DNA from: Burkholderiales bacterium
GTDB lineage: Bacteria; Pseudomonadota; Gammaproteobacteria; Burkholderiales; Casimicrobiaceae
Assembly (NCBI GenBank): GCA_016790165.1
Contig: JAEUPL010000032.1
Coordinates: 1 to 64,000 of the forward strand
Reading direction: 5' to 3'
Length of the DNA stretch: 64,000 bases
The notes under the pieces were generated by a model, which saw only the letters and a list, made by a program, of their open reading frames with translations, ran no database searches and was not told the origin of the DNA. This document shows, one piece after another, positions 1-64,000 of the stretch. Each line of letters opens with the position of its first letter. The first letter of the stretch is position 1. Made by a program: the position numbers and the translations under genes.

Positions 1-18
1 CGCGTCGCGTACCCTTTT

Positions 19-136
19 AGTTTGACCCCCATAGCTAACTGGCCCCACCCCTTCCCATCCCGAACAGGACCGTGAAACAGTTCAGCGCCAATGATAGTCA
101 GCCTTATAGCTCGCGAAAGTAGGTCAGGGTCAAACT
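19..136 (+). rRNA. rrf: 5S ribosomal RNA
   Basis: The segment carries the hallmark bacterial 5S core CCCATCCCGAACAGGACCG followed by TGAAAC, and ATGATAGT and CGAAAGTAGGTC in the 3' half. Its ends pair as helix I: AGTTTGACCC at 19-28 with GGGTCAAACT at 127-136. The length of about 118 nt is normal. It must be the last gene of an rRNA operon whose 23S lies left of the window. A strong intrinsic terminator follows directly. Exact mature ends are inferred from helix I. Confidence 0.93.
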
Positions 137-143
137 TCCCATA

Positions 144-174
144 AAAAAAGCCCGATCATTTGATCGGGCTTTTT
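144..174 (+). terminator. Intrinsic terminator of the rRNA operon
   Basis: A perfect stem CCCGATC / GATCGGG with loop ATTT is flanked by an A-run upstream and G-CTTTTT downstream, starting 8 bases after the 5S gene. Stem plus T-tract is the classic Rho-independent form. The symmetric A and T runs mean it could work in both directions, which would also shield the rRNA operon from IS transcription. Confidence 0.9.
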
Positions 175-227
175 CATTTGGTCGACGCAAACCGCCTTGC
201 GCGCGCATGCGGTTGCAATGGACCCCG

Positions 228-267
228 TGACCTGCCCCCGCAAGCCCTGACCTGCCCCCGCAAGCCC
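228..267. repeat. Tandem duplication of the IS left end (2 x 20 bp)
   Basis: TGACCTGCCCCCGCAAGCCC occurs twice in tandem, at 228-247 and 248-267. The unit is the outer part of the left inverted repeat of the IS3-family element, so the element has a doubled left tip. The inner copy runs on into TACCAGGGATTCTTCCG, which matches the right end; the outer copy is therefore the extra one. Confidence 0.85.
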
Positions 268-1136
268 TACCAGGGATTCTTCCGAGAATCCGGTTGCAAG
301 GTTAACTGATCGACTCGCTGCCGATGCAGCGCGGCGAACTTCGCCGGTGGCATGCGCAGGCAACTACTGTGCGGACGCACTTCGTTGTAGTCGCGCCGCC
401 AGCGCGCGATTTCCAGGCGTGCATCGGCCAGGCTGGTGAACCAGTGTTCGTTCAAGCACTCGTCGCGGAACGTGCCGTTGAAGCTTTCTATGTAGCCGTT
501 TTGCATCGGTCGCCCTGGCTGGATCAGCAGGTGGACGATCTTGTGCTGCTGCGTCCACGCCAGAAAGGCTCGCGCGGTGAACTCGGGGCCGTTGTCAGTC
601 CGAACGGCGCCGGGATAGCCACGAAACTTCGCCGCCTCGTCCAGTAGCCGGGTGACGTAGCTCGCTCCCATACCGAAGTCGGTGGCGATCTGCACGCTCT
701 CGTGCGTGAAGTCGTCCGCGACCGGCAGGCATTTGATCCGCCGACCATTGGCCAGGCTGTCGCTGACGAAGTCCATACTCCACGTTTGATTGACCCGTTC
801 GGCTGGGACTAACGGCACCCGCTCACCCGCGATGCGCTTCTTGCCGCGTTTGCGTACCGCGAGTCCCGCCTCACGGTACAGCCGGTAGACCCGCTTGTGA
901 TTGATGTTGGGGTGCTCCGGGCGCAGCAAGTCGTGAATCATGCGGTAGCCCGCACGGCGCCGCCGATGCGCGATGTCGATGATCTGTGCGCTCAGCTTGC
1001 GATTGAGTTCACTGGGTGTCGTCGGATGACGGTAGCTGTCGCGGGATAGCCCCACCAGGGCACAGGCGCGTCGCTCTGAGCGCGCGCAACGCTCGACCAT
1101 CGTACGGATGGCCGCCCGTTTGTCCTGGGGGGCCAC
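267..1136 (-). CDS. IS3-family transposase OrfB (DDE integrase domain)
   Basis: This is the catalytic half of the transposase. An HTH_21-like N-terminal part precedes an rve integrase core with the DDE triad: D in WSMDFVSD, D in RTDNGPEF and E in QNGYIESFNG, followed by the family mark RDECLNEHWF. The frame stays open upstream to 1280 and is -1 relative to OrfA, as expected for an OrfAB fusion made by programmed frameshifting. A separate start is possible at GTG 1136, which overlaps the OrfA stop as TAGTG. No clear A-rich slippery run is visible. No internal stop, so the element may be active. Confidence 0.88.
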   Translation of the reverse strand: MAPQDKRAAIRTMVERCARSERRACALVGLSRDSYRHPTTPSELNRKLSAQIIDIAHRRRRAGYRMIHDLLRPEHPNINHKRVYRLYREAGLAVRKRGKKRIAGERVPLVPAERVNQTWSMDFVSDSLANGRRIKCLPVADDFTHESVQIATDFGMGASYVTRLLDEAAKFRGYPGAVRTDNGPEFTARAFLAWTQQHKIVHLLIQPGRPMQNGYIESFNGTFRDECLNEHWFTSLADARLEIARWRRDYNEVRPHSSCLRMPPAKFAALHRQRVDQLTLQPDSRKNPW

Positions 1137-1408
1137 TACTTTGTGCCCAGTACCGTCTTTAGCGCGTAGATGTCCAGATGGGCCTCCGCCAGCAGCCGCT
1201 TGAGCTTGCCGTTCTCGCTCTCCAGCTCCTTCAGCCGCCTTGCCTCCGATACATCCATCCCACCGAACTTGGCGCGCCACTTGTAGAAACTGGCATCACT
1301 GAAGCCGTGCTTCCTGCACAGCTCCTTGACCGGCATGCCTGCCTCGACCTGGCGAAGAAAACCAATGATCTGTTCTTCCGTGTATTTGCTCTTTCTCATC
1401 TCCGTCAT
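1136..1408 (-). CDS. IS3-family transposase OrfA (HTH)
   Basis: A 90-residue protein with the HTH_Tnp_1 pattern: SKYTEEQIIGFLRQVEAG, then ELCRKHGFSDASFYKW as the DNA-binding helix pair, then GGMDVSEARRLKELESEN leading into a leucine-zipper-like coiled coil (LKELESENGKLKRLLAEAHL). OrfA binds the terminal inverted repeats and mediates multimerisation in this family. An ATG at 1408 opens the frame; an in-frame second ATG lies three codons in. It ends at TAG 1136-1138 inside the OrfB frame. Confidence 0.88.
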   Translation of the reverse strand: MTEMRKSKYTEEQIIGFLRQVEAGMPVKELCRKHGFSDASFYKWRAKFGGMDVSEARRLKELESENGKLKRLLAEAHLDIYALKTVLGTK

Positions 1409-1472
1409 TCTCCAAATTTGACGGATCCTTCGGACGCATCACTGGTACGCTACGACGGGAGCAGGTCAGTCT

Positions 1473-3131
1473 CTACGAAGCGCGCTCCAGAGTCAGTCCC
1501 GCATGCTCACGCAGCGGATGGAACTGGATCTTCGGATGCCGCTCCTGCGTCAGGCGCAGGTCGTAGTTCGACGTCAGCAGGTAAGCCAGCGTATTCGCCG
1601 CGTCGTAGGCGAGCTTGGCGGCGTTGTAGTCCATGAATTTCTTCATTTCGGCCGGGTCGTCGCAGGTGACCCAGCGGGCGCCAACGAACTGGCTGCCCTT
1701 GAGCGCAATTTCGGCCTTGTACTCGGTCGACAAACGATGCTGCACCACTTCGAACTGCAGCTGACCAACGGCGCCAAGCAGCATCAATGAACCGAGCTGT
1801 GGCTTGAATACCTGGATCGCACCCTCCTCGCCAAGCTGGGCGAGACCCTGCTGCAATTGCTTGCTCTTGAGCGGATTCTTGAGCTCGACCGTCTGAAAGA
1901 GCTCGGGCGCGAAGAACGGCAGGCCCGTGAACTGCAGGCTGGCGCCGTCGGTGATGGTGTCGCCGAGCTGCACTCCGCCGTGGATGGTGAACCCAATGAT
2001 GTCACCGGCGTAGGCTTCGTCGACGGCCTCGCGACGTTGCGAGAGGAAGGTGACCACACTGGTGGGGCGCATCTCCTTGCCGCTGCGCACGACCTTGAGC
2101 TTCATGCCCGATTCGTACATGCCCGAGCAGACGCGCACGAAGGCAATCCGGTCACGGTGCTGCGGGTCCATGTTCGCCTGCACCTTGAATACCACCCCGG
2201 AAAAGCCCTCAGCGTCGGGCAAGACTTCGGTCAACGAAGCGTCCGGGTTGCTTGATGCGCGCGGATGTGGCGGGGGCGCCAGGTCAACCAGCGCGTCAAG
2301 CACCTCTTGCACGCCGAAGTTGTTGACCGCTGAGCCGAAAAACACCGGCGTCTGCTTCGCGGCCAGGAAGGCCTCGAGATCGAACGCGGGTGCGACGCCG
2401 GCGAGCAGCTCGATGTTCGCCATCGCGTGCTCAAAATCGCCGCCGAAGCGTGCCTTGAGCGTCGCCGTGTCAGACAGCGGAATCTCCTCGACCGTTGACG
2501 CCTCGACGGTGTCCTCGCCGGGATTGAACACACGCATCGTTCGCGTGCGTAGATTGATGATGCCGCTGAACGCCTTGCCCTGACCGACCGGCCAAGTCAT
2601 CGGTACGCAGGGCATGCCGAGCTCGCTCTCGATCTCGTCGAGCAGCTCGATCGGGTCGCGGCCCTCGCGGTCCATCTTGTTGACGAAGGTCATGATCGGG
2701 GTGTCGCGCTGGCGGCACACCTCGATCAGGCGCTTGGTCTGCGCTTCGACGCCGTTGGCGGCGTCAATCACCATGAGCGCGCTGTCAACGGCGGTCAACA
2801 CGCGATAGGTGTCTTCCGAGAAGTCACGGTGACCCGGCGTGTCGAGCAGGTTGATCACGCGCTCGCGGTACAGCATCTGCATGACCGATGAGGCCACCGA
2901 GATGCCGCGCTGCTTTTCGATCTCCATCCAGTCCGATGTGGCGTGGCGGCTGGCCTTGCGCGCCTTGACGCTGCCGGCGACGTGAATGGCACCCGAGAAC
3001 AGCAAAAGCTTCTCGGTCAATGTGGTCTTGCCGGCGTCGGGGTGGGAAATGATGGCAAAAGTGCGGCGGCGCGCGACTTCGGCCGTGTGCGGCGTAGCGG
3101 TCACGAGAGACTCAGAACTGCAGGAAACCAT
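1473..3131 (-). CDS. prfC: Peptide chain release factor 3
   Basis: RF3 is the translational GTPase that recycles RF1/RF2 from the ribosome after termination. All GTPase motifs are visible: G1 SHPDAGKTT, G2 RGISV, G3 DTPGH, G4 NKMDRE, followed by the EF-G-like domain II and the RF3 C-terminal domain (VGQLQFEVVQHRL). The ATG at 3131 gives 552 residues, near the family norm of about 530; longer upstream starts would only add basic sequence. The C-terminus runs about nine residues past the ...PLREH that usually ends the family. The stop lies five bases from the IS right end, so the gene is spared. Confidence 0.93.
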   Translation of the reverse strand: MVSCSSESLVTATPHTAEVARRRTFAIISHPDAGKTTLTEKLLLFSGAIHVAGSVKARKASRHATSDWMEIEKQRGISVASSVMQMLYRERVINLLDTPGHRDFSEDTYRVLTAVDSALMVIDAANGVEAQTKRLIEVCRQRDTPIMTFVNKMDREGRDPIELLDEIESELGMPCVPMTWPVGQGKAFSGIINLRTRTMRVFNPGEDTVEASTVEEIPLSDTATLKARFGGDFEHAMANIELLAGVAPAFDLEAFLAAKQTPVFFGSAVNNFGVQEVLDALVDLAPPPHPRASSNPDASLTEVLPDAEGFSGVVFKVQANMDPQHRDRIAFVRVCSGMYESGMKLKVVRSGKEMRPTSVVTFLSQRREAVDEAYAGDIIGFTIHGGVQLGDTITDGASLQFTGLPFFAPELFQTVELKNPLKSKQLQQGLAQLGEEGAIQVFKPQLGSLMLLGAVGQLQFEVVQHRLSTEYKAEIALKGSQFVGARWVTCDDPAEMKKFMDYNAAKLAYDAANTLAYLLTSNYDLRLTQERHPKIQFHPLREHAGLTLERAS

Positions 3132-3297
3132 TGATTTTACGAGACAAATAAGCGCATACTCCCCGGGCGACGACGCACGAACCCGCCGAGCCAACTTGTA
3201 ATCCTTTGTAACTCGAATGTCGCTTTGTCGGCGCATGCCACGTCTACCTCGTTACGCAACCATCGAGATTCGCCCGAACCGAACAAGGAGTCGTCAG

Positions 3298-3816
3298 ATG
3301 AAAACCAAATTGATCGCCGTCAGTGCCGTGTTGCTTGCGACTGCTGCCACGACGGCCGCTCAAGCCGACGGTGCAAAGCACTTCTACCGCGGACCGGTTG
3401 TTGGCCCCCATCACGTGCGCCCGGCCTACGTCGCCCCGGCGCCGGTTTACCGTCACGGCCACTGGCGACCGGGGTACTGGTCGGGTGGGCGCTGGATCGC
3501 CCCCGTGTTTGTAGCCGCTGCGATCGGTGGTTTGGCTTACGCCGCGACAACGCCGGTGTACGCCGCCCCGGCGACCGTGACATACGTTCCGCCCGCGCCC
3601 GTGCCGGTGGCGTATGGCTACGATAGCCCCATGGCGGTGGTGCAGACCCCCGTCGCACCCGACGCGTTCGACTATGCAGACGCCAATCGTGACGGCGTCA
3701 TCTCGTACCAGGAAGCGGTGACCTATCCCCACTGGCAACGCAACTTCGGGTTCATCGACCGCAATCGCGACGGTAACCTGACCCGCGACGAAGTCACGGG
3801 ATGGCGCACCCACTAA
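3298..3816 (+). CDS. Secreted EF-hand calcium-binding protein
   Basis: A 172-residue protein starting at ATG 3298, set by an AAGGAG Shine-Dalgarno seven bases upstream. Residues 1-24 form a signal peptide ending in AQA. The middle is rich in H, Y, G, P and W (HGHWRPGYWSGGRW) and holds a hydrophobic stretch VFVAAAIGGLAYAATT, so it may be anchored in a membrane. Two EF-hands close the protein: DANRDGVISYQEA and DRNRDGNLTRDEV, both with complete D-x-N/D-x-D-G ligand patterns. Likely a periplasmic or surface Ca2+-binding protein. A second EF-hand gene follows 23 bases downstream. Function unknown. Confidence 0.75.
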   Translation: MKTKLIAVSAVLLATAATTAAQADGAKHFYRGPVVGPHHVRPAYVAPAPVYRHGHWRPGYWSGGRWIAPVFVAAAIGGLAYAATTPVYAAPATVTYVPPAPVPVAYGYDSPMAVVQTPVAPDAFDYADANRDGVISYQEAVTYPHWQRNFGFIDRNRDGNLTRDEVTGWRTH

Positions 3817-3839
3817 ACCGCGAACGGCACGGACAAAAG

Positions 3840-4112
3840 ATGAACACCATGAAGCCAGGTCTTGCGCTATTCGCCGCCGCGTTTCTCGCCTGCGCGCCTA
3901 GCTATGCCGCCTCCGGCAAAGGCTTTGCTAGCGCCGACGCCAACCGTGATCGCGTGCTCACACGGGCCGAAGCCTGCTCGGGAAAAGCGCGACTACTCTG
4001 CCGCGACTTTGATGCGATTGATGCGAATCGCAATGGCGTGCTCACGCGTGCGGAGCTCAAGGCCTACCGCAACGCAAAACGCATCGCCAAAGGCATGCCG
4101 CCGAAGCGTTGA
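3840..4112 (+). CDS. Small secreted EF-hand protein
   Basis: A 90-residue protein with a signal peptide (MKPGLALFAAAFLACAPSYA) and two EF-hand-like loops, DANRDRVLTRAEA and DANRNGVLTRAEL. In the first the conserved glycine at loop position 6 is replaced by R, so it may bind calcium weakly; the second is intact. Start ATG 3840 is preceded only by a weak GGAC; ATG 3849 is an alternative. It lies directly after the previous EF-hand gene and is probably co-transcribed. Family function unknown. Confidence 0.65.
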   Translation: MNTMKPGLALFAAAFLACAPSYAASGKGFASADANRDRVLTRAEACSGKARLLCRDFDAIDANRNGVLTRAELKAYRNAKRIAKGMPPKR

Positions 4113-4117
4113 GACGC

Positions 4118-4140
4118 AAAAAAGGGGCGCTTCGGTGCCC
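4118..4140 (-). terminator. Intrinsic terminator, minus strand
   Basis: Read on the minus strand, GGGCAC-CGAA-GCGCCC forms a six-pair stem with a stable tetraloop-like CGAA, followed by C and TTTTTT. It sits just past the stop of the hexose-phosphate epimerase gene, which it probably terminates, and only a few bases after the convergent EF-hand gene. Confidence 0.75.
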
Positions 4141-4170
4141 TGATGCGTTTCCTGACGCCGTCACGGGGCC

Positions 4171-5049
4171 TCAGTGATGGGTCAACGGCGCGCAGGTGAT
4201 TGTTTGCTGCAACACGTGCGAATCGTCGGTGGCCAACTCGATCACATCGCCCCCGCAATTGGCTGCTTCCAGGCAGACGTAGTGCTTCCAGCCGTCCGGC
4301 GGCAAGTCTGCGAACGTTTTGATCCACTCGGCCCCGGGGTTCCATACCACCAGCGAGCGGCTGCCCTTCGTCGTCAGCGTGACGCGCCGCGCTCCCGCAG
4401 CGTCAACCAACTCAAAGCGCCCCGCCGTGTCGGCGTAGATGCGGTCGCTCCGGCCCGGGTCGCGCACGTCCTGCAGGTTCCAGTCGCCGCGCTGCGTATG
4501 TTGATTGAAGTTGTCGAACTTGTCGGCGAAGCGCAATCCGTCGAGACCGGACACCGTTGTGCGGTCAGCGTCAGCCACACGAAAGTAAGTGTGCAGGGCC
4601 TGAGTAAAGCGCACGGTATCGCGACCCAGATTCACTGTAGTCAGCGCCTGCTCCAGCGCACGCCCGATACGCATCGTCAGTAGCAGCGTGAGCGGGACCT
4701 CCGCAACCTCAGGAGGCGTGAGCGCCAGTACGATCTCTCCGTCGGCATTCTGCTGCGCATGCGTAACCTGCCACTGAAGCGTACGAACGAGGCCGTGCAT
4801 CGGCGCGTCCGCCGGCTGCCCCTGACGCGCGAAGTACGGCCAGCACACGGGAATGCCGCCGCGAATCGGATCGGGCGGTCGCTTGGTCAACGGCGACAGC
4901 CACAAGACATCGTCAAAACCGTTCGGAATCCACGACAACACATGCCCCCCGAACAAGCTGATGGCCGCCCGCGAAAATGGTGTCTGGACCAGCAACGCCG
5001 GCAAGCCCTGAAATTCCCCGAATCGCAGACCCGGAATGGAAGCGGTCAT
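4171..5049 (-). CDS. D-hexose-6-phosphate mutarotase (glucose-6-phosphate 1-epimerase, YeaD-like)
   Basis: A 292-residue aldose-1-epimerase fold protein expected to interconvert alpha and beta anomers of hexose 6-phosphates in the cytoplasm. The family marks are RGGIPVCWPYF, the HGLVR histidine, LHTYFRV with the second histidine, VVWNPG and the catalytic-base region YVCLEAA. The start at 5049 is chosen because GAGG lies five bases upstream; a longer frame to 5097 lacks a site. The gene stands alone, with a terminator behind it. Nothing nearby indicates a specific sugar. Confidence 0.83.
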   Translation of the reverse strand: MTASIPGLRFGEFQGLPALLVQTPFSRAAISLFGGHVLSWIPNGFDDVLWLSPLTKRPPDPIRGGIPVCWPYFARQGQPADAPMHGLVRTLQWQVTHAQQNADGEIVLALTPPEVAEVPLTLLLTMRIGRALEQALTTVNLGRDTVRFTQALHTYFRVADADRTTVSGLDGLRFADKFDNFNQHTQRGDWNLQDVRDPGRSDRIYADTAGRFELVDAAGARRVTLTTKGSRSLVVWNPGAEWIKTFADLPPDGWKHYVCLEAANCGGDVIELATDDSHVLQQTITCAPLTHH

Positions 5050-5138
5050 AGATGCCTCAATGGATTGATTGCCCACGACGCGGGACTGAGGCTCCAAGTA
5101 TGCATTCAGCGTAAAGGAACGGATGCGCTGGTCGTCCG

Positions 5139-6023
5139 TTAACGCAACGCAAACAACAATCCGAAGGGGATGAATACGACGCTGGCAATGTTGCCCACGA
5201 GCACGATGGAGGCAACTTTCTCGGGTTCCTGCTTGTAGTAGTCAGCCACCAGAAAATTCAGCACCGCAGGCGGAAGCGCACCGAACAGATAGGCAAGCCC
5301 GGTTTGGGTCTTGCTCATCGGCAACCAATAGACAACCAGACCGGCCACGAGCAAACCAGTCAACGGACAAATTGCCGCGCCGAGCAACGAATTCGAAAAA
5401 TCTTCACGCTTCACGTCGAGCATGCGTACCCCCAGGGAAAGCAACATCAGCGGAATGGTGCAATCGCCCACCATCTTCATGGGGGCGTGCACGCTATCGG
5501 GAAGATGAGTACCCGTGAGGCCGAGCCCGGCACCCATCGCGGTCGCCCAAATCATGGGACTCTTGGCCAGCAACTTGAGCTCAGCGTGCTTGTTGACGAT
5601 GAACGCGCCGACCGTAAAGTGCAACAGGTTGGAGGTCGTGAACAATGCCACCATACCCGCGACGCCCGCGGGACCGAAGGCAAACAAGGCCAGCGGCAGC
5701 CCCATGTTGCCGCAATTGTTGAACATCATCGGAGGTACGAACGTGCGCGGGTTCTGCCCCGAGAGCTTGGCAAACGGCCAGGCAATTAACCCCGAACCGA
5801 GCACGACGAGCACCGACGTCACCACGAGGGGCCACAGCGAGAGCAAGTCCACCGACTTGTCGGACAGGTGCGTCAGCACCAGCAGCGGGCAGAACACATC
5901 CAGATTCAACCGGTTCACCACGCGCATATCAGGTCGGCGCCACAGTCGGCCGATGCCGTACCCCAGCAAGATGATCGCCAGCACCGGAAGAACGATCTCA
6001 AGAATTCGCAGTGCGACATTCAT
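5139..6023 (-). CDS. AEC-family (auxin efflux carrier) transporter
   Basis: A 294-residue membrane protein with about ten hydrophobic segments in two repeats. Signature features are the N-terminal IVLPVLAIILLGYGIGR, the unwound-helix motif MMFNNCGNMGLPLALF and the C-terminal repeat LFGALPPAVLNFLVADYY. Family members export or import organic acids such as malate or malonate; the substrate cannot be read here. The ATG at 6023 overlaps the stop of the upstream MFS gene as ATGA, so translation is probably coupled. Confidence 0.85.
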   Translation of the reverse strand: MNVALRILEIVLPVLAIILLGYGIGRLWRRPDMRVVNRLNLDVFCPLLVLTHLSDKSVDLLSLWPLVVTSVLVVLGSGLIAWPFAKLSGQNPRTFVPPMMFNNCGNMGLPLALFAFGPAGVAGMVALFTTSNLLHFTVGAFIVNKHAELKLLAKSPMIWATAMGAGLGLTGTHLPDSVHAPMKMVGDCTIPLMLLSLGVRMLDVKREDFSNSLLGAAICPLTGLLVAGLVVYWLPMSKTQTGLAYLFGALPPAVLNFLVADYYKQEPEKVASIVLVGNIASVVFIPFGLLFALR

Positions 6024-7312
6024 GCGTCGACTTTCCCCGGTGCCGGCGAAGTTGCAACCGTCCGCCAGCGAAACGCCGTCCATGCGATGCAGACCACCTG
6101 CAGCAACAGCAGAAGCAAAAATGCCCGTTCGTAACCCGCCGCCTGATAGTGCCCAGGCGAGTCGGGGAATCGATTGACCACCAGACCCACGCCCCACTGC
6201 AACGCGAACCCGAGCGAAAACATCAGGAAGTTGATCAGCGTCGACAAGCGCCCGTGCACGCGGCTGTCGAAGCGGGAAAACAACGCTGCGAAGAGCAAGT
6301 TGCCCGCGACGTGGGTCAAACCAAAAAGCGTCATCGTGACCGCCGGCGCGCTGCGCCAGGAGAACATGAACGCCAATTGGCCGACCAGTGCAAACAGGCA
6401 ACAGACGAAACAGAACACGACGGGCGACACACCACGCCGCATCAGCCGCCCCATCGCACTGCCCAGCGAAATGTTGGCCACCAGCATGCCAGCAGAGATC
6501 AGAAGCAGCAGGCCACCAATGTCAGATGGCGCGATGCCACCCACGTCGATCAGCCACGGCCCAGCCCACAAGCCCTGCACCGCCAATCCGATCGCGTTGG
6601 TCAGACAGGGCAGCGGCACAATCGCCCAAAACAGCCGCGAGCGCGCCACGTCGCCCCAACCACCCGGCCTCACGGGTTGCCGTGTGCCGTTCGCGTCGCC
6701 GGGCGCGCGGGGTGGATCGGGCGTCATGAAGGCAAGCCACAGGGCAACCACCGCAGACAGCACGGCGACACAGAGAAAGAGCTGCCGCCACGTGATGAGG
6801 CCAAGCAGCCAGAGGACCGGCGCGGTGGACAGAATGGCACCGGCGTTGCCCACGGCGAGCATCAAACCGTTCGTCGTCGGCAGTCGATCGGCGTGCAGCC
6901 ATTGCCCAAAAGTGCGCAGTGCCGCCATCAGACAGGCCGCGACGCCCAGGCCGATCAACGCGCGGCCAAGAATCAACCCACCGCTCGCGTCGGCACCGGC
7001 GAACACCGCACAGCCGGCGGCGCAGGAGAGCAGCAGCCCGGCTTCGACGCGCCGTGGGCGGAACCGGTCCAGCAAACCGCCGAGCGGGAGCTGCGCCAGC
7101 GAAAAGGACAGGAAGTATGCGGCTGTCAGCAAACCAAGATCGGCCGCGTCGAGGCCAAACTCACGCGTGAGCGTCGGGGCGATGGCGGCGTTGACGGTAC
7201 GCAGACCGTAGCTGATCAGATACGCGATGGCCAGCGGCAGGCTGACACGCCAAATGAACGTGGGGCTGTAACCGCCGGCAAGCGGTAAGTTTGAAGGTGT
7301 TGCGGAAGTCAA
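6020..7312 (-). CDS. Major facilitator superfamily transporter
   Basis: A 430-residue protein with twelve predicted transmembrane segments. The loop 2-3 MFS signature is visible as [11 protein letters not shown], and PLGGLLDRF follows TM2. No substrate can be assigned; the length and the N-terminal [19 protein letters not shown] resemble organic-anion or sugar-phosphate MFS carriers. The start is TTG at 7312 and overlaps the hslU stop as TTGA; its own stop overlaps the AEC start as ATGA. The three genes thus form one unit, an odd pairing of two exporters with a protease ATPase. Confidence 0.82.
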
Positions 7313-8640
7313 AGGATGAACTGCGAAAGCTTTTCGTCGCGTACGATGCCCGCGAGTTTCTCATCAACAAAGGCAGCGTCAACGCGCACGGTTTCACCGG
7401 TTAGCGCATCGGCGGTGAAGCTCACGTCTTCGAGCAGACGCTCCATGACGGTGTGCAGTCGGCGCGCGCCGATGTTTTCTTGCCGCTCGTTGACAGTAAA
7501 CGCAATTTCGGCAAGCCGATGGATCGCATCGGCTTTGAAGTCCAGCGTCACCTGCTCGGTGGCGAGCAGGGCCGCGTATTGGCGTGTGAGACTGGCGTCG
7601 GTCGAGGTCAGAATGCGTTCGAAATCCTCAACCGTCAGCGCCGACAACTCCACGCGGATTGGAAATCGGCCCTGCAGTTCGGGAATGAGGTCGCTCGGCT
7701 TGCTCAGATGAAACGCGCCGCTCGCGATGAACAGGATGTGATCCGTCTTGATCGCGCCGTACTTGGTATTGACGGTGGTGCCCTCGACCAGCGGCAGCAA
7801 ATCGCGCTGCACGCCCTGACGCGATACATCAGCGCCGTGGCTCTCCTGCCGCGCGGCGATCTTGTCGATCTCGTCGAGAAACACGATGCCGTTCTGCTCC
7901 GCGTTGTCGAGCGCGTTCTGCTTCAATTCCTCGTCATTGATGAGCTTCGCCGCCTCTTCATCCTGCAGCAGTTTCATCGCCTCGTCGACGCGCAGCTTGC
8001 GCGTCCGTTTGCGCGTGTGCTGCATGTTCGCGAACATGCCCTGAATCTGCTGCGTGATCTCTTCCATTCCCGGTGGCGCCATCACTTCCATCTGCGTCGC
8101 GGCAATCGCCACCTCAACCTCGATCTCCTTGTCGTTGAGCGTCCCCTCGCGCAGCATCTTGCGGAATTTCTGGCGCGTGGCGTTGTCGCTCGGCTTCAAA
8201 TCATCAAAGTTGACCGAGTGCGGCGGCGGCAACAGCGCATCCAGCACTCGCTCCTCCGCGGCGTCCTGCGCGCGGTCGCGCACGGCGCTCATTGCCAGTT
8301 CGCGCGTTTGCTTGATGGCGACCTCAGCGAGGTCGCGGATGATGGTGTCGACGTCGCGGCCGACGTAGCCCACTTCAGTGAACTTGGTGGCTTCCACCTT
8401 CACGAACGGCGCATTGGCCAACCGCGCCAGCCGTCGCGCGATCTCGGTCTTGCCCACACCGGTGGGGCCGATCATCAGGATGTTCTTCGGCGTGATTTCC
8501 TGCCGCAGCGCGCCGTCCACCTGTTGCCGTCGCCACCGATTGCGCAGGGCGATCGCCACCGCCTTCTTTGCCGCCGCCTGCCCGACGATGTGTCGATCCA
8601 GCTCGTGAACAATTTCTTTGGGCGTCATCGGGGTGGGCAT
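7309..8640 (-). CDS. hslU: ATP-dependent protease ATPase subunit HslU (ClpY)
   Basis: HslU is the AAA+ unfoldase of the HslVU protease. Residues 1-20 are the HslU N-terminus ([13 protein letters not shown]), Walker A is GPTGVGKT at 58-65, the intermediate I-domain spans roughly 110-240, and Walker B is GIVFLDEID near 251-259. The C-terminal tail LSQFIL, which docks into HslV, is intact at 443 residues, the normal length. hslV normally lies immediately upstream, but no hslV is present here. ATG 8628 is an alternative start. Confidence 0.95.
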
Positions 8641-9037
8641 GGGTATGGACGGACCGGATCGGCCTCAACGGCGCTCACTCTGAGCGAAGCCCTTGATTTT
8701 ATTGGCGAGCGGCACCGCGTTCTCCCGCGCACCCGACGCACGACCGCTGTGGTGTTCGGCCATCGGCGGTTTAACAGCTTTATTCAATTTCGACGCGCTA
8801 TCGACAACAGGCAGGCGCTTTCACGATCCAGATTGGCAAAGTCGACTTTGAAGAAAAAGGCTGCGAAATGACCGCGCAGCCGCCGCTACATCGAAAAAGC
8901 CAATCGAACGCAATGCGTGCTGCGACAATCGTGGGAAGGCAACGCGTTGGTCGACAGTCCTCCGCCGCCAGACGCTGCGCCGGGGGCGCGACCGCGATGC
9001 CCGCACCAGTGGCAATCCACACCCACAAAGGCACTGC
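8641..9037. other. 397-bp intergenic region without a recognisable gene
   Basis: This gap separates the divergent hslU and isochorismatase-like genes, so it should hold both promoters. No hslV-like frame, tRNA, hairpin with T-tract or known riboswitch was found. A stretch near 8773-8863 shows a faint likeness to the dispersed 123-bp element (AACAGCTTT start, GTCGAC inside, GAAAAAGGCTG end), but it is about 91 bp long and too degraded to call. Confidence 0.6.
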
Positions 9038-9592
9038 ATGGCAACCCCGCGACCTGGCAACCAAACTGTCCTGATGATCGTCGACGTGCAGGTGGGCGTG
9101 ATGCGGCAGTGCCAAAACGCAGCGCAGACGGTTGCCCATGTCGCACACACGGTGGAGCGCGCCCGCGCGGCGCGGGTGCCCCTGATTTGGGTTCAGCATC
9201 AGAACAACGAGCTGCCGCGCGACAGCGACGCCTGGCAATGGGTGCCGGAGCTGCTGCCCGAGGCGGGCGAAGCGCGCGTCTACAAACAGTTCAACTCAGC
9301 GTTCGAGCAGACCGGCGTTGACGATCTGCTCGCGCGGCTGGGCGCCACGCACATCGTGCTCGCGGGGGCGCAGAGCAATTGGTGCATCCGTGCTACGGCC
9401 TACGGCGCACTGGAGCGTGGTTACGACCTCACGCTCGTCGGCGATGCGCACACCACCTCCGATCTTGATCCTGGCGACGGCACGGTGATTGACGCTCGCA
9501 CGATCGTGCGCGATCTGAACGTGACGATGAAGTGGCTGGAATATCCGGGCCGCCGCAATCGGGTGGCAGCGGCAGACGAGGTGGCGTTCTGA
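9038..9592 (+). CDS. Isochorismatase-family cysteine hydrolase
   Basis: A 184-residue protein with the family's catalytic triad in place: D16 in LMIVDVQ, K83 in RVYKQFNSAF and C116 in AQSNWCIRATA. The conserved cis-peptide region precedes C116. Such enzymes hydrolyse C-N bonds of small amides (nicotinamide, ureido or carbamoyl compounds); the specific substrate is not evident. AAAGG precedes the ATG by seven bases. It converges on the nitroreductase gene. Confidence 0.85.
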   Translation: MATPRPGNQTVLMIVDVQVGVMRQCQNAAQTVAHVAHTVERARAARVPLIWVQHQNNELPRDSDAWQWVPELLPEAGEARVYKQFNSAFEQTGVDDLLARLGATHIVLAGAQSNWCIRATAYGALERGYDLTLVGDAHTTSDLDPGDGTVIDARTIVRDLNVTMKWLEYPGRRNRVAAADEVAF

Positions 9593-9606
9593 CGACACGC
9601 GCGCGT

Positions 9607-10332
9607 TCACCCCACCCAGCGCGTAAATTCCTCCACCGCCACGCGCGGCGTGTGAAAGGTGTTCACGGTCGCTGACTCATCGGCGTAGCCGAGCGACATG
9701 CCGCACACCATCAGCTCGCCGTCATCCATGCCGATGATCGGCGCGATGATCCTGGCGAATCCATTCCACGCGGCTTGCGGGCAGGTGTGAAGGCCTCGGG
9801 CACGGGCGGCGATCATCACGTTCTGGATAAACATGCCGCAATCAACCAGGCTGCCGCGCCCCATCACGCGGTCGATGGTGAAGAAGAGGCCCACCGGCGC
9901 ATCAAAGAATCTGAAATTGCGCTGGTGCTGGGCGTGCATCGCATCCTTGTCGCCCTTCGTGATACCCAGCAGCCCGTAGAGTCCCCAGCCATTCTCACGG
10001 CGACGGTCGATATAGGGCGACACCCATTGCTCGGGGTAGTAGTCGTAGCTCTCGCGGTACTCGCCAGCGAGCGCCGGATTGGCGCGGATCGCGTCATGCG
10101 CTGCGCAGACTTCGCGCTCGATGCGATGACGCGGTTCGCCCCCGACCACGTAAACATGCCACGGCTGCGTGTTGGTGCCGCTCGGCGCGCGGGCGGCGAC
10201 GCGCAGAAGGTCAGCGATAGTCTCGCGCGGCACCGGGGTGGGCAGGAAAGCGCGCGCGGAGAAGCGGCTTTCAATGGCCGCATCGACGCTGGCAGGGTCT
10301 GCGATGCGGGTGGAGACTTGCTGTTGAAGCAT
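9607..10332 (-). CDS. Nitroreductase-family flavoprotein
   Basis: A 241-residue FMN-dependent oxidoreductase. The N-terminal signature SRFSARAFLPTPVPRETI, the flavin-binding APSGTNTQPWHVYVV and the C-terminal MVCGMSLGYAD are typical. Members reduce nitroaromatics, quinones or related electron acceptors with NAD(P)H. Length is normal. It is monocistronic, convergent with the hydrolase gene and divergent from hsdM. Substrate unknown. Confidence 0.87.
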   Translation of the reverse strand: MLQQQVSTRIADPASVDAAIESRFSARAFLPTPVPRETIADLLRVAARAPSGTNTQPWHVYVVGGEPRHRIEREVCAAHDAIRANPALAGEYRESYDYYPEQWVSPYIDRRRENGWGLYGLLGITKGDKDAMHAQHQRNFRFFDAPVGLFFTIDRVMGRGSLVDCGMFIQNVMIAARARGLHTCPQAAWNGFARIIAPIIGMDDGELMVCGMSLGYADESATVNTFHTPRVAVEEFTRWVG

Positions 10333-10516
10333 GCGTTGCGAACCTGGATCGTTGGTGTTGGCGGGATTGACCGCATTGTTGCAATCGTAACGAGAATGCC
10401 GAACGCGTCCCCAAGCGGGTTCAAAACCAGTTAAAACTTCACCTCACTTCGACCCTACCCGCTGGCGAGCACGCCTGCCACTCGCCGCCCGTAGTCGACT
10501 CAAAGTATCTGGACAA

Positions 10517-12811
10517 ATGAACAACACTGACGCCTTCAAACATCACGGCGATGTCATCTGGAACATCGCCAACTTGTTGCGCGGCCCTTACCGCCCGCCG
10601 CAGTACCGTCGCGTCATGATCCCGCTTACCGTATTGCGCCGGCTCGATTGCGTGCTGGAGGGCACCAAGGATCAGGTCATTGCCTTGCACAAAAAGCTCA
10701 AGGCAGAGGGCAAGTACGACGCCGAGACGATTGAGAAAATGATCAATCGCAGGTTTGACCTGACCTTTCACAACATCAGCGAATTCACGTTCGCAAAACT
10801 GCTCGGCGACCCGGACAAACTCGCGACCAACCTCAGAAATTACATCGGCGGTTTTTCCTCACGCGCGCGCAAGATCATCGAGAAATTCAAGTTCGAAGAA
10901 GAAATCGACAAGCTTGAAGAGGCCAATCGCCTTTTCGAGGTCGTACAGCAAGTCGCCGCCGTCGACCTGCACCCGGACACCATCCCCAACATCGCGATGG
11001 GCTATGTGTTTGAAGACCTCGTCCGCCGTTTCAACGAGCAGGCGAACGAAGAGGCGGGCGACCATTTCACGCCGCGCGAAGTGATCAAACTCATGGTCAC
11101 ACTGCTCTTTACTTATGACGATCTGGTCTACAAAGAAGGCAAGGTCATCAAGATCTACGACCCGACGGCGGGCACCGGCGGCATGCTGTCCGAGGCTGAA
11201 AAGCTCATCGTTGACCCAGACGCGGGCCTCAACCCGAGCGCCAACCTTGAGTTATTCGGGCAGGAGTACAACCCCGAGTCGTACGCGATTTGCGGCTCGG
11301 ACCTGATGATCAAGGGTGAAGACGTCAAGAACATCATCTTTGGCGACACCCTTGGCACGGGCAAAAGCAAAGAAGGTTTCGTCGACGGCGACGGCCACCC
11401 GGACGAAAAATTTCACTACATGCTAGCGAATCCGCCGTTTGGAGTGGAGTGGAAGCCCGAGAAGGATCACGTCACGCGCGAGCACAATGAATTTGGCTTC
11501 AACGGGCGCTTCGGTCCTGGTCTTCCGCGCATCAACGACGGCGCGCTTCTGTTCCTGCTGCACATGATTTCCAAGATGGAACCTGCACCAACGCCAGGTA
11601 ACAAAAGCGCAAAGGGCGAAAACGCAGGCGAGGGCTCCCGCATCGGCGTCGTGTTCAACGGTTCGCCGCTCTTCACGGGCGACGCGGGCAGCGGCGAGAG
11701 CAACATCCGCCGCTGGATCATCGAAAACGACATGCTTGAGGCGGTGATCGGCCTGCCCGATCAGCTCTTCTACAACACCGGCATTTCCACTTACGTCTGG
11801 ATCGTCACCAACCGCAAGCCCGCCAAACGCGCAGGCAAAGTGCAGCTCATCAACGGCACCGACTTCGCGTGGAAGATGAAAAAGAGCCTGGGCAACAAGC
11901 GCAAATACATTGGCGACGGTACTGAGGGCGCGCCGAACCATATTGAAGTGCTGGCGAAGCTCTACGGTGATTTTCAGCACGACGTGCGCATGACCGTCGG
12001 CGACATTCAGACCAACGTAGACGCAAAGCGCGATCAGACCAAAAGCCTGTTCGTGAGCAAAATTTTCGACAATCAGGATTTCGGCTATCTCAAGATCACC
12101 GTCGAGCGCCCGCTGCGGCTCAACTTCGCGGTAAACGACGAACGCATCGAACGGTTCAAGAAGTCCTCCACGTTCATCGACCTCGCCATTTCGCGCAAAC
12201 GCAAAGACAAAGCAAAAATCATTCAGGAAACGCTCGAAGGCAAAGCCGCGCAGGCCGCCATCCTCGATGTGCTCGATGGCATGAAGCCCGCATTTGTTGA
12301 CGGGCAACTGATCAAAGACCGCGCAGCATTCGAGAAGAAACTCACAGACGCATTCAAGGCGGCGGGCATCGACCTCGAAGGTGCGCTCAAAAGCGCGCTG
12401 CTAGCACCCGGCGGCCTTGCCGACCGCGATCCAAGCGCGGAAATATGTCGTGACAAGAAAGGCAACGCGGAGCCCGATGCGGACCTGCGCGACACGGAGA
12501 ACGTGCCGTTCCCGCCGGGCACCGAGTTACCGTTGCCCCTTGACTACGAGGGGAAGAAAAACAAAGGCAAGGTCGACGTCACAGCACTTCTCATGCTCGT
12601 AAAGGAACACTGCGAGGACTACCTGAAAGCCGAAGTGCTGCCGTATCGCCCCGACGCATGGATCGACCACAGCAAAATCAAAGTGGGCTACGAAATTCCG
12701 TTCAATCGGCATTTCTACGAGTACGAACCGCCGCGTGCGCTAGAGGAAATTGAGCGAGACATCGCCGCCTTGGAGACAGAAATCGTGGCCATGCTACGGG
12801 AGGTCGCTTGA
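10517..12811 (+). CDS. hsdM: Type I restriction-modification methyltransferase subunit HsdM
   Basis: The adenine-N6 methyltransferase subunit, 764 residues. Residues 5-130 match the HsdM N-terminal helical domain. The SAM motif I DPTAGTGGM starts at D215 and the catalytic motif NPPF starts at N305. The C-terminal region after about residue 480 is longer than in classic type IA enzymes, which are about 520 residues, and carries a helix-rich extension. A 184-bp gap separates it from the divergent nitroreductase gene and should hold the promoter. Its TGA overlaps the hsdS start. Confidence 0.93.
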   Translation: MNNTDAFKHHGDVIWNIANLLRGPYRPPQYRRVMIPLTVLRRLDCVLEGTKDQVIALHKKLKAEGKYDAETIEKMINRRFDLTFHNISEFTFAKLLGDPDKLATNLRNYIGGFSSRARKIIEKFKFEEEIDKLEEANRLFEVVQQVAAVDLHPDTIPNIAMGYVFEDLVRRFNEQANEEAGDHFTPREVIKLMVTLLFTYDDLVYKEGKVIKIYDPTAGTGGMLSEAEKLIVDPDAGLNPSANLELFGQEYNPESYAICGSDLMIKGEDVKNIIFGDTLGTGKSKEGFVDGDGHPDEKFHYMLANPPFGVEWKPEKDHVTREHNEFGFNGRFGPGLPRINDGALLFLLHMISKMEPAPTPGNKSAKGENAGEGSRIGVVFNGSPLFTGDAGSGESNIRRWIIENDMLEAVIGLPDQLFYNTGISTYVWIVTNRKPAKRAGKVQLINGTDFAWKMKKSLGNKRKYIGDGTEGAPNHIEVLAKLYGDFQHDVRMTVGDIQTNVDAKRDQTKSLFVSKIFDNQDFGYLKITVERPLRLNFAVNDERIERFKKSSTFIDLAISRKRKDKAKIIQETLEGKAAQAAILDVLDGMKPAFVDGQLIKDRAAFEKKLTDAFKAAGIDLEGALKSALLAPGGLADRDPSAEICRDKKGNAEPDADLRDTENVPFPPGTELPLPLDYEGKKNKGKVDVTALLMLVKEHCEDYLKAEVLPYRPDAWIDHSKIKVGYEIPFNRHFYEYEPPRALEEIERDIAALETEIVAMLREVA

Positions 12812-14142
12812 CCAGATTTGCCACGTATCCGGAGCTCTACACCGCGAGACACGCGTGGCTCGGTGAAATCCCGTCAACTTGGTGCAGCGTCAACATTCGC
12901 TTGATTGCGAAACGATATTCCGGCGGAACGCCGGACAAGTCAAATAGTCTTTACTGGACTGACGGGACAATTCCTTGGCTCAACTCGGGAGAGGTTAATC
13001 AGGGCACCATAAGAGTGCCTACAACTTTCATCACTGAGGAGGCGCTTTCAGAAAGCAGTGCGAGATGGGTTCCTGCTAACGCCATCATTATCGCGCTTGC
13101 TGGCCAGGGAAAAACGAAAGGCATGGCTGCTATCACGGCGTTCAAGACGACATGCAACCAATCGATGGCAGCCGTTGTTTTTGAGATTGACCATCCGAAG
13201 TTCATGTATTGGTGGCTTGTATCGCAGTACCGGAACATACGTGGCCTAGCGAGTGACGATGCCCGGGACGGGCTAAACCTCGAAATGATTGCAACGATTC
13301 CCTGCCCACGCCCCTCAGCACCTGAGCAAGAAAAAATCGCCGCGTTTCTGGACTGGAAGACGGGGCAGATTGACGCGCTGATTGCGCGAAAGAAGGAGTT
13401 ACTGGAAAGGCTCAGGGAAAAGCGCCTCGCGGTCATCACCCAGGCCGTGACGCAAGGGCTCAACCCCGCCGCCGCCATGCGCGACTCCGGCATCCCGTGG
13501 CTCGGTCAAGTGCCGCAGCACTGGGAAGTGAAAAAAATAAGCTACTTTGCGCGTGTTGTCCGGGGCGCGTCACCTCGTCCGGCGGGTGACCCTACCTACT
13601 TTCACGGCGAATATATGCCTTGGATTACTGTTGGTGAGATCACGAAGGACGAACAAATTTATCTTCAGTCCACTGAGTCCATGTTGACAGAGGAAGGCGC
13701 GTCTAACAGCCGGGTGATGACCTCGGGCTCATTGGTCGTCACCAACAGTGGTGCGACGTTAGGCGTCCCCAAGATTCTTGCCCTCACGGGATGCGCAAAT
13801 GACGGAGTCGTTGCCTTCGAGGATCTCGCCGACAACGTCGAGAAGATATTTGTGTACTACTTTCTTGAGTCGCAGACTGAAAATCTACGGGAAAGAATGA
13901 AGCAAGGTGGCGGGCAGCCGAATCTCAACACCGACATAATCAAAGCGCTATCAGTCCCGTTTCCACCTATGGACGAGCAGACGCAGATTGCACAGCACTT
14001 GCAAAGCGCAACAGCCAAGTTGGCCAGCATGACGGCAAAAGTAGTTGAAGTCTTAGAGCGCCTATCCGAATACCGCGCCGCTTTGATCGCTGCCGCGACG
14101 ACCGGCAAGATAGACGTCCGCAACGTCAACATTCCCGCGTAA
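12808..14142 (+). CDS. hsdS: Type I restriction-modification specificity subunit HsdS
   Basis: A 444-residue DNA-recognition subunit with two target-recognition domains (about 15-180 and 225-400). Each follows a repeated entry motif, AWLGEIPSTW and IPWLGQVPQHWE. The central spacer helix FLDWKTGQIDALIARKKEL and the C-terminal helix LIAAATTGKIDV are the conserved regions that bind HsdM. The start is TTG 12808, overlapping the hsdM stop as TTGA, with GGGAGG four bases upstream. AT content is visibly higher than in neighbours, common for this fast-evolving subunit. The target sequence cannot be read. Confidence 0.92.
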   Translation: MTRFATYPELYTARHAWLGEIPSTWCSVNIRLIAKRYSGGTPDKSNSLYWTDGTIPWLNSGEVNQGTIRVPTTFITEEALSESSARWVPANAIIIALAGQGKTKGMAAITAFKTTCNQSMAAVVFEIDHPKFMYWWLVSQYRNIRGLASDDARDGLNLEMIATIPCPRPSAPEQEKIAAFLDWKTGQIDALIARKKELLERLREKRLAVITQAVTQGLNPAAAMRDSGIPWLGQVPQHWEVKKISYFARVVRGASPRPAGDPTYFHGEYMPWITVGEITKDEQIYLQSTESMLTEEGASNSRVMTSGSLVVTNSGATLGVPKILALTGCANDGVVAFEDLADNVEKIFVYYFLESQTENLRERMKQGGGQPNLNTDIIKALSVPFPPMDEQTQIAQHLQSATAKLASMTAKVVEVLERLSEYRAALIAAATTGKIDVRNVNIPA

Positions 14143-14151
14143 GCGCATGCC

Positions 14152-17100
14152 ATGAAAAAGCACACCGAAGCACGCCTCGAAGACGCGATCATTGACCACC
14201 TGACAACAGACGGTGGCTATGCGTTCGTCGACTACCGCAACGGCGTTGCCAAGGATCGCTACGACAAGGCGCACGCGCTTGATCCAGCGCTTGTGTTGGG
14301 TTTCATCGAGACCACACAGGAGAAAACGTGGAAAAGCCTTGCGGCGATTCACGGCGCGGATACGGGCAAGGTGGTGCTCGATCACCTGGTGAAAGAGCTG
14401 AACACCAAGGGCATGTTGAAAGTGCTGCGGCAGGGCTTCAAGTGCTATGGCAAAAAGCTGCGAGTGGCCGTATTCGCACCCAACAACCAGATGAACCCGG
14501 ACACGTTGGCGCTCTACGGCAAGAACGTGCTCTCGGTCACGCGGCAGCTTTATTACGGGGCAGAGCATTCAAAGTCACTCGATCTGGTTTTGTTCCTCAA
14601 TGGGCTACCCATCGTCACGGCCGAGCTGAAAAATCCACTGTCGGGGCAAACCGTTGAGGACGCCAAGCGCCAGTACAAGAAGGATCGCGACCATCGCGAG
14701 CTGCTGTTCGAGTTCACCAAGCGGGCGCTGGTGCACTTCGCGGTAGATCAAGATCAGGTGCAGATGACCACGCGGTTGAGCGGGGACAAAACGCATTTCC
14801 TGCCATTCAACCTGGGCAACGACGGCCATGCAGGCAACCCACCCGCGGCCGACGGCGGGTATCGCACGGCGTATCTGTGGCGCGAGGTGTGGCAGCGCGA
14901 TAGCCTGCTCGATATTCTCGGGCGCTTCATGCACTTGCAGGTTGAAGAAAAGCGCATCCTGACGGATGAGGGCATTCGCAAGATCACCAAAGAAACGATG
15001 ATCTTTCCGCGCTACCACCAGCTTGATTGCGTACGTGGGTTGATCGACCACGCGAAGGCGAATGGGCCGGGACGGAATTACCTCATTCAGCATTCGGCGG
15101 GCTCGGGAAAATCAAACTCCATCGCGTGGCTGGCGCATCATCTTTCGAGTCTGCATGACGCGGCGGACAAAAAGGTGTTTGACTCGGTGATTGTGGTGAC
15201 GGATCGGCGCATTCTCGATCAGCAACTGCAAAACACGATTTATCAGTTCGACCACAAACAAGGCGTGGTGCAGAAGATCGACGAGGACACGCGGCAACTG
15301 GTGCAGGCGCTGGCGACGGGTACGCCGATCATCATCACGACGCTGCAAAAGTTTCCGTTCATCGCCGAGACGCTGGACAAGCTGCGCGAGGAAACGCAGT
15401 GGGGCGTCACGATCTCAACGAAGGGCAAGCGGTTCGCCGTGATCGTGGACGAGGCGCACAGCTCGCAATCGGGCGAAAGTGCGATGGAGCTTAAAGGCGT
15501 ATTGAGCGCGGACCGAATTCAAGAAGAGGCCGCCGCGTACGCAGCGGAGCACAGCGAGGGCGACGACAACGCCGACCGACTCGAAGGCGTGGTGCGCGAG
15601 ATGATGCGGCGTGGCAAGCAGCCCAATCTGAGTTTCTTCGCGTTTACCGCAACGCCGAAATTCAAAACCAAGAAGGTGTTTGACGAGCCGGGGGCCAACG
15701 GCGAATCGCCATTTCATCTGTACACGATGCGTCAGGCCATCGAGGAGCGCTTTATCCTTGACGTGCTGCGGAACTACATCACTTATGAAGCGTACTTCCG
15801 CATCGTTCAGGCCACGAATGATGACGTTCACGTTGAGCGCAAGAAGGCGGCGCGCGCGCTCGCACGCATGCTAACGCTGCATCCGCACAATCTGGCCGCC
15901 AAGACGGAAGTGATGGTGGAGCACTTTCGGGCGCACGTGAAGCACAAGATTGGCGGGCGCGCGAAAGCGATGGTAGTGACGGATTCGCGTTTGCACGCGG
16001 TGCGCTACAAGCTCGCGTTTGATAAGTACATCGCGGACCAGGGGTACACCGATGTGCGCACGCTGGTGGCGTTCTCAGGCATCGTGGAAGACCCGGATGC
16101 GCCGGGAAAGAACTGGACCGAAGTGGCGATGAACGGCGGCATCAAAGAAAGCGAGCTGCCGGAAAAATTCGACAGCCCGGAATATCAAGTGCTGCTGGTG
16201 GCGGAGAAGTATCAAACCGGGTTTGACCAACCGCTGCTGCATACGATGTATGTGGATAAAAAACTCACGGGCTTGCACGCGGTGCAAACGCTGTCGCGCC
16301 TGAATCGCACCTGCGCGGGCAAGGAAGACACGTTCATTCTGGATTTCCGCAACAAGCCGGAAGAAATTTTTAAGGCGTTCAAGCCGTATTACGAAGACAC
16401 GCCCGCAGAGCCGTTGACGGACGCGCAACACCTCTATCGCCTGCACCATCAGATTGAGGAAACAGGTTTGATCTTTGAGGAAGAGGTCAAGGCGTTTTGC
16501 GCCGTGTACTTCAAGCCGCGCCGCAAAGAAACCGTGCACGACCACGCGCAGATGAACGGGATACTGGATCAGGCGGTGGAGCGCTTCAAGGAACGCGACG
16601 AAGCGGATCGCGAAGAGAACAAGGCGTTGTTCGTCAATTTCCGCAGCATGTACGGGTTCTTGTCGCAGGTGATTCCGTATCAGGACTCAGACCTTGAGCA
16701 GCTCTACACCTACCTGCGCTTTTTGCTCACAAAGCTTCCGAGACGGGAGAGTGGACCAAACCCGCATCTCGAAGACGAAATTGAACTTCAATACTACCGG
16801 CTGCAAAAGATCAGCGAAGGACAGATTGATCTATCGCAGGGCTCGTCGCAGCCGCTGAAAGGCCCGTCTGACGTCGGCACGGGACAAGAGGATCAAGACA
16901 TTCGACTGTCGGAATTGATCGATATTCTCAACGAACGCTTCGGGACTAATTTCACGCAAGCCGACCAGCTGTTCTTCGATCAAATTCAGGAAGAAGCCGA
17001 GGAAAGCGAGACTTTGCAGAAGGCGGCGGCGACGAACTCAAAAGACGATTTCCGCTACGTTTTCGAGAAGGCGTTCGAGGGGCTCGTCATTGATCGGATG

Positions 17101-17223
17101 GAGGGCAACGAAGAGATTTTTGGCAAACTCATGGCGGATGGTGAGTTCCGAAAACTTGCGGTGGAACATTTGCTGCATAAGGTCTATGCATCGTTGAAGC
17201 AAGCACCGCGCAATCAACAGTAG
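14152..17223 (+). CDS. hsdR: Type I restriction endonuclease subunit HsdR
   Basis: The 1023-residue motor and nuclease subunit. The N-terminal PDDEXK nuclease shows TAELKNP with E158 and K160. The SF2 translocase follows: Walker A SAGSGKS near 315-321, DEAH at 433-436, FTATPK, and motif VI TLSRLNRTC. The helical C-terminal domain completes a normal-length protein, with no frameshift. Nine bases separate it from hsdS. With hsdM and hsdS it forms a complete, presumably active restriction system. Confidence 0.94.
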   Translation: MKKHTEARLEDAIIDHLTTDGGYAFVDYRNGVAKDRYDKAHALDPALVLGFIETTQEKTWKSLAAIHGADTGKVVLDHLVKELNTKGMLKVLRQGFKCYGKKLRVAVFAPNNQMNPDTLALYGKNVLSVTRQLYYGAEHSKSLDLVLFLNGLPIVTAELKNPLSGQTVEDAKRQYKKDRDHRELLFEFTKRALVHFAVDQDQVQMTTRLSGDKTHFLPFNLGNDGHAGNPPAADGGYRTAYLWREVWQRDSLLDILGRFMHLQVEEKRILTDEGIRKITKETMIFPRYHQLDCVRGLIDHAKANGPGRNYLIQHSAGSGKSNSIAWLAHHLSSLHDAADKKVFDSVIVVTDRRILDQQLQNTIYQFDHKQGVVQKIDEDTRQLVQALATGTPIIITTLQKFPFIAETLDKLREETQWGVTISTKGKRFAVIVDEAHSSQSGESAMELKGVLSADRIQEEAAAYAAEHSEGDDNADRLEGVVREMMRRGKQPNLSFFAFTATPKFKTKKVFDEPGANGESPFHLYTMRQAIEERFILDVLRNYITYEAYFRIVQATNDDVHVERKKAARALARMLTLHPHNLAAKTEVMVEHFRAHVKHKIGGRAKAMVVTDSRLHAVRYKLAFDKYIADQGYTDVRTLVAFSGIVEDPDAPGKNWTEVAMNGGIKESELPEKFDSPEYQVLLVAEKYQTGFDQPLLHTMYVDKKLTGLHAVQTLSRLNRTCAGKEDTFILDFRNKPEEIFKAFKPYYEDTPAEPLTDAQHLYRLHHQIEETGLIFEEEVKAFCAVYFKPRRKETVHDHAQMNGILDQAVERFKERDEADREENKALFVNFRSMYGFLSQVIPYQDSDLEQLYTYLRFLLTKLPRRESGPNPHLEDEIELQYYRLQKISEGQIDLSQGSSQPLKGPSDVGTGQEDQDIRLSELIDILNERFGTNFTQADQLFFDQIQEEAEESETLQKAAATNSKDDFRYVFEKAFEGLVIDRMEGNEEIFGKLMADGEFRKLAVEHLLHKVYASLKQAPRNQQ

Positions 17224-17234
17224 GAATCACAACG

Positions 17235-18326
17235 ATGGCGATTCAACATGCAATCTGGAAGGTCGGCGACATGCCTGCTCCGCTGGCAACAAGCCGCTTG
17301 GCGAGCGAGCAGATGCTCGAAGACATGATCGTGCGCGATCCGCGCATTTTGTCGAGCGAGTGGATGTTGATCGGGCGGCAGGAGCGCACTTCGTTCGGCG
17401 GCGTCATCGACTTATTGGCGCTGGCGCCGGATGGTTCGTTGGTGTTGATTGAGCTGAAGCGCGATAAGACGCCGAGAGAAATCGTCGCGCAGGCGCTGGA
17501 CTACGCGAGCTGGGTGGAGGGCTTGCAAGCGGTGCACATCGCGCAGATTTTTCAGCGCTTCGCCCCTGGCGCAAATTTGAATTTGGCGTTCAAGCAGAAA
17601 TTTGGTTTGGAGCTGGACGAAGAAACGCTGAATCTGTCGCATGAAATCGTGATTGTGGCGGCGGAGCTTGACGCCGTGACCGAGCGGATCATCAGGTATC
17701 TGAACGAGAAGGACATCGCGATCAACGCGGTGTTTTTTCAGGTGTTTCAAAACGGCGCGGACCAACTTTTGAGCCGCGCATGGATGATCGACCCCATCGA
17801 GACCCAGGGGAATGCGTCGGCGAGCCCCGCGCGTTCGGGCGAGACAGAGCCTTGGAACGGCGAGTTTTATGCGTCGTTCGGACCAGCCGAGCGTCGTTCG
17901 TGGGACGACGCGCGAAAGTTTGGCTACATCAGCGCTGGCGATGGAAGTTGGTATAGCCGAACGCTTGGCTTGTTAAACCCCGGCGATCGGGTGTGGGTGA
18001 AGATTCCGGGTACAGGCTATGTCGGCGTCGGGCGAGTATTGGAGCGGATGATGCCGGTGGCAGAGTTCATGCATGAAGCGCCGGAGGGCTTGCGGCCGGT
18101 TTTGCCAGAGCTAAAGCACGCCGGTCAATACTCGCCGAAGATGAACGATGAAGAGTTGAGCGAATACATCGTTCGCGTGCAGTGGCTTGATACCGTGGAC
18201 GAATCTAAGGCTGTAAACGAAGTCGGCCTGTTCGGGAATCAAAACACCGTTTGCCAGCCAACTGCGGCGAAGTGGCGGCACACCGTTGAACGGTTGAAAA
18301 CGTTTTTTCCCAAGTGGGATTCGTAG
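17235..18326 (+). CDS. NucS/DUF91-like PDDEXK nuclease with C-terminal PUA/EVE-like domain
   Basis: A 363-residue protein 11 bases after hsdR, probably in its operon. Residues about 22-110 form a PDDEXK nuclease like the NucS C-terminal domain: GGVIDLLAL with D59, then LIELKRDK with E73 and K75, then the alpha-helix REIVAQALDYASWV. Residues about 190-300 form a second domain, FGYISAGDGSWYSR and GDRVWVKIPGTGYVGVGRV, a pattern I associate with small beta-barrels of the PUA/EVE type that read modified bases; this second assignment is inference. It may restrict modified DNA alongside the type I system or act in mismatch-type repair. Not a standard Hsd subunit. Confidence 0.68.
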   Translation: MAIQHAIWKVGDMPAPLATSRLASEQMLEDMIVRDPRILSSEWMLIGRQERTSFGGVIDLLALAPDGSLVLIELKRDKTPREIVAQALDYASWVEGLQAVHIAQIFQRFAPGANLNLAFKQKFGLELDEETLNLSHEIVIVAAELDAVTERIIRYLNEKDIAINAVFFQVFQNGADQLLSRAWMIDPIETQGNASASPARSGETEPWNGEFYASFGPAERRSWDDARKFGYISAGDGSWYSRTLGLLNPGDRVWVKIPGTGYVGVGRVLERMMPVAEFMHEAPEGLRPVLPELKHAGQYSPKMNDEELSEYIVRVQWLDTVDESKAVNEVGLFGNQNTVCQPTAAKWRHTVERLKTFFPKWDS

Positions 18327-18364
18327 TAGGCGAATCTTCCGCAGTTATAGCTGGCGGATGTCGC

Positions 18365-18384
18365 GTATATACTCGCCGTATATC
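18365..18384. promoter_or_regulatory. Candidate VapBC operator
   Basis: GTATATAC, a perfect 8-bp palindrome at 18365-18372, is followed six bases later by the related CGTATATC. It lies 18 bases before the vapB start, between the nuclease gene and the toxin-antitoxin pair. VapBC complexes commonly bind such paired inverted sites for autorepression. The same AT-rich stretch may include the -10 element. Confidence 0.5.
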
Positions 18385-18402
18385 CTACCCAAGGAGCCCA
18401 CC

Positions 18403-18642
18403 ATGACCATCGCCCGCATCTTTCAATCTGGTAACAGCCAGGCAGTGCGTTTGCCGAAGGAGTTTCGGTTCAACACGGATCGTGTCGAGATTTTCCGGCA
18501 GGGGAACGACATCATTTTGCGCGAGCGGCCGGCGACGGGCGCGGTGATTTTTGATGCGTTGGCGGAGCTGACGGAGCTGCCCCAGGACTTCATGAGCGAG
18601 GGCCGCGCGGATACGCCGCCGCAGGTGCGCGAGGGGCTTTAG
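18403..18642 (+). CDS. vapB: VapB-type antitoxin (AbrB/MazE fold)
   Basis: A 79-residue protein with the swapped-hairpin DNA-binding signature IFQSGNSQAVRLPKEFRF and VEIFRQGNDIILR, followed by a C-terminal tail (ALAELTELPQDFMSEGR) that should wrap the toxin. ATG 18403 is set by AAGGAG six bases upstream. Its stop is directly followed by the vapC start codon, so the pair is translationally coupled. Confidence 0.88.
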   Translation: MTIARIFQSGNSQAVRLPKEFRFNTDRVEIFRQGNDIILRERPATGAVIFDALAELTELPQDFMSEGRADTPPQVREGL

Positions 18643-19050
18643 GTGGCTGTTCGCTACGTGCTCGACACGAACATTTGCATCTACATCGCGAAGCACAATC
18701 CTCCGGCTGTTCGCGTGCGGTTTGCGGCGCACGCGGCCGATGCGCTGGCGATGTCAGTGATCACGATGGGCGAGCTGCGGCACGGGGCTGAAAAGAGCCA
18801 AGCGCGCGACAGGTCGCTGGCCACGTTGCAACAGTTGGTGGCGGTGATCCAGGTGATGCCGCTCACGGAGGCGGCGGGTCGTCATTACGGCGAGATTCGC
18901 AGTGCGTTGGAGCGCGCCGGGCAAACCATTGGCAACAACGATCTGTGGATCGCGGCGCATGCTCGCGCTGAAGGCTGGGTACTGGTGACCAACAACGAAC
19001 GTGAATTTCGCCGGGTGGAGGGCTTGGCGGTGGAAAACTGGGCGAGTTGA
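18643..19050 (+). CDS. vapC: VapC-type PIN-domain ribonuclease toxin
   Basis: A 135-residue PIN-domain protein. Acidic metal-binding residues are D8 (VLDTNICIY), E44 (TMGELRHG) and D100 (GNNDLWIAAHA), with the closing VTNNEREF loop. VapC toxins cut tRNA or rRNA when the antitoxin is lost. The start is GTG, abutting the vapB TAG. The final motif RVEGLAVENW is typical of the FitB/VapC branch. The pair borders the restriction island and may help keep it. Confidence 0.9.
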   Translation: MAVRYVLDTNICIYIAKHNPPAVRVRFAAHAADALAMSVITMGELRHGAEKSQARDRSLATLQQLVAVIQVMPLTEAAGRHYGEIRSALERAGQTIGNNDLWIAAHARAEGWVLVTNNEREFRRVEGLAVENWAS

Positions 19051-19088
19051 GTCAACACGACTGCGCCAAACTGCGATTTTCTTTTGGA

Positions 19089-19211
19089 ATGGCTTTTCGG
19101 CGGTAACGACCACTATACAGTCGTTACCGCAGGCTTTTCACTGATGTCGACATAATAATAAAACGCTCCGAGCGACCACCGGATGGTGGTTTGTGCAGAA
19201 AAGCTGTTAAC
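19089..19211. repeat. Dispersed 123-bp palindromic element, copy A
   Basis: First of four related intergenic elements (others at 30101, 49909 and 61147). It opens with ATGGCTTTTCGG and ends with GCAGAAAAGCTGTTAACC. The left arm holds a perfect nine-pair hairpin GGTAACGAC / GTCGTTACC. The right arm holds ACCACC / GGTGGT. GTCGAC lies at offset 57, near the centre. It sits between the convergent ends of vapC and the gamma-glutamyltransferase gene and could also act as a bidirectional terminator. Confidence 0.8.
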
Positions 19212-19249
19212 CGTATCCATCGACGGCGCACACCCACCGCACGAGCTCG

Positions 19250-20836
19250 TTAAAACCCCACCGCGCAGCCATCACGCCGCGGGTCGCTGCCGGTGATATA
19301 GCCATCGGGCGTCTTCCAGATGATCTGCCCGGAGCCGAAGTCCATGTAACTGTCCTTGTTCTCTTTCAACTTGTGGCCTCGCGCGGCGAGCTCACTGCGC
19401 ACGTCGGCGGGTGTCCACGGTTCGAGGTCCACTTCCAGCCCCAGTTCGGCGCGGAAGCGCGGCCCATCGAGCGCCGCCTGCGGGTTCTCGCCGAAGTCGA
19501 TCATGCGGATGGCCGTCTGCAGATGGCCCTGCGGCTGCATGTGGCCACCCATCACGCCAAACGCGCTCTGCGGCTGGCCGTCTTTCAAGATGAAGCCGGG
19601 GATGATGGTATGGAACGGTCGCTTGCCGCCGGCGACGCAGTTGGGATGCGCCGGGTCCAGCGTGAAGCCGTAGGCGCGGTTCTGCAGTGAGATGCCGTCC
19701 ACCACCACGCCCGAGCCGAAGCCGTAGTAGTTGGACTGGATCAGTGACACCATCAAACCGTTCCCGTCGGCAGCGTTCAGGTACACGGTTCCACCACGCA
19801 GCTCGGTGCTGGGCGAAAAATTCTGCGCACGCTTCAGGTCAATCAACCTGGCACGACTGCGCAGGAAGTCACGGTCAAGCATCGCGCTTGCCGACACATT
19901 CATGTACTCCGGGTCCGCCACCTGGGCGTGCACGTCACGGAACGCGAGCTTCATCGCCTCAATCGAGAGGTGCCAGTAGTCCGGGTGCGCCGGTCCGAGC
20001 GACTTGAGGTCGAAGTCTTCGAGCATGCCCAGCGCCATCAGCGCCGCGATGCCCTGGCCGTTCGGCGGGATCTCGGCGACTTCGTAGCCGCGATAGCTCA
20101 TCCGGATCGGCTCGACCCAGTCGGCCGTGTGCGCGGCGAGATCAATGCCTGACATCAGGCCACCGTGCGCCTTGGCGTGCGCCACGATGCGCGCGGCGAG
20201 TTGCCCACGATAGAACGATTCGCCTTCGCTTTCGGCAATCAGTCGCAACGCCTCAGCTTGCGCCGGGTTGCGGAACAGCTCGCACGGCGATGGGGCGCGG
20301 CCATGCGGCATGAAGTGCTCGGCGTAACCGGGCTGGTTTTGCAGGATCGGCACCGCCCGCGCCCACTGGCTCGCGATGATCGGCGTGACCATGTAGCCGC
20401 GTTCGGCGATGTCGATGGCGGGCGCGAGCAGGTCGGCGAATGGCAACTTGCCGTAACGCTTCGACAATGCCACCCAGCCGGCGATCGCACCGGGCACCGA
20501 CACGCTCATCCACCCGCGCATCGGCATGCTGTCCATGCCCTTGAAGGTATCCGGCGTCCATGCCTGAGGCGAGCGACCCGATGAATTGAGGCCATGCAGC
20601 GCCTTGTCCTGCGGGCTCCAGATCAGCGCGAAGAGATCGCTGCCGAGACCGTTGCTGCACGGCTCAACCACGGTCAGCACAGCTGCCGTGGCGATGATGG
20701 CGTCGACGGCGTTGCCGCCGGCGCGCATCATCTGCAAACCGGCCTGCGCGGCCAGCGGATGGGTGGTGGCAACCGCATTGCGCGTCATCAACGGCGAGCG
20801 GCCACCGGGGTAGGGGCGGGTAAAGTCAAAATTCAT
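19250..20836 (-). CDS. ggt: Gamma-glutamyltransferase-family protein
   Basis: A 528-residue Ntn-hydrolase precursor. The autoprocessing nucleophile is T350 in ELRGGTVYLN, which would split it into large and small subunits; a conserved region of the small subunit is GGKRPFHTIIPGF. The N-terminal large subunit shows TTHPLAAQAGLQMMRAGGNAVDA. Start ATG 20836 gives no signal peptide (MNFDFTRPYPGGR), unlike the periplasmic Ggt of enterics, so it is probably a cytoplasmic GGT or cephalosporin-acylase-like amidohydrolase. It stands alone, 109 bp from the secreted protein gene upstream. Confidence 0.82.
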   Translation of the reverse strand: MNFDFTRPYPGGRSPLMTRNAVATTHPLAAQAGLQMMRAGGNAVDAIIATAAVLTVVEPCSNGLGSDLFALIWSPQDKALHGLNSSGRSPQAWTPDTFKGMDSMPMRGWMSVSVPGAIAGWVALSKRYGKLPFADLLAPAIDIAERGYMVTPIIASQWARAVPILQNQPGYAEHFMPHGRAPSPCELFRNPAQAEALRLIAESEGESFYRGQLAARIVAHAKAHGGLMSGIDLAAHTADWVEPIRMSYRGYEVAEIPPNGQGIAALMALGMLEDFDLKSLGPAHPDYWHLSIEAMKLAFRDVHAQVADPEYMNVSASAMLDRDFLRSRARLIDLKRAQNFSPSTELRGGTVYLNAADGNGLMVSLIQSNYYGFGSGVVVDGISLQNRAYGFTLDPAHPNCVAGGKRPFHTIIPGFILKDGQPQSAFGVMGGHMQPQGHLQTAIRMIDFGENPQAALDGPRFRAELGLEVDLEPWTPADVRSELAARGHKLKENKDSYMDFGSGQIIWKTPDGYITGSDPRRDGCAVGF

Positions 20837-20945
20837 GGGGCGTAGCGGTAAAGAAGACCGGGGTCGCCGGAACGCCCCATTCAGGCGTCCCTGCAAAGAA
20901 CGCCCATTATCACGCGGCTGCCCCGCCGCCTGGTCGTACCTCGAT

Positions 20946-22040
20946 TCAACGACTCGCCGCCTCGCAGGCGCTGGGTGACACCCACGTCAGCGCGATGTCC
21001 GTGGGCGCATTGCGCAGGCACTGGCCTGCCAAACAGGAAAATCCACGCAATAGCACTCCGCCCGCCGCGCGCAGCAGCATCCCATCCTCGTCGCGTTGCG
21101 CGATGCGCTCCGGCGCGCGGTTGGCCGTTTGTTCGCGGTCATCATCGGTCGCGCGCCACTGGCAACGCCACGCATAGGTGCGCGAGGTGCAGCTCAAACT
21201 GCTGATCGCACGTGATGCACCAAGCGACTGGGTGACACGAAACGTGAACTCATTAATCGTGACTGGCCAGTCATATCTTTGGGTGTCCAGAAACAAGTGC
21301 AGCGCAGGCTGTTTGCCGCCGTCAGTGGCGGGCGCGCCCACGCTGCGCAAGCACAGGCGCTGCGCCTCGGGCGTGCGCGCAGACGCGGCTTGTCGCAGGC
21401 GAGAGAACACAGACGGCAGCCGGGTGTCGGTGAATGCGCCCGCGTAGCGCCGTTCCACTTCCGCGCAGCGCGCCGCGGGAAGTCGATCCAGGCGAAACAC
21501 GCGATCATCGGCACCCATGGCGTAGCTCAGCGCGCTGCGTTGGTCAGCGCGCGAGATCTGATCCGCGAGGGTGCGTAGCGGCCACGCCGCAGACAGCAAG
21601 TTGACCTGTAACTGCGCGCCGACACGCGTGAAGCGCATGGCCGAGGGCCGGTCGCCGCGATTCACACCGATTTCGCTCACGCAACTCGTCGCGCTGGCGT
21701 CGTCGCTGCACGTCACGTCGCTCGCGAGCAACGTGCCGCTACGCAGCTCGGCGTACACCTGCGGCGAGACGGTACGAGGTTGCGACGGATCCTCAAGCTC
21801 AGCCAGGTCGTCCACCGAAATTTCCAGATTCTTGCCGCGATCTACTGTGCTGATGTAGAGGGCGCGGGTTTGTTGTGCCGGCGACTTCGCGAGGTGGGCG
21901 TCGTCGTATACGCGGCCCCAACAAGTGCCTTGTTTGGGCGGAAACAAGTCATCGAGCGGCGCGCCGCCGACGGGCGACGAAACCGTCAGGAACACCATGG
22001 AAAACGAGGCGCAGACGATGCGGTGGGTACGAAGACTCAT
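20946..22040 (-). CDS. Secreted protein of unknown function
   Basis: A 364-residue protein not recognised by family. From ATG 22040 residues 1-28 are a signal peptide (RIVCASFSMVFLTVSSPVGGA). The mature part has several cysteines, some closely spaced (SLSCTSRTYAWRCQW, RGFSCLAGQCLRNAP), consistent with periplasmic disulfides, and otherwise beta-rich sequence. The gene starts 11 bases after the histidine kinase stop, so it is probably the third gene of the response regulator-kinase operon and may be a sensory partner or an output. No motif supports more. Confidence 0.6.
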   Translation of the reverse strand: MSLRTHRIVCASFSMVFLTVSSPVGGAPLDDLFPPKQGTCWGRVYDDAHLAKSPAQQTRALYISTVDRGKNLEISVDDLAELEDPSQPRTVSPQVYAELRSGTLLASDVTCSDDASATSCVSEIGVNRGDRPSAMRFTRVGAQLQVNLLSAAWPLRTLADQISRADQRSALSYAMGADDRVFRLDRLPAARCAEVERRYAGAFTDTRLPSVFSRLRQAASARTPEAQRLCLRSVGAPATDGGKQPALHLFLDTQRYDWPVTINEFTFRVTQSLGASRAISSLSCTSRTYAWRCQWRATDDDREQTANRAPERIAQRDEDGMLLRAAGGVLLRGFSCLAGQCLRNAPTDIALTWVSPSACEAASR

Positions 22041-22051
22041 TCGGAGATGTA

Positions 22052-23983
22052 TCAGTGAGTGACGGGAACCTGTGGCAGTGTGAGGGAAAGCACCATCCCA
22101 TCGGCCGTGCGTTGCCAGTCGATTACCGCGCCCAGTCGTGCGGCACGACTTCGCATCTGGCCGATGCCGTGACCGTGCGCTACGGTCGCTGGGTCGAAGC
22201 CGCACCCATTGTCGGCAATCGCAACCCGAACCCCCGCCGGTGGCCGTGACAGCGAGAGTGTGACGACCGATGCGCCGCTGTGTTTGAGCGCATTGCTCAA
22301 TGCTTCCTGCACCAAACGCAGCAGATTGAGGGCAGCGGACGGGTCCAGTGCGGGCGGTTCGCCCAGATTGTCGGCCACTTGCCAGTCGAGGCGCATCCCG
22401 AGCGACTCAAAGCGCGGCGCCATGCGATAGCGCAGCGTGCCCAGCAGCGACAGCGGGTCACGTTCATGCTCATCGAGCGAATCGACGGCGATGCGCAACT
22501 CATCCATGCAGTCCTGCAGCGTTTCGGTGAGCAGCCGGTCAGTATGCGCAGCGCTTCGGGACTGCCGCAAGGCGGTGGCGAGATGCATGCCCAGCCCGTC
22601 ATGCAAGTCGCCCATCACGCGGGTGCGTTCCTGCGATCGTGCTTGTTCACGTTCGGCCTCGCGCAGCTGCGCGAAACTCTGCTCCAGTTGCGCTCGCTGC
22701 GTCGCGACTTCGGACTGCAGGGACGATGCGAGATCACGCGTGCGCTGCAGCGCTTCCATGTAGCGCCGCGCCAGTGTGATCGTGATGGCGACAAAGAGCG
22801 GCAGGGCCGCATACTGCCGCATGAAAATTTCACCCTGACTTGATCGGTTGATGCCGACCTGATAGTCGTTCAGCAGCAGCAACAGGTAGGTGAGTGCGCC
22901 GCAGGCCACCGCGACCAGCTCCCCGGTCGGCCGTGCGATGGCGAGCCGCACCAGCCGTACCAGACCCCACACGGTAATGCCCACGCCAATCGCGGCAAGC
23001 ACAAGAAATCCCGCGTTGGCACGCGCGTAGTCGCTCGCGTGCAGAAAGTACCCCGTGGCAACTACGGCGTAACCCAATGCGGCCGGAAGGAACCAGCGCG
23101 GGCCAACGTAGCCGGGTTGGTATTCCTCGGAAAAGCGCATCGCAAAAATGCCAAACAAAGCCACAAACCACGCTGCGCCGCTGACGCAAAGCTCGGCAAA
23201 TAGCAGGTCAGGAATGACCGGGTGGGTGACCCAGTAATTGAGATTGCGCAGCGCCCACACCACCGCCGCGAAACCGAACCAGACGTAGGCACCATGCGCA
23301 CGATCACGCCACCCGATCAGAAGGACGAAGACTGCCAGCGTGAGGTTGATGACGATCGTAGCGGCGTTGCCCTCGGTCTGCCAGAACCGCCGCTCGCGCC
23401 ACGCGGGGTACAGTGCATCGTGCTCACCGATCCACACCGGCGCCAGGCCACTGCGGTAGCCGGGATGGCCGGCCACCAGCACCCAGAGCGACTGCGTGGC
23501 GTCCGCCCTGATCAACGCGCGAGGTATTTCGATCAGCTGGGGTGTGTAGAAATGTCGCGACAGGGGAAACGTCATGCGTCCAGCACCGCCCACGCGCGCA
23601 GTGTCGATCCAGACTTCGCCATTCATCGCCGCGACGGGCAGATACACCGTCGGGCGCTGCCACCCGTGCACTGCATTGGGCAGCTCCGCGCGGTACCAGA
23701 CGTAGCCGGAGTAATCGGGCCGACTGCCGTCCCAGTTATCTGGCAGGCGTACCGGGCGCAAGGTTTCGGCGTGCGGGGGCGACGCGGGGTAGCTGCGCCC
23801 GACCTCAGCGCTTGCCGTCTCGCGCAACTCGATGGCGGGCGCCGCCGTCACTTCGCGGTGGTCACCGAGGCGTACCCACAGAATGAACGAGATGACTGCG
23901 ACGAAGCATGCCAGGAGCGCCACGACGGCTCGACGCGTTGCGGCTTGCGTTGGCGCACCCGACGAAGTGGCGGCGCTCAGCAA
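22052..23983 (-). CDS. Sensor histidine kinase, 7TMR-DISM type with HisKA_3
   Basis: A 643-residue membrane kinase of the NarX/LuxR-partner class. After an N-terminal anchor (about 20-38) comes a periplasmic beta-sandwich (DNWDGSRPDYSGYVWYRAEL) and a block of about seven transmembrane helices (roughly 205-400) resembling 7TMR-DISM. A coiled coil leads to HisKA_3 with the phosphorylatable histidine in RVMGDLHDGLGMHL, then HATPase with VQEALSNALKHS and VAIADNGCGFDP. Start is TTG 23983, inside the last codons of the upstream regulator. Ligand unknown; DISM sensors often sense sugars or glycans. Confidence 0.85.
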   Translation of the reverse strand: MLSAATSSGAPTQAATRRAVVALLACFVAVISFILWVRLGDHREVTAAPAIELRETASAEVGRSYPASPPHAETLRPVRLPDNWDGSRPDYSGYVWYRAELPNAVHGWQRPTVYLPVAAMNGEVWIDTARVGGAGRMTFPLSRHFYTPQLIEIPRALIRADATQSLWVLVAGHPGYRSGLAPVWIGEHDALYPAWRERRFWQTEGNAATIVINLTLAVFVLLIGWRDRAHGAYVWFGFAAVVWALRNLNYWVTHPVIPDLLFAELCVSGAAWFVALFGIFAMRFSEEYQPGYVGPRWFLPAALGYAVVATGYFLHASDYARANAGFLVLAAIGVGITVWGLVRLVRLAIARPTGELVAVACGALTYLLLLLNDYQVGINRSSQGEIFMRQYAALPLFVAITITLARRYMEALQRTRDLASSLQSEVATQRAQLEQSFAQLREAEREQARSQERTRVMGDLHDGLGMHLATALRQSRSAAHTDRLLTETLQDCMDELRIAVDSLDEHERDPLSLLGTLRYRMAPRFESLGMRLDWQVADNLGEPPALDPSAALNLLRLVQEALSNALKHSGASVVTLSLSRPPAGVRVAIADNGCGFDPATVAHGHGIGQMRSRAARLGAVIDWQRTADGMVLSLTLPQVPVTH

Positions 23984-24690
23984 ATCCGCGGGCGCCCCTG
24001 TTCGTCCATACGACGGTTGTACTCGTAGAGCGCTTCCAGACGGGAGTTGACCGCCAGTTTGTCGTAAATCTTGCGGACATGCGTGCGCACGGTGTTGGTA
24101 GTAATTCCCAGCGCCGTTGCGACCTCAACGTAGCTAAAGCCCTTGCTGATGCCGGTCAACACGTCGAGCTCGCGTTCAGAGAGCGGACTGCCGGGCGCGG
24201 ACGGCGCCACGGCGCTGGTCGCGTCGTCACGCGGCCGAAACGCGGTGGTCGGCGACGTCTCTGTGCCGGGCGCTTGTCGCGTGCGGCGGATGAGTGTGCG
24301 GGCAATGCGCGGCGACAGTGGCGAACCACCGCTGCGCAAACAGTGCAGATGCTCGCGGATGGAATCGACACTGCCATCCTTAAGCAGATAGCCTCCCGCG
24401 CCCGCGTAGATTGCGGAGAGCACATTGCTCTCGTCGCCAAAAATGGAGAGCACCAGTACCTCGCGGCCGGGTGTGCGACACGCCTCGCGAATCACTTCCA
24501 GGCCACTGCCATCCGGAAGTCCCAGGTCGGTCAGCACCACATCGGCCGGCCGACCGGCACGCAGCCAGGCCAGCGCCTCCTGCACGGTGCCGCAGGCGTG
24601 CGCGAGCTGCGGCTCGCCGGCGGACGTCAGCAACGCCACAAGCCACTCGCGCGTGGGTACGTCATCCTCGACGAGTAATACCTGATCCAT
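23977..24690 (-). CDS. NarL/LuxR-family response regulator
   Basis: A 237-residue regulator. The receiver domain has the acidic pair E8-D9-D10, phosphoacceptor D55 (VVLTDLGLPDGSG) and K104 (GGYLLKDGS). A linker rich in P, S and T leads to a LuxR-type HTH: LSERELDVLTGISKGFSYVEVATALGI in two stretches, then NTVRTHVRKIYDKL. Start ATG 24690 is directly before MDQVLLVEDD. It overlaps the kinase gene by seven bases and should be its cognate partner. Confidence 0.9.
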   Translation of the reverse strand: MDQVLLVEDDVPTREWLVALLTSAGEPQLAHACGTVQEALAWLRAGRPADVVLTDLGLPDGSGLEVIREACRTPGREVLVLSIFGDESNVLSAIYAGAGGYLLKDGSVDSIREHLHCLRSGGSPLSPRIARTLIRRTRQAPGTETSPTTAFRPRDDATSAVAPSAPGSPLSERELDVLTGISKGFSYVEVATALGITTNTVRTHVRKIYDKLAVNSRLEALYEYNRRMDEQGRPRIC

Positions 24691-24921
24691 CGTGAAACGG
24701 AGTTTAAGCGCACGCCGCGAAGATGGGGTCGCATCGTCATGCGATGCGGTCGCATCAGCTCGGGCGTTACGCTTCCTGCAAGGCAAGCAGTGCGTGCTGG
24801 CTCAAAGTTTGTTCGGGCGTGTCCGAGCCGTTCACCGGTTTACAAATGATTACACGTCGTCGGGCTACACGCTGGCACGGATGGTTGCGTCGCCTCGTCT
24901 TTCCCTTGGCAACGTTTGCGT

Positions 24922-24948
24922 TGACTGGTTCAATCGTCACTCATAATC
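24922..24948 (+). promoter_or_regulatory. Candidate sigma-70 promoter for the small secreted protein gene
   Basis: TTGACT at 24922-24927 and CATAAT at 24943-24948 resemble -35 and -10 boxes, but the spacer is only 15 bp, so this is weak. It would place a transcript start about 15 bases before the ribosome binding site of the gene at 24970. The rest of the 279-bp gap towards the divergent response regulator shows no recognisable element. Confidence 0.35.
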
Positions 24949-24969
24949 ACTTAATCTCAGGAGCATTCC

Positions 24970-25287
24970 ATGAAACTCATCGCCTCAGTCGCTACCGCCC
25001 TCGTGGTCGGCCTTTCCGCCATTGCCGCTTCAGCGCAACCCACGCCCAACATCGACAAGACGCAAGCCAACCAGAACGCTCGCATTGCGCAAGGTCAAGC
25101 CACCGGCCAACTCTCCAACCGCGAAGCTGCACGACTGAAAGCGGGGCAAGCCAAAGTGGACGGCATGAAAGCCGCGGCAAAGGCCGATGGCAAGGTCACC
25201 CGCGCCGAACGTCAAGCGATCAAGCGCGAGCAAGCCAAACAGAGCCGTCGCATTGCCCGCCAGAAGCACGACGGCAACCGCAAGTAA
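24970..25287 (+). CDS. Small secreted basic/glutamine-rich protein
   Basis: A 105-residue protein with a clear signal peptide (MKLIASVATALVVGLSAIAASA). The mature part is highly polar, rich in Q, K, R and A, and predicted helical: QANQNARIAQGQATGQ, SNREAARLKAGQAKVDGM, KADGKVTRAERQAIKREQ. This pattern, with a repeated GQ-L-S/T-x-R-E-A unit, recalls a family of small hypothetical secreted proteins in Burkholderiales; no function is known to me. AGGAG seven bases upstream fixes the start. Confidence 0.72.
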   Translation: MKLIASVATALVVGLSAIAASAQPTPNIDKTQANQNARIAQGQATGQLSNREAARLKAGQAKVDGMKAAAKADGKVTRAERQAIKREQAKQSRRIARQKHDGNRK

Positions 25288-25448
25288 TCCCGCCCCGGTC
25301 GGCGAGTGGCGCTCGCGTGCGCGCCGACCGGCCCGAGGGTCAAGACGTCATCGTTCGCCTTCACTTTGCTCAAAGGTCCTCCCGAACGGTGACGCCCTGA
25401 CCTCCGGGCGTCTCGCCCGCGTTTTCTCGCATTGGCCTCTACCCCGAC

Positions 25449-26345
25449 ATGATCGCACTCTCCCCTGCTTTTCGTCGTCTCCTCAGCGTGGGTGTGCTCG
25501 CCCTCTCGTCGGGTGTGTCCTCCGCGTGGGCGGGCGCATCCAGTCTGGTCTCCGGCGGCTACGGCGCAGAACTCAAAATCGCCGTCGCCCCGCGCGATCA
25601 GGGGCGCGTCACGGGCTACTTCGTGACACTCGACCAAACCTGCCGGGTCTACTTCCACGGCCTGCCCAAAGGTGAGATCTATCAGATCGCGGTGACCAAC
25701 GCGGCAGACGCCAACTTCGCAAGTTACGGCGAACTGTGGCTGACCTACGATGGTGACACGCCGATTGTGCAGTTGAATGTCGCCATGCCACCCGGCTGCA
25801 AAAATGCAGCCCCCGACCTTGCCAAGCTCAAGTACCGTCTGCAATACAAGGCCGACTGGCAGGGCATTCGTCTAGTGAGCGCCAAGCGAGCGTACTTTCA
25901 TAGCGAGGCACACGAGAGCACCAAACAACGCGCATACGTCGTGAAATGGGATGCTGTTGCCGTGCTGCGCGAAACACCCGCGTTTGCCCGTGCGCAATAC
26001 CTCGACGACAAGGTTGCAACCACCGGTTGGCTGCGCCAGGAAGATGTTGCGCCACCCGACTTCACGCCCGAGATGAACTACGTGCGCACTCAGTTGCCGC
26101 CGATGCAGGGCAAGTGGCCGCAGGCCGCGCTGCCAGTGGAGGTGCGCGCTTTTCTGAACGCACGCGAACGCTGCGAACACTTCGAAGGCGAAGAAGGCAC
26201 CGATGCGGCACGCCAGAAATTCCTTGCCGCCGCGATGGCGCGCGAATGCGGTGACGCCACCTCACGGCACCGCGCCTTACTCTCGCAGTTTGCGGGTCGA
26301 GCCGCCGAGACGAAATTCCTCAAGGACAACGCGCCGCCCCAATGA
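25449..26345 (+). CDS. Secreted protein of unknown function
   Basis: A 298-residue protein with a signal peptide (RLLSVGVLALSSGVSSAWAGA). The N-terminal half has beta-rich sequence (SSLVSGGYGAELKIAVAPRDQGRVTGYF in two parts) with single cysteines at QTCRVYF and PGCKNAA that could pair. The C-terminal part is alpha-helical with paired cysteines (ARERCEHFEGEE, MARECGDATS). The family is not recognised. Its stop overlaps the next start as ATGA, so both proteins are probably made together. Confidence 0.6.
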   Translation: MIALSPAFRRLLSVGVLALSSGVSSAWAGASSLVSGGYGAELKIAVAPRDQGRVTGYFVTLDQTCRVYFHGLPKGEIYQIAVTNAADANFASYGELWLTYDGDTPIVQLNVAMPPGCKNAAPDLAKLKYRLQYKADWQGIRLVSAKRAYFHSEAHESTKQRAYVVKWDAVAVLRETPAFARAQYLDDKVATTGWLRQEDVAPPDFTPEMNYVRTQLPPMQGKWPQAALPVEVRAFLNARERCEHFEGEEGTDAARQKFLAAAMARECGDATSRHRALLSQFAGRAAETKFLKDNAPPQ

Positions 26346-27214
26346 TGACGCATCGCACCCTGCGCGCTGCGGCGCTTTCGCTGATCGCGCTTCTGGCGCA
26401 GTTGGCTTCGCTTGACGTGGGCGCGGCCGACGCCGAGCATCACTACAAGTCACCGATCACGCTCACCCCCGCGCCCGGCGTGCGGGTGGTGATGGAGCGC
26501 CGGGTTGACCAGTGGATGATTCACTACGGCGACGGCAAGTGGCAGAAGCTCGACGACACGCTGGAAGAGGCGGAAGCGGGCAAGGCGGGCATTGCCCTGA
26601 CCGCAGATTTCAACTACGACGGCTACCTTGACGTGGCCGTGCTCGCGGGCAGCGGTTACGCGGGAGCGATGACGACTTATGCGCTGCACCTGTGGAGCCC
26701 CAGCGAACGCAAGTTCAAACGGTTCAAACCGATACTCGGCAACCCCACCCTCGAACCCTCACGACAAGCGGTGATCTCGTGGGAGCGCGACGGACCGGCA
26801 TGGACCAGCACCGAGTACCGCGTGCGCAACGGCGTGCTCTCCACCGCCGTGGTTCGTGAGCAAAACGCGCTGCGCTGGCTGAACCTGCCGCTCGATCAAC
26901 TCACCATCTATCCGTCTGATAGCGGTAAAGTCACGGATAGCCGCATCATCGCCGGCGAGGCACCGAGCAACGTCGCGCCCGAAAATTTGCCGAGCGCCAC
27001 CGCCAAAATCAGCGAGAGCAAAGTCTGGTTGCACGAGCAACCCATGCCCAGCGCCCGTACCGGGATGTACCTGATCAAGGGCGACACGGTGACGCTGCTC
27101 GACTATCGCCCGTCCCGCGATGGGGATACCACCGAATACGGCTGGCTGTTCGTCCGTTTTGAAGGCAAGAAAAAGCTGGAAAAGTGGATTCCTGCAGGTA
27201 GCGTCGTTAACTGA
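26342..27214 (+). CDS. Secreted XAC2610-like protein with C-terminal SH3-like domain
   Basis: A 290-residue protein, signal peptide ending near DVGAADA. The core contains an FG-GAP-like calcium loop ADFNYDGYLDVAVLAGSG followed by TYALHLWSPSERKFKRF, the pattern of XAC2610-related periplasmic proteins. The last 80 residues (KVWLHEQPMPSARTGMYLIKGD and YGWLFVRFEGKKKLEKWI) look like a bacterial SH3 fold, often peptidoglycan-binding. Coupled to the preceding gene by ATGA. Role unknown; a periplasmic adhesion or envelope-binding function is inference. Confidence 0.6.
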   Translation: MMTHRTLRAAALSLIALLAQLASLDVGAADAEHHYKSPITLTPAPGVRVVMERRVDQWMIHYGDGKWQKLDDTLEEAEAGKAGIALTADFNYDGYLDVAVLAGSGYAGAMTTYALHLWSPSERKFKRFKPILGNPTLEPSRQAVISWERDGPAWTSTEYRVRNGVLSTAVVREQNALRWLNLPLDQLTIYPSDSGKVTDSRIIAGEAPSNVAPENLPSATAKISESKVWLHEQPMPSARTGMYLIKGDTVTLLDYRPSRDGDTTEYGWLFVRFEGKKKLEKWIPAGSVVN

Positions 27215-27240
27215 TTTCACACCATGAGCGAAGAAAAATC

Positions 27241-28449
27241 ATGAGACTCACAACAGTATTTCCCTTGGTCGCTCGGCGAATCGCGGCGCTCGGTGCCATG
27301 GCCGTTGCGATGGCTGCCCACGCCGCTACGTTTACAGGCTCCGGAGTAGGCAGCATTCCCGACGGTACTGCCAACGCCTCCTGTCCGGCCCCCGGCGTAC
27401 CGCTCAACATCACTTTTGCCGCCAACGGATTGACGTCGTCCGCGCTGACCGACATCCGCGTCAGCATGACCTTCGGTACCCCTCACTACTGGGGCGGCGA
27501 CATCACGGCGACGCTGATCTCTCCGACCGGTATCAGTTTCCCGTTGTTTGGGCGTATTGGCGCGACGACCGCCACCGGCGTTGGCACGAGTGCAAACTTG
27601 TCGGGTACGTATGCTTTTGTGGATCCGGCGATCACCACGAACAACATCTGGACGGTCGCCAGCAACTCCACCTCGACCGTCCCGATCCTCGAAGGCACCT
27701 ATGCGACGACACCGGTCGGCGGCGCGGGGGCCGTCAACCCGCCGGCGCCTACTAATTTTCTGGCAGCGTTTAGCGGCCTGACTACGGCGAGCGTCCTCAA
27801 CGGCACGTGGACGCTGCAAGTGGTCGACAACTGCGAGATGGATACCGCCGAGATTTCGGCTGCGTCGCTGACTTTGACGCAATCTGCGCCGCCACTGCAA
27901 TATTCATATGCGCCGACGTTCATTCATTTTCCGACCATTCCGGCGAATACGCAGAGTTATGCCTATCCGGTGGTCGTGTTCGCGCCCGCGACGAACAGTC
28001 AGAACATTGGTTTCCCAGCGAATGCTTGCGTGATGAGTGGTTCCAACCCTGGCGACTTCATGCGCTTGCCCGATCCACTCAGCGTCGCCCCCGGCACCAC
28101 GGGTCAGTTGCTGGTGCAATTCCGCCCGTCCAGCAATGGCTTCAAATCCGCAACGATGACCTGTACCGCGCAGCCCTCGGGCGTGACGCCTGCGCAAATC
28201 ATCGTGCAGCTTGACGGCGCGGGCGGTGACCCCTTGCCACCCCCGAATTGCTATGACGTGGACGGTGACGGCGTGATGAATCCGCTGGTCGATGGCCTGT
28301 TCATTGCGCGCCTGCAACTGGGCCTCTCGCCACAGGCCGCGGGCAACAACATTACGTTCCACTCGCCGCGCAACAGCACGAAGAAAGTCGTGGGCTTCAT
28401 GCAGGAGCGCTGCGGCTACGTGGTGCCGTCCACACCTTCCTCACAGTAA
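27241..28449 (+). CDS. Secreted P-domain / choice-of-anchor repeat protein
   Basis: A 402-residue exported protein (signal peptide ending AAHAA). Residues about 40-220 resemble the proprotein-convertase P domain: TDIRVSMTFGTPHYWGGDITATLISP in two pieces and LNGTWTLQVVDNCEMDTAEI. Residues about 230-330 resemble an Ig-like HYDIN/ASPM-type module (GQLLVQFRPSSNGFKSATMTC). A dockerin-like stretch, YDVDGDGVMNPLVDGLFIARLQLG, follows near the C-terminus. No protease domain is present. It probably belongs with the two preceding secreted proteins, 26 bases upstream. Surface function is inferred. Confidence 0.65.
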   Translation: MRLTTVFPLVARRIAALGAMAVAMAAHAATFTGSGVGSIPDGTANASCPAPGVPLNITFAANGLTSSALTDIRVSMTFGTPHYWGGDITATLISPTGISFPLFGRIGATTATGVGTSANLSGTYAFVDPAITTNNIWTVASNSTSTVPILEGTYATTPVGGAGAVNPPAPTNFLAAFSGLTTASVLNGTWTLQVVDNCEMDTAEISAASLTLTQSAPPLQYSYAPTFIHFPTIPANTQSYAYPVVVFAPATNSQNIGFPANACVMSGSNPGDFMRLPDPLSVAPGTTGQLLVQFRPSSNGFKSATMTCTAQPSGVTPAQIIVQLDGAGGDPLPPPNCYDVDGDGVMNPLVDGLFIARLQLGLSPQAAGNNITFHSPRNSTKKVVGFMQERCGYVVPSTPSSQ

Positions 28450-28508
28450 GGCGCGCGGCGCTTCGCCGATGTGAGCCACCTGCGGCACCGCGCCCATAAA
28501 ATGGCCCG

Positions 28509-30065
28509 GTGCCGCAACTCATCCTCTCCACCCTCAACGCCCGCTACGCGCACGCCTCGCTCGGGCTGCGCTATCTGTTCGCCAACCTCGACGACGATCT
28601 GCGCCGTGAGTCGAAGATCGTCGAGTTCGTCATCGGCAGCAAGACCGAGACGCTGGTTGAACAGATGCTGGCGCTCGCGCCGAAGGTCATTGGCTTTGGC
28701 GTCTACATCTGGAACGTCGAAGAAACGACCAAGCTGATCGCGATGCTAAAAGCCGTCGCGCCGCAGATCAAGATTGTGATCGGTGGGCCCGAGGTGAGCT
28801 TTGAGACCACAGAACAGCGCGTCTACGCGTTGGCGGATTATGTGGTGACCGGCCCGGGCGATGTGACGTTCAACAAGCTCGCGCGCGCCTTGCTGCGCGG
28901 GCCGCAGCCGCTGATGAAAGTGCATGTCGGCGAGGCGTTCGAGCTTGATGACCTCGCGATGCCCTACGCGTACTACACCGACGAGGACATTGCGCGTCGC
29001 CACCTCTACGTCGAGGCCTCGCGCGGTTGTCCGTTCAAGTGCGAATTCTGTTTGTCGGCGCTTGATAAAACGGCGGAGCCGTTTAACACCGAGCGCTTTC
29101 TCGCCGAAATGGCGAAACTCTACGAGCGTGGTGCGCGCACCTTCAAGTTTGTTGATCGCACGTTCAATCTCAACGTCAAGACGTCGCTCGCGATCCTCGA
29201 TTTTTTCCTTGAGCGCATCACCGCGCACCCAGATGACCCGTGCTTCGCGCACTTCGAACTGGTGCCCGATCACTTGCCCGAGAAACTCAAGGCCACCATC
29301 GCCAAGTTTCCTGCGGGCACGCTGCAATTCGAGATCGGCATCCAGACGTGGAACCCCACCGTACAGGGCCACATTTCGCGCAAGCAAAACAACGACAAAG
29401 CGAAAGAAAACATTCGCTGGCTGCACGAACATTCGCACGCGCACATGCATGTGGACTTGATCGCTGGACTGCCGTCCGAGACGCTCGAGAGTTTCGGCCA
29501 GGGCTTCGACACGCTCGCGCGCCTCGGGCCGCACGAAATTCAGGTGGGCGTGTTAAAGCGGCTGCGCGGCACCCCGATCATTCGCCACACCGAGGCGTTT
29601 GCGATGCGCTACAACCCGGAGCCGCCGTACAACATTCTCGCCAACAGCGAGCTTTCATTCGCCGACGTGCAACGCATCAGCCGCTTCGCGCGGTTTTGGG
29701 ACTTGATTGGCAACTCGGGGCGCTTTACGCAGACATTGCCGCTGGTGCTCGCGGACGCGCCGGTGAGTGCGTTTGCGCGTTTTCTCGCGTTGGCCGACTG
29801 GCTCTACGCCGAAACGGGCGCGACGCACCAGATCGCGCTCGAGCGCCTGTTCGATCTGGTCTACCGTTGGTTGAGCACCGATGGCGGCGTCGCCATCGAC
29901 GCCGCGCAGTGCGCCATCGTCGCGGACTACGTGCGCAGCGGCAGCAAGGGCCGCCTGTCATTCATGACGCGCGGCCTGACGGCGGCAGACGACGCCGCGA
30001 CTGCAGGCAAACGCAAGGCCACGCCCGCGCGTCAGCAACGGCATCTGGCCGACGCCGCCGTCTGA
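28509..30065 (+). CDS. B12-binding radical SAM protein (DUF4080)
   Basis: A 518-residue enzyme. Residues about 1-140 form a B12-binding domain (LAPKVIGFGVYIWNVEE, KIVIGGPEVSFE). The radical SAM core begins at EASRGCPFKCEFCLSA, giving the CxxxCxxC cluster ligands, and includes FKFVDRTFNLN and FEIGIQTWNP. The C-terminal part (VLKRLRGTPI onward) matches DUF4080. Substrate unknown. The start is GTG 28509; no strong ribosome binding site precedes it. Sixty bases separate it from the P-domain gene. Confidence 0.85.
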   Translation: MPQLILSTLNARYAHASLGLRYLFANLDDDLRRESKIVEFVIGSKTETLVEQMLALAPKVIGFGVYIWNVEETTKLIAMLKAVAPQIKIVIGGPEVSFETTEQRVYALADYVVTGPGDVTFNKLARALLRGPQPLMKVHVGEAFELDDLAMPYAYYTDEDIARRHLYVEASRGCPFKCEFCLSALDKTAEPFNTERFLAEMAKLYERGARTFKFVDRTFNLNVKTSLAILDFFLERITAHPDDPCFAHFELVPDHLPEKLKATIAKFPAGTLQFEIGIQTWNPTVQGHISRKQNNDKAKENIRWLHEHSHAHMHVDLIAGLPSETLESFGQGFDTLARLGPHEIQVGVLKRLRGTPIIRHTEAFAMRYNPEPPYNILANSELSFADVQRISRFARFWDLIGNSGRFTQTLPLVLADAPVSAFARFLALADWLYAETGATHQIALERLFDLVYRWLSTDGGVAIDAAQCAIVADYVRSGSKGRLSFMTRGLTAADDAATAGKRKATPARQQRHLADAAV

Positions 30066-30100
30066 ACGCCGGGCGTTGCGCCGCGGCGGCGGACTGCCGA

Positions 30101-30224
30101 TACAGCTTTTTCGCTGTAACGACCAGTTGGCGGTCAGTGCATCGAATTTGGCGCAATAGTCGACTTGGCAACTAATCGGGCGCTAGCGACCGCAGAACGG
30201 TCGATGAGCCGAAAAAGCTGTTAA
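30101..30224. repeat. Dispersed 124-bp palindromic element, copy B
   Basis: It opens with TACAGCTTTTTCGCTG and closes with CCGAAAAAGCTGTTAACG, so the termini form an inverted repeat. The left arm hairpin is GTAACGACC...GGTCAGTGC (partly mismatched); the right arm has GACCG-CAGAA-CGGTC. GTCGAC is at offset 58. It lies between the convergent ends of the radical SAM gene and the gene ending at 30241. Confidence 0.82.
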
Positions 30225-30240
30225 CGAAACGCTCGCAGCG

Positions 30241-31107
30241 CTACCGCGTGGGCGCCGGCAGCGTGCGCACCGGACCCACGTCAATCGTGCCAGGGCGGTC
30301 GACGATCATGCGCCGCGCCGCGCTCTCAACAAAGCGCTCGATTTCGCCGGCGAGTTGTTTGGGTGTCAGCGTCGCCTCAACGTCCAGCGCCGTCGATTCC
30401 GAATTGATGATTTTGCGGAAGTCGTAGCGTTCCTCGCGCCGGATCACGGCCAGTGTTTTGCCGTCGAGCACCGTCACCTGCATGTAGAAAAACGGCGCAA
30501 CGTAGGTGGCACTGCGCTGCTTCTTGAATTCCTGCGTGGTCAGATCGCGAACCGCGTCGTCCGCCGCCTCAGCCTCGAGCTCGTCCTCCTCGTCAAGGTT
30601 TCGCGGCACTGGCTGCACGAACAAGCCGATGCCGCTCAGGCGCGAGCCCATGCCCTTGTGCTCGTCCATCAGCCACTTGGGCGTGACGACGAAAATTTGA
30701 TCCCACTGCGCGCGCTCCGGCAGGCCTAGCAGGTAGTCCATCACGCGCCGCGTCGTGTGCGCCTCGCGCTGCTGTGGCAGCACGGCGCGATCCTCCGCCG
30801 TCGGCGTGAGCGTCAGCATCGTGAGTGCCGCGTCTGGAAACTGACTCGAGAGCGCACGATCCATCCCGCGCAGCACCCAGAGGTTCAAGCCATTGCCCGG
30901 CATCGTGGCCCAGCGGCGAATGAATGGCTCGATGCGCGACGCCGTCCCCGGTTTGCGCCGGACATACTGAAACTGATCGCCCGCTGCGGCGAGGATGGCG
31001 ATGGACTTCGGCGGCGCAGCGACTGGGGTGGACGCCAGCGCTTGCGTGCTCGCTACGGCAGCGCACGTAGCGAGCAGTGCGGGTATGGCCCAGCGCGTCA
31101 GCGCCAC
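30241..31107 (-). CDS. Exported protein of unknown function
   Basis: From GTG 31107 this is a 288-residue protein with a signal peptide (RWAIPALLATCAAVASTQALA). The mature sequence includes KSIAILAAAGDQFQYVRRKPG and WDQIFVVTPKWLMDE, an acidic insertion (EEDELEAEAADDAV) and PFFYMQVTVLDGKTLAVIRREERYDF. The family is not recognised; the pattern suggests a lipoprotein-like or periplasmic stress-related protein. A longer frame with ATG 31296 would begin inside the palindromic element upstream and is less likely. Transcription would have to start in or near that element. Confidence 0.58.
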   Translation of the reverse strand: MALTRWAIPALLATCAAVASTQALASTPVAAPPKSIAILAAAGDQFQYVRRKPGTASRIEPFIRRWATMPGNGLNLWVLRGMDRALSSQFPDAALTMLTLTPTAEDRAVLPQQREAHTTRRVMDYLLGLPERAQWDQIFVVTPKWLMDEHKGMGSRLSGIGLFVQPVPRNLDEEDELEAEAADDAVRDLTTQEFKKQRSATYVAPFFYMQVTVLDGKTLAVIRREERYDFRKIINSESTALDVEATLTPKQLAGEIERFVESAARRMIVDRPGTIDVGPVRTLPAPTR

Positions 31108-31215
31108 AAAACGGTGGACACCAAGGTGACCCGTGAGCTGCTCGGGCTTGGAGGGACACAGGCTGCGCACGCGATTCACCTCGGACGACGGGGCGACGGG
31201 TGCAGCCGACACAAG

Positions 31216-31387
31216 CCTAGGGAAACGCCGAACAAGTCTGCGCGATACGTCGCACGTCGGATTGGGATGTGCAGTGAGTCGAAAAATTGGAGTCATAGCG
31301 GGGCTACAGTAAGAAATTTTTGGCTCACAGATCGCCCAAACCCGACGATGCGGCGTACGCGTGAGACTTGTTCGGCGTTTCCCTAGG
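31216..31387. mobile_element. MITE-like 172-bp palindromic element
   Basis: The ends are a perfect 24-bp inverted repeat, 31216-31239 against 31364-31387, beginning CCTAGGGAAACGCCG. Similarity continues inward through both arms (TACGTCGCA against TACGCCGCA, CGTCGG, GTGAG, AAAAATT) to a centre near GCGGGGC, so the whole element is one imperfect palindrome. CTAG at both tips could be a 4-bp palindromic target duplication. It codes for no protein. Its right tip supplies the TAG stop of the dehydrogenase gene ending at 31383. No parent transposase lies in the window. Confidence 0.78.
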
Positions 31388-32159
31388 ATATTCCACCATC
31401 CACAATGAACGCCTGCCCCGCGCAACCGCGCGCGTCGTCGCTGGCGAGAAACAGCGCCAGCGCCGCAACGTCGTCGGCATCCAGGCGGTACTTCATCGCC
31501 TGATGGTCGAGGAACTCCTGCTCCAGCGCGGGCGTGACGACCTGTGCCATTTGCTTTTCCGTGCGGATGGCGCCGGGAACGATGCAGTTGACACGGATGC
31601 CACTTGGCCCGAGCTCCTGCGCCAGCGTGCGCGTGAGGCCGTGGATCCCGGCCTTGCTCGTGGTGTAGCTGACAAACCCTGCGCGGCGGCGCATCCAGCT
31701 CACGCTGCCCATCGTGATGATCGCGCCTCCCGTGCCCCCTGCCTGCATGGCGCGCGCGGCGGCCTGCGCCCCAAACACCTGCGGGCGCAGGTTGATCGCC
31801 AGGTTGTTATCCCAGTACTCCGGTGTCAGCTCGTCGAACTTGTGGCGCACATCGTTGGCCGCATTGCCGATGTACACGTCGAGGCGCTCGCCCTGAGCTC
31901 GGGCGGCGGTGGCGATCGTCGCCTGGAGGGCAGCGACGTCGCGCACGTCGCAGTGCCAATAGCGCAGGCGCTCCCTGGCCTCCAGACGTTCACGCAGGGC
32001 ATGCGCGGCGGTGTCATCGATGTCAAGAAAGCTGACCAGCGCGCCTTGTGCGACGAACGCTTGCACCAGCGTGGCGCCGATGCCGGTGGCGCCGCCAGTG
32101 ATGAACACGTGCTTGCCACGCAGGGAAGGGTAGAGATTGGTAAGTCGCATGGTGCTCAT
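31383..32159 (-). CDS. SDR-family sugar 1-dehydrogenase (D-xylose 1-dehydrogenase-like)
   Basis: A 258-residue NAD(P)-dependent dehydrogenase. Rossmann motif TGGATGIG at 21-28, NAAND near 99-103, catalytic S152 or S154 in GSVSW, Y165 and K169 in SYTTSKAG. The N-terminus LYPSLRGKHVFITGG and the stretch NAANDVRHKFDELTPEYWD closely resemble Caulobacter XylB. It would oxidise D-xylose to xylonolactone, feeding the lactonase whose gene overlaps it as ATGA. L-arabinose or another pentose remains possible. The stop codon lies in the tip of the MITE-like element. Confidence 0.78.
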   Translation of the reverse strand: MSTMRLTNLYPSLRGKHVFITGGATGIGATLVQAFVAQGALVSFLDIDDTAAHALRERLEARERLRYWHCDVRDVAALQATIATAARAQGERLDVYIGNAANDVRHKFDELTPEYWDNNLAINLRPQVFGAQAAARAMQAGGTGGAIITMGSVSWMRRRAGFVSYTTSKAGIHGLTRTLAQELGPSGIRVNCIVPGAIRTEKQMAQVVTPALEQEFLDHQAMKYRLDADDVAALALFLASDDARGCAGQAFIVDGGIS

Positions 32160-33064
32160 CCGGCAAAACGTGGTTCGATGATGCCCGGCGCATCGCCATC
32201 TGGCAAGCGCCACGCGAACAGGCCGCCCGCCTCGGGATGCGCCGCGAGTTCGGCGTCAGTCATGCGGACGCGGGCGGTGGTGATGTAGAGCGTGCGCAGG
32301 TCGTCACCGGCAAAGGTGCAGCAGGTGATGTTTGGAATGGGCAGTTCGATCACGGCGAGCAATTCGCCCGCGGGCGAAATCTTCTCGACACAACCGCCGG
32401 CCATCAGGGCCACAAAGATATTCCCCGCGGCATCAACACAGGCACCGTCCGGCCGCCCACCACCGGGAACGTAGTGGCGCAGCACGGTGCGGTTCGACGG
32501 CGTGCCGGTGGCGGCGTCGTAGTCGAACGCCCAGAGCACGTGGTTCGGCGTGTCGGAGAGGGTCATGCGGCGGCCGTCCGGCGAAAAGGTGATGCCATTG
32601 GCGATCACCACCGGGTTGCAATGGGCACTGAAGCGGCCGTCGGCCAGCAGACGGTAGACCCTGCCGCCAGCGCGATCGCGCGGGTCCCACATCGTGCCCG
32701 CCCAGAACCGCCCGGCACTGTCGCAGCGGCCGTCGTTGAAGCGTGCCTTGCTCGGGTCGTAGTCGGGGCTGGCGAGCGGCGTGAACTCGCCACCAAAGCG
32801 ATCAAGTCGCGCGTAGCCGGAGCGCATGCCGCAGACGAAATCGCCACGCTCCGTCAGCGTAAAACAGCCCATCTCCTGCGGCAGCGCCACGGCTTCGTCG
32901 TGCCCTGTCGCCGGGTCGTAGCGGTGCATCAGGCGCCCGGGAATGTCGACCCAGTAGATGAGCTTTTCCCGCTCGTCCCAGCGGATGCACTCGCCCAGCG
33001 TGGCGCGGGCGTCAAGCGCGAGCGTGGCCCGGTAGCGATGGGGTTGAGTGGCCGGATTGGTCAT
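32156..33064 (-). CDS. SMP-30/gluconolactonase-family sugar lactonase (xylonolactonase-like)
   Basis: A 302-residue six-bladed propeller enzyme. The divalent metal ligands are visible: E25 in LGECIRWD, N110 in RFNDGRCD, N156 in NGITFSPDG and D206 in GRPDGACVD. It would hydrolyse the lactone made by the dehydrogenase encoded downstream to the sugar acid. First gene of the minus arm, divergent from the dehydratase across 86 bp holding tandem AT-rich repeats. Confidence 0.84.
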   Translation of the reverse strand: MTNPATQPHRYRATLALDARATLGECIRWDEREKLIYWVDIPGRLMHRYDPATGHDEAVALPQEMGCFTLTERGDFVCGMRSGYARLDRFGGEFTPLASPDYDPSKARFNDGRCDSAGRFWAGTMWDPRDRAGGRVYRLLADGRFSAHCNPVVIANGITFSPDGRRMTLSDTPNHVLWAFDYDAATGTPSNRTVLRHYVPGGGRPDGACVDAAGNIFVALMAGGCVEKISPAGELLAVIELPIPNITCCTFAGDDLRTLYITTARVRMTDAELAAHPEAGGLFAWRLPDGDAPGIIEPRFAG

Positions 33065-33089
33065 ATAGATGATCTAGATGATATAGATG
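33063..33089. promoter_or_regulatory. Three tandem 9-bp repeats in the divergent sugar promoter
   Basis: ATATAGATG, ATCTAGATG and ATATAGATG follow one another without gaps; the first overlaps the lactonase start codon. The middle unit contains the palindrome ATCTAGAT. The AT-rich run is striking in this GC-rich region and lies between the two divergent sugar arms, so it may be an operator or control both promoters. No regulator gene is found in the cluster. Confidence 0.45.
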
Positions 33090-33150
33090 TTTCAGGGACG
33101 CCTGTGCTATTCTCGCAATTCGCTTGTGGAGGAGCGCCCGCGCGAAGCCA

Positions 33151-34887
33151 ATGGGAAAACGCATCGAACAACTGCGCAGCCAACGCTGGCTCGCTGGCGA
33201 CACCATGCGCGTGTTCTCGCATCGTGCGCGACTGGCCCAGACCGGCTGGAACCGCAGCGACTTCATGGGCCGCCCGGTGATCGGCATCATCAACACCTGG
33301 AGCGATATTTCGACCTGCCACTCGCACCTGCACGAACGTGCGCAGAAGGTGCGTGAGGGCGTGTTGCGCGCGGGTGGCTGGCCGATTGAACTGCCGGCAA
33401 TGAGTCTCGGTGAGGTGTGGGTGAAACCCACCACCATGCTGTATCGCAACTTCCTCGCGATGGAAACCGAGGAGTTGATCCGCTCGCATCCTGTCGACGG
33501 TGTGGTGCTGATGGGCGGCTGCGACAAGACGACACCAGCGCTCCTGATGGGCGCGTTCTCGTGCAACTTGCCCGCGATCTTCATCCCCGCTGGCGCATCG
33601 TCGAACGCTTCGTTCAAGGGGCAAAAGGTCGGCACCGGCACCCACACCATGAAGTTCTGGAACGAGCGCCGCGCCGGCCGGCTGCCCGACGACGACTGGC
33701 GGGCCCTGGAAGGCTGCATGACGCGAAGCCCCGGCACCTGCAACACCGCTGGCACCGCCACCACCATGACGGCCGTCGCGGAAGTGCTTGGCTTTTCGCT
33801 ACCGGGCGCACATTCGATTCCGGCCATGGATTCGCATCACCCACGCATGTGCTCGCAGACCGGCGAGCGCATCGTTGCCATGGTGCTCGAAGACCTGAAA
33901 CCGCGCGACATCTGCACTGAAGCCAGCTTCCACAACGCAGTCAAAACCGTGCTGGCGATCGGCGGCTCGACCAACGCCTGCGTACATTTGCCGGCAATGG
34001 CCGGGCGGCTGGGCATCACGCTCCCGCTCGCGGCATGGGAGCAGTACAACCGCGAAATTCCGGTGCTCGCCAACCTGATGCCCGCTGGCACCGCGCTGAT
34101 GGAGGACTTCTTCTTTGCGGGTGGTCTGCCGGGCTTGCTCAAGCAGATTGCTGCGCATCTCGACACGAGTTGCCGCAATGTCACCGGTGGCACGCTGGGC
34201 GACGTCATCAGCAACGCAGAGCTATTCGATACCGACATCATCCGTCCGCTGGACAATCCGGTCTCGAAAGAGGCGATCGCCGTGGTGACGGGCAATCTGG
34301 CGCCGCGCGGCGCCGTGATGAAACCGTCGGCAGCATCGCCCCATTTGCTCAAACACACCGGCCCGGCAGTCGTCTTTGAAAATTTCGCGGACATGCAGGC
34401 CCGCATTGACGCGCCCGATCTGAACGTGACGCCTGACTCCGTGCTGGTGCTGAAGAACGTTGGCCCCGTCGGCGCGCCAGGCATGCCGGAGGCGGGTAAT
34501 CTGCCCATTCCGAAGAAATTACTCGAACTGGGCGTGCGCGACATGGTGCGCATTTCCGACGCGCGCATGAGCGGCACCCACTACGGCACCTGCGTGCTGC
34601 ACGTTTGCCCCGAATCGGCAGTGGGCGGCCCGCTCGCGCTCGTGCGTGACGGCGACCTGATCGCGCTTGACGTCGCCGCGCGCCGCCTCACGCTGGCCGT
34701 AGACGTAGACGAACTCGAACGTCGGCGCGCCGCCTGGCAGGCAGAACACGGCCACGCTGGGAGCGGTGCGCGCTATCGCCGCAGCTACGCCGCGCTGTAC
34801 CAGCAACACGTGACTCAGGCCGACGAAGGCGCCGACTTCGATTTCCTGCAGGGCGCGGACCTGTTACCCGAGCCAACCATCTTTTGA
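33151..34887 (+). CDS. IlvD/Edd-family sugar-acid dehydratase (xylonate/arabonate dehydratase)
   Basis: A 578-residue Fe-S dehydratase. The cluster cysteines lie in GGCDKTTPALLMG and SPGTCNTAGTATTM; PRGAVMKPSAAS and SDARMSGTHYGT are further family marks. The N-terminal sequence RSQRWLAGDTMRVFSHRAR separates sugar-acid dehydratases from IlvD. It should convert xylonate or arabonate to the 2-keto-3-deoxy acid, which the next gene's aldolase can cleave. ATG 33151 is preferred to TTG 33124, although GGAGG lies rather far upstream. Confidence 0.85.
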   Translation: MGKRIEQLRSQRWLAGDTMRVFSHRARLAQTGWNRSDFMGRPVIGIINTWSDISTCHSHLHERAQKVREGVLRAGGWPIELPAMSLGEVWVKPTTMLYRNFLAMETEELIRSHPVDGVVLMGGCDKTTPALLMGAFSCNLPAIFIPAGASSNASFKGQKVGTGTHTMKFWNERRAGRLPDDDWRALEGCMTRSPGTCNTAGTATTMTAVAEVLGFSLPGAHSIPAMDSHHPRMCSQTGERIVAMVLEDLKPRDICTEASFHNAVKTVLAIGGSTNACVHLPAMAGRLGITLPLAAWEQYNREIPVLANLMPAGTALMEDFFFAGGLPGLLKQIAAHLDTSCRNVTGGTLGDVISNAELFDTDIIRPLDNPVSKEAIAVVTGNLAPRGAVMKPSAASPHLLKHTGPAVVFENFADMQARIDAPDLNVTPDSVLVLKNVGPVGAPGMPEAGNLPIPKKLLELGVRDMVRISDARMSGTHYGTCVLHVCPESAVGGPLALVRDGDLIALDVAARRLTLAVDVDELERRRAAWQAEHGHAGSGARYRRSYAALYQQHVTQADEGADFDFLQGADLLPEPTIF

Positions 34888-34912
34888 CCTGAACCCAACC
34901 TCTCCCTAAATC

Positions 34913-35740
34913 ATGGCACTGCAAAACGCATTCAAACGCGCCCTGCTGAAACGGGAGCGTCTCGTGGGCGGCTGGTTTATGTCCGCCTCCCCGGTAATTG
35001 CTGAGTTGATGGCGAATGCCGGCTACGACTTCATGGTGATCGACATCGAGCACTCGATCGCCAGCACGCACGACCTGCACGCGCTGCTGCAAGCCACGGC
35101 TGCGACGTCCACGTCGACCGTGGTGCGCATGGCGTCGCATGACCGAACGCAGATCAAGTTCGCGCTGGATCAGGGCGCCATGTCGCTCTATTTCCCGATG
35201 GTCAACAACGTCGACGAGGCGGTGGCACTCGCGCGCGCCTGCCGCTACCCGCCGTTTGGCGATCGCGGCTTCGCGCGCATGCATCGCGGCAGCCGCTACA
35301 ACACGGTGAGCGACTATTTCGAACGGATCAATCAGGAAGTGTGCGTGATTGCGCAGCTCGAGACCCCCCAAGCCATGTCCGTAGCGATGCAGATTGGTAG
35401 TACGCCCGGCATCGATGGGCTCTTCGTCGGGCCGGGCGATTTGTCGGTCGCGTTGGGGCACGGTGGCGACGTCACGCATCGCCAGGTGCGCGAGCTGATG
35501 GAGGAGGTCGGCAGCTACTGTCGACGCGCCGGCATCCCCCTTGGAACGGTGATGCCTACGCCGGAATTGGTCGCATGGGCGTACAACGCGGGCTACAACT
35601 TTGTGTCGCACGCGAGCGATCTCGGGCTGCTCATGAACGCAGCCAGAAGCGGCGTGCAACGGATTCGTGATATGGCATCGGATGCCCGGATGAGTGACCC
35701 GCCCACCGTCTCGGCGCCGGGCACCGCCGCAGCATACTAA
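34913..35740 (+). CDS. HpcH/HpaI-family class II aldolase
   Basis: A 275-residue metal-dependent aldolase. Visible marks are GGWFMSASP, the catalytic histidine H47 in VIDIEHSI, the arginine in TVVRMAS, the metal-binding glutamate in IAQLETPQA and the aspartate in LFVGPGDLS. It would split 2-keto-3-deoxy-pentonate to pyruvate and glycolaldehyde (Dahms-type end of the pathway). It lies 25 bases after the dehydratase gene. Substrate is inferred from context; hydroxy-ketoacid cleavage is the family function. Confidence 0.84.
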   Translation: MALQNAFKRALLKRERLVGGWFMSASPVIAELMANAGYDFMVIDIEHSIASTHDLHALLQATAATSTSTVVRMASHDRTQIKFALDQGAMSLYFPMVNNVDEAVALARACRYPPFGDRGFARMHRGSRYNTVSDYFERINQEVCVIAQLETPQAMSVAMQIGSTPGIDGLFVGPGDLSVALGHGGDVTHRQVRELMEEVGSYCRRAGIPLGTVMPTPELVAWAYNAGYNFVSHASDLGLLMNAARSGVQRIRDMASDARMSDPPTVSAPGTAAAY

Positions 35741-35754
35741 CGGGGCGCGGCACG

Positions 35755-37977
35755 ATGGACTTTACCCAGTTTGATCGCCTGCGAACGCTGTCGCCCAGCG
35801 ACGCATCGCCACAGGAAGCCGTGGCGACCGGCTTGGACGGCAACACGTACACGCTGTCGCTGACCGCATTCGCGCCGGGCATCTTTCGGCTTCGCGTGAA
35901 TCCCCGCGCCAAGCCAGATTATGGGCTGATCGTTACGTCGGCAGATGGCGGTCTGGATGCACGCACCGAGCGAGGGCCGTCGCACCTGCGGGTCAGCGCG
36001 GGTCGCGGCACGCTGACGCTTTCCAGCGACGAGACACATTCGCTATCGCTGAGCCTCAACTGGCGCGGCAAACCGCTGTTGACCAGCATCACGGACGAGC
36101 ACTTTCGTGGCATGGCGAAACCGGCAGAGGCGACGCGGATCGCGGCCTTCGGCCTGACTGACCGTGCCGCGGTTGCAGCGTTCTCGCTCGCCTCCGACAC
36201 GCCCGTCTATGGCTTGGGCGAAAAGGGGGCGGCGCTCAACAAGCGCGGGCAACTGGTTGCCTCACGAGTTGAGGATGCGCTTGGCGTCAACACCGACCTC
36301 TCCTACAAGAACACGCCGTTTTCGTGGGCCATCACGCCCCATGGCTGCTGGGGCATTCTCGCGCACACCACCGTCGACGTGATGCACGGCGTTGGCTACG
36401 CGCAGTGGTCGAACCGGAGTCACGTCATCGTGACGCACGAACCCGAACTGGATCTCTTTTTGCTGGCGGCCGATACGCCCGCCGGCGTGATCGCGGGTTA
36501 CCATCACCTGACCGGACAACCGGAAAACGTTCCGCTCTGGTCGCTCGGCGCCTGGATCAGCCGCGCCTACTACCGCGACGAAGCGGACATCATGGCCACG
36601 GCCAGCGAGGTGCGCGAGCGGCGCTTCCCGGCGGATGTCATTACCTTCGACGGTCGTGCCTGGCAGGACACGCCAACGCGATTCCACTTCAATTTTGATC
36701 CGTCGCGCTATCCCGAACCGGCGCGGGTGATTCGCCAGCTCAAAGCGCTCGACTACAAAATTTGTTGCTGGGAATATCCGCTGGTCTCGGTCAATCACCC
36801 TGAATATCGAACGTACCAACAACAAGGTTACTTTCTCAAACGCACTGACGGCAGCGAGTTGGTGTTTGAGTGGGACACCGGCAAGAAAACAACGCCGTTT
36901 GGGCCGACGCTGACGCCGCTGCCGCCATCGGGGTTGGTGGACTTCACTCATCCCGCCGCCTATGCATGGTGGCGTGATTCGCACCGCGCGCTGTGGGCGG
37001 TGGGGGTCGACACAATCAAAAGTGATTTTGGCGAACAGGTCCCGGCCGATGCGCTCGCGCACAATGGTGATACGGGAGCTCGCGTTCACAACGTCAACTC
37101 GCATCTCTACAACCGCTGCGTCTACGAAGCGTCACGCGACGCATTTGGCGACGACGCCTGCGTCTGGGGGCGTGCCGGCTGGATTGGTTCACAGCGTCAT
37201 CCGCTGCAATGGGGGGGCGACCCGCAGAGCGACTGGGAGGGCCTCGCCGCCAGCCTGCGTGCGGGCATGAATCACGGGCACTCGGGCTCGCCATTTCATG
37301 CCACCGACGTAGGCGGCTTTTACGGCGCCACGCAGCCGGAGCCGGCGCTGTACCTGCGTTGGGTGCAGGCGGCTGTGTTTGCGTCGCACTTTCGTATTCA
37401 TGGCATTGGTGCACGCGAACCGTGGGCCTTCGGTGCCGAGGTGGAACGCATTGCGCGGGAGTTCTTCGAAACCCGCTACAAGCTCCTGCCGTATCTCCGC
37501 GGCGCCTGCGACCTGGCCGTGAAAACCGGCCTTCCGGTGATGCGCTCGATGGCGCTCATGCACCCAGACGACCGCGTGGCGCGCGCCTTCGAGACGCAGT
37601 TCTACTGCGGCCCGCATTTGCTCGTGATGCCTGTGCTGAACCGCGACGGTGACGTCGAAGGCTATCTGCCCGAGCACAGCGGCGGATGGTATGAGCTGTG
37701 GAGCGGTATGCATGTTGACGGCGGCGAAGTCGTTAGCCTGAACTACGATCTGGAGAGAATTCCGGTGTTCGTCAAGAGTGGCATTGCGCTTCCGATCGGT
37801 CCGGTCGTGCAGTCCACGCGGCCGCTGGAAGGGTCGACCCCGGTGGTCGCGGTCGCGGAGTTCGGCAGCGCAAAAGCGCACTCTGTGTGCGCGCGGGGCG
37901 ATGCGCTAAAGCGCGATGGTCAGCATTGGCGCAGTTATGGACAGCGCGTACGCCAGGTGCGGCGATTTGTGGATTGA
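35755..37977 (+). CDS. Glycoside hydrolase family 31, alpha-xylosidase-like
   Basis: A 740-residue cytoplasmic enzyme with no signal peptide. The GH31 nucleophile is D424 in IKSDFGE, and the acid/base is probably D489 in LQWGGDPQSDW. KSDFGEQVPADA and the WGGD block resemble E. coli YicI, an alpha-xylosidase, more than alpha-glucosidases. It would release xylose from imported alpha-xylosides such as isoprimeverose, supplying the oxidative xylose genes on both sides. The gene is 14 bases from the aldolase gene and 17 from the ABC ATPase gene, one operon. Confidence 0.84.
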   Translation: MDFTQFDRLRTLSPSDASPQEAVATGLDGNTYTLSLTAFAPGIFRLRVNPRAKPDYGLIVTSADGGLDARTERGPSHLRVSAGRGTLTLSSDETHSLSLSLNWRGKPLLTSITDEHFRGMAKPAEATRIAAFGLTDRAAVAAFSLASDTPVYGLGEKGAALNKRGQLVASRVEDALGVNTDLSYKNTPFSWAITPHGCWGILAHTTVDVMHGVGYAQWSNRSHVIVTHEPELDLFLLAADTPAGVIAGYHHLTGQPENVPLWSLGAWISRAYYRDEADIMATASEVRERRFPADVITFDGRAWQDTPTRFHFNFDPSRYPEPARVIRQLKALDYKICCWEYPLVSVNHPEYRTYQQQGYFLKRTDGSELVFEWDTGKKTTPFGPTLTPLPPSGLVDFTHPAAYAWWRDSHRALWAVGVDTIKSDFGEQVPADALAHNGDTGARVHNVNSHLYNRCVYEASRDAFGDDACVWGRAGWIGSQRHPLQWGGDPQSDWEGLAASLRAGMNHGHSGSPFHATDVGGFYGATQPEPALYLRWVQAAVFASHFRIHGIGAREPWAFGAEVERIAREFFETRYKLLPYLRGACDLAVKTGLPVMRSMALMHPDDRVARAFETQFYCGPHLLVMPVLNRDGDVEGYLPEHSGGWYELWSGMHVDGGEVVSLNYDLERIPVFVKSGIALPIGPVVQSTRPLEGSTPVVAVAEFGSAKAHSVCARGDALKRDGQHWRSYGQRVRQVRRFVD

Positions 37978-37994
37978 AGCTCTGAGGAACCGCG

Positions 37995-39089
37995 ATGGCA
38001 GGCGTAGAGATCAGGCAAATCGTCAAGCGCTTTGGTGACGTTGAGGTTATCCACGGCATCAATCTCGACATCCGCGATGGTGAGTTCGTTGTTTTTGTCG
38101 GCCCATCGGGCTGCGGTAAGTCGACGTTGCTGCGAATGATCGCCGGCCTGGAAAGCACGACCGGCGGCGACATCCTGATCGGCGACACGAGAGTGAATGA
38201 GTTGCCGCCGCGCGCTCGCGACATTGCGATGGTGTTTCAGGACTATGCGCTCTACCCGCACAAAAGTGTCTTTGAAAACATGGCGTTCGGGCTGCGCTTG
38301 CGCAAAACGCCTGAGGCAGATATTCAGGCGCGCGTGAAAGAGGCTGCCGCGATACTGCGCATCGACCATCTGCTTGAACGCAAGCCACGACAACTCTCCG
38401 GCGGGCAGCGTCAGCGCGTGGCGATGGGGCGCTCGATTGTGCGCAACCCGAAGTGCTTTCTGTTTGACGAGCCGCTGTCGAATCTCGATGCGCAACTGCG
38501 CAACGAGATGCGAACGGAAATCAAGAAGCTGCACGCCCGACTCGGCAAGACGATCATCTACGTTACCCATGATCAGGTGGAAGCGATGACGCTCGCCGAT
38601 CGCATTGCCGTGCTGTCTGGCGGGCGAGTCATGCAGTACGCCACGCCAGACGAGATATACCATCGGCCAGCGGCGAAGTTCGTTGCTGGCTTCACCGGCT
38701 CGCCAGCGATGAACTTCCTGCGCGGCACACTCGCCGCCGGGGCCGAGCGGTTTGACGCCGGCACGGTCCAGATCGTGTTGCCGAAATCGCTGTCAAGCGC
38801 CGCGCGTGCACGCGTTGGTCAGGCGGTGGAGCTGGGTATCCGGCCGGAAGATATCGCGATCGCGGGCGATTTGCAGAACTACGCTACCGCCACGGTCGCG
38901 GCGAGTGTGGTCGTGCTTGAGCCGTTGGGTGCCGAAACATTGGTGACGTTGCGCATCGGCGAGCAGGAGGTGGTTTGCCGAACTCGTCCCGATGTCAGCG
39001 CACAACCCGGACAAACCGTTGAGGCGCGGTTGCGACTCGACAAGTTGCACCTGTTTGACGCAACCAACGGCGTTGCGTTGCGTTCGTAA
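37995..39089 (+). CDS. Sugar ABC transporter ATP-binding protein (UgpC/MsmK type)
   Basis: A 364-residue CUT1 ATPase. Walker [10 protein letters not shown] at about 36-44, signature [13 protein letters not shown], Walker [10 protein letters not shown]-loop [10 protein letters not shown]. The C-terminal third is the MalK-like regulatory OB fold ([10 protein letters not shown]). It energises the importer encoded just downstream. Being of the MsmK type, it might also serve the ATPase-less importer at 46541-49753. Confidence 0.92.
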
Positions 39090-39108
39090 TACTAGGAGGA
39101 ACCACTAC

Positions 39109-40374
39109 ATGAAACGACTCTGGAGAACCGGCATCATCGCTGGCGTGGCACTCGGCCTGCTGGCTACTGGCGTGACCTCGGCGCAGACATTGCGTGTCTT
39201 CTCGGGCGGCGCCAATCAGCGCCCCGACCTGATGCGCAAGCTGTTCGACAACTACGAGAAGCAGAATCCGGGTGTCAAGATCGAAATAGAAACCGGTGGC
39301 GCCACGTCCGAGTTGCAGCGGCAGTATTTGTCGACCGTACTCAATGCCAAAGATGCTGCGATCGACATCTACATGATCGACATCATCAACCCGATGCAAT
39401 ATGCGCGCGCTGGCTGGCTGGAACCTCTCAATGGTTATCTTGGCGCCGAAGCCAACACCATCATGGGTACCTATTTGCCCGCCTATGGCGCGGCCAATGT
39501 GGTCGATGGCAAGATCGTCGCACTTCCGGCTTTTGCTGACGCGCAGTTTTTGTACTACCGGAAGGATCTGCTAGACAAGTACGGCGTGAAGGCTCCCGGG
39601 ACATGGGACGAGCTCGCGGTCGGCCTCAAAAAGGTGCTTGACGGAGAAAAGAATCCGGCAGTGAACGGTGTTGCGACGACGGGTGCAGCGATTGAAGGCG
39701 CGGTGTGTACGTTCCTCAAGCCCTACTGGAGCCAGGGCAAGGAGTTTAACGACGCTACCGGCCGCATGACGCTGGACAAGGCCGCCGCCCAGAAAGGCCT
39801 GGAAATGTGGCTGTCGCTGGTTGATCGCGGCGTGATGCAGAAGAACATTGGTGAGGTGCGGCCGGCCGACATGGTGAACGCCTTCAAGGCCGGCAATCTG
39901 GTCGCAATGGTCAACTGGGGGTTCGCGTGGGATCAACTGCAGTCACAGGCCGACTCCACCGTGAAAGGCAAGGTCGGCGTGCTGCCGCTGCCAGCGATGA
40001 CTGGCGGAAAGTCGGCCACCTGCATCGGTGGTTGGCAGTGGGCGGTCAGTGCATTCTCGAAAAACAAAGCGGCGTCGGCCAAGCTGGTGCGCTACATGAG
40101 CGCCCCGGATTCCGCGAAGTTCCTCGCGATTGAAGGCTCGTTGTTGCCCGTGTTCGCGCAAACCTACGCTGATGCGGACGTGCTGAAGAAGTTGCCGCAC
40201 TACCGTGATTCACTTCCCGTGGTACAAGCAGCCAAGGGTCGCCCGATGTCCGACCGGTATGGCGAGGTCTCCGATGCGATTCGCACGACGACGAACGCCG
40301 TGCTCGCACGCACGGTCAAACCGGCAGATGCAGTCAACGACATTGAAGGCAAGCTGCGGCGCGTGATGCGCTAG
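39109..40374 (+). CDS. Sugar ABC transporter substrate-binding protein
   Basis: A 421-residue family 1 solute-binding protein. ATG 39109 is fixed by AGGAGGA eight bases upstream. Signal peptide WRTGIIAGVALGLLATGVTSA. The mature core shows DIYMIDIINPMQYARAGWLEPL, ALPAFADAQFLYYRKDLLDKYG and the lobe-linking GGWQWAVSAFSKNK. The ligand is inferred from neighbours to be an alpha-xyloside or related oligosaccharide. Confidence 0.88.
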   Translation: MKRLWRTGIIAGVALGLLATGVTSAQTLRVFSGGANQRPDLMRKLFDNYEKQNPGVKIEIETGGATSELQRQYLSTVLNAKDAAIDIYMIDIINPMQYARAGWLEPLNGYLGAEANTIMGTYLPAYGAANVVDGKIVALPAFADAQFLYYRKDLLDKYGVKAPGTWDELAVGLKKVLDGEKNPAVNGVATTGAAIEGAVCTFLKPYWSQGKEFNDATGRMTLDKAAAQKGLEMWLSLVDRGVMQKNIGEVRPADMVNAFKAGNLVAMVNWGFAWDQLQSQADSTVKGKVGVLPLPAMTGGKSATCIGGWQWAVSAFSKNKAASAKLVRYMSAPDSAKFLAIEGSLLPVFAQTYADADVLKKLPHYRDSLPVVQAAKGRPMSDRYGEVSDAIRTTTNAVLARTVKPADAVNDIEGKLRRVMR

Positions 40375-40401
40375 CGCGGCGAATCAGGGCGGCGTGGCAT
40401 C

Positions 40402-41298
40402 GTGAAATCGTGGCTTGACCGGCTGCGCGACCCCAGCGAACGGACGCTTGGCGTCATCCTGTTGTCGCCAGCGTTCGCGCTGCTCGCCCTGATCGTGGTT
40501 TATCCGATCGGCAAGCTCTTCTACAACAGCTTCTTCGACATGCGCCTGTCCGGTGGGCAGGGCAGCAAGTGGATTGGCTGGCAAAACTATGCCGACATGA
40601 TCAAGGATGGCGCGTTCTGGGATGCAACATGGAACACCGTTCTGATCACGCTGATCACTGTACCCGGCGCGCTGGTGGTTGGTCTGGCACTCGCGCTTCT
40701 GGCTAATCTGCCCTTCAAGCGACAGTGGCCGGTGCGGCTGGCGCTGCTGTTGCCTTGGGCGCTGCCACTGGCGTTCGCAGGTCTAATCTGGGCGTGGTTC
40801 TTCCACACTGAGTACGGCTTCATCAACGATGTCTGGGTGCGCATGGGGGGCGAGCCCCGCATGTGGTTGCTGTCGCCTGTGTCGGCGTTTGCGGCCATTT
40901 GCATCGCCATCATCTGGAAGTCCTCATCGTTTATGGCGCTGATCCTTCTCGCGGGTTTGCAGATGATCCCGAAATCGCTGTACGAGGCGGCCGAGGTTGA
41001 CGGCGCCAGCCGCTGGCAGCAGTTCTGGCAAATCACGGTGCCGATGTTGATGCCGTCCATCGTGGTGGCGCTTATCTTCCGCACCATCACGGCGTTGCAG
41101 ACGTTCGACATTCCGTACACGATGACCAAGGGCGGGCCCGGCAATGCCACAGAGACGCTCGCGATGTACATCCACAAGACGACGATCGACTATCTGGACG
41201 TGGGCTTCGGCTCGACGCTGGCGGTCGGTATGTTTGTGCTGTCAATGATTCTCACCGCCGCCTATCTTCGCCATATCAGTCGCCAGGAGAGCGCGTGA
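40402..41298 (+). CDS. Sugar ABC transporter permease (MalF type)
   Basis: A 298-residue inner-membrane permease with six transmembrane helices and the cytoplasmic EAA loop SLYEAAEVDGASRWQQF, which contacts the ATPase. Start GTG 40402. Its stop overlaps the start of the second permease as TGATG, so the two membrane subunits are coupled. Confidence 0.9.
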   Translation: MKSWLDRLRDPSERTLGVILLSPAFALLALIVVYPIGKLFYNSFFDMRLSGGQGSKWIGWQNYADMIKDGAFWDATWNTVLITLITVPGALVVGLALALLANLPFKRQWPVRLALLLPWALPLAFAGLIWAWFFHTEYGFINDVWVRMGGEPRMWLLSPVSAFAAICIAIIWKSSSFMALILLAGLQMIPKSLYEAAEVDGASRWQQFWQITVPMLMPSIVVALIFRTITALQTFDIPYTMTKGGPGNATETLAMYIHKTTIDYLDVGFGSTLAVGMFVLSMILTAAYLRHISRQESA

Positions 41299-42140
41299 TG
41301 AATGATCGCGGCGGACTGTTGAGCGGGGTGCGGCTTCGGTTCATTGCCGCAACGATCGTCGTTCTGAACGGCTTCTTCCCGGCGGTCTGGATTCTGTTCA
41401 CTTCACTCAAGAGTGAAGCGGAATTGTTCCGCAAGCCGATCACCTACTTTCCGCACGAACCGACTTTGAGAAATTACATTGCTGCGGCCGTTGATCAACC
41501 GCTGTTTCAGGTGTTCATGAAAAACAGCGTCGTCGTCGCGCTGCTCGCAACCGTGGTTTCTCTGCTGGTGGCGGCCTTCGCCGCGTATGCGATTGCACGC
41601 CTCAATCTCAAGCGGCGGCAGCTGATCCTCACCGCGATCATCGCGTCTTCCATGTTTCCGCTGATCACGCTGCTGGTGCCGATCTTTGAGACCATGCGCG
41701 CGTTGGGCTGGCTCAACAGCTACCTTGCGCTGGTGTTTCCCTACGTGGTCCTGAACCTGCCGGTGTGCACGCTGGTGCTGGTGAGCTTCTTCCAGAGCAT
41801 TCCGCGTGACCTGGAAAACGCTGCCATGATTGACGGCTGTACACGATTCGAGACGCTGTGGCGAGTCGTGCTGCCGTTGTCCGCGCCGGGCGTGTTCACT
41901 GCCGGGATCCTCGCGTTTGTCAACGCCTGGGACGAGTTCCTGCTCGCGCTGTCACTCAACTCGAATGCCGCCATGCGGACGCTGCCCGTGGGCATCACGC
42001 TCTATCAGGGCGAGTTTACTTTCCCGTGGCCGATCATTTCGGCAGCACTGATCGTCGCAATCGTGCCGGTGGCGATTGTGATTGCGATCTTTCAGGAACG
42101 CGTTGTAGGCGGGCTCACTGCCGGCGGCCTGAAAGGCTGA
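41298..42140 (+). CDS. Sugar ABC transporter permease (MalG type)
   Basis: A 280-residue permease with six transmembrane helices and the EAA-like loop DLENAAMIDGCTRFETLW, ending in the MalG-type tail FQERVVGGLTAGGLKG. ATG 41298 with AGGAG upstream is preferred over GTG 41295. It completes the importer (ATPase, binding protein, two permeases) and is the last gene of the sugar operon, meeting slmA head-on after seven bases. Confidence 0.9.
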   Translation: MNDRGGLLSGVRLRFIAATIVVLNGFFPAVWILFTSLKSEAELFRKPITYFPHEPTLRNYIAAAVDQPLFQVFMKNSVVVALLATVVSLLVAAFAAYAIARLNLKRRQLILTAIIASSMFPLITLLVPIFETMRALGWLNSYLALVFPYVVLNLPVCTLVLVSFFQSIPRDLENAAMIDGCTRFETLWRVVLPLSAPGVFTAGILAFVNAWDEFLLALSLNSNAAMRTLPVGITLYQGEFTFPWPIISAALIVAIVPVAIVIAIFQERVVGGLTAGGLKG

Positions 42141-42147
42141 TCGGCTC

Positions 42148-42723
42148 CTACAGTCTGAACAAGTGGGCTTGCTGTACCCAGTCAATTTGCGGCAGGCGCT
42201 TGAAACCTGATTTGGCGTAGGCGTGCCAACGCCCGACCACAAACGCGGAGAGCGCCGCTGCCGCAGCAGCCGCGCTGACGGCAGGGGGTAGCGCGCCACC
42301 GGCGCCGGGGAGTTGCAACGCTTGCTTTAGCGAAGCATCAATTCGGTCAATCAGCTGATTGATCCGCGATTGCAGGCGAGGATCTTCGTTGACCAGCACG
42401 TCGCCGATCAGCACGCGCACCATTCCGGGATTCTTTTCAGCGAATCCGAGCAACATGCCAACCATCTGGTGCGCCTGGGCGCGCCCGTCCCGCTCGGCCT
42501 GCGTGATCTGATTCACAAGCGTGAAGACCGATTCCTCGATGAATTCGATCAACGCTTCGAACATCTGCGCCTTGCTGGCGAAATGACGATACAACGCGGC
42601 TTCGGACACCCCGACTTTGGCGGCGAGTGCAGCGGTTGTGATCTTTTCACCTTGCGGCTGCTCGAGCATGCCGGCGAGCGTTTGCAGGATTTGCGTCTTG
42701 CGTTCACCCGGTTTGGTTGCCAT
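42148..42723 (-). CDS. slmA: Nucleoid occlusion factor SlmA (TetR family)
   Basis: A 191-residue TetR-fold protein. The N-terminal HTH is ITTAALAAKVGVSEAALYRHF followed by SKAQMFEALIEFIE, characteristic of SlmA, which binds specific chromosomal sites and blocks FtsZ assembly over the nucleoid. Its place just downstream of argB is a known betaproteobacterial arrangement. An AAAGGGGAA site precedes the ATG. It is not likely to regulate the neighbouring sugar operon. Confidence 0.82.
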   Translation of the reverse strand: MATKPGERKTQILQTLAGMLEQPQGEKITTAALAAKVGVSEAALYRHFASKAQMFEALIEFIEESVFTLVNQITQAERDGRAQAHQMVGMLLGFAEKNPGMVRVLIGDVLVNEDPRLQSRINQLIDRIDASLKQALQLPGAGGALPPAVSAAAAAAALSAFVVGRWHAYAKSGFKRLPQIDWVQQAHLFRL

Positions 42724-42770
42724 CGCCGTTCCCCTTTTTCCGTTGCCGGACGTTGCTGCAGACGTCTGGG

Positions 42771-43655
42771 TCAGTTCGCCCTGATCATCGTGCCGACGCC
42801 TTCCGACGTCAGGATTTCAAGCAGCAGCGCGTGTTCAACGCGACCGTCAATGATGTGCGTCGCCTTCACGCCGTGCAACACAGCATCCAGTGCCCCCTGA
42901 ATCTTGGGTTTCATGCCGCCGCTGATGGTGCCATCAGCAAACAGGGCTTCAATCGCCGCGTGCGTCAGCCCGGTCAGCAGCTTGCCGCTCTTGTCGAGCA
43001 CCCCTGCCGTATTGGTCATCATGACCAACTTTTCTGCCTTGAGCGTTTGCGCCAGCTCGCTGGCCACCAGATCGGCGTTGATGTTGTAAGCCTGACCATC
43101 TTCGCCAACGCCGATCGGGGCGACGACGGGAATGAAATCGGCCGCGTCGAGATGGTGAATCAGTGTCGCATCGATATCCGAAATGTCGCCAACGAAACCG
43201 ATGTCGAGCATCTTGCCCTTCTCGGTCTCGCTCTCAACCATCATCTTGCGCGCGCGGATAAAGCCGGCATCCTGACCATTCAGGCCGACGGCCTTGCCGC
43301 CTGCCTGATTGATGAGGCCGACGATCTCCTGATTCAGCTCACCGAGCACCGCCTCAACAACGTATAGCGTCTCGTCATCGGTGACACGCATGCCCTGGAT
43401 AAAGCTACCCTTCTTGCCCGTTTTGTCGAGCATGTCGTTGATCTGCGGGCCACCGCCGTGCACGACCACTGGGTTCATGCCCACCAGCTTCAACATCACC
43501 ACGTCAAACGCAAAGCTCTTTTTGAGCAACGGGTCGGTCATGGCGTTGCCGCCGTACTTGATGACAAGTGTCTTGTCGTGGAACTGGCGGATATACGGAA
43601 GCGCCTCGGCAAGAATCTGCGCGCGATCAGACGCGGTAGCGGCGGAAACGGACAT
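42771..43655 (-). CDS. argB: Acetylglutamate kinase
   Basis: A 294-residue amino-acid kinase that phosphorylates N-acetylglutamate in the second step of arginine synthesis. Visible marks are [20 protein letters not shown], the EMVLVGEINKE-like [27 protein letters not shown] and the C-terminal [14 protein letters not shown]. Length is normal and no arginine-feedback N-terminal extension is evident. slmA follows after 47 bases. Confidence 0.95.
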
Positions 43656-43787
43656 GGGGATGGAGGGACGAAGTAAGTAGGTGTTTGCTCAGATTCTAAG
43701 CAAAGGTTGGCAGGGGATTCACGGTTTTTGCGCCAGACTGGCGCTGCACCTCGCGCGGTGTTCGGCGCTTGCCGCCCGGCTCCCGGC

Positions 43788-45500
43788 CTACACCTGTTGC
43801 GGTCCCCGGATCAGTTTGCCCGGCAGGTTGCCTGTTGGCCGCCCATTTTCAAAAATGGACTGACCGGCCTTGATGGTGGCCAGATAGCCGTCCGCTTCCT
43901 GCACGATGCGGCGCCCACCCGCCGGCAGATCGGCGATGAAGTGCGGCGCATGGAGTGAAAGACGGTCGTAGTCGATTAGGTTGAGGTCGGCGATATAGCC
44001 TGGCTTGATCAGACCGCGGTCATTGAGCCCGTAGATCGCCGCCGTACTGCTGGTTTGCCGCTGCACAATCAGTTCCAGCGGCAGTTTGTCGCCACGCGTG
44101 CGGTCGCGCGTCCAGTGCGTCAGCATGAAAGTGGGCAGCGATGCATCACAGATGTAACCGCAATGCGCACCACCATCGCCGAGCGAGAGCATGGTGCGTG
44201 GGTGTTGCAGTAGTTGCTCGGTGTGTGAGAGTTTCTCGTACGAGTAGTTGAATACCGGGAAATAGATGATCGCCCGCCCCTCGTCTTCCAGCATCCAGTC
44301 GTAGGCGACCTCGTTGGGTGGTCGTCCTTCGCGCGCGGCGACGGCAGCAGCGCTGCCTGAAGGGTCGGGCTCGTAGTCCGGTTGTGGGCCAAGGCGGAAC
44401 ATCTTGTGAAAGGCAGTTGCCTTCATCCGCGTGTACTCGTCCAGCCCGTAGGGTAGCTCCGAGAGTAGTCTTGTCCGTACGGCAGGATCGAGCAGGGCGC
44501 GGTAGCGTTCCGCAGGGGGCAGCTTGCGCAGCGGCTGATACGACGGGTGAGCGATGAACGGATGGAAGGTGCCGCCCCAGGAGAACAACAAGCCCACCGG
44601 GCGGCCGCAGAACGCACCGAATAGCGGCACGCCGTCGCGTCCCGCGTCTTCAATCTGGGTGAGAAGCGTGCGCCACAGCTCGGGGTGAGTATCGATTTGT
44701 TGCACATTGAACGCCACGGGCTGTCCGGTCTCAGCGGCCAGCTTGCGCATCCAGATGGTTTCCTGATCCATCCCAACGTGGTTCGACGTCATCTGAAAGA
44801 CACCGCGATGGGTGTCGCCGAGGGCGCGTCCGATGCCGAACACTTCCTCAAGCCGTGCAAAGGTGCCCGGGACATACTTGCCGTCCGCCCCCTTATGAAT
44901 CAGCGTGCGCGACGTCGAAAAGCCGAGCGCCCCCGCAAGCAGTGCCTCGCGGGTGATGCGGCGCATCTCCTCGATCTCCTCGGGGGTCGCGTCATTGCTT
45001 TCAACACCGTTCTCGCCCATGACATAGGGCCGAAGCGCACCATGCGGCACCTGGCAGCCGATGTCCAGAGCGCGTGGCATCTTCTCCAGGGCATTCATGT
45101 ATTCGGGAAAGGTTTCCCACTGCCACTTGATGCCTTCTGCCAGCGCCGCGTTCGGGATGTCCTCCACACCCTCCATCAGCTGGATCAGCCATTCGCGCAT
45201 CTGCGGCTTCACGGGGGCGAAACCAACACCGCAATTGCCCATGACCGCCGTCGTGACGCCGTGCCACGACGACGGGGAGAGGTACGGGTCCCAGGTACAT
45301 TGACCATCGTAGTGCGTGTGTACATCGACCCAGCCCGGCGTCAGCAGCGCGCCGTTGGCGTTGATTTCACGCTTGCCTGCAGCGGCCTTGCTGCCATTGA
45401 CTTGCACGATCCGCCCGTCGTCGACTGCCACGTCGCCATAGACCGCAGGCGCGCCCGACCCGTCCACGATCTTCGCGTCGCGAATCACCAGATCATGCAT
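43788..45500 (-). CDS. N-acyl-D-amino-acid deacylase (D-aminoacylase) family amidohydrolase
   Basis: A 570-residue metal-dependent amidohydrolase. The metal-binding VDVHTHYDGQ, the NCGVGFAPV loop with its metal-bridging cysteine and the catalytic-aspartate region LGDGGAHCGY are typical of D-aminoacylases. The C-terminal GLIKPGYIADLNLIDYD closes the small beta domain. It would release free D-amino acids from N-acyl-D-amino acids. It follows the Bug receptor gene by two bases, so it probably acts on what that operon imports. Confidence 0.85.
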   Translation of the reverse strand: MHDLVIRDAKIVDGSGAPAVYGDVAVDDGRIVQVNGSKAAAGKREINANGALLTPGWVDVHTHYDGQCTWDPYLSPSSWHGVTTAVMGNCGVGFAPVKPQMREWLIQLMEGVEDIPNAALAEGIKWQWETFPEYMNALEKMPRALDIGCQVPHGALRPYVMGENGVESNDATPEEIEEMRRITREALLAGALGFSTSRTLIHKGADGKYVPGTFARLEEVFGIGRALGDTHRGVFQMTSNHVGMDQETIWMRKLAAETGQPVAFNVQQIDTHPELWRTLLTQIEDAGRDGVPLFGAFCGRPVGLLFSWGGTFHPFIAHPSYQPLRKLPPAERYRALLDPAVRTRLLSELPYGLDEYTRMKATAFHKMFRLGPQPDYEPDPSGSAAAVAAREGRPPNEVAYDWMLEDEGRAIIYFPVFNYSYEKLSHTEQLLQHPRTMLSLGDGGAHCGYICDASLPTFMLTHWTRDRTRGDKLPLELIVQRQTSSTAAIYGLNDRGLIKPGYIADLNLIDYDRLSLHAPHFIADLPAGGRRIVQEADGYLATIKAGQSIFENGRPTGNLPGKLIRGPQQV

Positions 45501-45502
45501 GT

Positions 45503-46519
45503 TTACTGCTCCAGCTTGATGCCGGTGCGCTTGATCACCGCGCCCCAGCGTTCGTAATCGTTACGCACAATTTTCAAAAAGTCTTCACTGCTGGAGCCCG
45601 TCGGTTCGTTGCCCTGACTGCGGATCAGACTACTGATTTCGTCGCTTTTGACGATCTTGGCCAGTGTGGCCGAGATTTTTTTGACGACCTCAGGATGCAT
45701 GCCACCCGGTCCGAAGAACCCCTGCCAGCCAACGATGTCGATACCGGCAACGCCTTGCTCCGCGATCGTAGGCAGATCGGGCAGTACCGGTACTCGCTTG
45801 TCGGTGGCCGTTGCCATGCCCTTGGCCGTACCCGCCTTGATCGCGGTGACGGCACTGGCGGTACCGTCGAAGTAGAGCTGCACCTCACCGGCCATCAGAG
45901 CCTTTTGCGCGTCCGCCACGCCTTTGTAAGGCACATGCACCATCTCAACGCTAGACGCGACACGCAGCATCTCCGCATTCAGATGCGCGGTGGAGCCTGG
46001 GCTGTACGACGCCACATTCAACTTGCCGGGGTTGGCTTTGCCGTAAGCGAGCATGCCCCTGAAGTCATTGAATGGCGCATCCTTGTTGGCGATAAGCACT
46101 GTGGCCGAGCGTGCCACTTGTGAGAGCGGCGTGAAGTCCTTGAAGGGGTCGTAGGGCAACTTCGCGAACAGGTGCGGGTTCTGCGTGTGGGTGAGGACGA
46201 TGGTGTAAAGCAGCGTATGACCATCGGGCGTTGCCTTGGCCACCTCCTGCGCGCCTATGATGGTCGAGCCACCCGGCTTGTTGTCGACCACCACGGGTAC
46301 GCCCACGTCTTCGGACAGCTTCTTGCCTACCAAGCGCGCCATCATGTCGGTACCGGCACCGCCCGCCGGAAACGGCAGCACGATCCGGATGGTCTTGCCG
46401 GGAATGGGCCACGGTGGCGATTGCGCTGTGGCCACCCCGGTTGCGAGCAGTGCGGCAGCCGATGCGACCATTGCGACCGTGGTCGCGAATGTTGTGCGTG
46501 CAGTGTGGACAGGACGCAT
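45503..46519 (-). CDS. Bug-family (TctC) periplasmic solute-binding protein
   Basis: A 338-residue exported receptor with a signal peptide (VAMVASAAALLATGVATAQ). The Bug signature PGKTIRIVLPFPAGGAGTDMMAR and the PGGSTIIGAQEVAKATPDG loop are clear. AAGGAGG precedes the ATG. Bug proteins usually bind carboxylates or amino acids and serve tripartite transporters or sensing; no TctA/TctB membrane genes are nearby. Its place between CUT1 permeases and the D-aminoacylase gene suggests an N-acyl amino acid ligand, as inference. Confidence 0.88.
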   Translation of the reverse strand: MRPVHTARTTFATTVAMVASAAALLATGVATAQSPPWPIPGKTIRIVLPFPAGGAGTDMMARLVGKKLSEDVGVPVVVDNKPGGSTIIGAQEVAKATPDGHTLLYTIVLTHTQNPHLFAKLPYDPFKDFTPLSQVARSATVLIANKDAPFNDFRGMLAYGKANPGKLNVASYSPGSTAHLNAEMLRVASSVEMVHVPYKGVADAQKALMAGEVQLYFDGTASAVTAIKAGTAKGMATATDKRVPVLPDLPTIAEQGVAGIDIVGWQGFFGPGGMHPEVVKKISATLAKIVKSDEISSLIRSQGNEPTGSSSEDFLKIVRNDYERWGAVIKRTGIKLEQ

Positions 46520-46540
46520 GGGAATCCTCCTTGCGGATGA

Positions 46541-47377
46541 TTATCCTTTGGTAGCCCCCGCAGTCAGCCCGCCCACCATGTATTTGCGGAACGCGTAGTA
46601 GATTGCCGCCGGCGGCAGCGCGTAGACGAGCCCCGTCGCCATCAGCAGGTTCCAGGGGGAATCATCGGCGCTGAGGAAGTGCCCGAGTGCCACCGCGAGC
46701 GTGACGTCGGAATCCTTCGACAACAACAGGAATGCATAGAGATACTCGTTCCAGGCCAGCAGCAGCGCGTACGTGCCGATCGCCACCAGCGACGGCTTCA
46801 TCAACGGCAGGTAGACGAGACGAAGAATTTGCAAGGGTGTGGCGCCATCCATGATCGCCGCCTCATCCAGTTCGTAAGGCAGCTTGTCGCTTGCCTGTTT
46901 GAGCACCCAGATGGCATACGGCGATGCCAGCGTGACCATTGCCAGAATCAGCGACCACTGTAAATTGAGCAGTCCGTATTGCCCCATGACCTTGTACATT
47001 GGCACCGCGAGAAACGCGGCCGGGATGAGGTAGGTCGCAAGCGCGAAATTCATCACCACGCTGCCACCACGTGTCTTCAACCTCGAAATCGAGAACGCGG
47101 CAAAAGTGGCGATCAGCAACGTCAGCAGACCGGCGACCACCGCGATGAACAGCGAGTTGCCAAACTGCTGCCAGAAGTGGTTCAGGTAGTAATGCTTCTG
47201 CCCGGCGATGATTTCGAAGTTCTGCACGGTAAATTGGCTGGGCAGCCAGGTGCCGGCCGTCACGTCGTCCTTCGGCGAAAACGACAGCACGGTCAGATGC
47301 CAGATCGGAATCAGTGTCCACAGAAACACCGGCAGGCCGATCAAAAAAAGCCGGGCTTCGTTGAGGTACTTGCGCAT
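46541..47377 (-). CDS. ABC transporter permease (MalG type)
   Basis: A 278-residue CUT1 permease with six transmembrane helices, EAA loop YELDEAAIMDGATPLQIL and MalG-type C-terminus FRKYMVGGLTAGATKG. It follows the MalF-type gene by 12 bases. No ATP-binding gene accompanies this importer. Confidence 0.9.
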   Translation of the reverse strand: MRKYLNEARLFLIGLPVFLWTLIPIWHLTVLSFSPKDDVTAGTWLPSQFTVQNFEIIAGQKHYYLNHFWQQFGNSLFIAVVAGLLTLLIATFAAFSISRLKTRGGSVVMNFALATYLIPAAFLAVPMYKVMGQYGLLNLQWSLILAMVTLASPYAIWVLKQASDKLPYELDEAAIMDGATPLQILRLVYLPLMKPSLVAIGTYALLLAWNEYLYAFLLLSKDSDVTLAVALGHFLSADDSPWNLLMATGLVYALPPAAIYYAFRKYMVGGLTAGATKG

Positions 47378-47389
47378 AGTTCGCTATCC

Positions 47390-48298
47390 TCAGTGCGCCA
47401 GTTTTGCTTCGCCGGCCGCGAGACGGCGAACCATGAAAATTACCAGCGGCAACACCAGTGGCATCGCCATCACGATGCTCGCCATCGCGAGATCCAGCTG
47501 GTCGATGCGCAGATAGCGGATGCCCAGCGTTGCCAGCACGTGCGTCTGGTCTCCCGGCCCGCCACCCGTCAGCAGGTAGACGCTGTTGAAGTCGCCCAGC
47601 GTCCACACCATCGATAGCATCGTGGACGTGAGATAGAGCGTCGCCAGCGCAGGCCAGGTGATGAAACGGAATTGCTGCCAACGACTGGCGCCATCCACGC
47701 TGGCCGCCTCATACAACTCCGTCGGGATCGCCAGCCGCCCCGTGATCAATATGAGTGTCCAGAATGGCAGACTCTTCCAGATGTGCACCAGCACGGAGCT
47801 GGCAAACGCCAGCGTCGGCTCGGTGAGCCAGCCCGGTCCGTCGATGCCGAACAGTCGGAAGATCGTGTTGTTGATGAGCCCCCATTCCGGGTTGAGCATG
47901 AAGCGGAACGACAGGATGGTCGGAATGCTTGGAATGGCCCAAGGCAGCAGAAACAGCAGCAGCAGCGCCTGGATCCAGCGCTTCTGCTGCACAAAGAAGC
48001 CGGACAACCCGAGCGCGATCAGGAACTTCAGGTTCACGCCGACCAGCAAAAAGATGAGCGTGTTGACGACTGTTCGGGGGAACACGGGGTCTTGAAACAG
48101 TCGCGCGTAGCTTTCCGGGTTGCGCGCCACCCACAGCCCGTAGACGACCGGATAGATCACGAACACGGCGAACACCAGCACGTAGGGGACGAGCAGGAGC
48201 GCGCCCCACATCTGCCAGGAGTTAAAGCGCTTGTGGCCGGTCGCAGCAGTGCTGTCCAAGGCGGTCCTCGCGGTGAGTGTGCTCGCTCGCATGAGCAT
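47390..48298 (-). CDS. ABC transporter permease (MalF type)
   Basis: A 302-residue permease with six transmembrane helices and EAA loop ELYEAASVDGASRWQQF. ATG 48298 or 48292 can start it. A stable hairpin lies between the binding-protein gene and this start, a layout that usually lowers permease expression relative to the binding protein. Confidence 0.9.
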   Translation of the reverse strand: MLMRASTLTARTALDSTAATGHKRFNSWQMWGALLLVPYVLVFAVFVIYPVVYGLWVARNPESYARLFQDPVFPRTVVNTLIFLLVGVNLKFLIALGLSGFFVQQKRWIQALLLLFLLPWAIPSIPTILSFRFMLNPEWGLINNTIFRLFGIDGPGWLTEPTLAFASSVLVHIWKSLPFWTLILITGRLAIPTELYEAASVDGASRWQQFRFITWPALATLYLTSTMLSMVWTLGDFNSVYLLTGGGPGDQTHVLATLGIRYLRIDQLDLAMASIVMAMPLVLPLVIFMVRRLAAGEAKLAH

Positions 48299-48309
48299 GA
48301 TGCGAAAGC

Positions 48310-48333
48310 GCTGCCGGAGTTGCTCCCGGCAGC
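48310..48333 (-). promoter_or_regulatory. Intercistronic hairpin between binding-protein and permease genes
   Basis: GCTGCCGG at 48310-48317 pairs with CCGGCAGC at 48326-48333 in an eight-pair GC-rich stem. No T-tract follows, so it is more likely an mRNA 3'-end stabiliser or attenuating hairpin than a full terminator. It lies 40 bases after the binding-protein stop and 11 bases before the permease start. Confidence 0.6.
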
Positions 48334-48373
48334 ATGGGCGTTCAGGCGCGCTGCGACGCCTGAACGGCGACGA

Positions 48374-49753
48374 TCAACCGGCGAGCTGCTTGATGCGTGC
48401 GATCATCTCGTCGGTTGCCTGCTCGGGTTTGACCTTGTCGTTGACGACACGCTGGATCGCCTTTGCCCACACGTTTTCCGAGTTCACGATAGTGAACTTG
48501 TAGTTGTAGACAAACTGGAACGGCTGCGTGTACTCATTGAACTGACCGTACACCTTGGCACGATGGAAGTCGGAGCCATCCGTCCAGAACGGACGCGTGG
48601 CGCCGCCCTTTGTAACGGGGTACCAACGGCCAAGCGAACCCTCGACGAACGGCGTGAGGTTCTCATCCTGCATCAGGAAGGCGAGGAATTCCTTGCCGCG
48701 ACGCTTGTTCTTGCCATCGGCAAACACCACGGCGGTCTTCACCGCGACGAGGTGGGTCATGGTGCTGCCATCGGGCTTCTTTGGGAAGCCGATGGTGCGC
48801 ACGTTTTCCTTGTAGTTCTTGTCCGCCGTGGCGCGCTGCTCGGCGGTCAGCGACTGGTTTTTTGCATCGTCGAGCCACTTCGCCGCAATCGAAATCGTTG
48901 CGTTGTGGGTGCCGATGGTTTGCTTGTTGTGGAAGGCAACGTTGTTGTCCGGGTCGAGCCAGTTCACCGACGACGGCGGTGTGCAGCCCTTCTCGGCGAT
49001 GCTCGCGTAGTCCTTCACGGCGTTGATCATCGCCTGGCGATTCTTCGGCTGATCGAGCACGACCTTGCCGTTTTCATCGACGATCTGCGCGTTGTGCGCG
49101 GCGGCGAAGGTCAGGAAGGAGTAGAACGTGTCAGACGCGGCCACGCCCATCGGATGACCAATCGCAAAGATGCGCTTGCCCGTCTTCTTGCGATAGGCGG
49201 GCTGTACTTTGTCACACCAGAAGCCCCAGAACTCGTTCCAGGTGTTCGGAATCTGGTTTTCCTTGAAGCCCGCTTCCTCCAGCATGTCCTTCCAGTAGTT
49301 GAAGTGCATGGTCTGGCGCTGGATCGGCATGGCGTAATACGCCTTGCGCTTTGCCTTGTCGTTGTAGAGGTAGGTGGTCGACGTGGTGGTCGGCAGGAAC
49401 TTGTCCGAGAGCGGTGCGACGATGTCGGTGACGTCCTCCAGCTTGCCTTCGAACGCCCACTTGCCGGTCACTCGGAAGTCATACGTTGTGCAGAAACCTA
49501 CGTCTGGCGGCGTGCCGGAATCCACCGCACCCACCGATTTGGTGTTGCAGTCTTCGGTGCCGTAGAGCGAGAGATCGACCTTGACGCCGGGGTTTTTTGC
49601 TTCGTATTTCTTGATGACCTCGTAGAGCGCGTCATCCTCGGCTTTGTAGAAACCCTTGGTGAACCAGACGGTGACTTTTTCCTGAGCCATCGCCGGTGCG
49701 GCGATGCCGGCCGCAGCCGCGACCGCCACGGCGATACGTGTGAATCGTTTCAT
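48374..49753 (-). CDS. ABC transporter substrate-binding protein (family 1)
   Basis: A 459-residue exported binding protein; ATG 49753 is fixed by AAGGAGG. Signal peptide MKRFTRIAVAVAAAAGIAAPAMA. The mature protein shows VTVWFTKGFYKAEDDALYEV, MHFNYWKDMLEEAGF and KEFLAFLMQDENLTPFVEG, patterns of the large CUT1 class. First gene of the operon with two permeases, the Bug receptor and the D-aminoacylase. The ligand is unknown; sugars and N-acylated compounds are both possible. Confidence 0.87.
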   Translation of the reverse strand: MKRFTRIAVAVAAAAGIAAPAMAQEKVTVWFTKGFYKAEDDALYEVIKKYEAKNPGVKVDLSLYGTEDCNTKSVGAVDSGTPPDVGFCTTYDFRVTGKWAFEGKLEDVTDIVAPLSDKFLPTTTSTTYLYNDKAKRKAYYAMPIQRQTMHFNYWKDMLEEAGFKENQIPNTWNEFWGFWCDKVQPAYRKKTGKRIFAIGHPMGVAASDTFYSFLTFAAAHNAQIVDENGKVVLDQPKNRQAMINAVKDYASIAEKGCTPPSSVNWLDPDNNVAFHNKQTIGTHNATISIAAKWLDDAKNQSLTAEQRATADKNYKENVRTIGFPKKPDGSTMTHLVAVKTAVVFADGKNKRRGKEFLAFLMQDENLTPFVEGSLGRWYPVTKGGATRPFWTDGSDFHRAKVYGQFNEYTQPFQFVYNYKFTIVNSENVWAKAIQRVVNDKVKPEQATDEMIARIKQLAG

Positions 49754-49908
49754 GAATCCTCCTTGAGTCGCACCGTCAAGGGCGCGACGGGTGTTGCCGG
49801 GCAACGCTCCTCATTGCCCTTAGAAAACATTATGCGTTGTAACGCCGTGTTAGCGCTGACATCCGGCTGTCATCCCCGTCAAAAAGTCATGTTGCGGCAC
49901 AGCAAGTA

Positions 49909-50031
49909 ATGGCTTTTCGCGTACAACGACCGCCCAGTGGTCGTTGCAGCCCGATTTAGCGACAAGTCGCAAGAATCGCGCGATGCGCTGAAACCCTTAT
50001 CCAGACGTCGTTAGCGCGAAAAAGTTGTGGC
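49909..50031. repeat. Dispersed 123-bp palindromic element, copy C
   Basis: It runs from ATGGCTTTTCGC to GCGCGAAAAAGTTGTGG. The left hairpin CAACGACC / GGTCGTTG is a perfect eight-pair stem whose bases differ from copy A but still pair. The centre has GTCGC rather than GTCGAC, at offset 57. It lies in the divergent region between the binding-protein gene and the terC operon, ending 11 bases before the predicted terC promoter. Confidence 0.75.
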
Positions 50032-50041
50032 GGTGTCGAGC

Positions 50042-50070
50042 TTGCAATCACGGTGCGACACCGGCAGAAT
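50042..50070 (+). promoter_or_regulatory. Predicted promoter of the riboswitch-terC operon
   Basis: TTGCAA at 50042-50047 and CAGAAT at 50065-50070 match four of six bases each of the -35 and -10 boxes, with the optimal 17-bp spacer. Transcription would start near 50077, just before the first strand of riboswitch helix P1 at 50080. The fit of position supports it more than the box quality. Confidence 0.45.
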
Positions 50071-50071
50071 T

Positions 50072-50227
50072 CGCTGCTTGAAGGGGAGTAGCTCCCGCAT
50101 CACAGTCGTCAGTACGAGCGATTGCCGTATACGGTGATCCTCCGGTTGTGATGGGCGGCCCATGCGTTGGCCGCCTAGCAAGACCTTCGCTATTGAACTG
50201 CACGGCAAGTGCGGCTGCTGGCGAAGG
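50072..50227 (+). promoter_or_regulatory. yybP-ykoY manganese riboswitch with expression platform
   Basis: GAAGGGGAGTAGCT at 50080-50093 and CTAGCAAGACCTTC at 50175-50188 are the two conserved ends of the yybP-ykoY aptamer. Helix P1 pairs GAAGG (50080-50084) with CCTTC (50184-50188). GCGAAGG at 50221-50227 can pair instead with CCTTCGC at 50184-50190, giving a competing stem, so a switching platform is visible. No T-tract follows it, so control may be translational or Rho-dependent. Mn2+ sensing and linkage to TerC-family exporters are established for this class. Confidence 0.85.
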
Positions 50228-50325
50228 CATCGGTCTGCGGACCGCTCCGTGTGCATTCCTTGGTGGTGGCCGTTGCCCTGCGCCGAAAGACCGTCGCCCA
50301 CCAGTGCAATCGCGAACTACTGCTC

Positions 50326-51039
50326 ATGGAAATTTTCTCCACCACCTTTCTGATGGCTTTGTTGACCATCATCGTCATCGACCTCGTCCTTGCCGGTGAC
50401 AACGCGTTGGTCATCGGCCTCGCCGCGCGCAACGTGCCTGCACACCTGCAAAAGCGGGTGATTCTCTGGGGCACGGCCGGCGCGATCGCGATCCGCATCG
50501 CCTTTACGCTGGGTATTGTCTGGTTGCTGAAAATTCCTGGCCTGATGCTTGCGGGCGGTTTGCTGCTGCTCCCCGTCGCCTACAAGCTAATGAGTCCGCC
50601 GAGTGACGGGGCGGAGGAACATGTGTCCGCCAGCAACAGTTTCTGGGGTGCACTGAAAACCATCGTCGTTGCCGATGCGCTGATGGGTGTGGACAACGTG
50701 CTCGGCGTCGCCGGCGCCGCGCAGGGCAGCTTCCTGCTGGTTGTGCTGGGTCTGCTGATCAGCGTGCCGATCATGATCTGGGGCTCGACGCTAGTGTTGA
50801 AGCTGGTCGACCGCCATCCGTGGATCATTACGGTGGGCGCAGCCGTGCTGATCTGGACTGCCACGCAGATGATCCTCGACGAAAAACTGCTCAGCGGGCA
50901 CTTGCCCGCGCATTCGTGGTTCGATGAGGTGAGCGGCGCAGCCCTTACCTTCGCGATTGTCGGTGCATTTGTTGCGCGTCAACGCCGCGGTCGCGTTGCG
51001 CTAGAAGAAACCGCCGCTTCCGTCGGACGCGCTGCCTGA
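50326..51039 (+). CDS. TerC-family membrane protein, YjbE/YceF type (putative Mn2+ exporter)
   Basis: A 237-residue membrane protein with about seven transmembrane segments. The two metal-site motifs are LVLAGDNALVIG (TM1) and VADALMGVDNVLGVAG (TM4), both with conserved D and N. Members of this branch export manganese, in some cases loading secreted metalloenzymes. The Mn riboswitch upstream supports that role. ATG 50326 lacks a good ribosome binding site, as often when translation is riboregulated. A second TerC gene follows after 76 bases. Confidence 0.87.
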   Translation: MEIFSTTFLMALLTIIVIDLVLAGDNALVIGLAARNVPAHLQKRVILWGTAGAIAIRIAFTLGIVWLLKIPGLMLAGGLLLLPVAYKLMSPPSDGAEEHVSASNSFWGALKTIVVADALMGVDNVLGVAGAAQGSFLLVVLGLLISVPIMIWGSTLVLKLVDRHPWIITVGAAVLIWTATQMILDEKLLSGHLPAHSWFDEVSGAALTFAIVGAFVARQRRGRVALEETAASVGRAA

Positions 51040-51115
51040 ACGAACCCTCTCGTCAACCTCGGTCGGTGCCGACCGGTAGAAGCCGGTTGGGCGACGACAA
51101 TCAGTAAAGGAAATT

Positions 51116-52075
51116 ATGGAAACGATTGGTACATGGTGGATGTGGACAGGCTTTGCCGTCTTCGTCGTCGTCGCAATTGCCGTCGATCTATTGGTAATGC
51201 AGAGGCAGGGCGCACACCGCGTCACTACCCGCGAGGCGGTCGGCTGGAGCCTGCTCTGGTTTGCCCTCGCTTTCGTCTTCGTCGGGCTGCTCTGGTGGTA
51301 TCTGGACGGCACTCAGGGCCGCAGCGTTGCGAACGAAACTTCGATGCAGTTCATCACCGGCTATCTCGTTGAAAAGAGTCTCTCGGTAGACAACATCTTT
51401 GTCTTCCTGATGATCTTCACCTACTTCGCCGTGCCGGCGGAGTTCCAGAAGCGGGCGCTGATCATTGGCATCATCGGCGCCATCGTACTGCGCGCCATCC
51501 TGATTCTGGTCGGCGCGTGGCTGCTCGCCAAGTTTCACTGGGTGCTCTACGTGTTCGGCGCGTTTCTCGTGTTCACCGGTGCCAAGATGTGGCTGGCGGC
51601 GGGCAAGGAGCCCGATATTGAACAGAACCCCGTGTTGCGCTGGCTGCGCGGCCACATTCGCATTTCGCGCGGCTTCTACGGCGAACGCCTGACTACGGTG
51701 ATTGATGGCGCCAAGTACTACACGCCGCTGTTTGTTGTGCTCATTTTGATCGGCACCACAGACGTGATTTTCGCGGTGGACTCGATCCCGGCGATCTTCG
51801 CCATCACTGACGATCCCTTCATCGTGCTCACGGCAAACATCTTTGCCATCCTCGGCCTGCGCGCGCTCTATTTCCTGCTCGCTGATTTGGCCGACCGCTT
51901 CCACCTCCTTGCGTACGGTCTGGCGCTGGTGCTGGTGTTCATCGGCTGCAAGATGCTGCTGCTTGATGTCTACAAAATCCCGGTCGGTGTTGCGCTTGCC
52001 GTCACCGCCGGTATCATCGCGACGTCTATGGTGGCGTCGTTGTGGACATCGCGCCACGTGAAAGGCAAAGGGTAA
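51116..52075 (+). CDS. TerC-family membrane protein, Alx type
   Basis: A 319-residue protein with about nine transmembrane segments. Motifs SLSVDNIFVFLMIF and GTTDVIFAVDSIPAIFAIT carry the conserved acidic metal ligands; DPFIVLTANIFAILGLRALYF is typical of Alx. AAAGGA sits five bases before the ATG. Probably under the same Mn riboswitch, giving two different TerC types in one operon. Confidence 0.9.
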   Translation: METIGTWWMWTGFAVFVVVAIAVDLLVMQRQGAHRVTTREAVGWSLLWFALAFVFVGLLWWYLDGTQGRSVANETSMQFITGYLVEKSLSVDNIFVFLMIFTYFAVPAEFQKRALIIGIIGAIVLRAILILVGAWLLAKFHWVLYVFGAFLVFTGAKMWLAAGKEPDIEQNPVLRWLRGHIRISRGFYGERLTTVIDGAKYYTPLFVVLILIGTTDVIFAVDSIPAIFAITDDPFIVLTANIFAILGLRALYFLLADLADRFHLLAYGLALVLVFIGCKMLLLDVYKIPVGVALAVTAGIIATSMVASLWTSRHVKGKG

Positions 52076-52078
52076 ATC

Positions 52079-52615
52079 GTGCGCATTCGTCGCTGGCTTC
52101 GCTCGCTCGAGCCTCGCGTTCTGGCCGAACTGGATCGGCCGTCGCTGGCGTGGGCGAAGCCCTGGCTGGACCGGCATGACCTGTTTGCGTTTACCCGCCG
52201 ACCGCTCGCCCGTGGGCTGGCCATCGGCGTGATATGCGGGCTGATTCCGGGACCACTGCAAGTGGCCGGCACGATCATCGCGTGTTCGATTTTTCGCGGC
52301 AACGTGGTCGCAGGCGTCGTGGCCACGTTCTACACGAACCCGCTGACCATTGTGCCGCTCTATGCGCTGGCCTTCCAGATCGGCAGCGCGGTGCTTCCCG
52401 GTGATCAGCAGATGCCAGCATTTGCCGCGAGCGCCGACCACGGCGAATGGCTGCGCGCGCTGGCCGACTGGGTAGCCGCGCTCGGCTGGCCGCTGGTCGT
52501 CGGTTTGCCGGTGATGGGGCTCTGGTTCGCGACCAATGTCTATTTGCTGTTTACCTGGTGGTGGTTGCGTCCGGTTGTGGCGCGCGCAAGGCGCATGCGG
52601 GCCCGGCTCCCTTGA
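52079..52615 (+). CDS. DUF2062 membrane protein
   Basis: A 178-residue protein starting at GTG 52079, three bases after the Alx-type stop. Residues about 35-165 match DUF2062: RPLARGLAIGVICGLIPGPLQ, the central NVVAGVVATFYTNPLT and two later hydrophobic helices. Function unknown; it may be a small membrane partner. Its tight spacing puts it in the terC operon. Confidence 0.82.
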   Translation: MRIRRWLRSLEPRVLAELDRPSLAWAKPWLDRHDLFAFTRRPLARGLAIGVICGLIPGPLQVAGTIIACSIFRGNVVAGVVATFYTNPLTIVPLYALAFQIGSAVLPGDQQMPAFAASADHGEWLRALADWVAALGWPLVVGLPVMGLWFATNVYLLFTWWWLRPVVARARRMRARLP

Positions 52616-52933
52616 CCTTGATGTCGCGCGGCACCCCGGCCGACGGCGCGATTCATGGATGGCAATGCACATTGCCAGCGTGTTCACCCGCCCCTGGCAC
52701 GCCAGCGACGATCTTCCACTGAGGGTGGCGCCAAGTCACGGACGCCCACCCGTCGTCGGAGGTACCGGTGCCGGCTGAGCACGGAACACTCGCTTCGTCG
52801 CGCCGTGGATCGCGAGATTGCGCTGGTTTTCTTGGTCCCGCACAACCGCCGCACACGGAACGGTCCGCCTGACGCGTGAGTCGTCGCGCAGCGGCTCAAC
52901 GGCGCATGGGCGACAGCCATTTGCCGGCGCCCG
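52616..52933. other. 318-bp gap without a recognisable gene
   Basis: This lies between the convergent ends of the DUF2062 gene and xerC. No frame with plausible start, codon use or known domain was found, and no hairpin with a T-tract, copy of the 123-bp element or other repeat is visible. Confidence 0.6.
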
Positions 52934-53899
52934 CTATCGCGAGCCCGGTTTCTTCCGCGCGCGCGGGTGCGCCTGGTCGTAAACCTTGGCGAGATGCTGA
53001 AAATCGAGGTGCGTATAAACCTGTGTGGAGGCGATGCTCGCGTGTCCCATGAGCTCCTGCACGCCGCGCAAGTCGCCCGAACTCTGCAATACGTGCGACG
53101 CAAACGAGTGGCGCAGCCGGTGGGGGTAGACATGGCTGGCAATGCCGCGCTCTGCGGCGCGCGCCTTGAGCGCCCGGCGAACGACGGCTGGACCAATGCG
53201 GTCGCCTCGCTGGCCGAGAAAGAGCGCAGGCTCGCCGCCGCTGGGTTTGACTGGAAGTTTGGCTCGTTCATCGAGCCATGCGGCCAGCGCTCGGCGCGCG
53301 GGCGCGCCGAGCGGGACGACGCGCTCCTTGCGGCCTTTCCCGAACACACGCATTTCGCCCGCGCGCAAGTCCACACTCGCTACATCCAGGCCGATCAACT
53401 CGCCGATCCGGATGCCGCAGCCGTAGAGCACTTCAAACATCGCCTGATCGCGCGTCGCCGTCACCCCGGAATCAACCGTCGACACCGCGTCGGTTTCGTC
53501 GATGGAAGCGACCAGCCGGACCGCCTCGGCTTCGCTTAGCGCATTGGGCAAGCGCTTCGGCGCGCGGGGAGCTTTGATGCCGGTGAATATCGTGGTCGAG
53601 ATGCTAGCGTCGACGCGCGCAAGATAACGAAACCACGCGCGCCATGCCGAAAGCGTCACCGCGAGTGTGCGCGGCCCCCAGCCACTGGCGTGCAGCCGGG
53701 CCAGCGCCCGTTGAATGTCATGCCGGCGCACCTCGGCGAGCGGTTTGCCGTCCAGCCCCGCGACCAATGCTGAGCAGGCGCGCGAGTAGCGTTGCCGGGT
53801 TTGCGCGGAGCCACGGGCGGCGAGACTTTCCACGAAGGCCTGCAGTGCCGCTTCGACACTGACATGAGCGGTCGCTGTTGCGGCGGGGGCGCTGCTCAC
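52934..53899 (-). CDS. xerC: Tyrosine recombinase XerC
   Basis: A 321-residue site-specific recombinase that, with XerD, resolves chromosome dimers at dif. The N-terminal SAM-like domain (about 12-100) is followed by the catalytic domain with the first arginine in YGCGIRIGELIGLD, HRLRHSFASH supplying H-x-x-R, GHASIASTQVYTH and nucleophile Y295. Start GTG 53899. It follows DUF484 as in most betaproteobacteria and gammaproteobacteria, so it is the housekeeping XerC rather than a phage integrase. Confidence 0.93.
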   Translation of the reverse strand: MSSAPAATATAHVSVEAALQAFVESLAARGSAQTRQRYSRACSALVAGLDGKPLAEVRRHDIQRALARLHASGWGPRTLAVTLSAWRAWFRYLARVDASISTTIFTGIKAPRAPKRLPNALSEAEAVRLVASIDETDAVSTVDSGVTATRDQAMFEVLYGCGIRIGELIGLDVASVDLRAGEMRVFGKGRKERVVPLGAPARRALAAWLDERAKLPVKPSGGEPALFLGQRGDRIGPAVVRRALKARAAERGIASHVYPHRLRHSFASHVLQSSGDLRGVQELMGHASIASTQVYTHLDFQHLAKVYDQAHPRARKKPGSR

Positions 53900-53931
53900 T
53901 CGGCCTCGTCAGCGTTGCTCAGGCGCGACTG

Positions 53932-54607
53932 TCACGCCGGACGGACGGCGAATCGACCGAGCGCCGCGCTGGCGAGGTGGGCCAGCCGCGCCAACACATC
54001 GGTTGCCATGTCGGGCGTGAAGCGCGCGGCGTCGTCGCTGGCCAGCAGCAACACGCCACAGGTCGCACCATCGTGCAGCGGCACGCAGGCGAACGATTGC
54101 GCCGAGGCTGCCGCTTCGCCAAGCCACGCTCGCGATTCATGGGCAGCGTTCGGACCCACGTACGGGCGATCCAGCCCGGTCACGTAGTGCACAAATTCCG
54201 CCGTGCACGGCGAAGCGGCGTCACTGGTGTCGCCGCTCAGCGAGGCGCCCCACCAGCGGACGGCACTGTAAGGGATCGCGAAGTCACTGCGCAGGCTCTC
54301 ATGCACCACGGCGAGCGTGGTCGCCGCGTCTGGCGAGCGCAACAGTGCCAGCGTGAGTCGATGCAGCTTTTCGATCAGCGTGTCATTGTGCTGGCCGTAA
54401 CCGATCAATTCGACCAACTGTTTTTCAAGTTGCGCGTTGCGCTCACGCAGCGAAATCAATTGCCGCTCGACCATCGAGATGGCGTGGCCACCCTGCGGAT
54501 GCGGCACCCGCATCGAGGAAAACACATCGGCGTGGTCCATGAAGAAGTCAGGATTGGCCCGCAGCCATTCCGCGACGGCCGCCGCACTGACTTGACCGCT
54601 TTCGGTA

Positions 54608-54615
<8 letters not shown>
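53932..54615 (-). CDS. DUF484 (GAF-like) protein
   Basis: A 227-residue protein with the family N-terminus EWLRANPDFFMDHADVFSSM and MRVPHPQGGHAISMVERQLISLRERN, split over a helix and coiled coil, then a GAF-like domain. Function is unknown, but the gene is a regular partner of dapF and xerC. It overlaps the dapF-like gene by eight bases. Confidence 0.88.
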
Positions 54616-57349
<2,734 letters not shown>

Positions 57350-57353
<4 letters not shown>

Positions 57354-59794
57354 GGTGCGAGATGCCGAAGATGACGCACCCGACGTGCGAGGTGAGCCGT
57401 GCCAGCGAGATTGGCGTTGATCTGCTCGAGCCGGGTGCGAATGCGCTGTCCGGCCCGCTTGAGGTTGTATTCCTCGAGAATGGTTTGCCGCCCTTTGGCG
57501 CCGAGTGCGCGCGCAAAGGCTCGATCGTCGTACAGCCGTCGCATGTGTGCGGCTGCGCTGTCGATGTTCGGTTCGGCCCAATGCTGCCCGACCCACTCCA
57601 GGTACTCGCCTTCGCGTATCGGCACCGTGGTGTAATCGACCAGCATTGCGTTATCTTCGCGCGTGAAATCGAGATTGCCGGAATACGCAGTCGCGATCAC
57701 GGGCTTGCCGAGCGCCATGCATTCCGCCATGCCGAGGCCCAAGCCCTCGGAGCGGTGCAGCGATACGTAGCAGTCGATGACGGATTGCAGGCCGCTCACC
57801 TCGTCGCGGGTGAGGGTGGACTCCATCAGTGTGATGCGTGGGTCTGCGGCCATGGCCTGCGTCAGTGCCTCCCGGGCTACGGGAAATGCGTGACTGCGGT
57901 GTCCCTTGATGATCAGGCGTGCATCGCGATGCCGGGTGTCGAACGCTCGCCGGAACGCCTGGACCACCGCCACCGGATTTTTCCGCGCGGGAAACGACCC
58001 AAAATCGAAGGTGAACAGAAACGTGAATTCATGATCCGCGAGACCAAACTCGGCGCGGGTGTAGCGGCGACTCGGGGTCGGCACGATGATCGGCGGCGGC
58101 AGCTTGATCACCGGCTGCGAGATGACTTTGCGCGCTGCGGCGGCGACAAAATCGGTCGCCACCCACAGCTCGTCGATGATGCGACCGTGGTCGATCCAGC
58201 TCTCGGGCAGATTCTCCAGCTCCCAGTACCAGTAGCCGATGTCGTAGGTGTTTGGCAACGCCAGCGCGCCATCGTAGAAGTTGCCTTCGCCCAGTGAATC
58301 GGGATTGGCGCAGATCACGCGCGTCCGGAACTGTGGCTGACCCGCGAGGTGGGCGTCAAGGCTCGATTCACTCTGCCGCATGCCCATGTCAAGCGCGATG
58401 TTGGCCAAGCCAAACGGCACTGATGCCGCCTCGCAGGACCTCGCCAGCAGACGCAGGCTTTCGCCGAGCCCGTTTTCGGCTTTCACGAAGCCGACGAAGT
58501 CGACGCCATCCTGTGACAGGGTCGTGTCGTCAACTGGGTGCGCATCGGCCAAGTCGTCGAGCCTCGATATCAATTCCGGACTCAGAGATTCGCCAATGCC
58601 CAGGCGAAGCGCGCGTTTCAGGAACGAGAGGCCGTCGAGTTGGCGGCAGGGAGCGAGCGGGTTGGGTGGGTCTTGCGCCTCGCAGGCGTCTCGAAAGTAA
58701 AGATCGAAGCGCGCGGGTTCGCTTTGCCAGAAGCCCGCGAGTTGCGGCGAACTGTGGCGTATGCGGATTGCCTGCACATCGCAGTACACCGGCTCACTAT
58801 GCCATACCGACGACCATACCAGTTCCCGTAAATAGGTGACAGGGCTGGCGAGTCGTTGCGCAAGAAAAGGTGAACGCCAAATCAGGTTGCCCGATCGTCG
58901 GGAGACCGTGTCATCGGCAATGAGTGCGGCCCCGAGGCGATCTGTGTGTTGAACCAGCACGAAGGCGTTAGACAGCTCGACGGCCGTGGGCCGCCCGCCA
59001 GACTCAGTCGCCACGTTCGCGCCTGCGACACCCCAATCGGCCCCGGCGCGAGCCACACGGCGAACGGCGTCGCCGATGCCGTCAAGCAGCGTGTCGCCCG
59101 CCTGGACGATCACCACATAGTCGGCGTCGATCTGCTGGATCACCGCTCGCAGTGTTTGGGCCGTGACAGCGGTGTCGTTGAGCGCGACGTATTGCACCCT
59201 GTCGGGCGCTGCGGCGGGCACGGTGTCGTGGCCGGCAACGAGCACTTGCGAGGGTGCGCCCGGCAGCGCGGCGATGCTTTCCAGCGTTGCGGCCACGTCA
59301 CGCGTGTTGCTGTCTCCAACGATCACCACGATTGCGTAGGTAGCACTTTCGTTGCATCGCAGCGCACGCAACGCGCTGACCTGCTGCTGCCGTTCTCGCA
59401 GGTTCGCTGGCGGCCGCCCGCTCATGAAACCGGAGAGCAGGTGACCGTAGTTGTAACGAATCGCCGGGATGTGCCAATTCGTTGTTGCCCCTGCTTTGGC
59501 GATCAGCGCGCGGCCCTCCATCAGATCGAGCCGCTGCATCCGCACAACGCCGAGCATGTGCAGGCAGTCCACCTGGTTTGGGTCGAGCAGCAACGCCTCT
59601 CGGTAGAGTCGCTCCGCATCGGGTAGGCGCCTCTCGATCTGCGCCGCGAGCGCGCGCTCCATCAGCGCGGTGAGACCACCCGTGGCAGCCGGCGCCGCGC
59701 TGGGCTGAATTCCGCCATGACACGCCTTGTAGCGCTTGCCGCTGCCGCAAGGGCAGGGGTCATTGCGTGACTTGGGCGGAATGATGTCGGTCAC
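57350..59794 (-). CDS. Multidomain glycosyltransferase with N-terminal SEC-C zinc motif
   Basis: An 814-residue protein from GTG 59794. Residues 8-28 are a SEC-C zinc-binding motif (RNDPCPCGSGKRYKACHG). Residues about 40-110 look like TPR (RRLPDAERLYREALLLDPNQ). About 150-380 resembles a divergent GT-A (family 2) domain. About 440-790 is a GT-B (family 4) transferase with TFLFTFDFGSFPARKNP, RSEGLGLGMAECMALGKPV and SGNLDF. SEC-C is known from SecA and various small proteins, and is rare on glycosyltransferases. It likely uses GDP-rhamnose from the two overlapping downstream genes. Confidence 0.82.
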
Positions 59795-59832
59795 GGCGTC
59801 GGAACGGTGAGCAGGGCACGCGAAGCGCGGCC

Positions 59833-61107
59833 TCAGGCACGCACGTTGCCTTCGCCCAGCACCACATACTTCTGCGTGGTCAGGCCTTCGAGGCCTACCG
59901 GGCCGCGGGCATGCAGTTTGTCGGTGGAGATGCCGATTTCGGCACCAAGACCGTACTCAAAGCCATCGGCGAATTGCGTGCTGGCGTTCACCATGACGCT
60001 GGCGCTGTCGACCTCGCGCAGAAATCGCTGCGCGTGGCTCCAGTGCTCGGTGACGATGCTGTCGGTGTGGTGCGAACCGTAGCGCTCGATGTGCTCGATG
60101 GCTTCATCGAGGTCGGCGACGATCTTGATCGAAACGATCGGCGCGAGGTACTCGGTCGACCAATCTTCCTCGGTCGCGGCGTTCACCTCAAACGCGGCGA
60201 GCACACTGCGCGTGCGCTCACAGCCGCGCATCTCGACGCCCTTGTCGGCAAAAATCTTTGCCACACGGGGCAACACGTCATGCATGCGCGCTTCGTGCAC
60301 GAGCAGCGATTCCATCGCGCCGCAAACACCGTAGCGCCGGGTCTTGGCGTTGTCGCAGATGCGCACCGCCTTTTCAAGATCGGCCTGTTCGTCGACATAG
60401 ACATGGCAATTGCCATCAAGGTGCTTGATGATCGGCACTTTCGCCTCTGCCGCGATGCGCTGGATCAGCCCCTTGCCGCCGCGCGGGATGATGACGTCGA
60501 TGTATTCCGGGCGCGTGATCATCTCTCCCACTGCAGCACGATCGGTGGTTTCCACGACCTGCACGATGTGCTCGGGCAACCCCGCCGCCTTGAGCCCCGC
60601 AGCGATGCAACCGGCAATGGCCTGATTGGAGCGCGCGGCCTCGCTGCCGCCGCGGAGCACCACGGCATTGCCGCTCTTCAGGCAAAGGCCGGCGGCGTCG
60701 GCCGTCACGTTGGGTCGTGATTCGTAGATGATGCCAATCACGCCGAGCGGCACGCGCATCCTGCCGACACGGATGCCCGAAGGACGGGCCGCCATACCCG
60801 TGAGTTCGCCGACCGGGTCGGGCAGTTGAGCGATTTGGCGCAGGCCGTCGGCCATGCTGCTCACGGTCTTGGGGGTGAGCGTCAGGCGGTCGATCAGCGC
60901 CGGGGCGAGGTCGGCCTTTTTGGCGTCGCGCACATCGGCGGCGTTTTGCTCCAGGATGTGTGCCTCGCGGCTGGCAACGACGTCGGCGATCTCGTTCAGC
61001 GCCGTGTTCTTCGCGGCCGTCGGCGCGCAGGCGATGACGCGGGCGGCGGCGCGAGCGCTGCGGCCCACGAGATGCATGTATTCGGTGACGTCGAGCGGTT
61101 TGTTCAT
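59833..61107 (-). CDS. proA: Gamma-glutamyl phosphate reductase
   Basis: A 424-residue ALDH-fold enzyme for the second step of proline synthesis, reducing gamma-glutamyl phosphate to the semialdehyde. Visible marks are [34 protein letters not shown], the catalytic cysteine in [14 protein letters not shown] and [19 protein letters not shown]. Length is normal. proB is not adjacent. A copy of the 123-bp element begins 40 bases upstream of its start. Confidence 0.95.
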
Positions 61108-61146
61108 GACAGCATTCTATCTGTCATGTTCACCGTGCCCGAGCAC

Positions 61147-61270
61147 TACAGCTTTTTGCCTGCAGTGACCATCTGGCGGTCATTACAGCTGATTTTGTGT
61201 TGATATCGACTAGTTGACAAATCGAGCGGAAACGACCAACGCACAGTCGATAACGGCAAAAAGCTGTTGC
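61147..61270. repeat. Dispersed 124-bp palindromic element, copy D
   Basis: It starts TACAGCTTTTTGCCTG and ends CGGCAAAAAGCTGTTGC, so the outer termini pair. The left hairpin is AGTGACC / GGTCATT; the right arm has AACGACC with AGTCGATAACG. The centre is ATCGAC at offset 58. It occupies most of the gap between proA and the substrate-binding gene, both on the minus strand, just upstream of proA. Confidence 0.82.
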
Positions 61271-61293
61271 ACGCGATCCAGCGACACCGCCCG

Positions 61294-62319
61294 TCAGCGG
61301 ATCAGGCGTTCTGCCATCGGCGGCAGATAGCTCGCATCAAAGATGTCGTCCGCCTTCGGCTTGTTGCTGAACTTGAAGCCCTCGCCAATCTGGTCGATCG
61401 AGCGCGCGAGGCGTTTCATGTCGACGCCGCCCATGCCGTTGGCGCGCACCTCCGGTGTCAGCACGTTCTGGTCGATCGCCATCTTGAAGCGAACGAACTC
61501 CTGACCGTCGTTGAGAATGGCGTTGCGCTTCATCAGGGATGCGATGGCCGCTTTCGGGTCGGCAATGGCATCCTGCCAGCCTTTCAGCGTTGCCTTGATG
61601 AAGCCCTGAACGATTTTCGGGTTCTTCGCTGCATATTCGCTGTCAACGATGATGCCATTGCCGTAGAGCTCGAGCCCGAGGTTGCGCATCAGCATCACGC
61701 TGATGTCGTCCTGTGCGATGCCGCGCCCGCGCAGGTTCATGTACGACGAGAACGAGAAGCCGGTGATGGCATCCACCTTGCCTTCCACCAGCATCGGTTC
61801 GCGCACCGGAAAGCCGACGTTTTCAATCTTTACCTTGCCTGCGTCAATGCCGTTCTTTTTGACAAACGCCGGCCACTGCGCGTACGCGCCGTCAGCGGCC
61901 GGTGCGCCGAGGGTCTTGCCTTCCAGATCCTTTGGCTTGCTGATACCGGACTTCTTGAGCGAAACAATCGAGAACGGTGGCGCGTCGTAAATCATGGCGA
62001 CGACCTTGAGTTTCTTGCTTTCCGGTTTGTCGCGGAAGCGCACCAGCGTATTGATGTCGCCGAACACGAACTGATAGGCGCCGGACGCGGCCCGGTTGAT
62101 TGCCTCGGTTGAGCCGTTGCCGGTATCGATGGTGACATCAAGCCCCTCGGCCTTGTAGTAGCCCTTGTCGAGCGCCACAAAATAGGGCGCCGCCGGCCCC
62201 TCGAAGCGCCAATCGAGTGCGAACTTGATGGGCGTCTGCGCCACGGCAGCGGGCGACAGCGTGGCGAGGGCCGACAACGCACCGATGGCGAGCGTTGTGA
62301 ACAGGGTGCGGCGTTTCAT
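61294..62319 (-). CDS. ABC transporter substrate-binding protein (NMT1/THI5-like, SsuA/TauA class)
   Basis: A 341-residue exported binding protein (signal peptide LFTTLAIGALSALATLSPAAVA). The NMT1 fold shows FALDWRFEGPAAPYFVALDKGYYKAEGL, read in two parts, and DVTIDTGNGSTEAINR. CGGAG precedes the ATG. It is divergent from the ATPase and permease genes that complete the importer. Ligand probably a nitrogen or sulfur compound, for example a sulfonate or pyrimidine precursor; not determinable here. Confidence 0.85.
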   Translation of the reverse strand: MKRRTLFTTLAIGALSALATLSPAAVAQTPIKFALDWRFEGPAAPYFVALDKGYYKAEGLDVTIDTGNGSTEAINRAASGAYQFVFGDINTLVRFRDKPESKKLKVVAMIYDAPPFSIVSLKKSGISKPKDLEGKTLGAPAADGAYAQWPAFVKKNGIDAGKVKIENVGFPVREPMLVEGKVDAITGFSFSSYMNLRGRGIAQDDISVMLMRNLGLELYGNGIIVDSEYAAKNPKIVQGFIKATLKGWQDAIADPKAAIASLMKRNAILNDGQEFVRFKMAIDQNVLTPEVRANGMGGVDMKRLARSIDQIGEGFKFSNKPKADDIFDASYLPPMAERLIR

Positions 62320-62407
62320 GATGGCTCCGGCTTGTGAGGTCTATGAGGTGATGCTGCCGGTACGCAAATTGCGTGCCGTGCAGCAATAGACAATGCGGAG
62401 CAGTGTG

Positions 62408-63199
62408 ATGATGAACGCAGGGGAGTCGCTGGTCGTGCTCGATCACGTGAGCATGACGTATGGGCACGGCAAGCACGCCGTCAAGGCCGTAGACGACCTG
62501 ACGCTGACCATCCACAAGGGCGAATTCATCGCCGTGGTCGGGCCATCGGGTTGCGGCAAGAGCTCGATGATGAAACTGATCAGCGGGCTCAAGCCAACCT
62601 CCGAGGGCGTACTCAGCATCGAAGGCAAACGCGTGACTGGCCCCATCAACAAGGTGGGCATGGCGTTTCAGGCGGCGAACCTGTTACCGTGGCGCACGGC
62701 GGTGGACAACGTGTTGTTGCCGCTTGAGATCGTGGAGCCGCATCGTTCCCGCATGGGCCGCGAGAAAGCGGCCTACCGGCACAAGGCGCGCGCCCTGCTG
62801 GCCTCGGTGGGCCTGGGTGAATTCACCGAAAAATTCCCGTGGCAGCTGTCGGGCGGGATGCAGCAGCGCACCAGCATCTGCCGTGCATTGATCCACGAAC
62901 CGGAAATTCTGATGCTTGATGAGCCGTTCGGGGCGCTCGATGCATTTACGCGCGAGGAGCTCTGGTGCATGACGCGCGACATCCACCAGTCACGTGGCGT
63001 CACCGCGATGCTGGTGACGCACGACTTGCGTGAGGCTGTCTTTCTCGCCGACACGGTGTACGTGATGAGTGACCGGCCCGGCAAGATCGTCAAGGTGCAG
63101 ACCATCAATCTGCCGCGTCCGCGTGACCTGGAAATTACCTACGAGAAACCGTTTCAGGATCTGGTGCATGAGCTGCGTTCGCACATCGGCAAGCATTAG
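62408..63199 (+). CDS. ABC transporter ATP-binding protein (SsuB/TauB class)
   Basis: A 263-residue ATPase. Walker [10 protein letters not shown] at about 45-53, Q-loop MAFQAANLLPWRT, signature LSGGMQQRTSICRAL, Walker B ILMLDEPFGALD and H-loop MLVTHDLREAV. GGAG lies about eight bases before the ATG. It pairs with the permease gene 12 bases downstream and the divergent binding-protein gene. Confidence 0.92.
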   Translation: MMNAGESLVVLDHVSMTYGHGKHAVKAVDDLTLTIHKGEFIAVVGPSGCGKSSMMKLISGLKPTSEGVLSIEGKRVTGPINKVGMAFQAANLLPWRTAVDNVLLPLEIVEPHRSRMGREKAAYRHKARALLASVGLGEFTEKFPWQLSGGMQQRTSICRALIHEPEILMLDEPFGALDAFTREELWCMTRDIHQSRGVTAMLVTHDLREAVFLADTVYVMSDRPGKIVKVQTINLPRPRDLEITYEKPFQDLVHELRSHIGKH

Positions 63200-63211
63200 C
63201 GGAAGACAACG

Positions 63212-63979
63212 ATGAAACACTGGAAAGAAAACATCCTCGCCCCGCTGGCTTTCACCGTTGCGCTGATCGTGCTATGGGACATCGCGTGCGTGCTGTTCGG
63301 CCTGCCGGCGACGGTGTTGCCCACCCCCTCCGCCGTCGCGAAGGCGTTGGTGCAATACTGGCCCGCCGTCTGGACCAACAGCCTGCAGACCTTGATGACC
63401 ACGCTGCTGGGTTTCGGTCTCGCCATCGTGTTCGGATTGATCCTTGGCGTGGCGATCGGCTGGTCGAAACTGATCTATGGTGCGCTTTATCCGGTGATGA
63501 TCGCCTTCAACGCGGTGCCCAAGGTCGCCGTGGTGCCGATCCTGATCATCTGGTTCGGTATTGGCACCATCCCGGCGATCTTCACTGCCTTTCTGATCTC
63601 GTTCTTTCCGATCGTGGTCAACGTCGCCACCGGTCTCGCCACCACCGAACCGGAACTGCAGGACGTACTGCGCGCACTCGGCGCCAGCAAGCTGGACGTG
63701 GTGCGCAAGGTGGGCATTCCGCGTTCGATGCCGTACTTCTTTGGCTCGCTGAAGGTTGCCATCACGCTGGCCTTCGTCGGCTCGGTGGTGTCGGAGACGA
63801 TCGGTGCCAACTCGGGGCTTGGCAAGATGATGCTGGACGCGCAGGCGGGCTTCAACGTCGAACTGGTGTTCGCGGGCGTGGCGGCGCTCGCTATTCTGGG
63901 CATCGCGCTCTACGCGCTCACCGCGCTCGTTGAAAAGCGCTTCACCGGATGGGCGTTCCGGGCAGAGGGCATTGGCTAA
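63212..63979 (+). CDS. ABC transporter permease (SsuC/TauC class)
   Basis: A 255-residue permease with about six transmembrane segments. The EAA-type loop LQDVLRALGASKLDVVRKVG and the preceding NAVPKVAVVPILIIWFGIG are characteristic of the taurine/sulfonate/nitrate class. The C-terminus KRFTGWAFRAEGIG is intact, so the gene ends 21 bases before the window does. Confidence 0.92.
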   Translation: MKHWKENILAPLAFTVALIVLWDIACVLFGLPATVLPTPSAVAKALVQYWPAVWTNSLQTLMTTLLGFGLAIVFGLILGVAIGWSKLIYGALYPVMIAFNAVPKVAVVPILIIWFGIGTIPAIFTAFLISFFPIVVNVATGLATTEPELQDVLRALGASKLDVVRKVGIPRSMPYFFGSLKVAITLAFVGSVVSETIGANSGLGKMMLDAQAGFNVELVFAGVAALAILGIALYALTALVEKRFTGWAFRAEGIG

Positions 63980-64000
63980 AGCGAGTCTAGCCGCGTGTTC

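Follow-up and report, generated by a model that had tools for sequence, protein, structure and literature searches.

The palindromic elements of about 120 bp found between genes in the 64,000-nucleotide stretch of DNA analysed here (the window) belong to a large family that, judged by its sequence signature and within the genomes searched, is confined to one genus of Burkholderiales. Our best explanation, which we would call about evenly balanced between right and wrong, is that each element is a composite, dyad-symmetric DNA recognition site which turns over slowly and has a putative trans-acting partner co-evolving with it. The core motif has changed in step across the copies, which suggests that one protein may recognise all of them.

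The window contains five copies. An earlier sequence-only reading had located four of them, and all four were confirmed; a fifth, at 8777-8900, had been missed. Taken in register from GCTTTT to AAAAGC, the four cores measure 114 bp each, and no strand is assigned to any copy. Copy 1 (19092-19205) lies between convergent genes, namely a gene at 18643-19050 on the plus strand and the gamma-glutamyltransferase gene at 19250-20836 on the minus strand, and it is missing from the corresponding gap in the genus members G005 and G012. Copy 2 (30105-30218) also stands between convergent genes. Copy 3 (49912-50025) lies between divergent genes at a site common to G005, and copy 4 (61151-61264) between an SsuA-like gene and proA. 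With a covariance model made from 23 copies of the window's own genome, these four included, they score 82-105 bits. The fifth copy was absent from the training of the model and was matched at 8769-8908 with 44 bits, on both strands (43.8 and 38.2 bits); its core of 124 bp is 10 bp above the norm, and divergent genes lie on either side. A 5S rRNA gene is found at 21-135 (plus strand), at the start of the contig, and given this gene the contig end is probably an rRNA operon.

The consensus of 58 equal-length copies is the same on both strands and consists of the end motif AACAGCTTTT, a dyad AACGAC-N8-GGTCGTT, a W-tract ATTTT and the centre AAGTCGACTT, followed by the mirror image. In copy 4 these parts, delimited by consensus and information per column, are the left terminal motif GCTTTT at 61151-61156 (plus strand; model positions 9-14), the left dyad of the type AnCGACC-N7-GGTCGTT at 61164-61184 (model 22-42), the centre of GTCGAC type, here ATCGAC, at 61205-61210 (model 63-68), the right dyad at 61231-61251 (model 89-109) and the right terminal motif AAAAGC at 61259-61264 (plus strand; model 117-122). 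The shared ends and GTCGAC-like centre proposed earlier hold for the family, whereas copy 3 deviates from them with the centre GTCGCA and the end AAAAAGT. Terminal inverted repeats are present (AACAGCTTTT/AAAAGCTGTT), with conserved ends that are only about 10 nt long, and conservation reaches about 4 nt beyond the 114-bp core before the background level of information is attained. The end-motif columns carry the highest information among the 58 copies, and of the end-motif pairs, 10-121 is Watson-Crick in all 58 and 11-120 in 57; the invariance of GCTTTT in the first 23 rows is partly circular, since most of these rows had been retrieved by GCTTTT itself. The near-constant length inferred from the window extends to the genome, where 58 of 63 copies span exactly 130 model columns, and to G005, where 49 of 54 span 128-130. 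The two dyads stand in inverted orientation, as in the layout of REPINs. Two half copies in G005 (C1:261979-262045 and 1364196-1364267) stretch from one of the end motifs to roughly the centre and look as if the two halves of the element can separate.

The own genome, from an uncultured organism, comprises 3.76 Mb in 41 contigs. The pattern GCTTTT-N-TCGA-N-AAAAGC occurs 104 times in it, compared with 2 matches for the reversed pattern, and the model search returned at least 150 matches, the weakest among those listed with an E-value of 1.2e-13 and the best down to 4e-27. Within 464 kb (the window and 20 further stretches) we counted 31 copies and within another 398 kb 32, giving 63 copies in 862 kb, all of at least 38 bits, and the next matches in this genome score 15.7 and 15.6 bits; the profile scan that the earlier reading had called for is thus well above background. 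In the own scan, 3 of 66 rows were left out (19.6, 8.3 and 5.2 bits), and in the G005 profile scan 10 of 64 (six below 9 bits and four partial copies of 19-37 bits). The density of one copy per 13.7 kb extrapolates to about 250 copies in the genome, in agreement with the expectation of many more copies beyond the window. The mean identity among copies of one genome is low (58-59%), which is what chance short-range similarity or an assembly artefact might produce, and the closest pairs reach 73.8% among 61 own copies and 70.5% among 51 G005 copies, in the sampled 862 kb and 800 kb, respectively. We nevertheless give this explanation almost no credence, and it is refuted by the pattern counts, the within-genome E-values and the presence of the family in ten further genus genomes, with no match in 23 genomes from elsewhere.

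The own-genome model matched 11 of 40 genomes, all of them among the 17 searched of the genus. With a looser pattern, ten genus genomes gave 9-155 matches compared with 0-3 control matches, and the remaining seven gave 0-4 (control 0-3); by eye, some of the few matches in G011, G014 and G007 resemble relatives of the element with a different centre. Among 293 genomes of the order outside the genus, the pattern was matched 0-5 times, about as often as the control (0-4), and elements with other ends or another centre would escape it. A strict pattern was found on two contigs of the Burkholderiales metagenome-assembled genome JANXUB01, isolate 339R_metabat_247, in the genome_contigs collection, from which near relatives of the window were possibly excluded. 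Viral contigs gave no match to a strict pattern, and a search of plasmids with copy 2 gave none either. We found no description of this element family in the open-licence literature searched, and as before no match to any named family emerged.

Copies in G005 have the same ends and centre and nearly equal length but a different dyad: AACGACC/GGTCGTT in the own genome is replaced by AAGCCC/GGGCTT. When the profiles of both genomes were compared, 88 of 88 own copies and 84 of 85 G005 copies preferred the profile of their own genome, with 61 and 23 of these copies, respectively, also present in the training sets. The same was seen at all seven sites occupied in both genomes, three of whose pairs lie outside both training sets. 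At these sites the own copy scores 47-89 bits with its own profile versus 4.5-17 with that of G005, and the G005 copy 50-71 bits with the G005 profile versus 2.5-24 with the other. In small samples read by eye, the copies of G003 and one copy of G008 are of the AACGACC type, like those of G000, the dyad of G015 is of a GGGGCTA type, and in G012 the GCCC type prevails beside a few AACGACC copies. Sorted by broad type, G000, G003 and G008 belong to AACGACC, and G001, G004, G005, G006 and G015 to GCCC. In a tree built from ProA and gamma-glutamyltransferase, G000 groups with G005 and G012 (support 0.72), G003/G008 join the clade of G001, G015, G004 and G006 (0.99), and one deeper node has a support of 0.40. 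Since these groups cut across the dyad types, the code has apparently changed on more than one occasion in the genus. A neutral relic, such as a decayed MITE, would retain the old code at old sites; this was not seen, and the idea is unsupported because the shared old copies carry the code of the genome in which they reside. Gene conversion was also considered and rejected, as it would homogenise the linkers too, which was not observed.

Occupied sites are shared between the two genomes more often than expected. A counterpart in G005 is present for 7 of 11 testable own elements, and a counterpart in the own genome for 7 of 12 testable G005 elements, where 19-21% is expected, the fraction of intergenic regions of at least 120 bp that hold an element (binomial P 0.0014 and 0.005). 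Counted over conserved gene pairs, four carry the element in both genomes, one in the own genome only, one in G005 only and 65 in neither (Fisher P 2.5e-5); with at least 100 bp between the genes in either genome, the numbers are 4, 1, 1 and 24 (P 0.0009). Upstream of proA, the element is present in 9 of 13 genus genomes by the model and in 10 of 13 by leniently matched ends, the 13 being those members with upstream DNA available. All ten copies measure 112-114 bp from the outer limit of one end to that of the other, and their right end lies 43-44 nt before the ATG. In these ten members a TAGAAT/TAAAAT/TAAACT box begins 12 nt before the ATG, and in two members without the element it begins 15 nt before it. 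This box (within window 61107-61150; proA loci L114-L126) resembles a -10 box for an mRNA that is leaderless or nearly so.

Descent of a copy in place, as opposed to re-insertion, is shown at one site only, that of the copy at 49912. Only one of 88 own copies and one of 85 G005 copies have the rare centre GTCGCA, and because these two form an orthologous pair, we conclude that the copy was inherited vertically. The four shared pairs that were compared have saturated linkers, with a whole-copy identity of 52-57% as for unmatched pairs, a divergence too great for the linkers to decide on shared descent. Four sites are occupied in the own genome only and five in G005 only. At several sites the gap without the element is shorter by about one element, for example 90 instead of 211 nt behind the gamma-glutamyltransferase gene and 70 instead of 186 nt elsewhere; therefore, whole copies are gained or lost as units. 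The search for empty sites proposed earlier has thus yielded element-sized differences between species, although no target duplication.

With gene calls made for the purpose, 61 of the 63 own copies are intergenic, with 16 between convergent, 33 between tandem and 12 between divergent genes; in the comparison set of intergenic regions of at least 120 bp, these classes number 43, 167 and 84. Copies lie a median of 28 nt from a gene end and 138 nt from a gene start in the own genome, and 27.5 and 140 nt in G005. Moreover, the copies avoid each other. Pairs less than 4 kb apart number 5 of 59 in the own genome, where 13.3 are expected (P 0.0016), and 2 of 52 in G005, where 12.1 are expected (0 of 5000 simulations), under a null in which intergenic regions of at least 120 bp are drawn at random. 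The coefficient of variation of the spacing is low in the own genome (0.65, P 0.0018) but not in G005 (1.02, P 0.66), and the 43 placed copies on the closed G005 chromosome show no overall clustering. One stretch of that chromosome (C1:110400-215300; L148-L153), 105 kb long and with a coding density of 90%, lacks a full copy, compared with about one per 14 kb elsewhere, and is perhaps a genomic island. We also considered whether the elements act as synteny breakpoints and rejected this, as synteny is broken at 1 of 6 element-bearing and 3 of 71 other gene pairs (P 0.28). As a separate observation, both genomes encode proteins with repeated DGK-type units (own contig C15:3158-4726, L088; G005, G5a 157954-163651), whose C-terminal stretches resemble dockerin repeats by eye.

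The hairpin arms described in the sequence-only reading exist as dyads, but their pairing across copies is about that of independent columns. The first 23 copies had shown a weak excess of covariation, with 3 to 26 of 500 shuffles reaching four of five measures and none the fifth. This excess, and with it the case for a hairpin or RNA, shrank to a non-significant z of 1.9 in 116 own dyads and is gone in 34 dyads of G005 (z -0.2). No excess pairing was found for the ends (z -1.2), the centre (0.6) or the left against the right dyad (0.6). Because significant base-pair covariation is lacking, the dyads look like DNA-binding motifs and not like maintained hairpins. These data bear on the possibility that the element acts at the RNA level, as a bidirectional terminator or a pair of mRNA 3'-end hairpins transcribed from both sides. 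Such a role would fit the position close behind stop codons and the frequent convergent placement (16 of 61 own copies versus 43 of 294 intergenic regions of at least 120 bp, and 16 of 53 versus 32 of 282 in G005). The four copies known at first in the window fold better than shuffled sequences (z -2.8 to -4.75, plus strand), and in the own genome more T and less A are found in the tract that follows whichever dyad a transcript enters first (P 0.002-0.016). The hairpin energy in G005 leans the same way (P 0.056), but the T bias was not replicated there (P 0.85). An uninterrupted stem of at least six pairs is present in at least one dyad of 37 of 58 copies but in both dyads of only 2 of 58 (plus strand) or 6 of 56 (entering strand); the seeming shortage of copies with two strong stems on the plus strand disappears on the entering strand (P 0.57). 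Furthermore, divergent genes flank 12 own and 9 G005 copies, and no Rfam family matched any element: with the Rfam 15 covariance models, only the 5S rRNA was found in the window at gathering score, and at a permissive threshold around two copies only weak matches beside the element appeared. We therefore consider an RNA-level function improbable.

The main rival of our best explanation is a very slowly moving element of the REPIN or MITE type, in which the dyads and ends would be transposase sites and non-autonomous copies would be scattered at a low rate and tolerated or used by the host. The inverted pair of REP-like dyads, as in REPINs, the element-sized presence and absence differences between species, the degraded partial and half copies (four in G005, one in the own genome) and the location just behind stop codons (median 28 nt) are all consistent with it, and target immunity would fit the avoidance of close neighbours. 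Genes with a Y1_Tnp domain, as in RAYT transposases, would be the obvious candidates for such a transposase and are present in 15 of 17 genus genomes. However, there are no copies close to a master sequence, the best pairs being 74% identical in the own genome and 71% in G005, and no target duplication is visible: matching flanks are not in excess at 61 own and 51 G005 copies, although old insertions could have lost theirs. The search for a RAYT-type transposase with the same ends was unsuccessful, since a scan with the own and G005 profiles around 23 of the 44 listed Y1_Tnp genes found no full copy nearer than about 1.2 kb. Contig ends cut some of these stretches and the codes of other species could escape these profiles; a weak partial match (E 1e-4) 161 nt from one such gene is the exception. 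In addition, G015, which is 95% complete and has 155 pattern matches, contains a single Y1_Tnp match with an internal stop, and we have rejected a RAYT as the recogniser on these two grounds. The shared old copies bear the code of their own genome, and no viral contig matches a strict pattern. The genes beside the four partial copies, or between a G005 half copy and its full neighbour, are not transposase-like by eye. Because copies appear and vanish, a slow mobile element with its transposase as the trans factor deserves some belief, and we regard it as doubtful but by no means negligible. Independently of this, we noted a Y1_Tnp subfamily of about 173-209 amino acids (measured between stops), which has four paralogues in G005 and counterparts that are 75-86% identical between some species; its loci (L207, L208-L211, L215, L217, L218, L220, L222, L224) have borders without full elements.

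According to the explanation that we prefer, a composite recognition site with a co-evolving partner, the end motif, dyad, centre, dyad and end motif would be held at fixed spacing over about 120 bp and bound as DNA by a putative sequence-specific trans-acting factor encoded by the genus. Copies would be old and mostly inherited vertically at fixed intergenic places, and their gain or loss would be slow and as whole units. Selection would preserve spacing and recognition code and leave the linkers free to drift, and when the specificity of the factor drifts, every copy would follow. Selection by a trans factor that reads dyads, ends and centre would explain the fixed length, the saturated linkers and the concerted change together. 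We infer that the factor may be a protein which binds the whole site at once. The placement behind gene ends and the mutual avoidance suggest a function between transcription units, and the purpose might be to organise or insulate the chromosome there. As guesses about the role go, the boldest is chromosome organisation, and the plainest is termination. In its boldest form, which we put forward only tentatively, the family would be a genus-specific chromosome-organising system of about 250 nucleoprotein sites, spaced apart and mainly behind gene ends, served by a rapidly evolving architectural protein, with an AACGACC/GCCC code that has switched repeatedly and sites that followed in concert. 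Gyrase, IHF and HU are not expected to change their specificity within one genus, and a known architectural protein would therefore fit poorly.

The usual account of dispersed repeats in bacteria treats them as mobile debris. Hundreds of sites tracking a recognition factor that changes would be a natural experiment, and the consensus DNA offers a direct handle for catching this factor. If the role is architectural, the family would represent a new way to divide a bacterial chromosome.

Overall, the family is of the same general kind as known repeats, yet MITEs, REPINs, ERIC and NEMIS each have at least one tested feature that it lacks. The kinship with Correia/NEMIS or REP-like repeats suggested earlier holds insofar as size and layout recall ERIC, NEMIS and REPINs, while an ordinary MITE is not supported: terminal inverted repeats are common to both, but the present element has neither target duplication nor, in the sampled stretches, near-identical copies. 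ERIC or IRU sequences (127 bp, enterobacteria) are similar in size, palindromic layout and intergenic placement. Their sites are shared between species, whereas the element described here has a species-specific internal code at shared sites; ERIC was compared through complete E. coli genomes, in which blastn with copy 4 found no match. Correia/NEMIS elements of Neisseria occur in many copies. In PMC2229807, which describes ERIC and NEMIS, the latter are about 105-155 bp long and have terminal inverted repeats, as here, but these repeats are of 24 bp and are accompanied by a target duplication with TA ends and, in some copies, an IHF site; our element has ends of about 10 nt, no 24-bp repeat and no duplication.

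REPINs, which PMC8049555 and PMC2817692 characterise as inverted pairs of REP sequences with RAYT transposases, share with our family the pair of REP-like dyads inverted about a centre, an intergenic copy number in the hundreds, a long persistence and a code that would co-evolve with a trans factor. They differ in their head motifs GTAG and CGTC (PMC3733652), neither of which is present in the consensus of 58 own and 49 G005 copies, and in populations centred on a master sequence, as defined in PMC8049555; here there is no such cloud, but a fixed 114-bp core with end and centre motifs of its own. They also differ in that no full element stands beside the Y1_Tnp genes examined here and the family is present in G015 with its sole Y1_Tnp gene interrupted. 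The BRE repeats of Bordetella and other Betaproteobacteria are likewise intergenic and occur in the same bacterial class. They are given in PMC3110155 as about 90 bp, often tandem, more than 70% identical and present in up to 29 copies, while our element is single, about 120 bp and present about 250 times, a comparison by size, number and arrangement only. Finally, BIMEs, symmetric and REP-based, are bound by gyrase, IHF and Pol I according to PMC2817692. The symmetric layout is common to both, and the element presented here is set apart from BIMEs by a dyad code that varies among the species of one genus.
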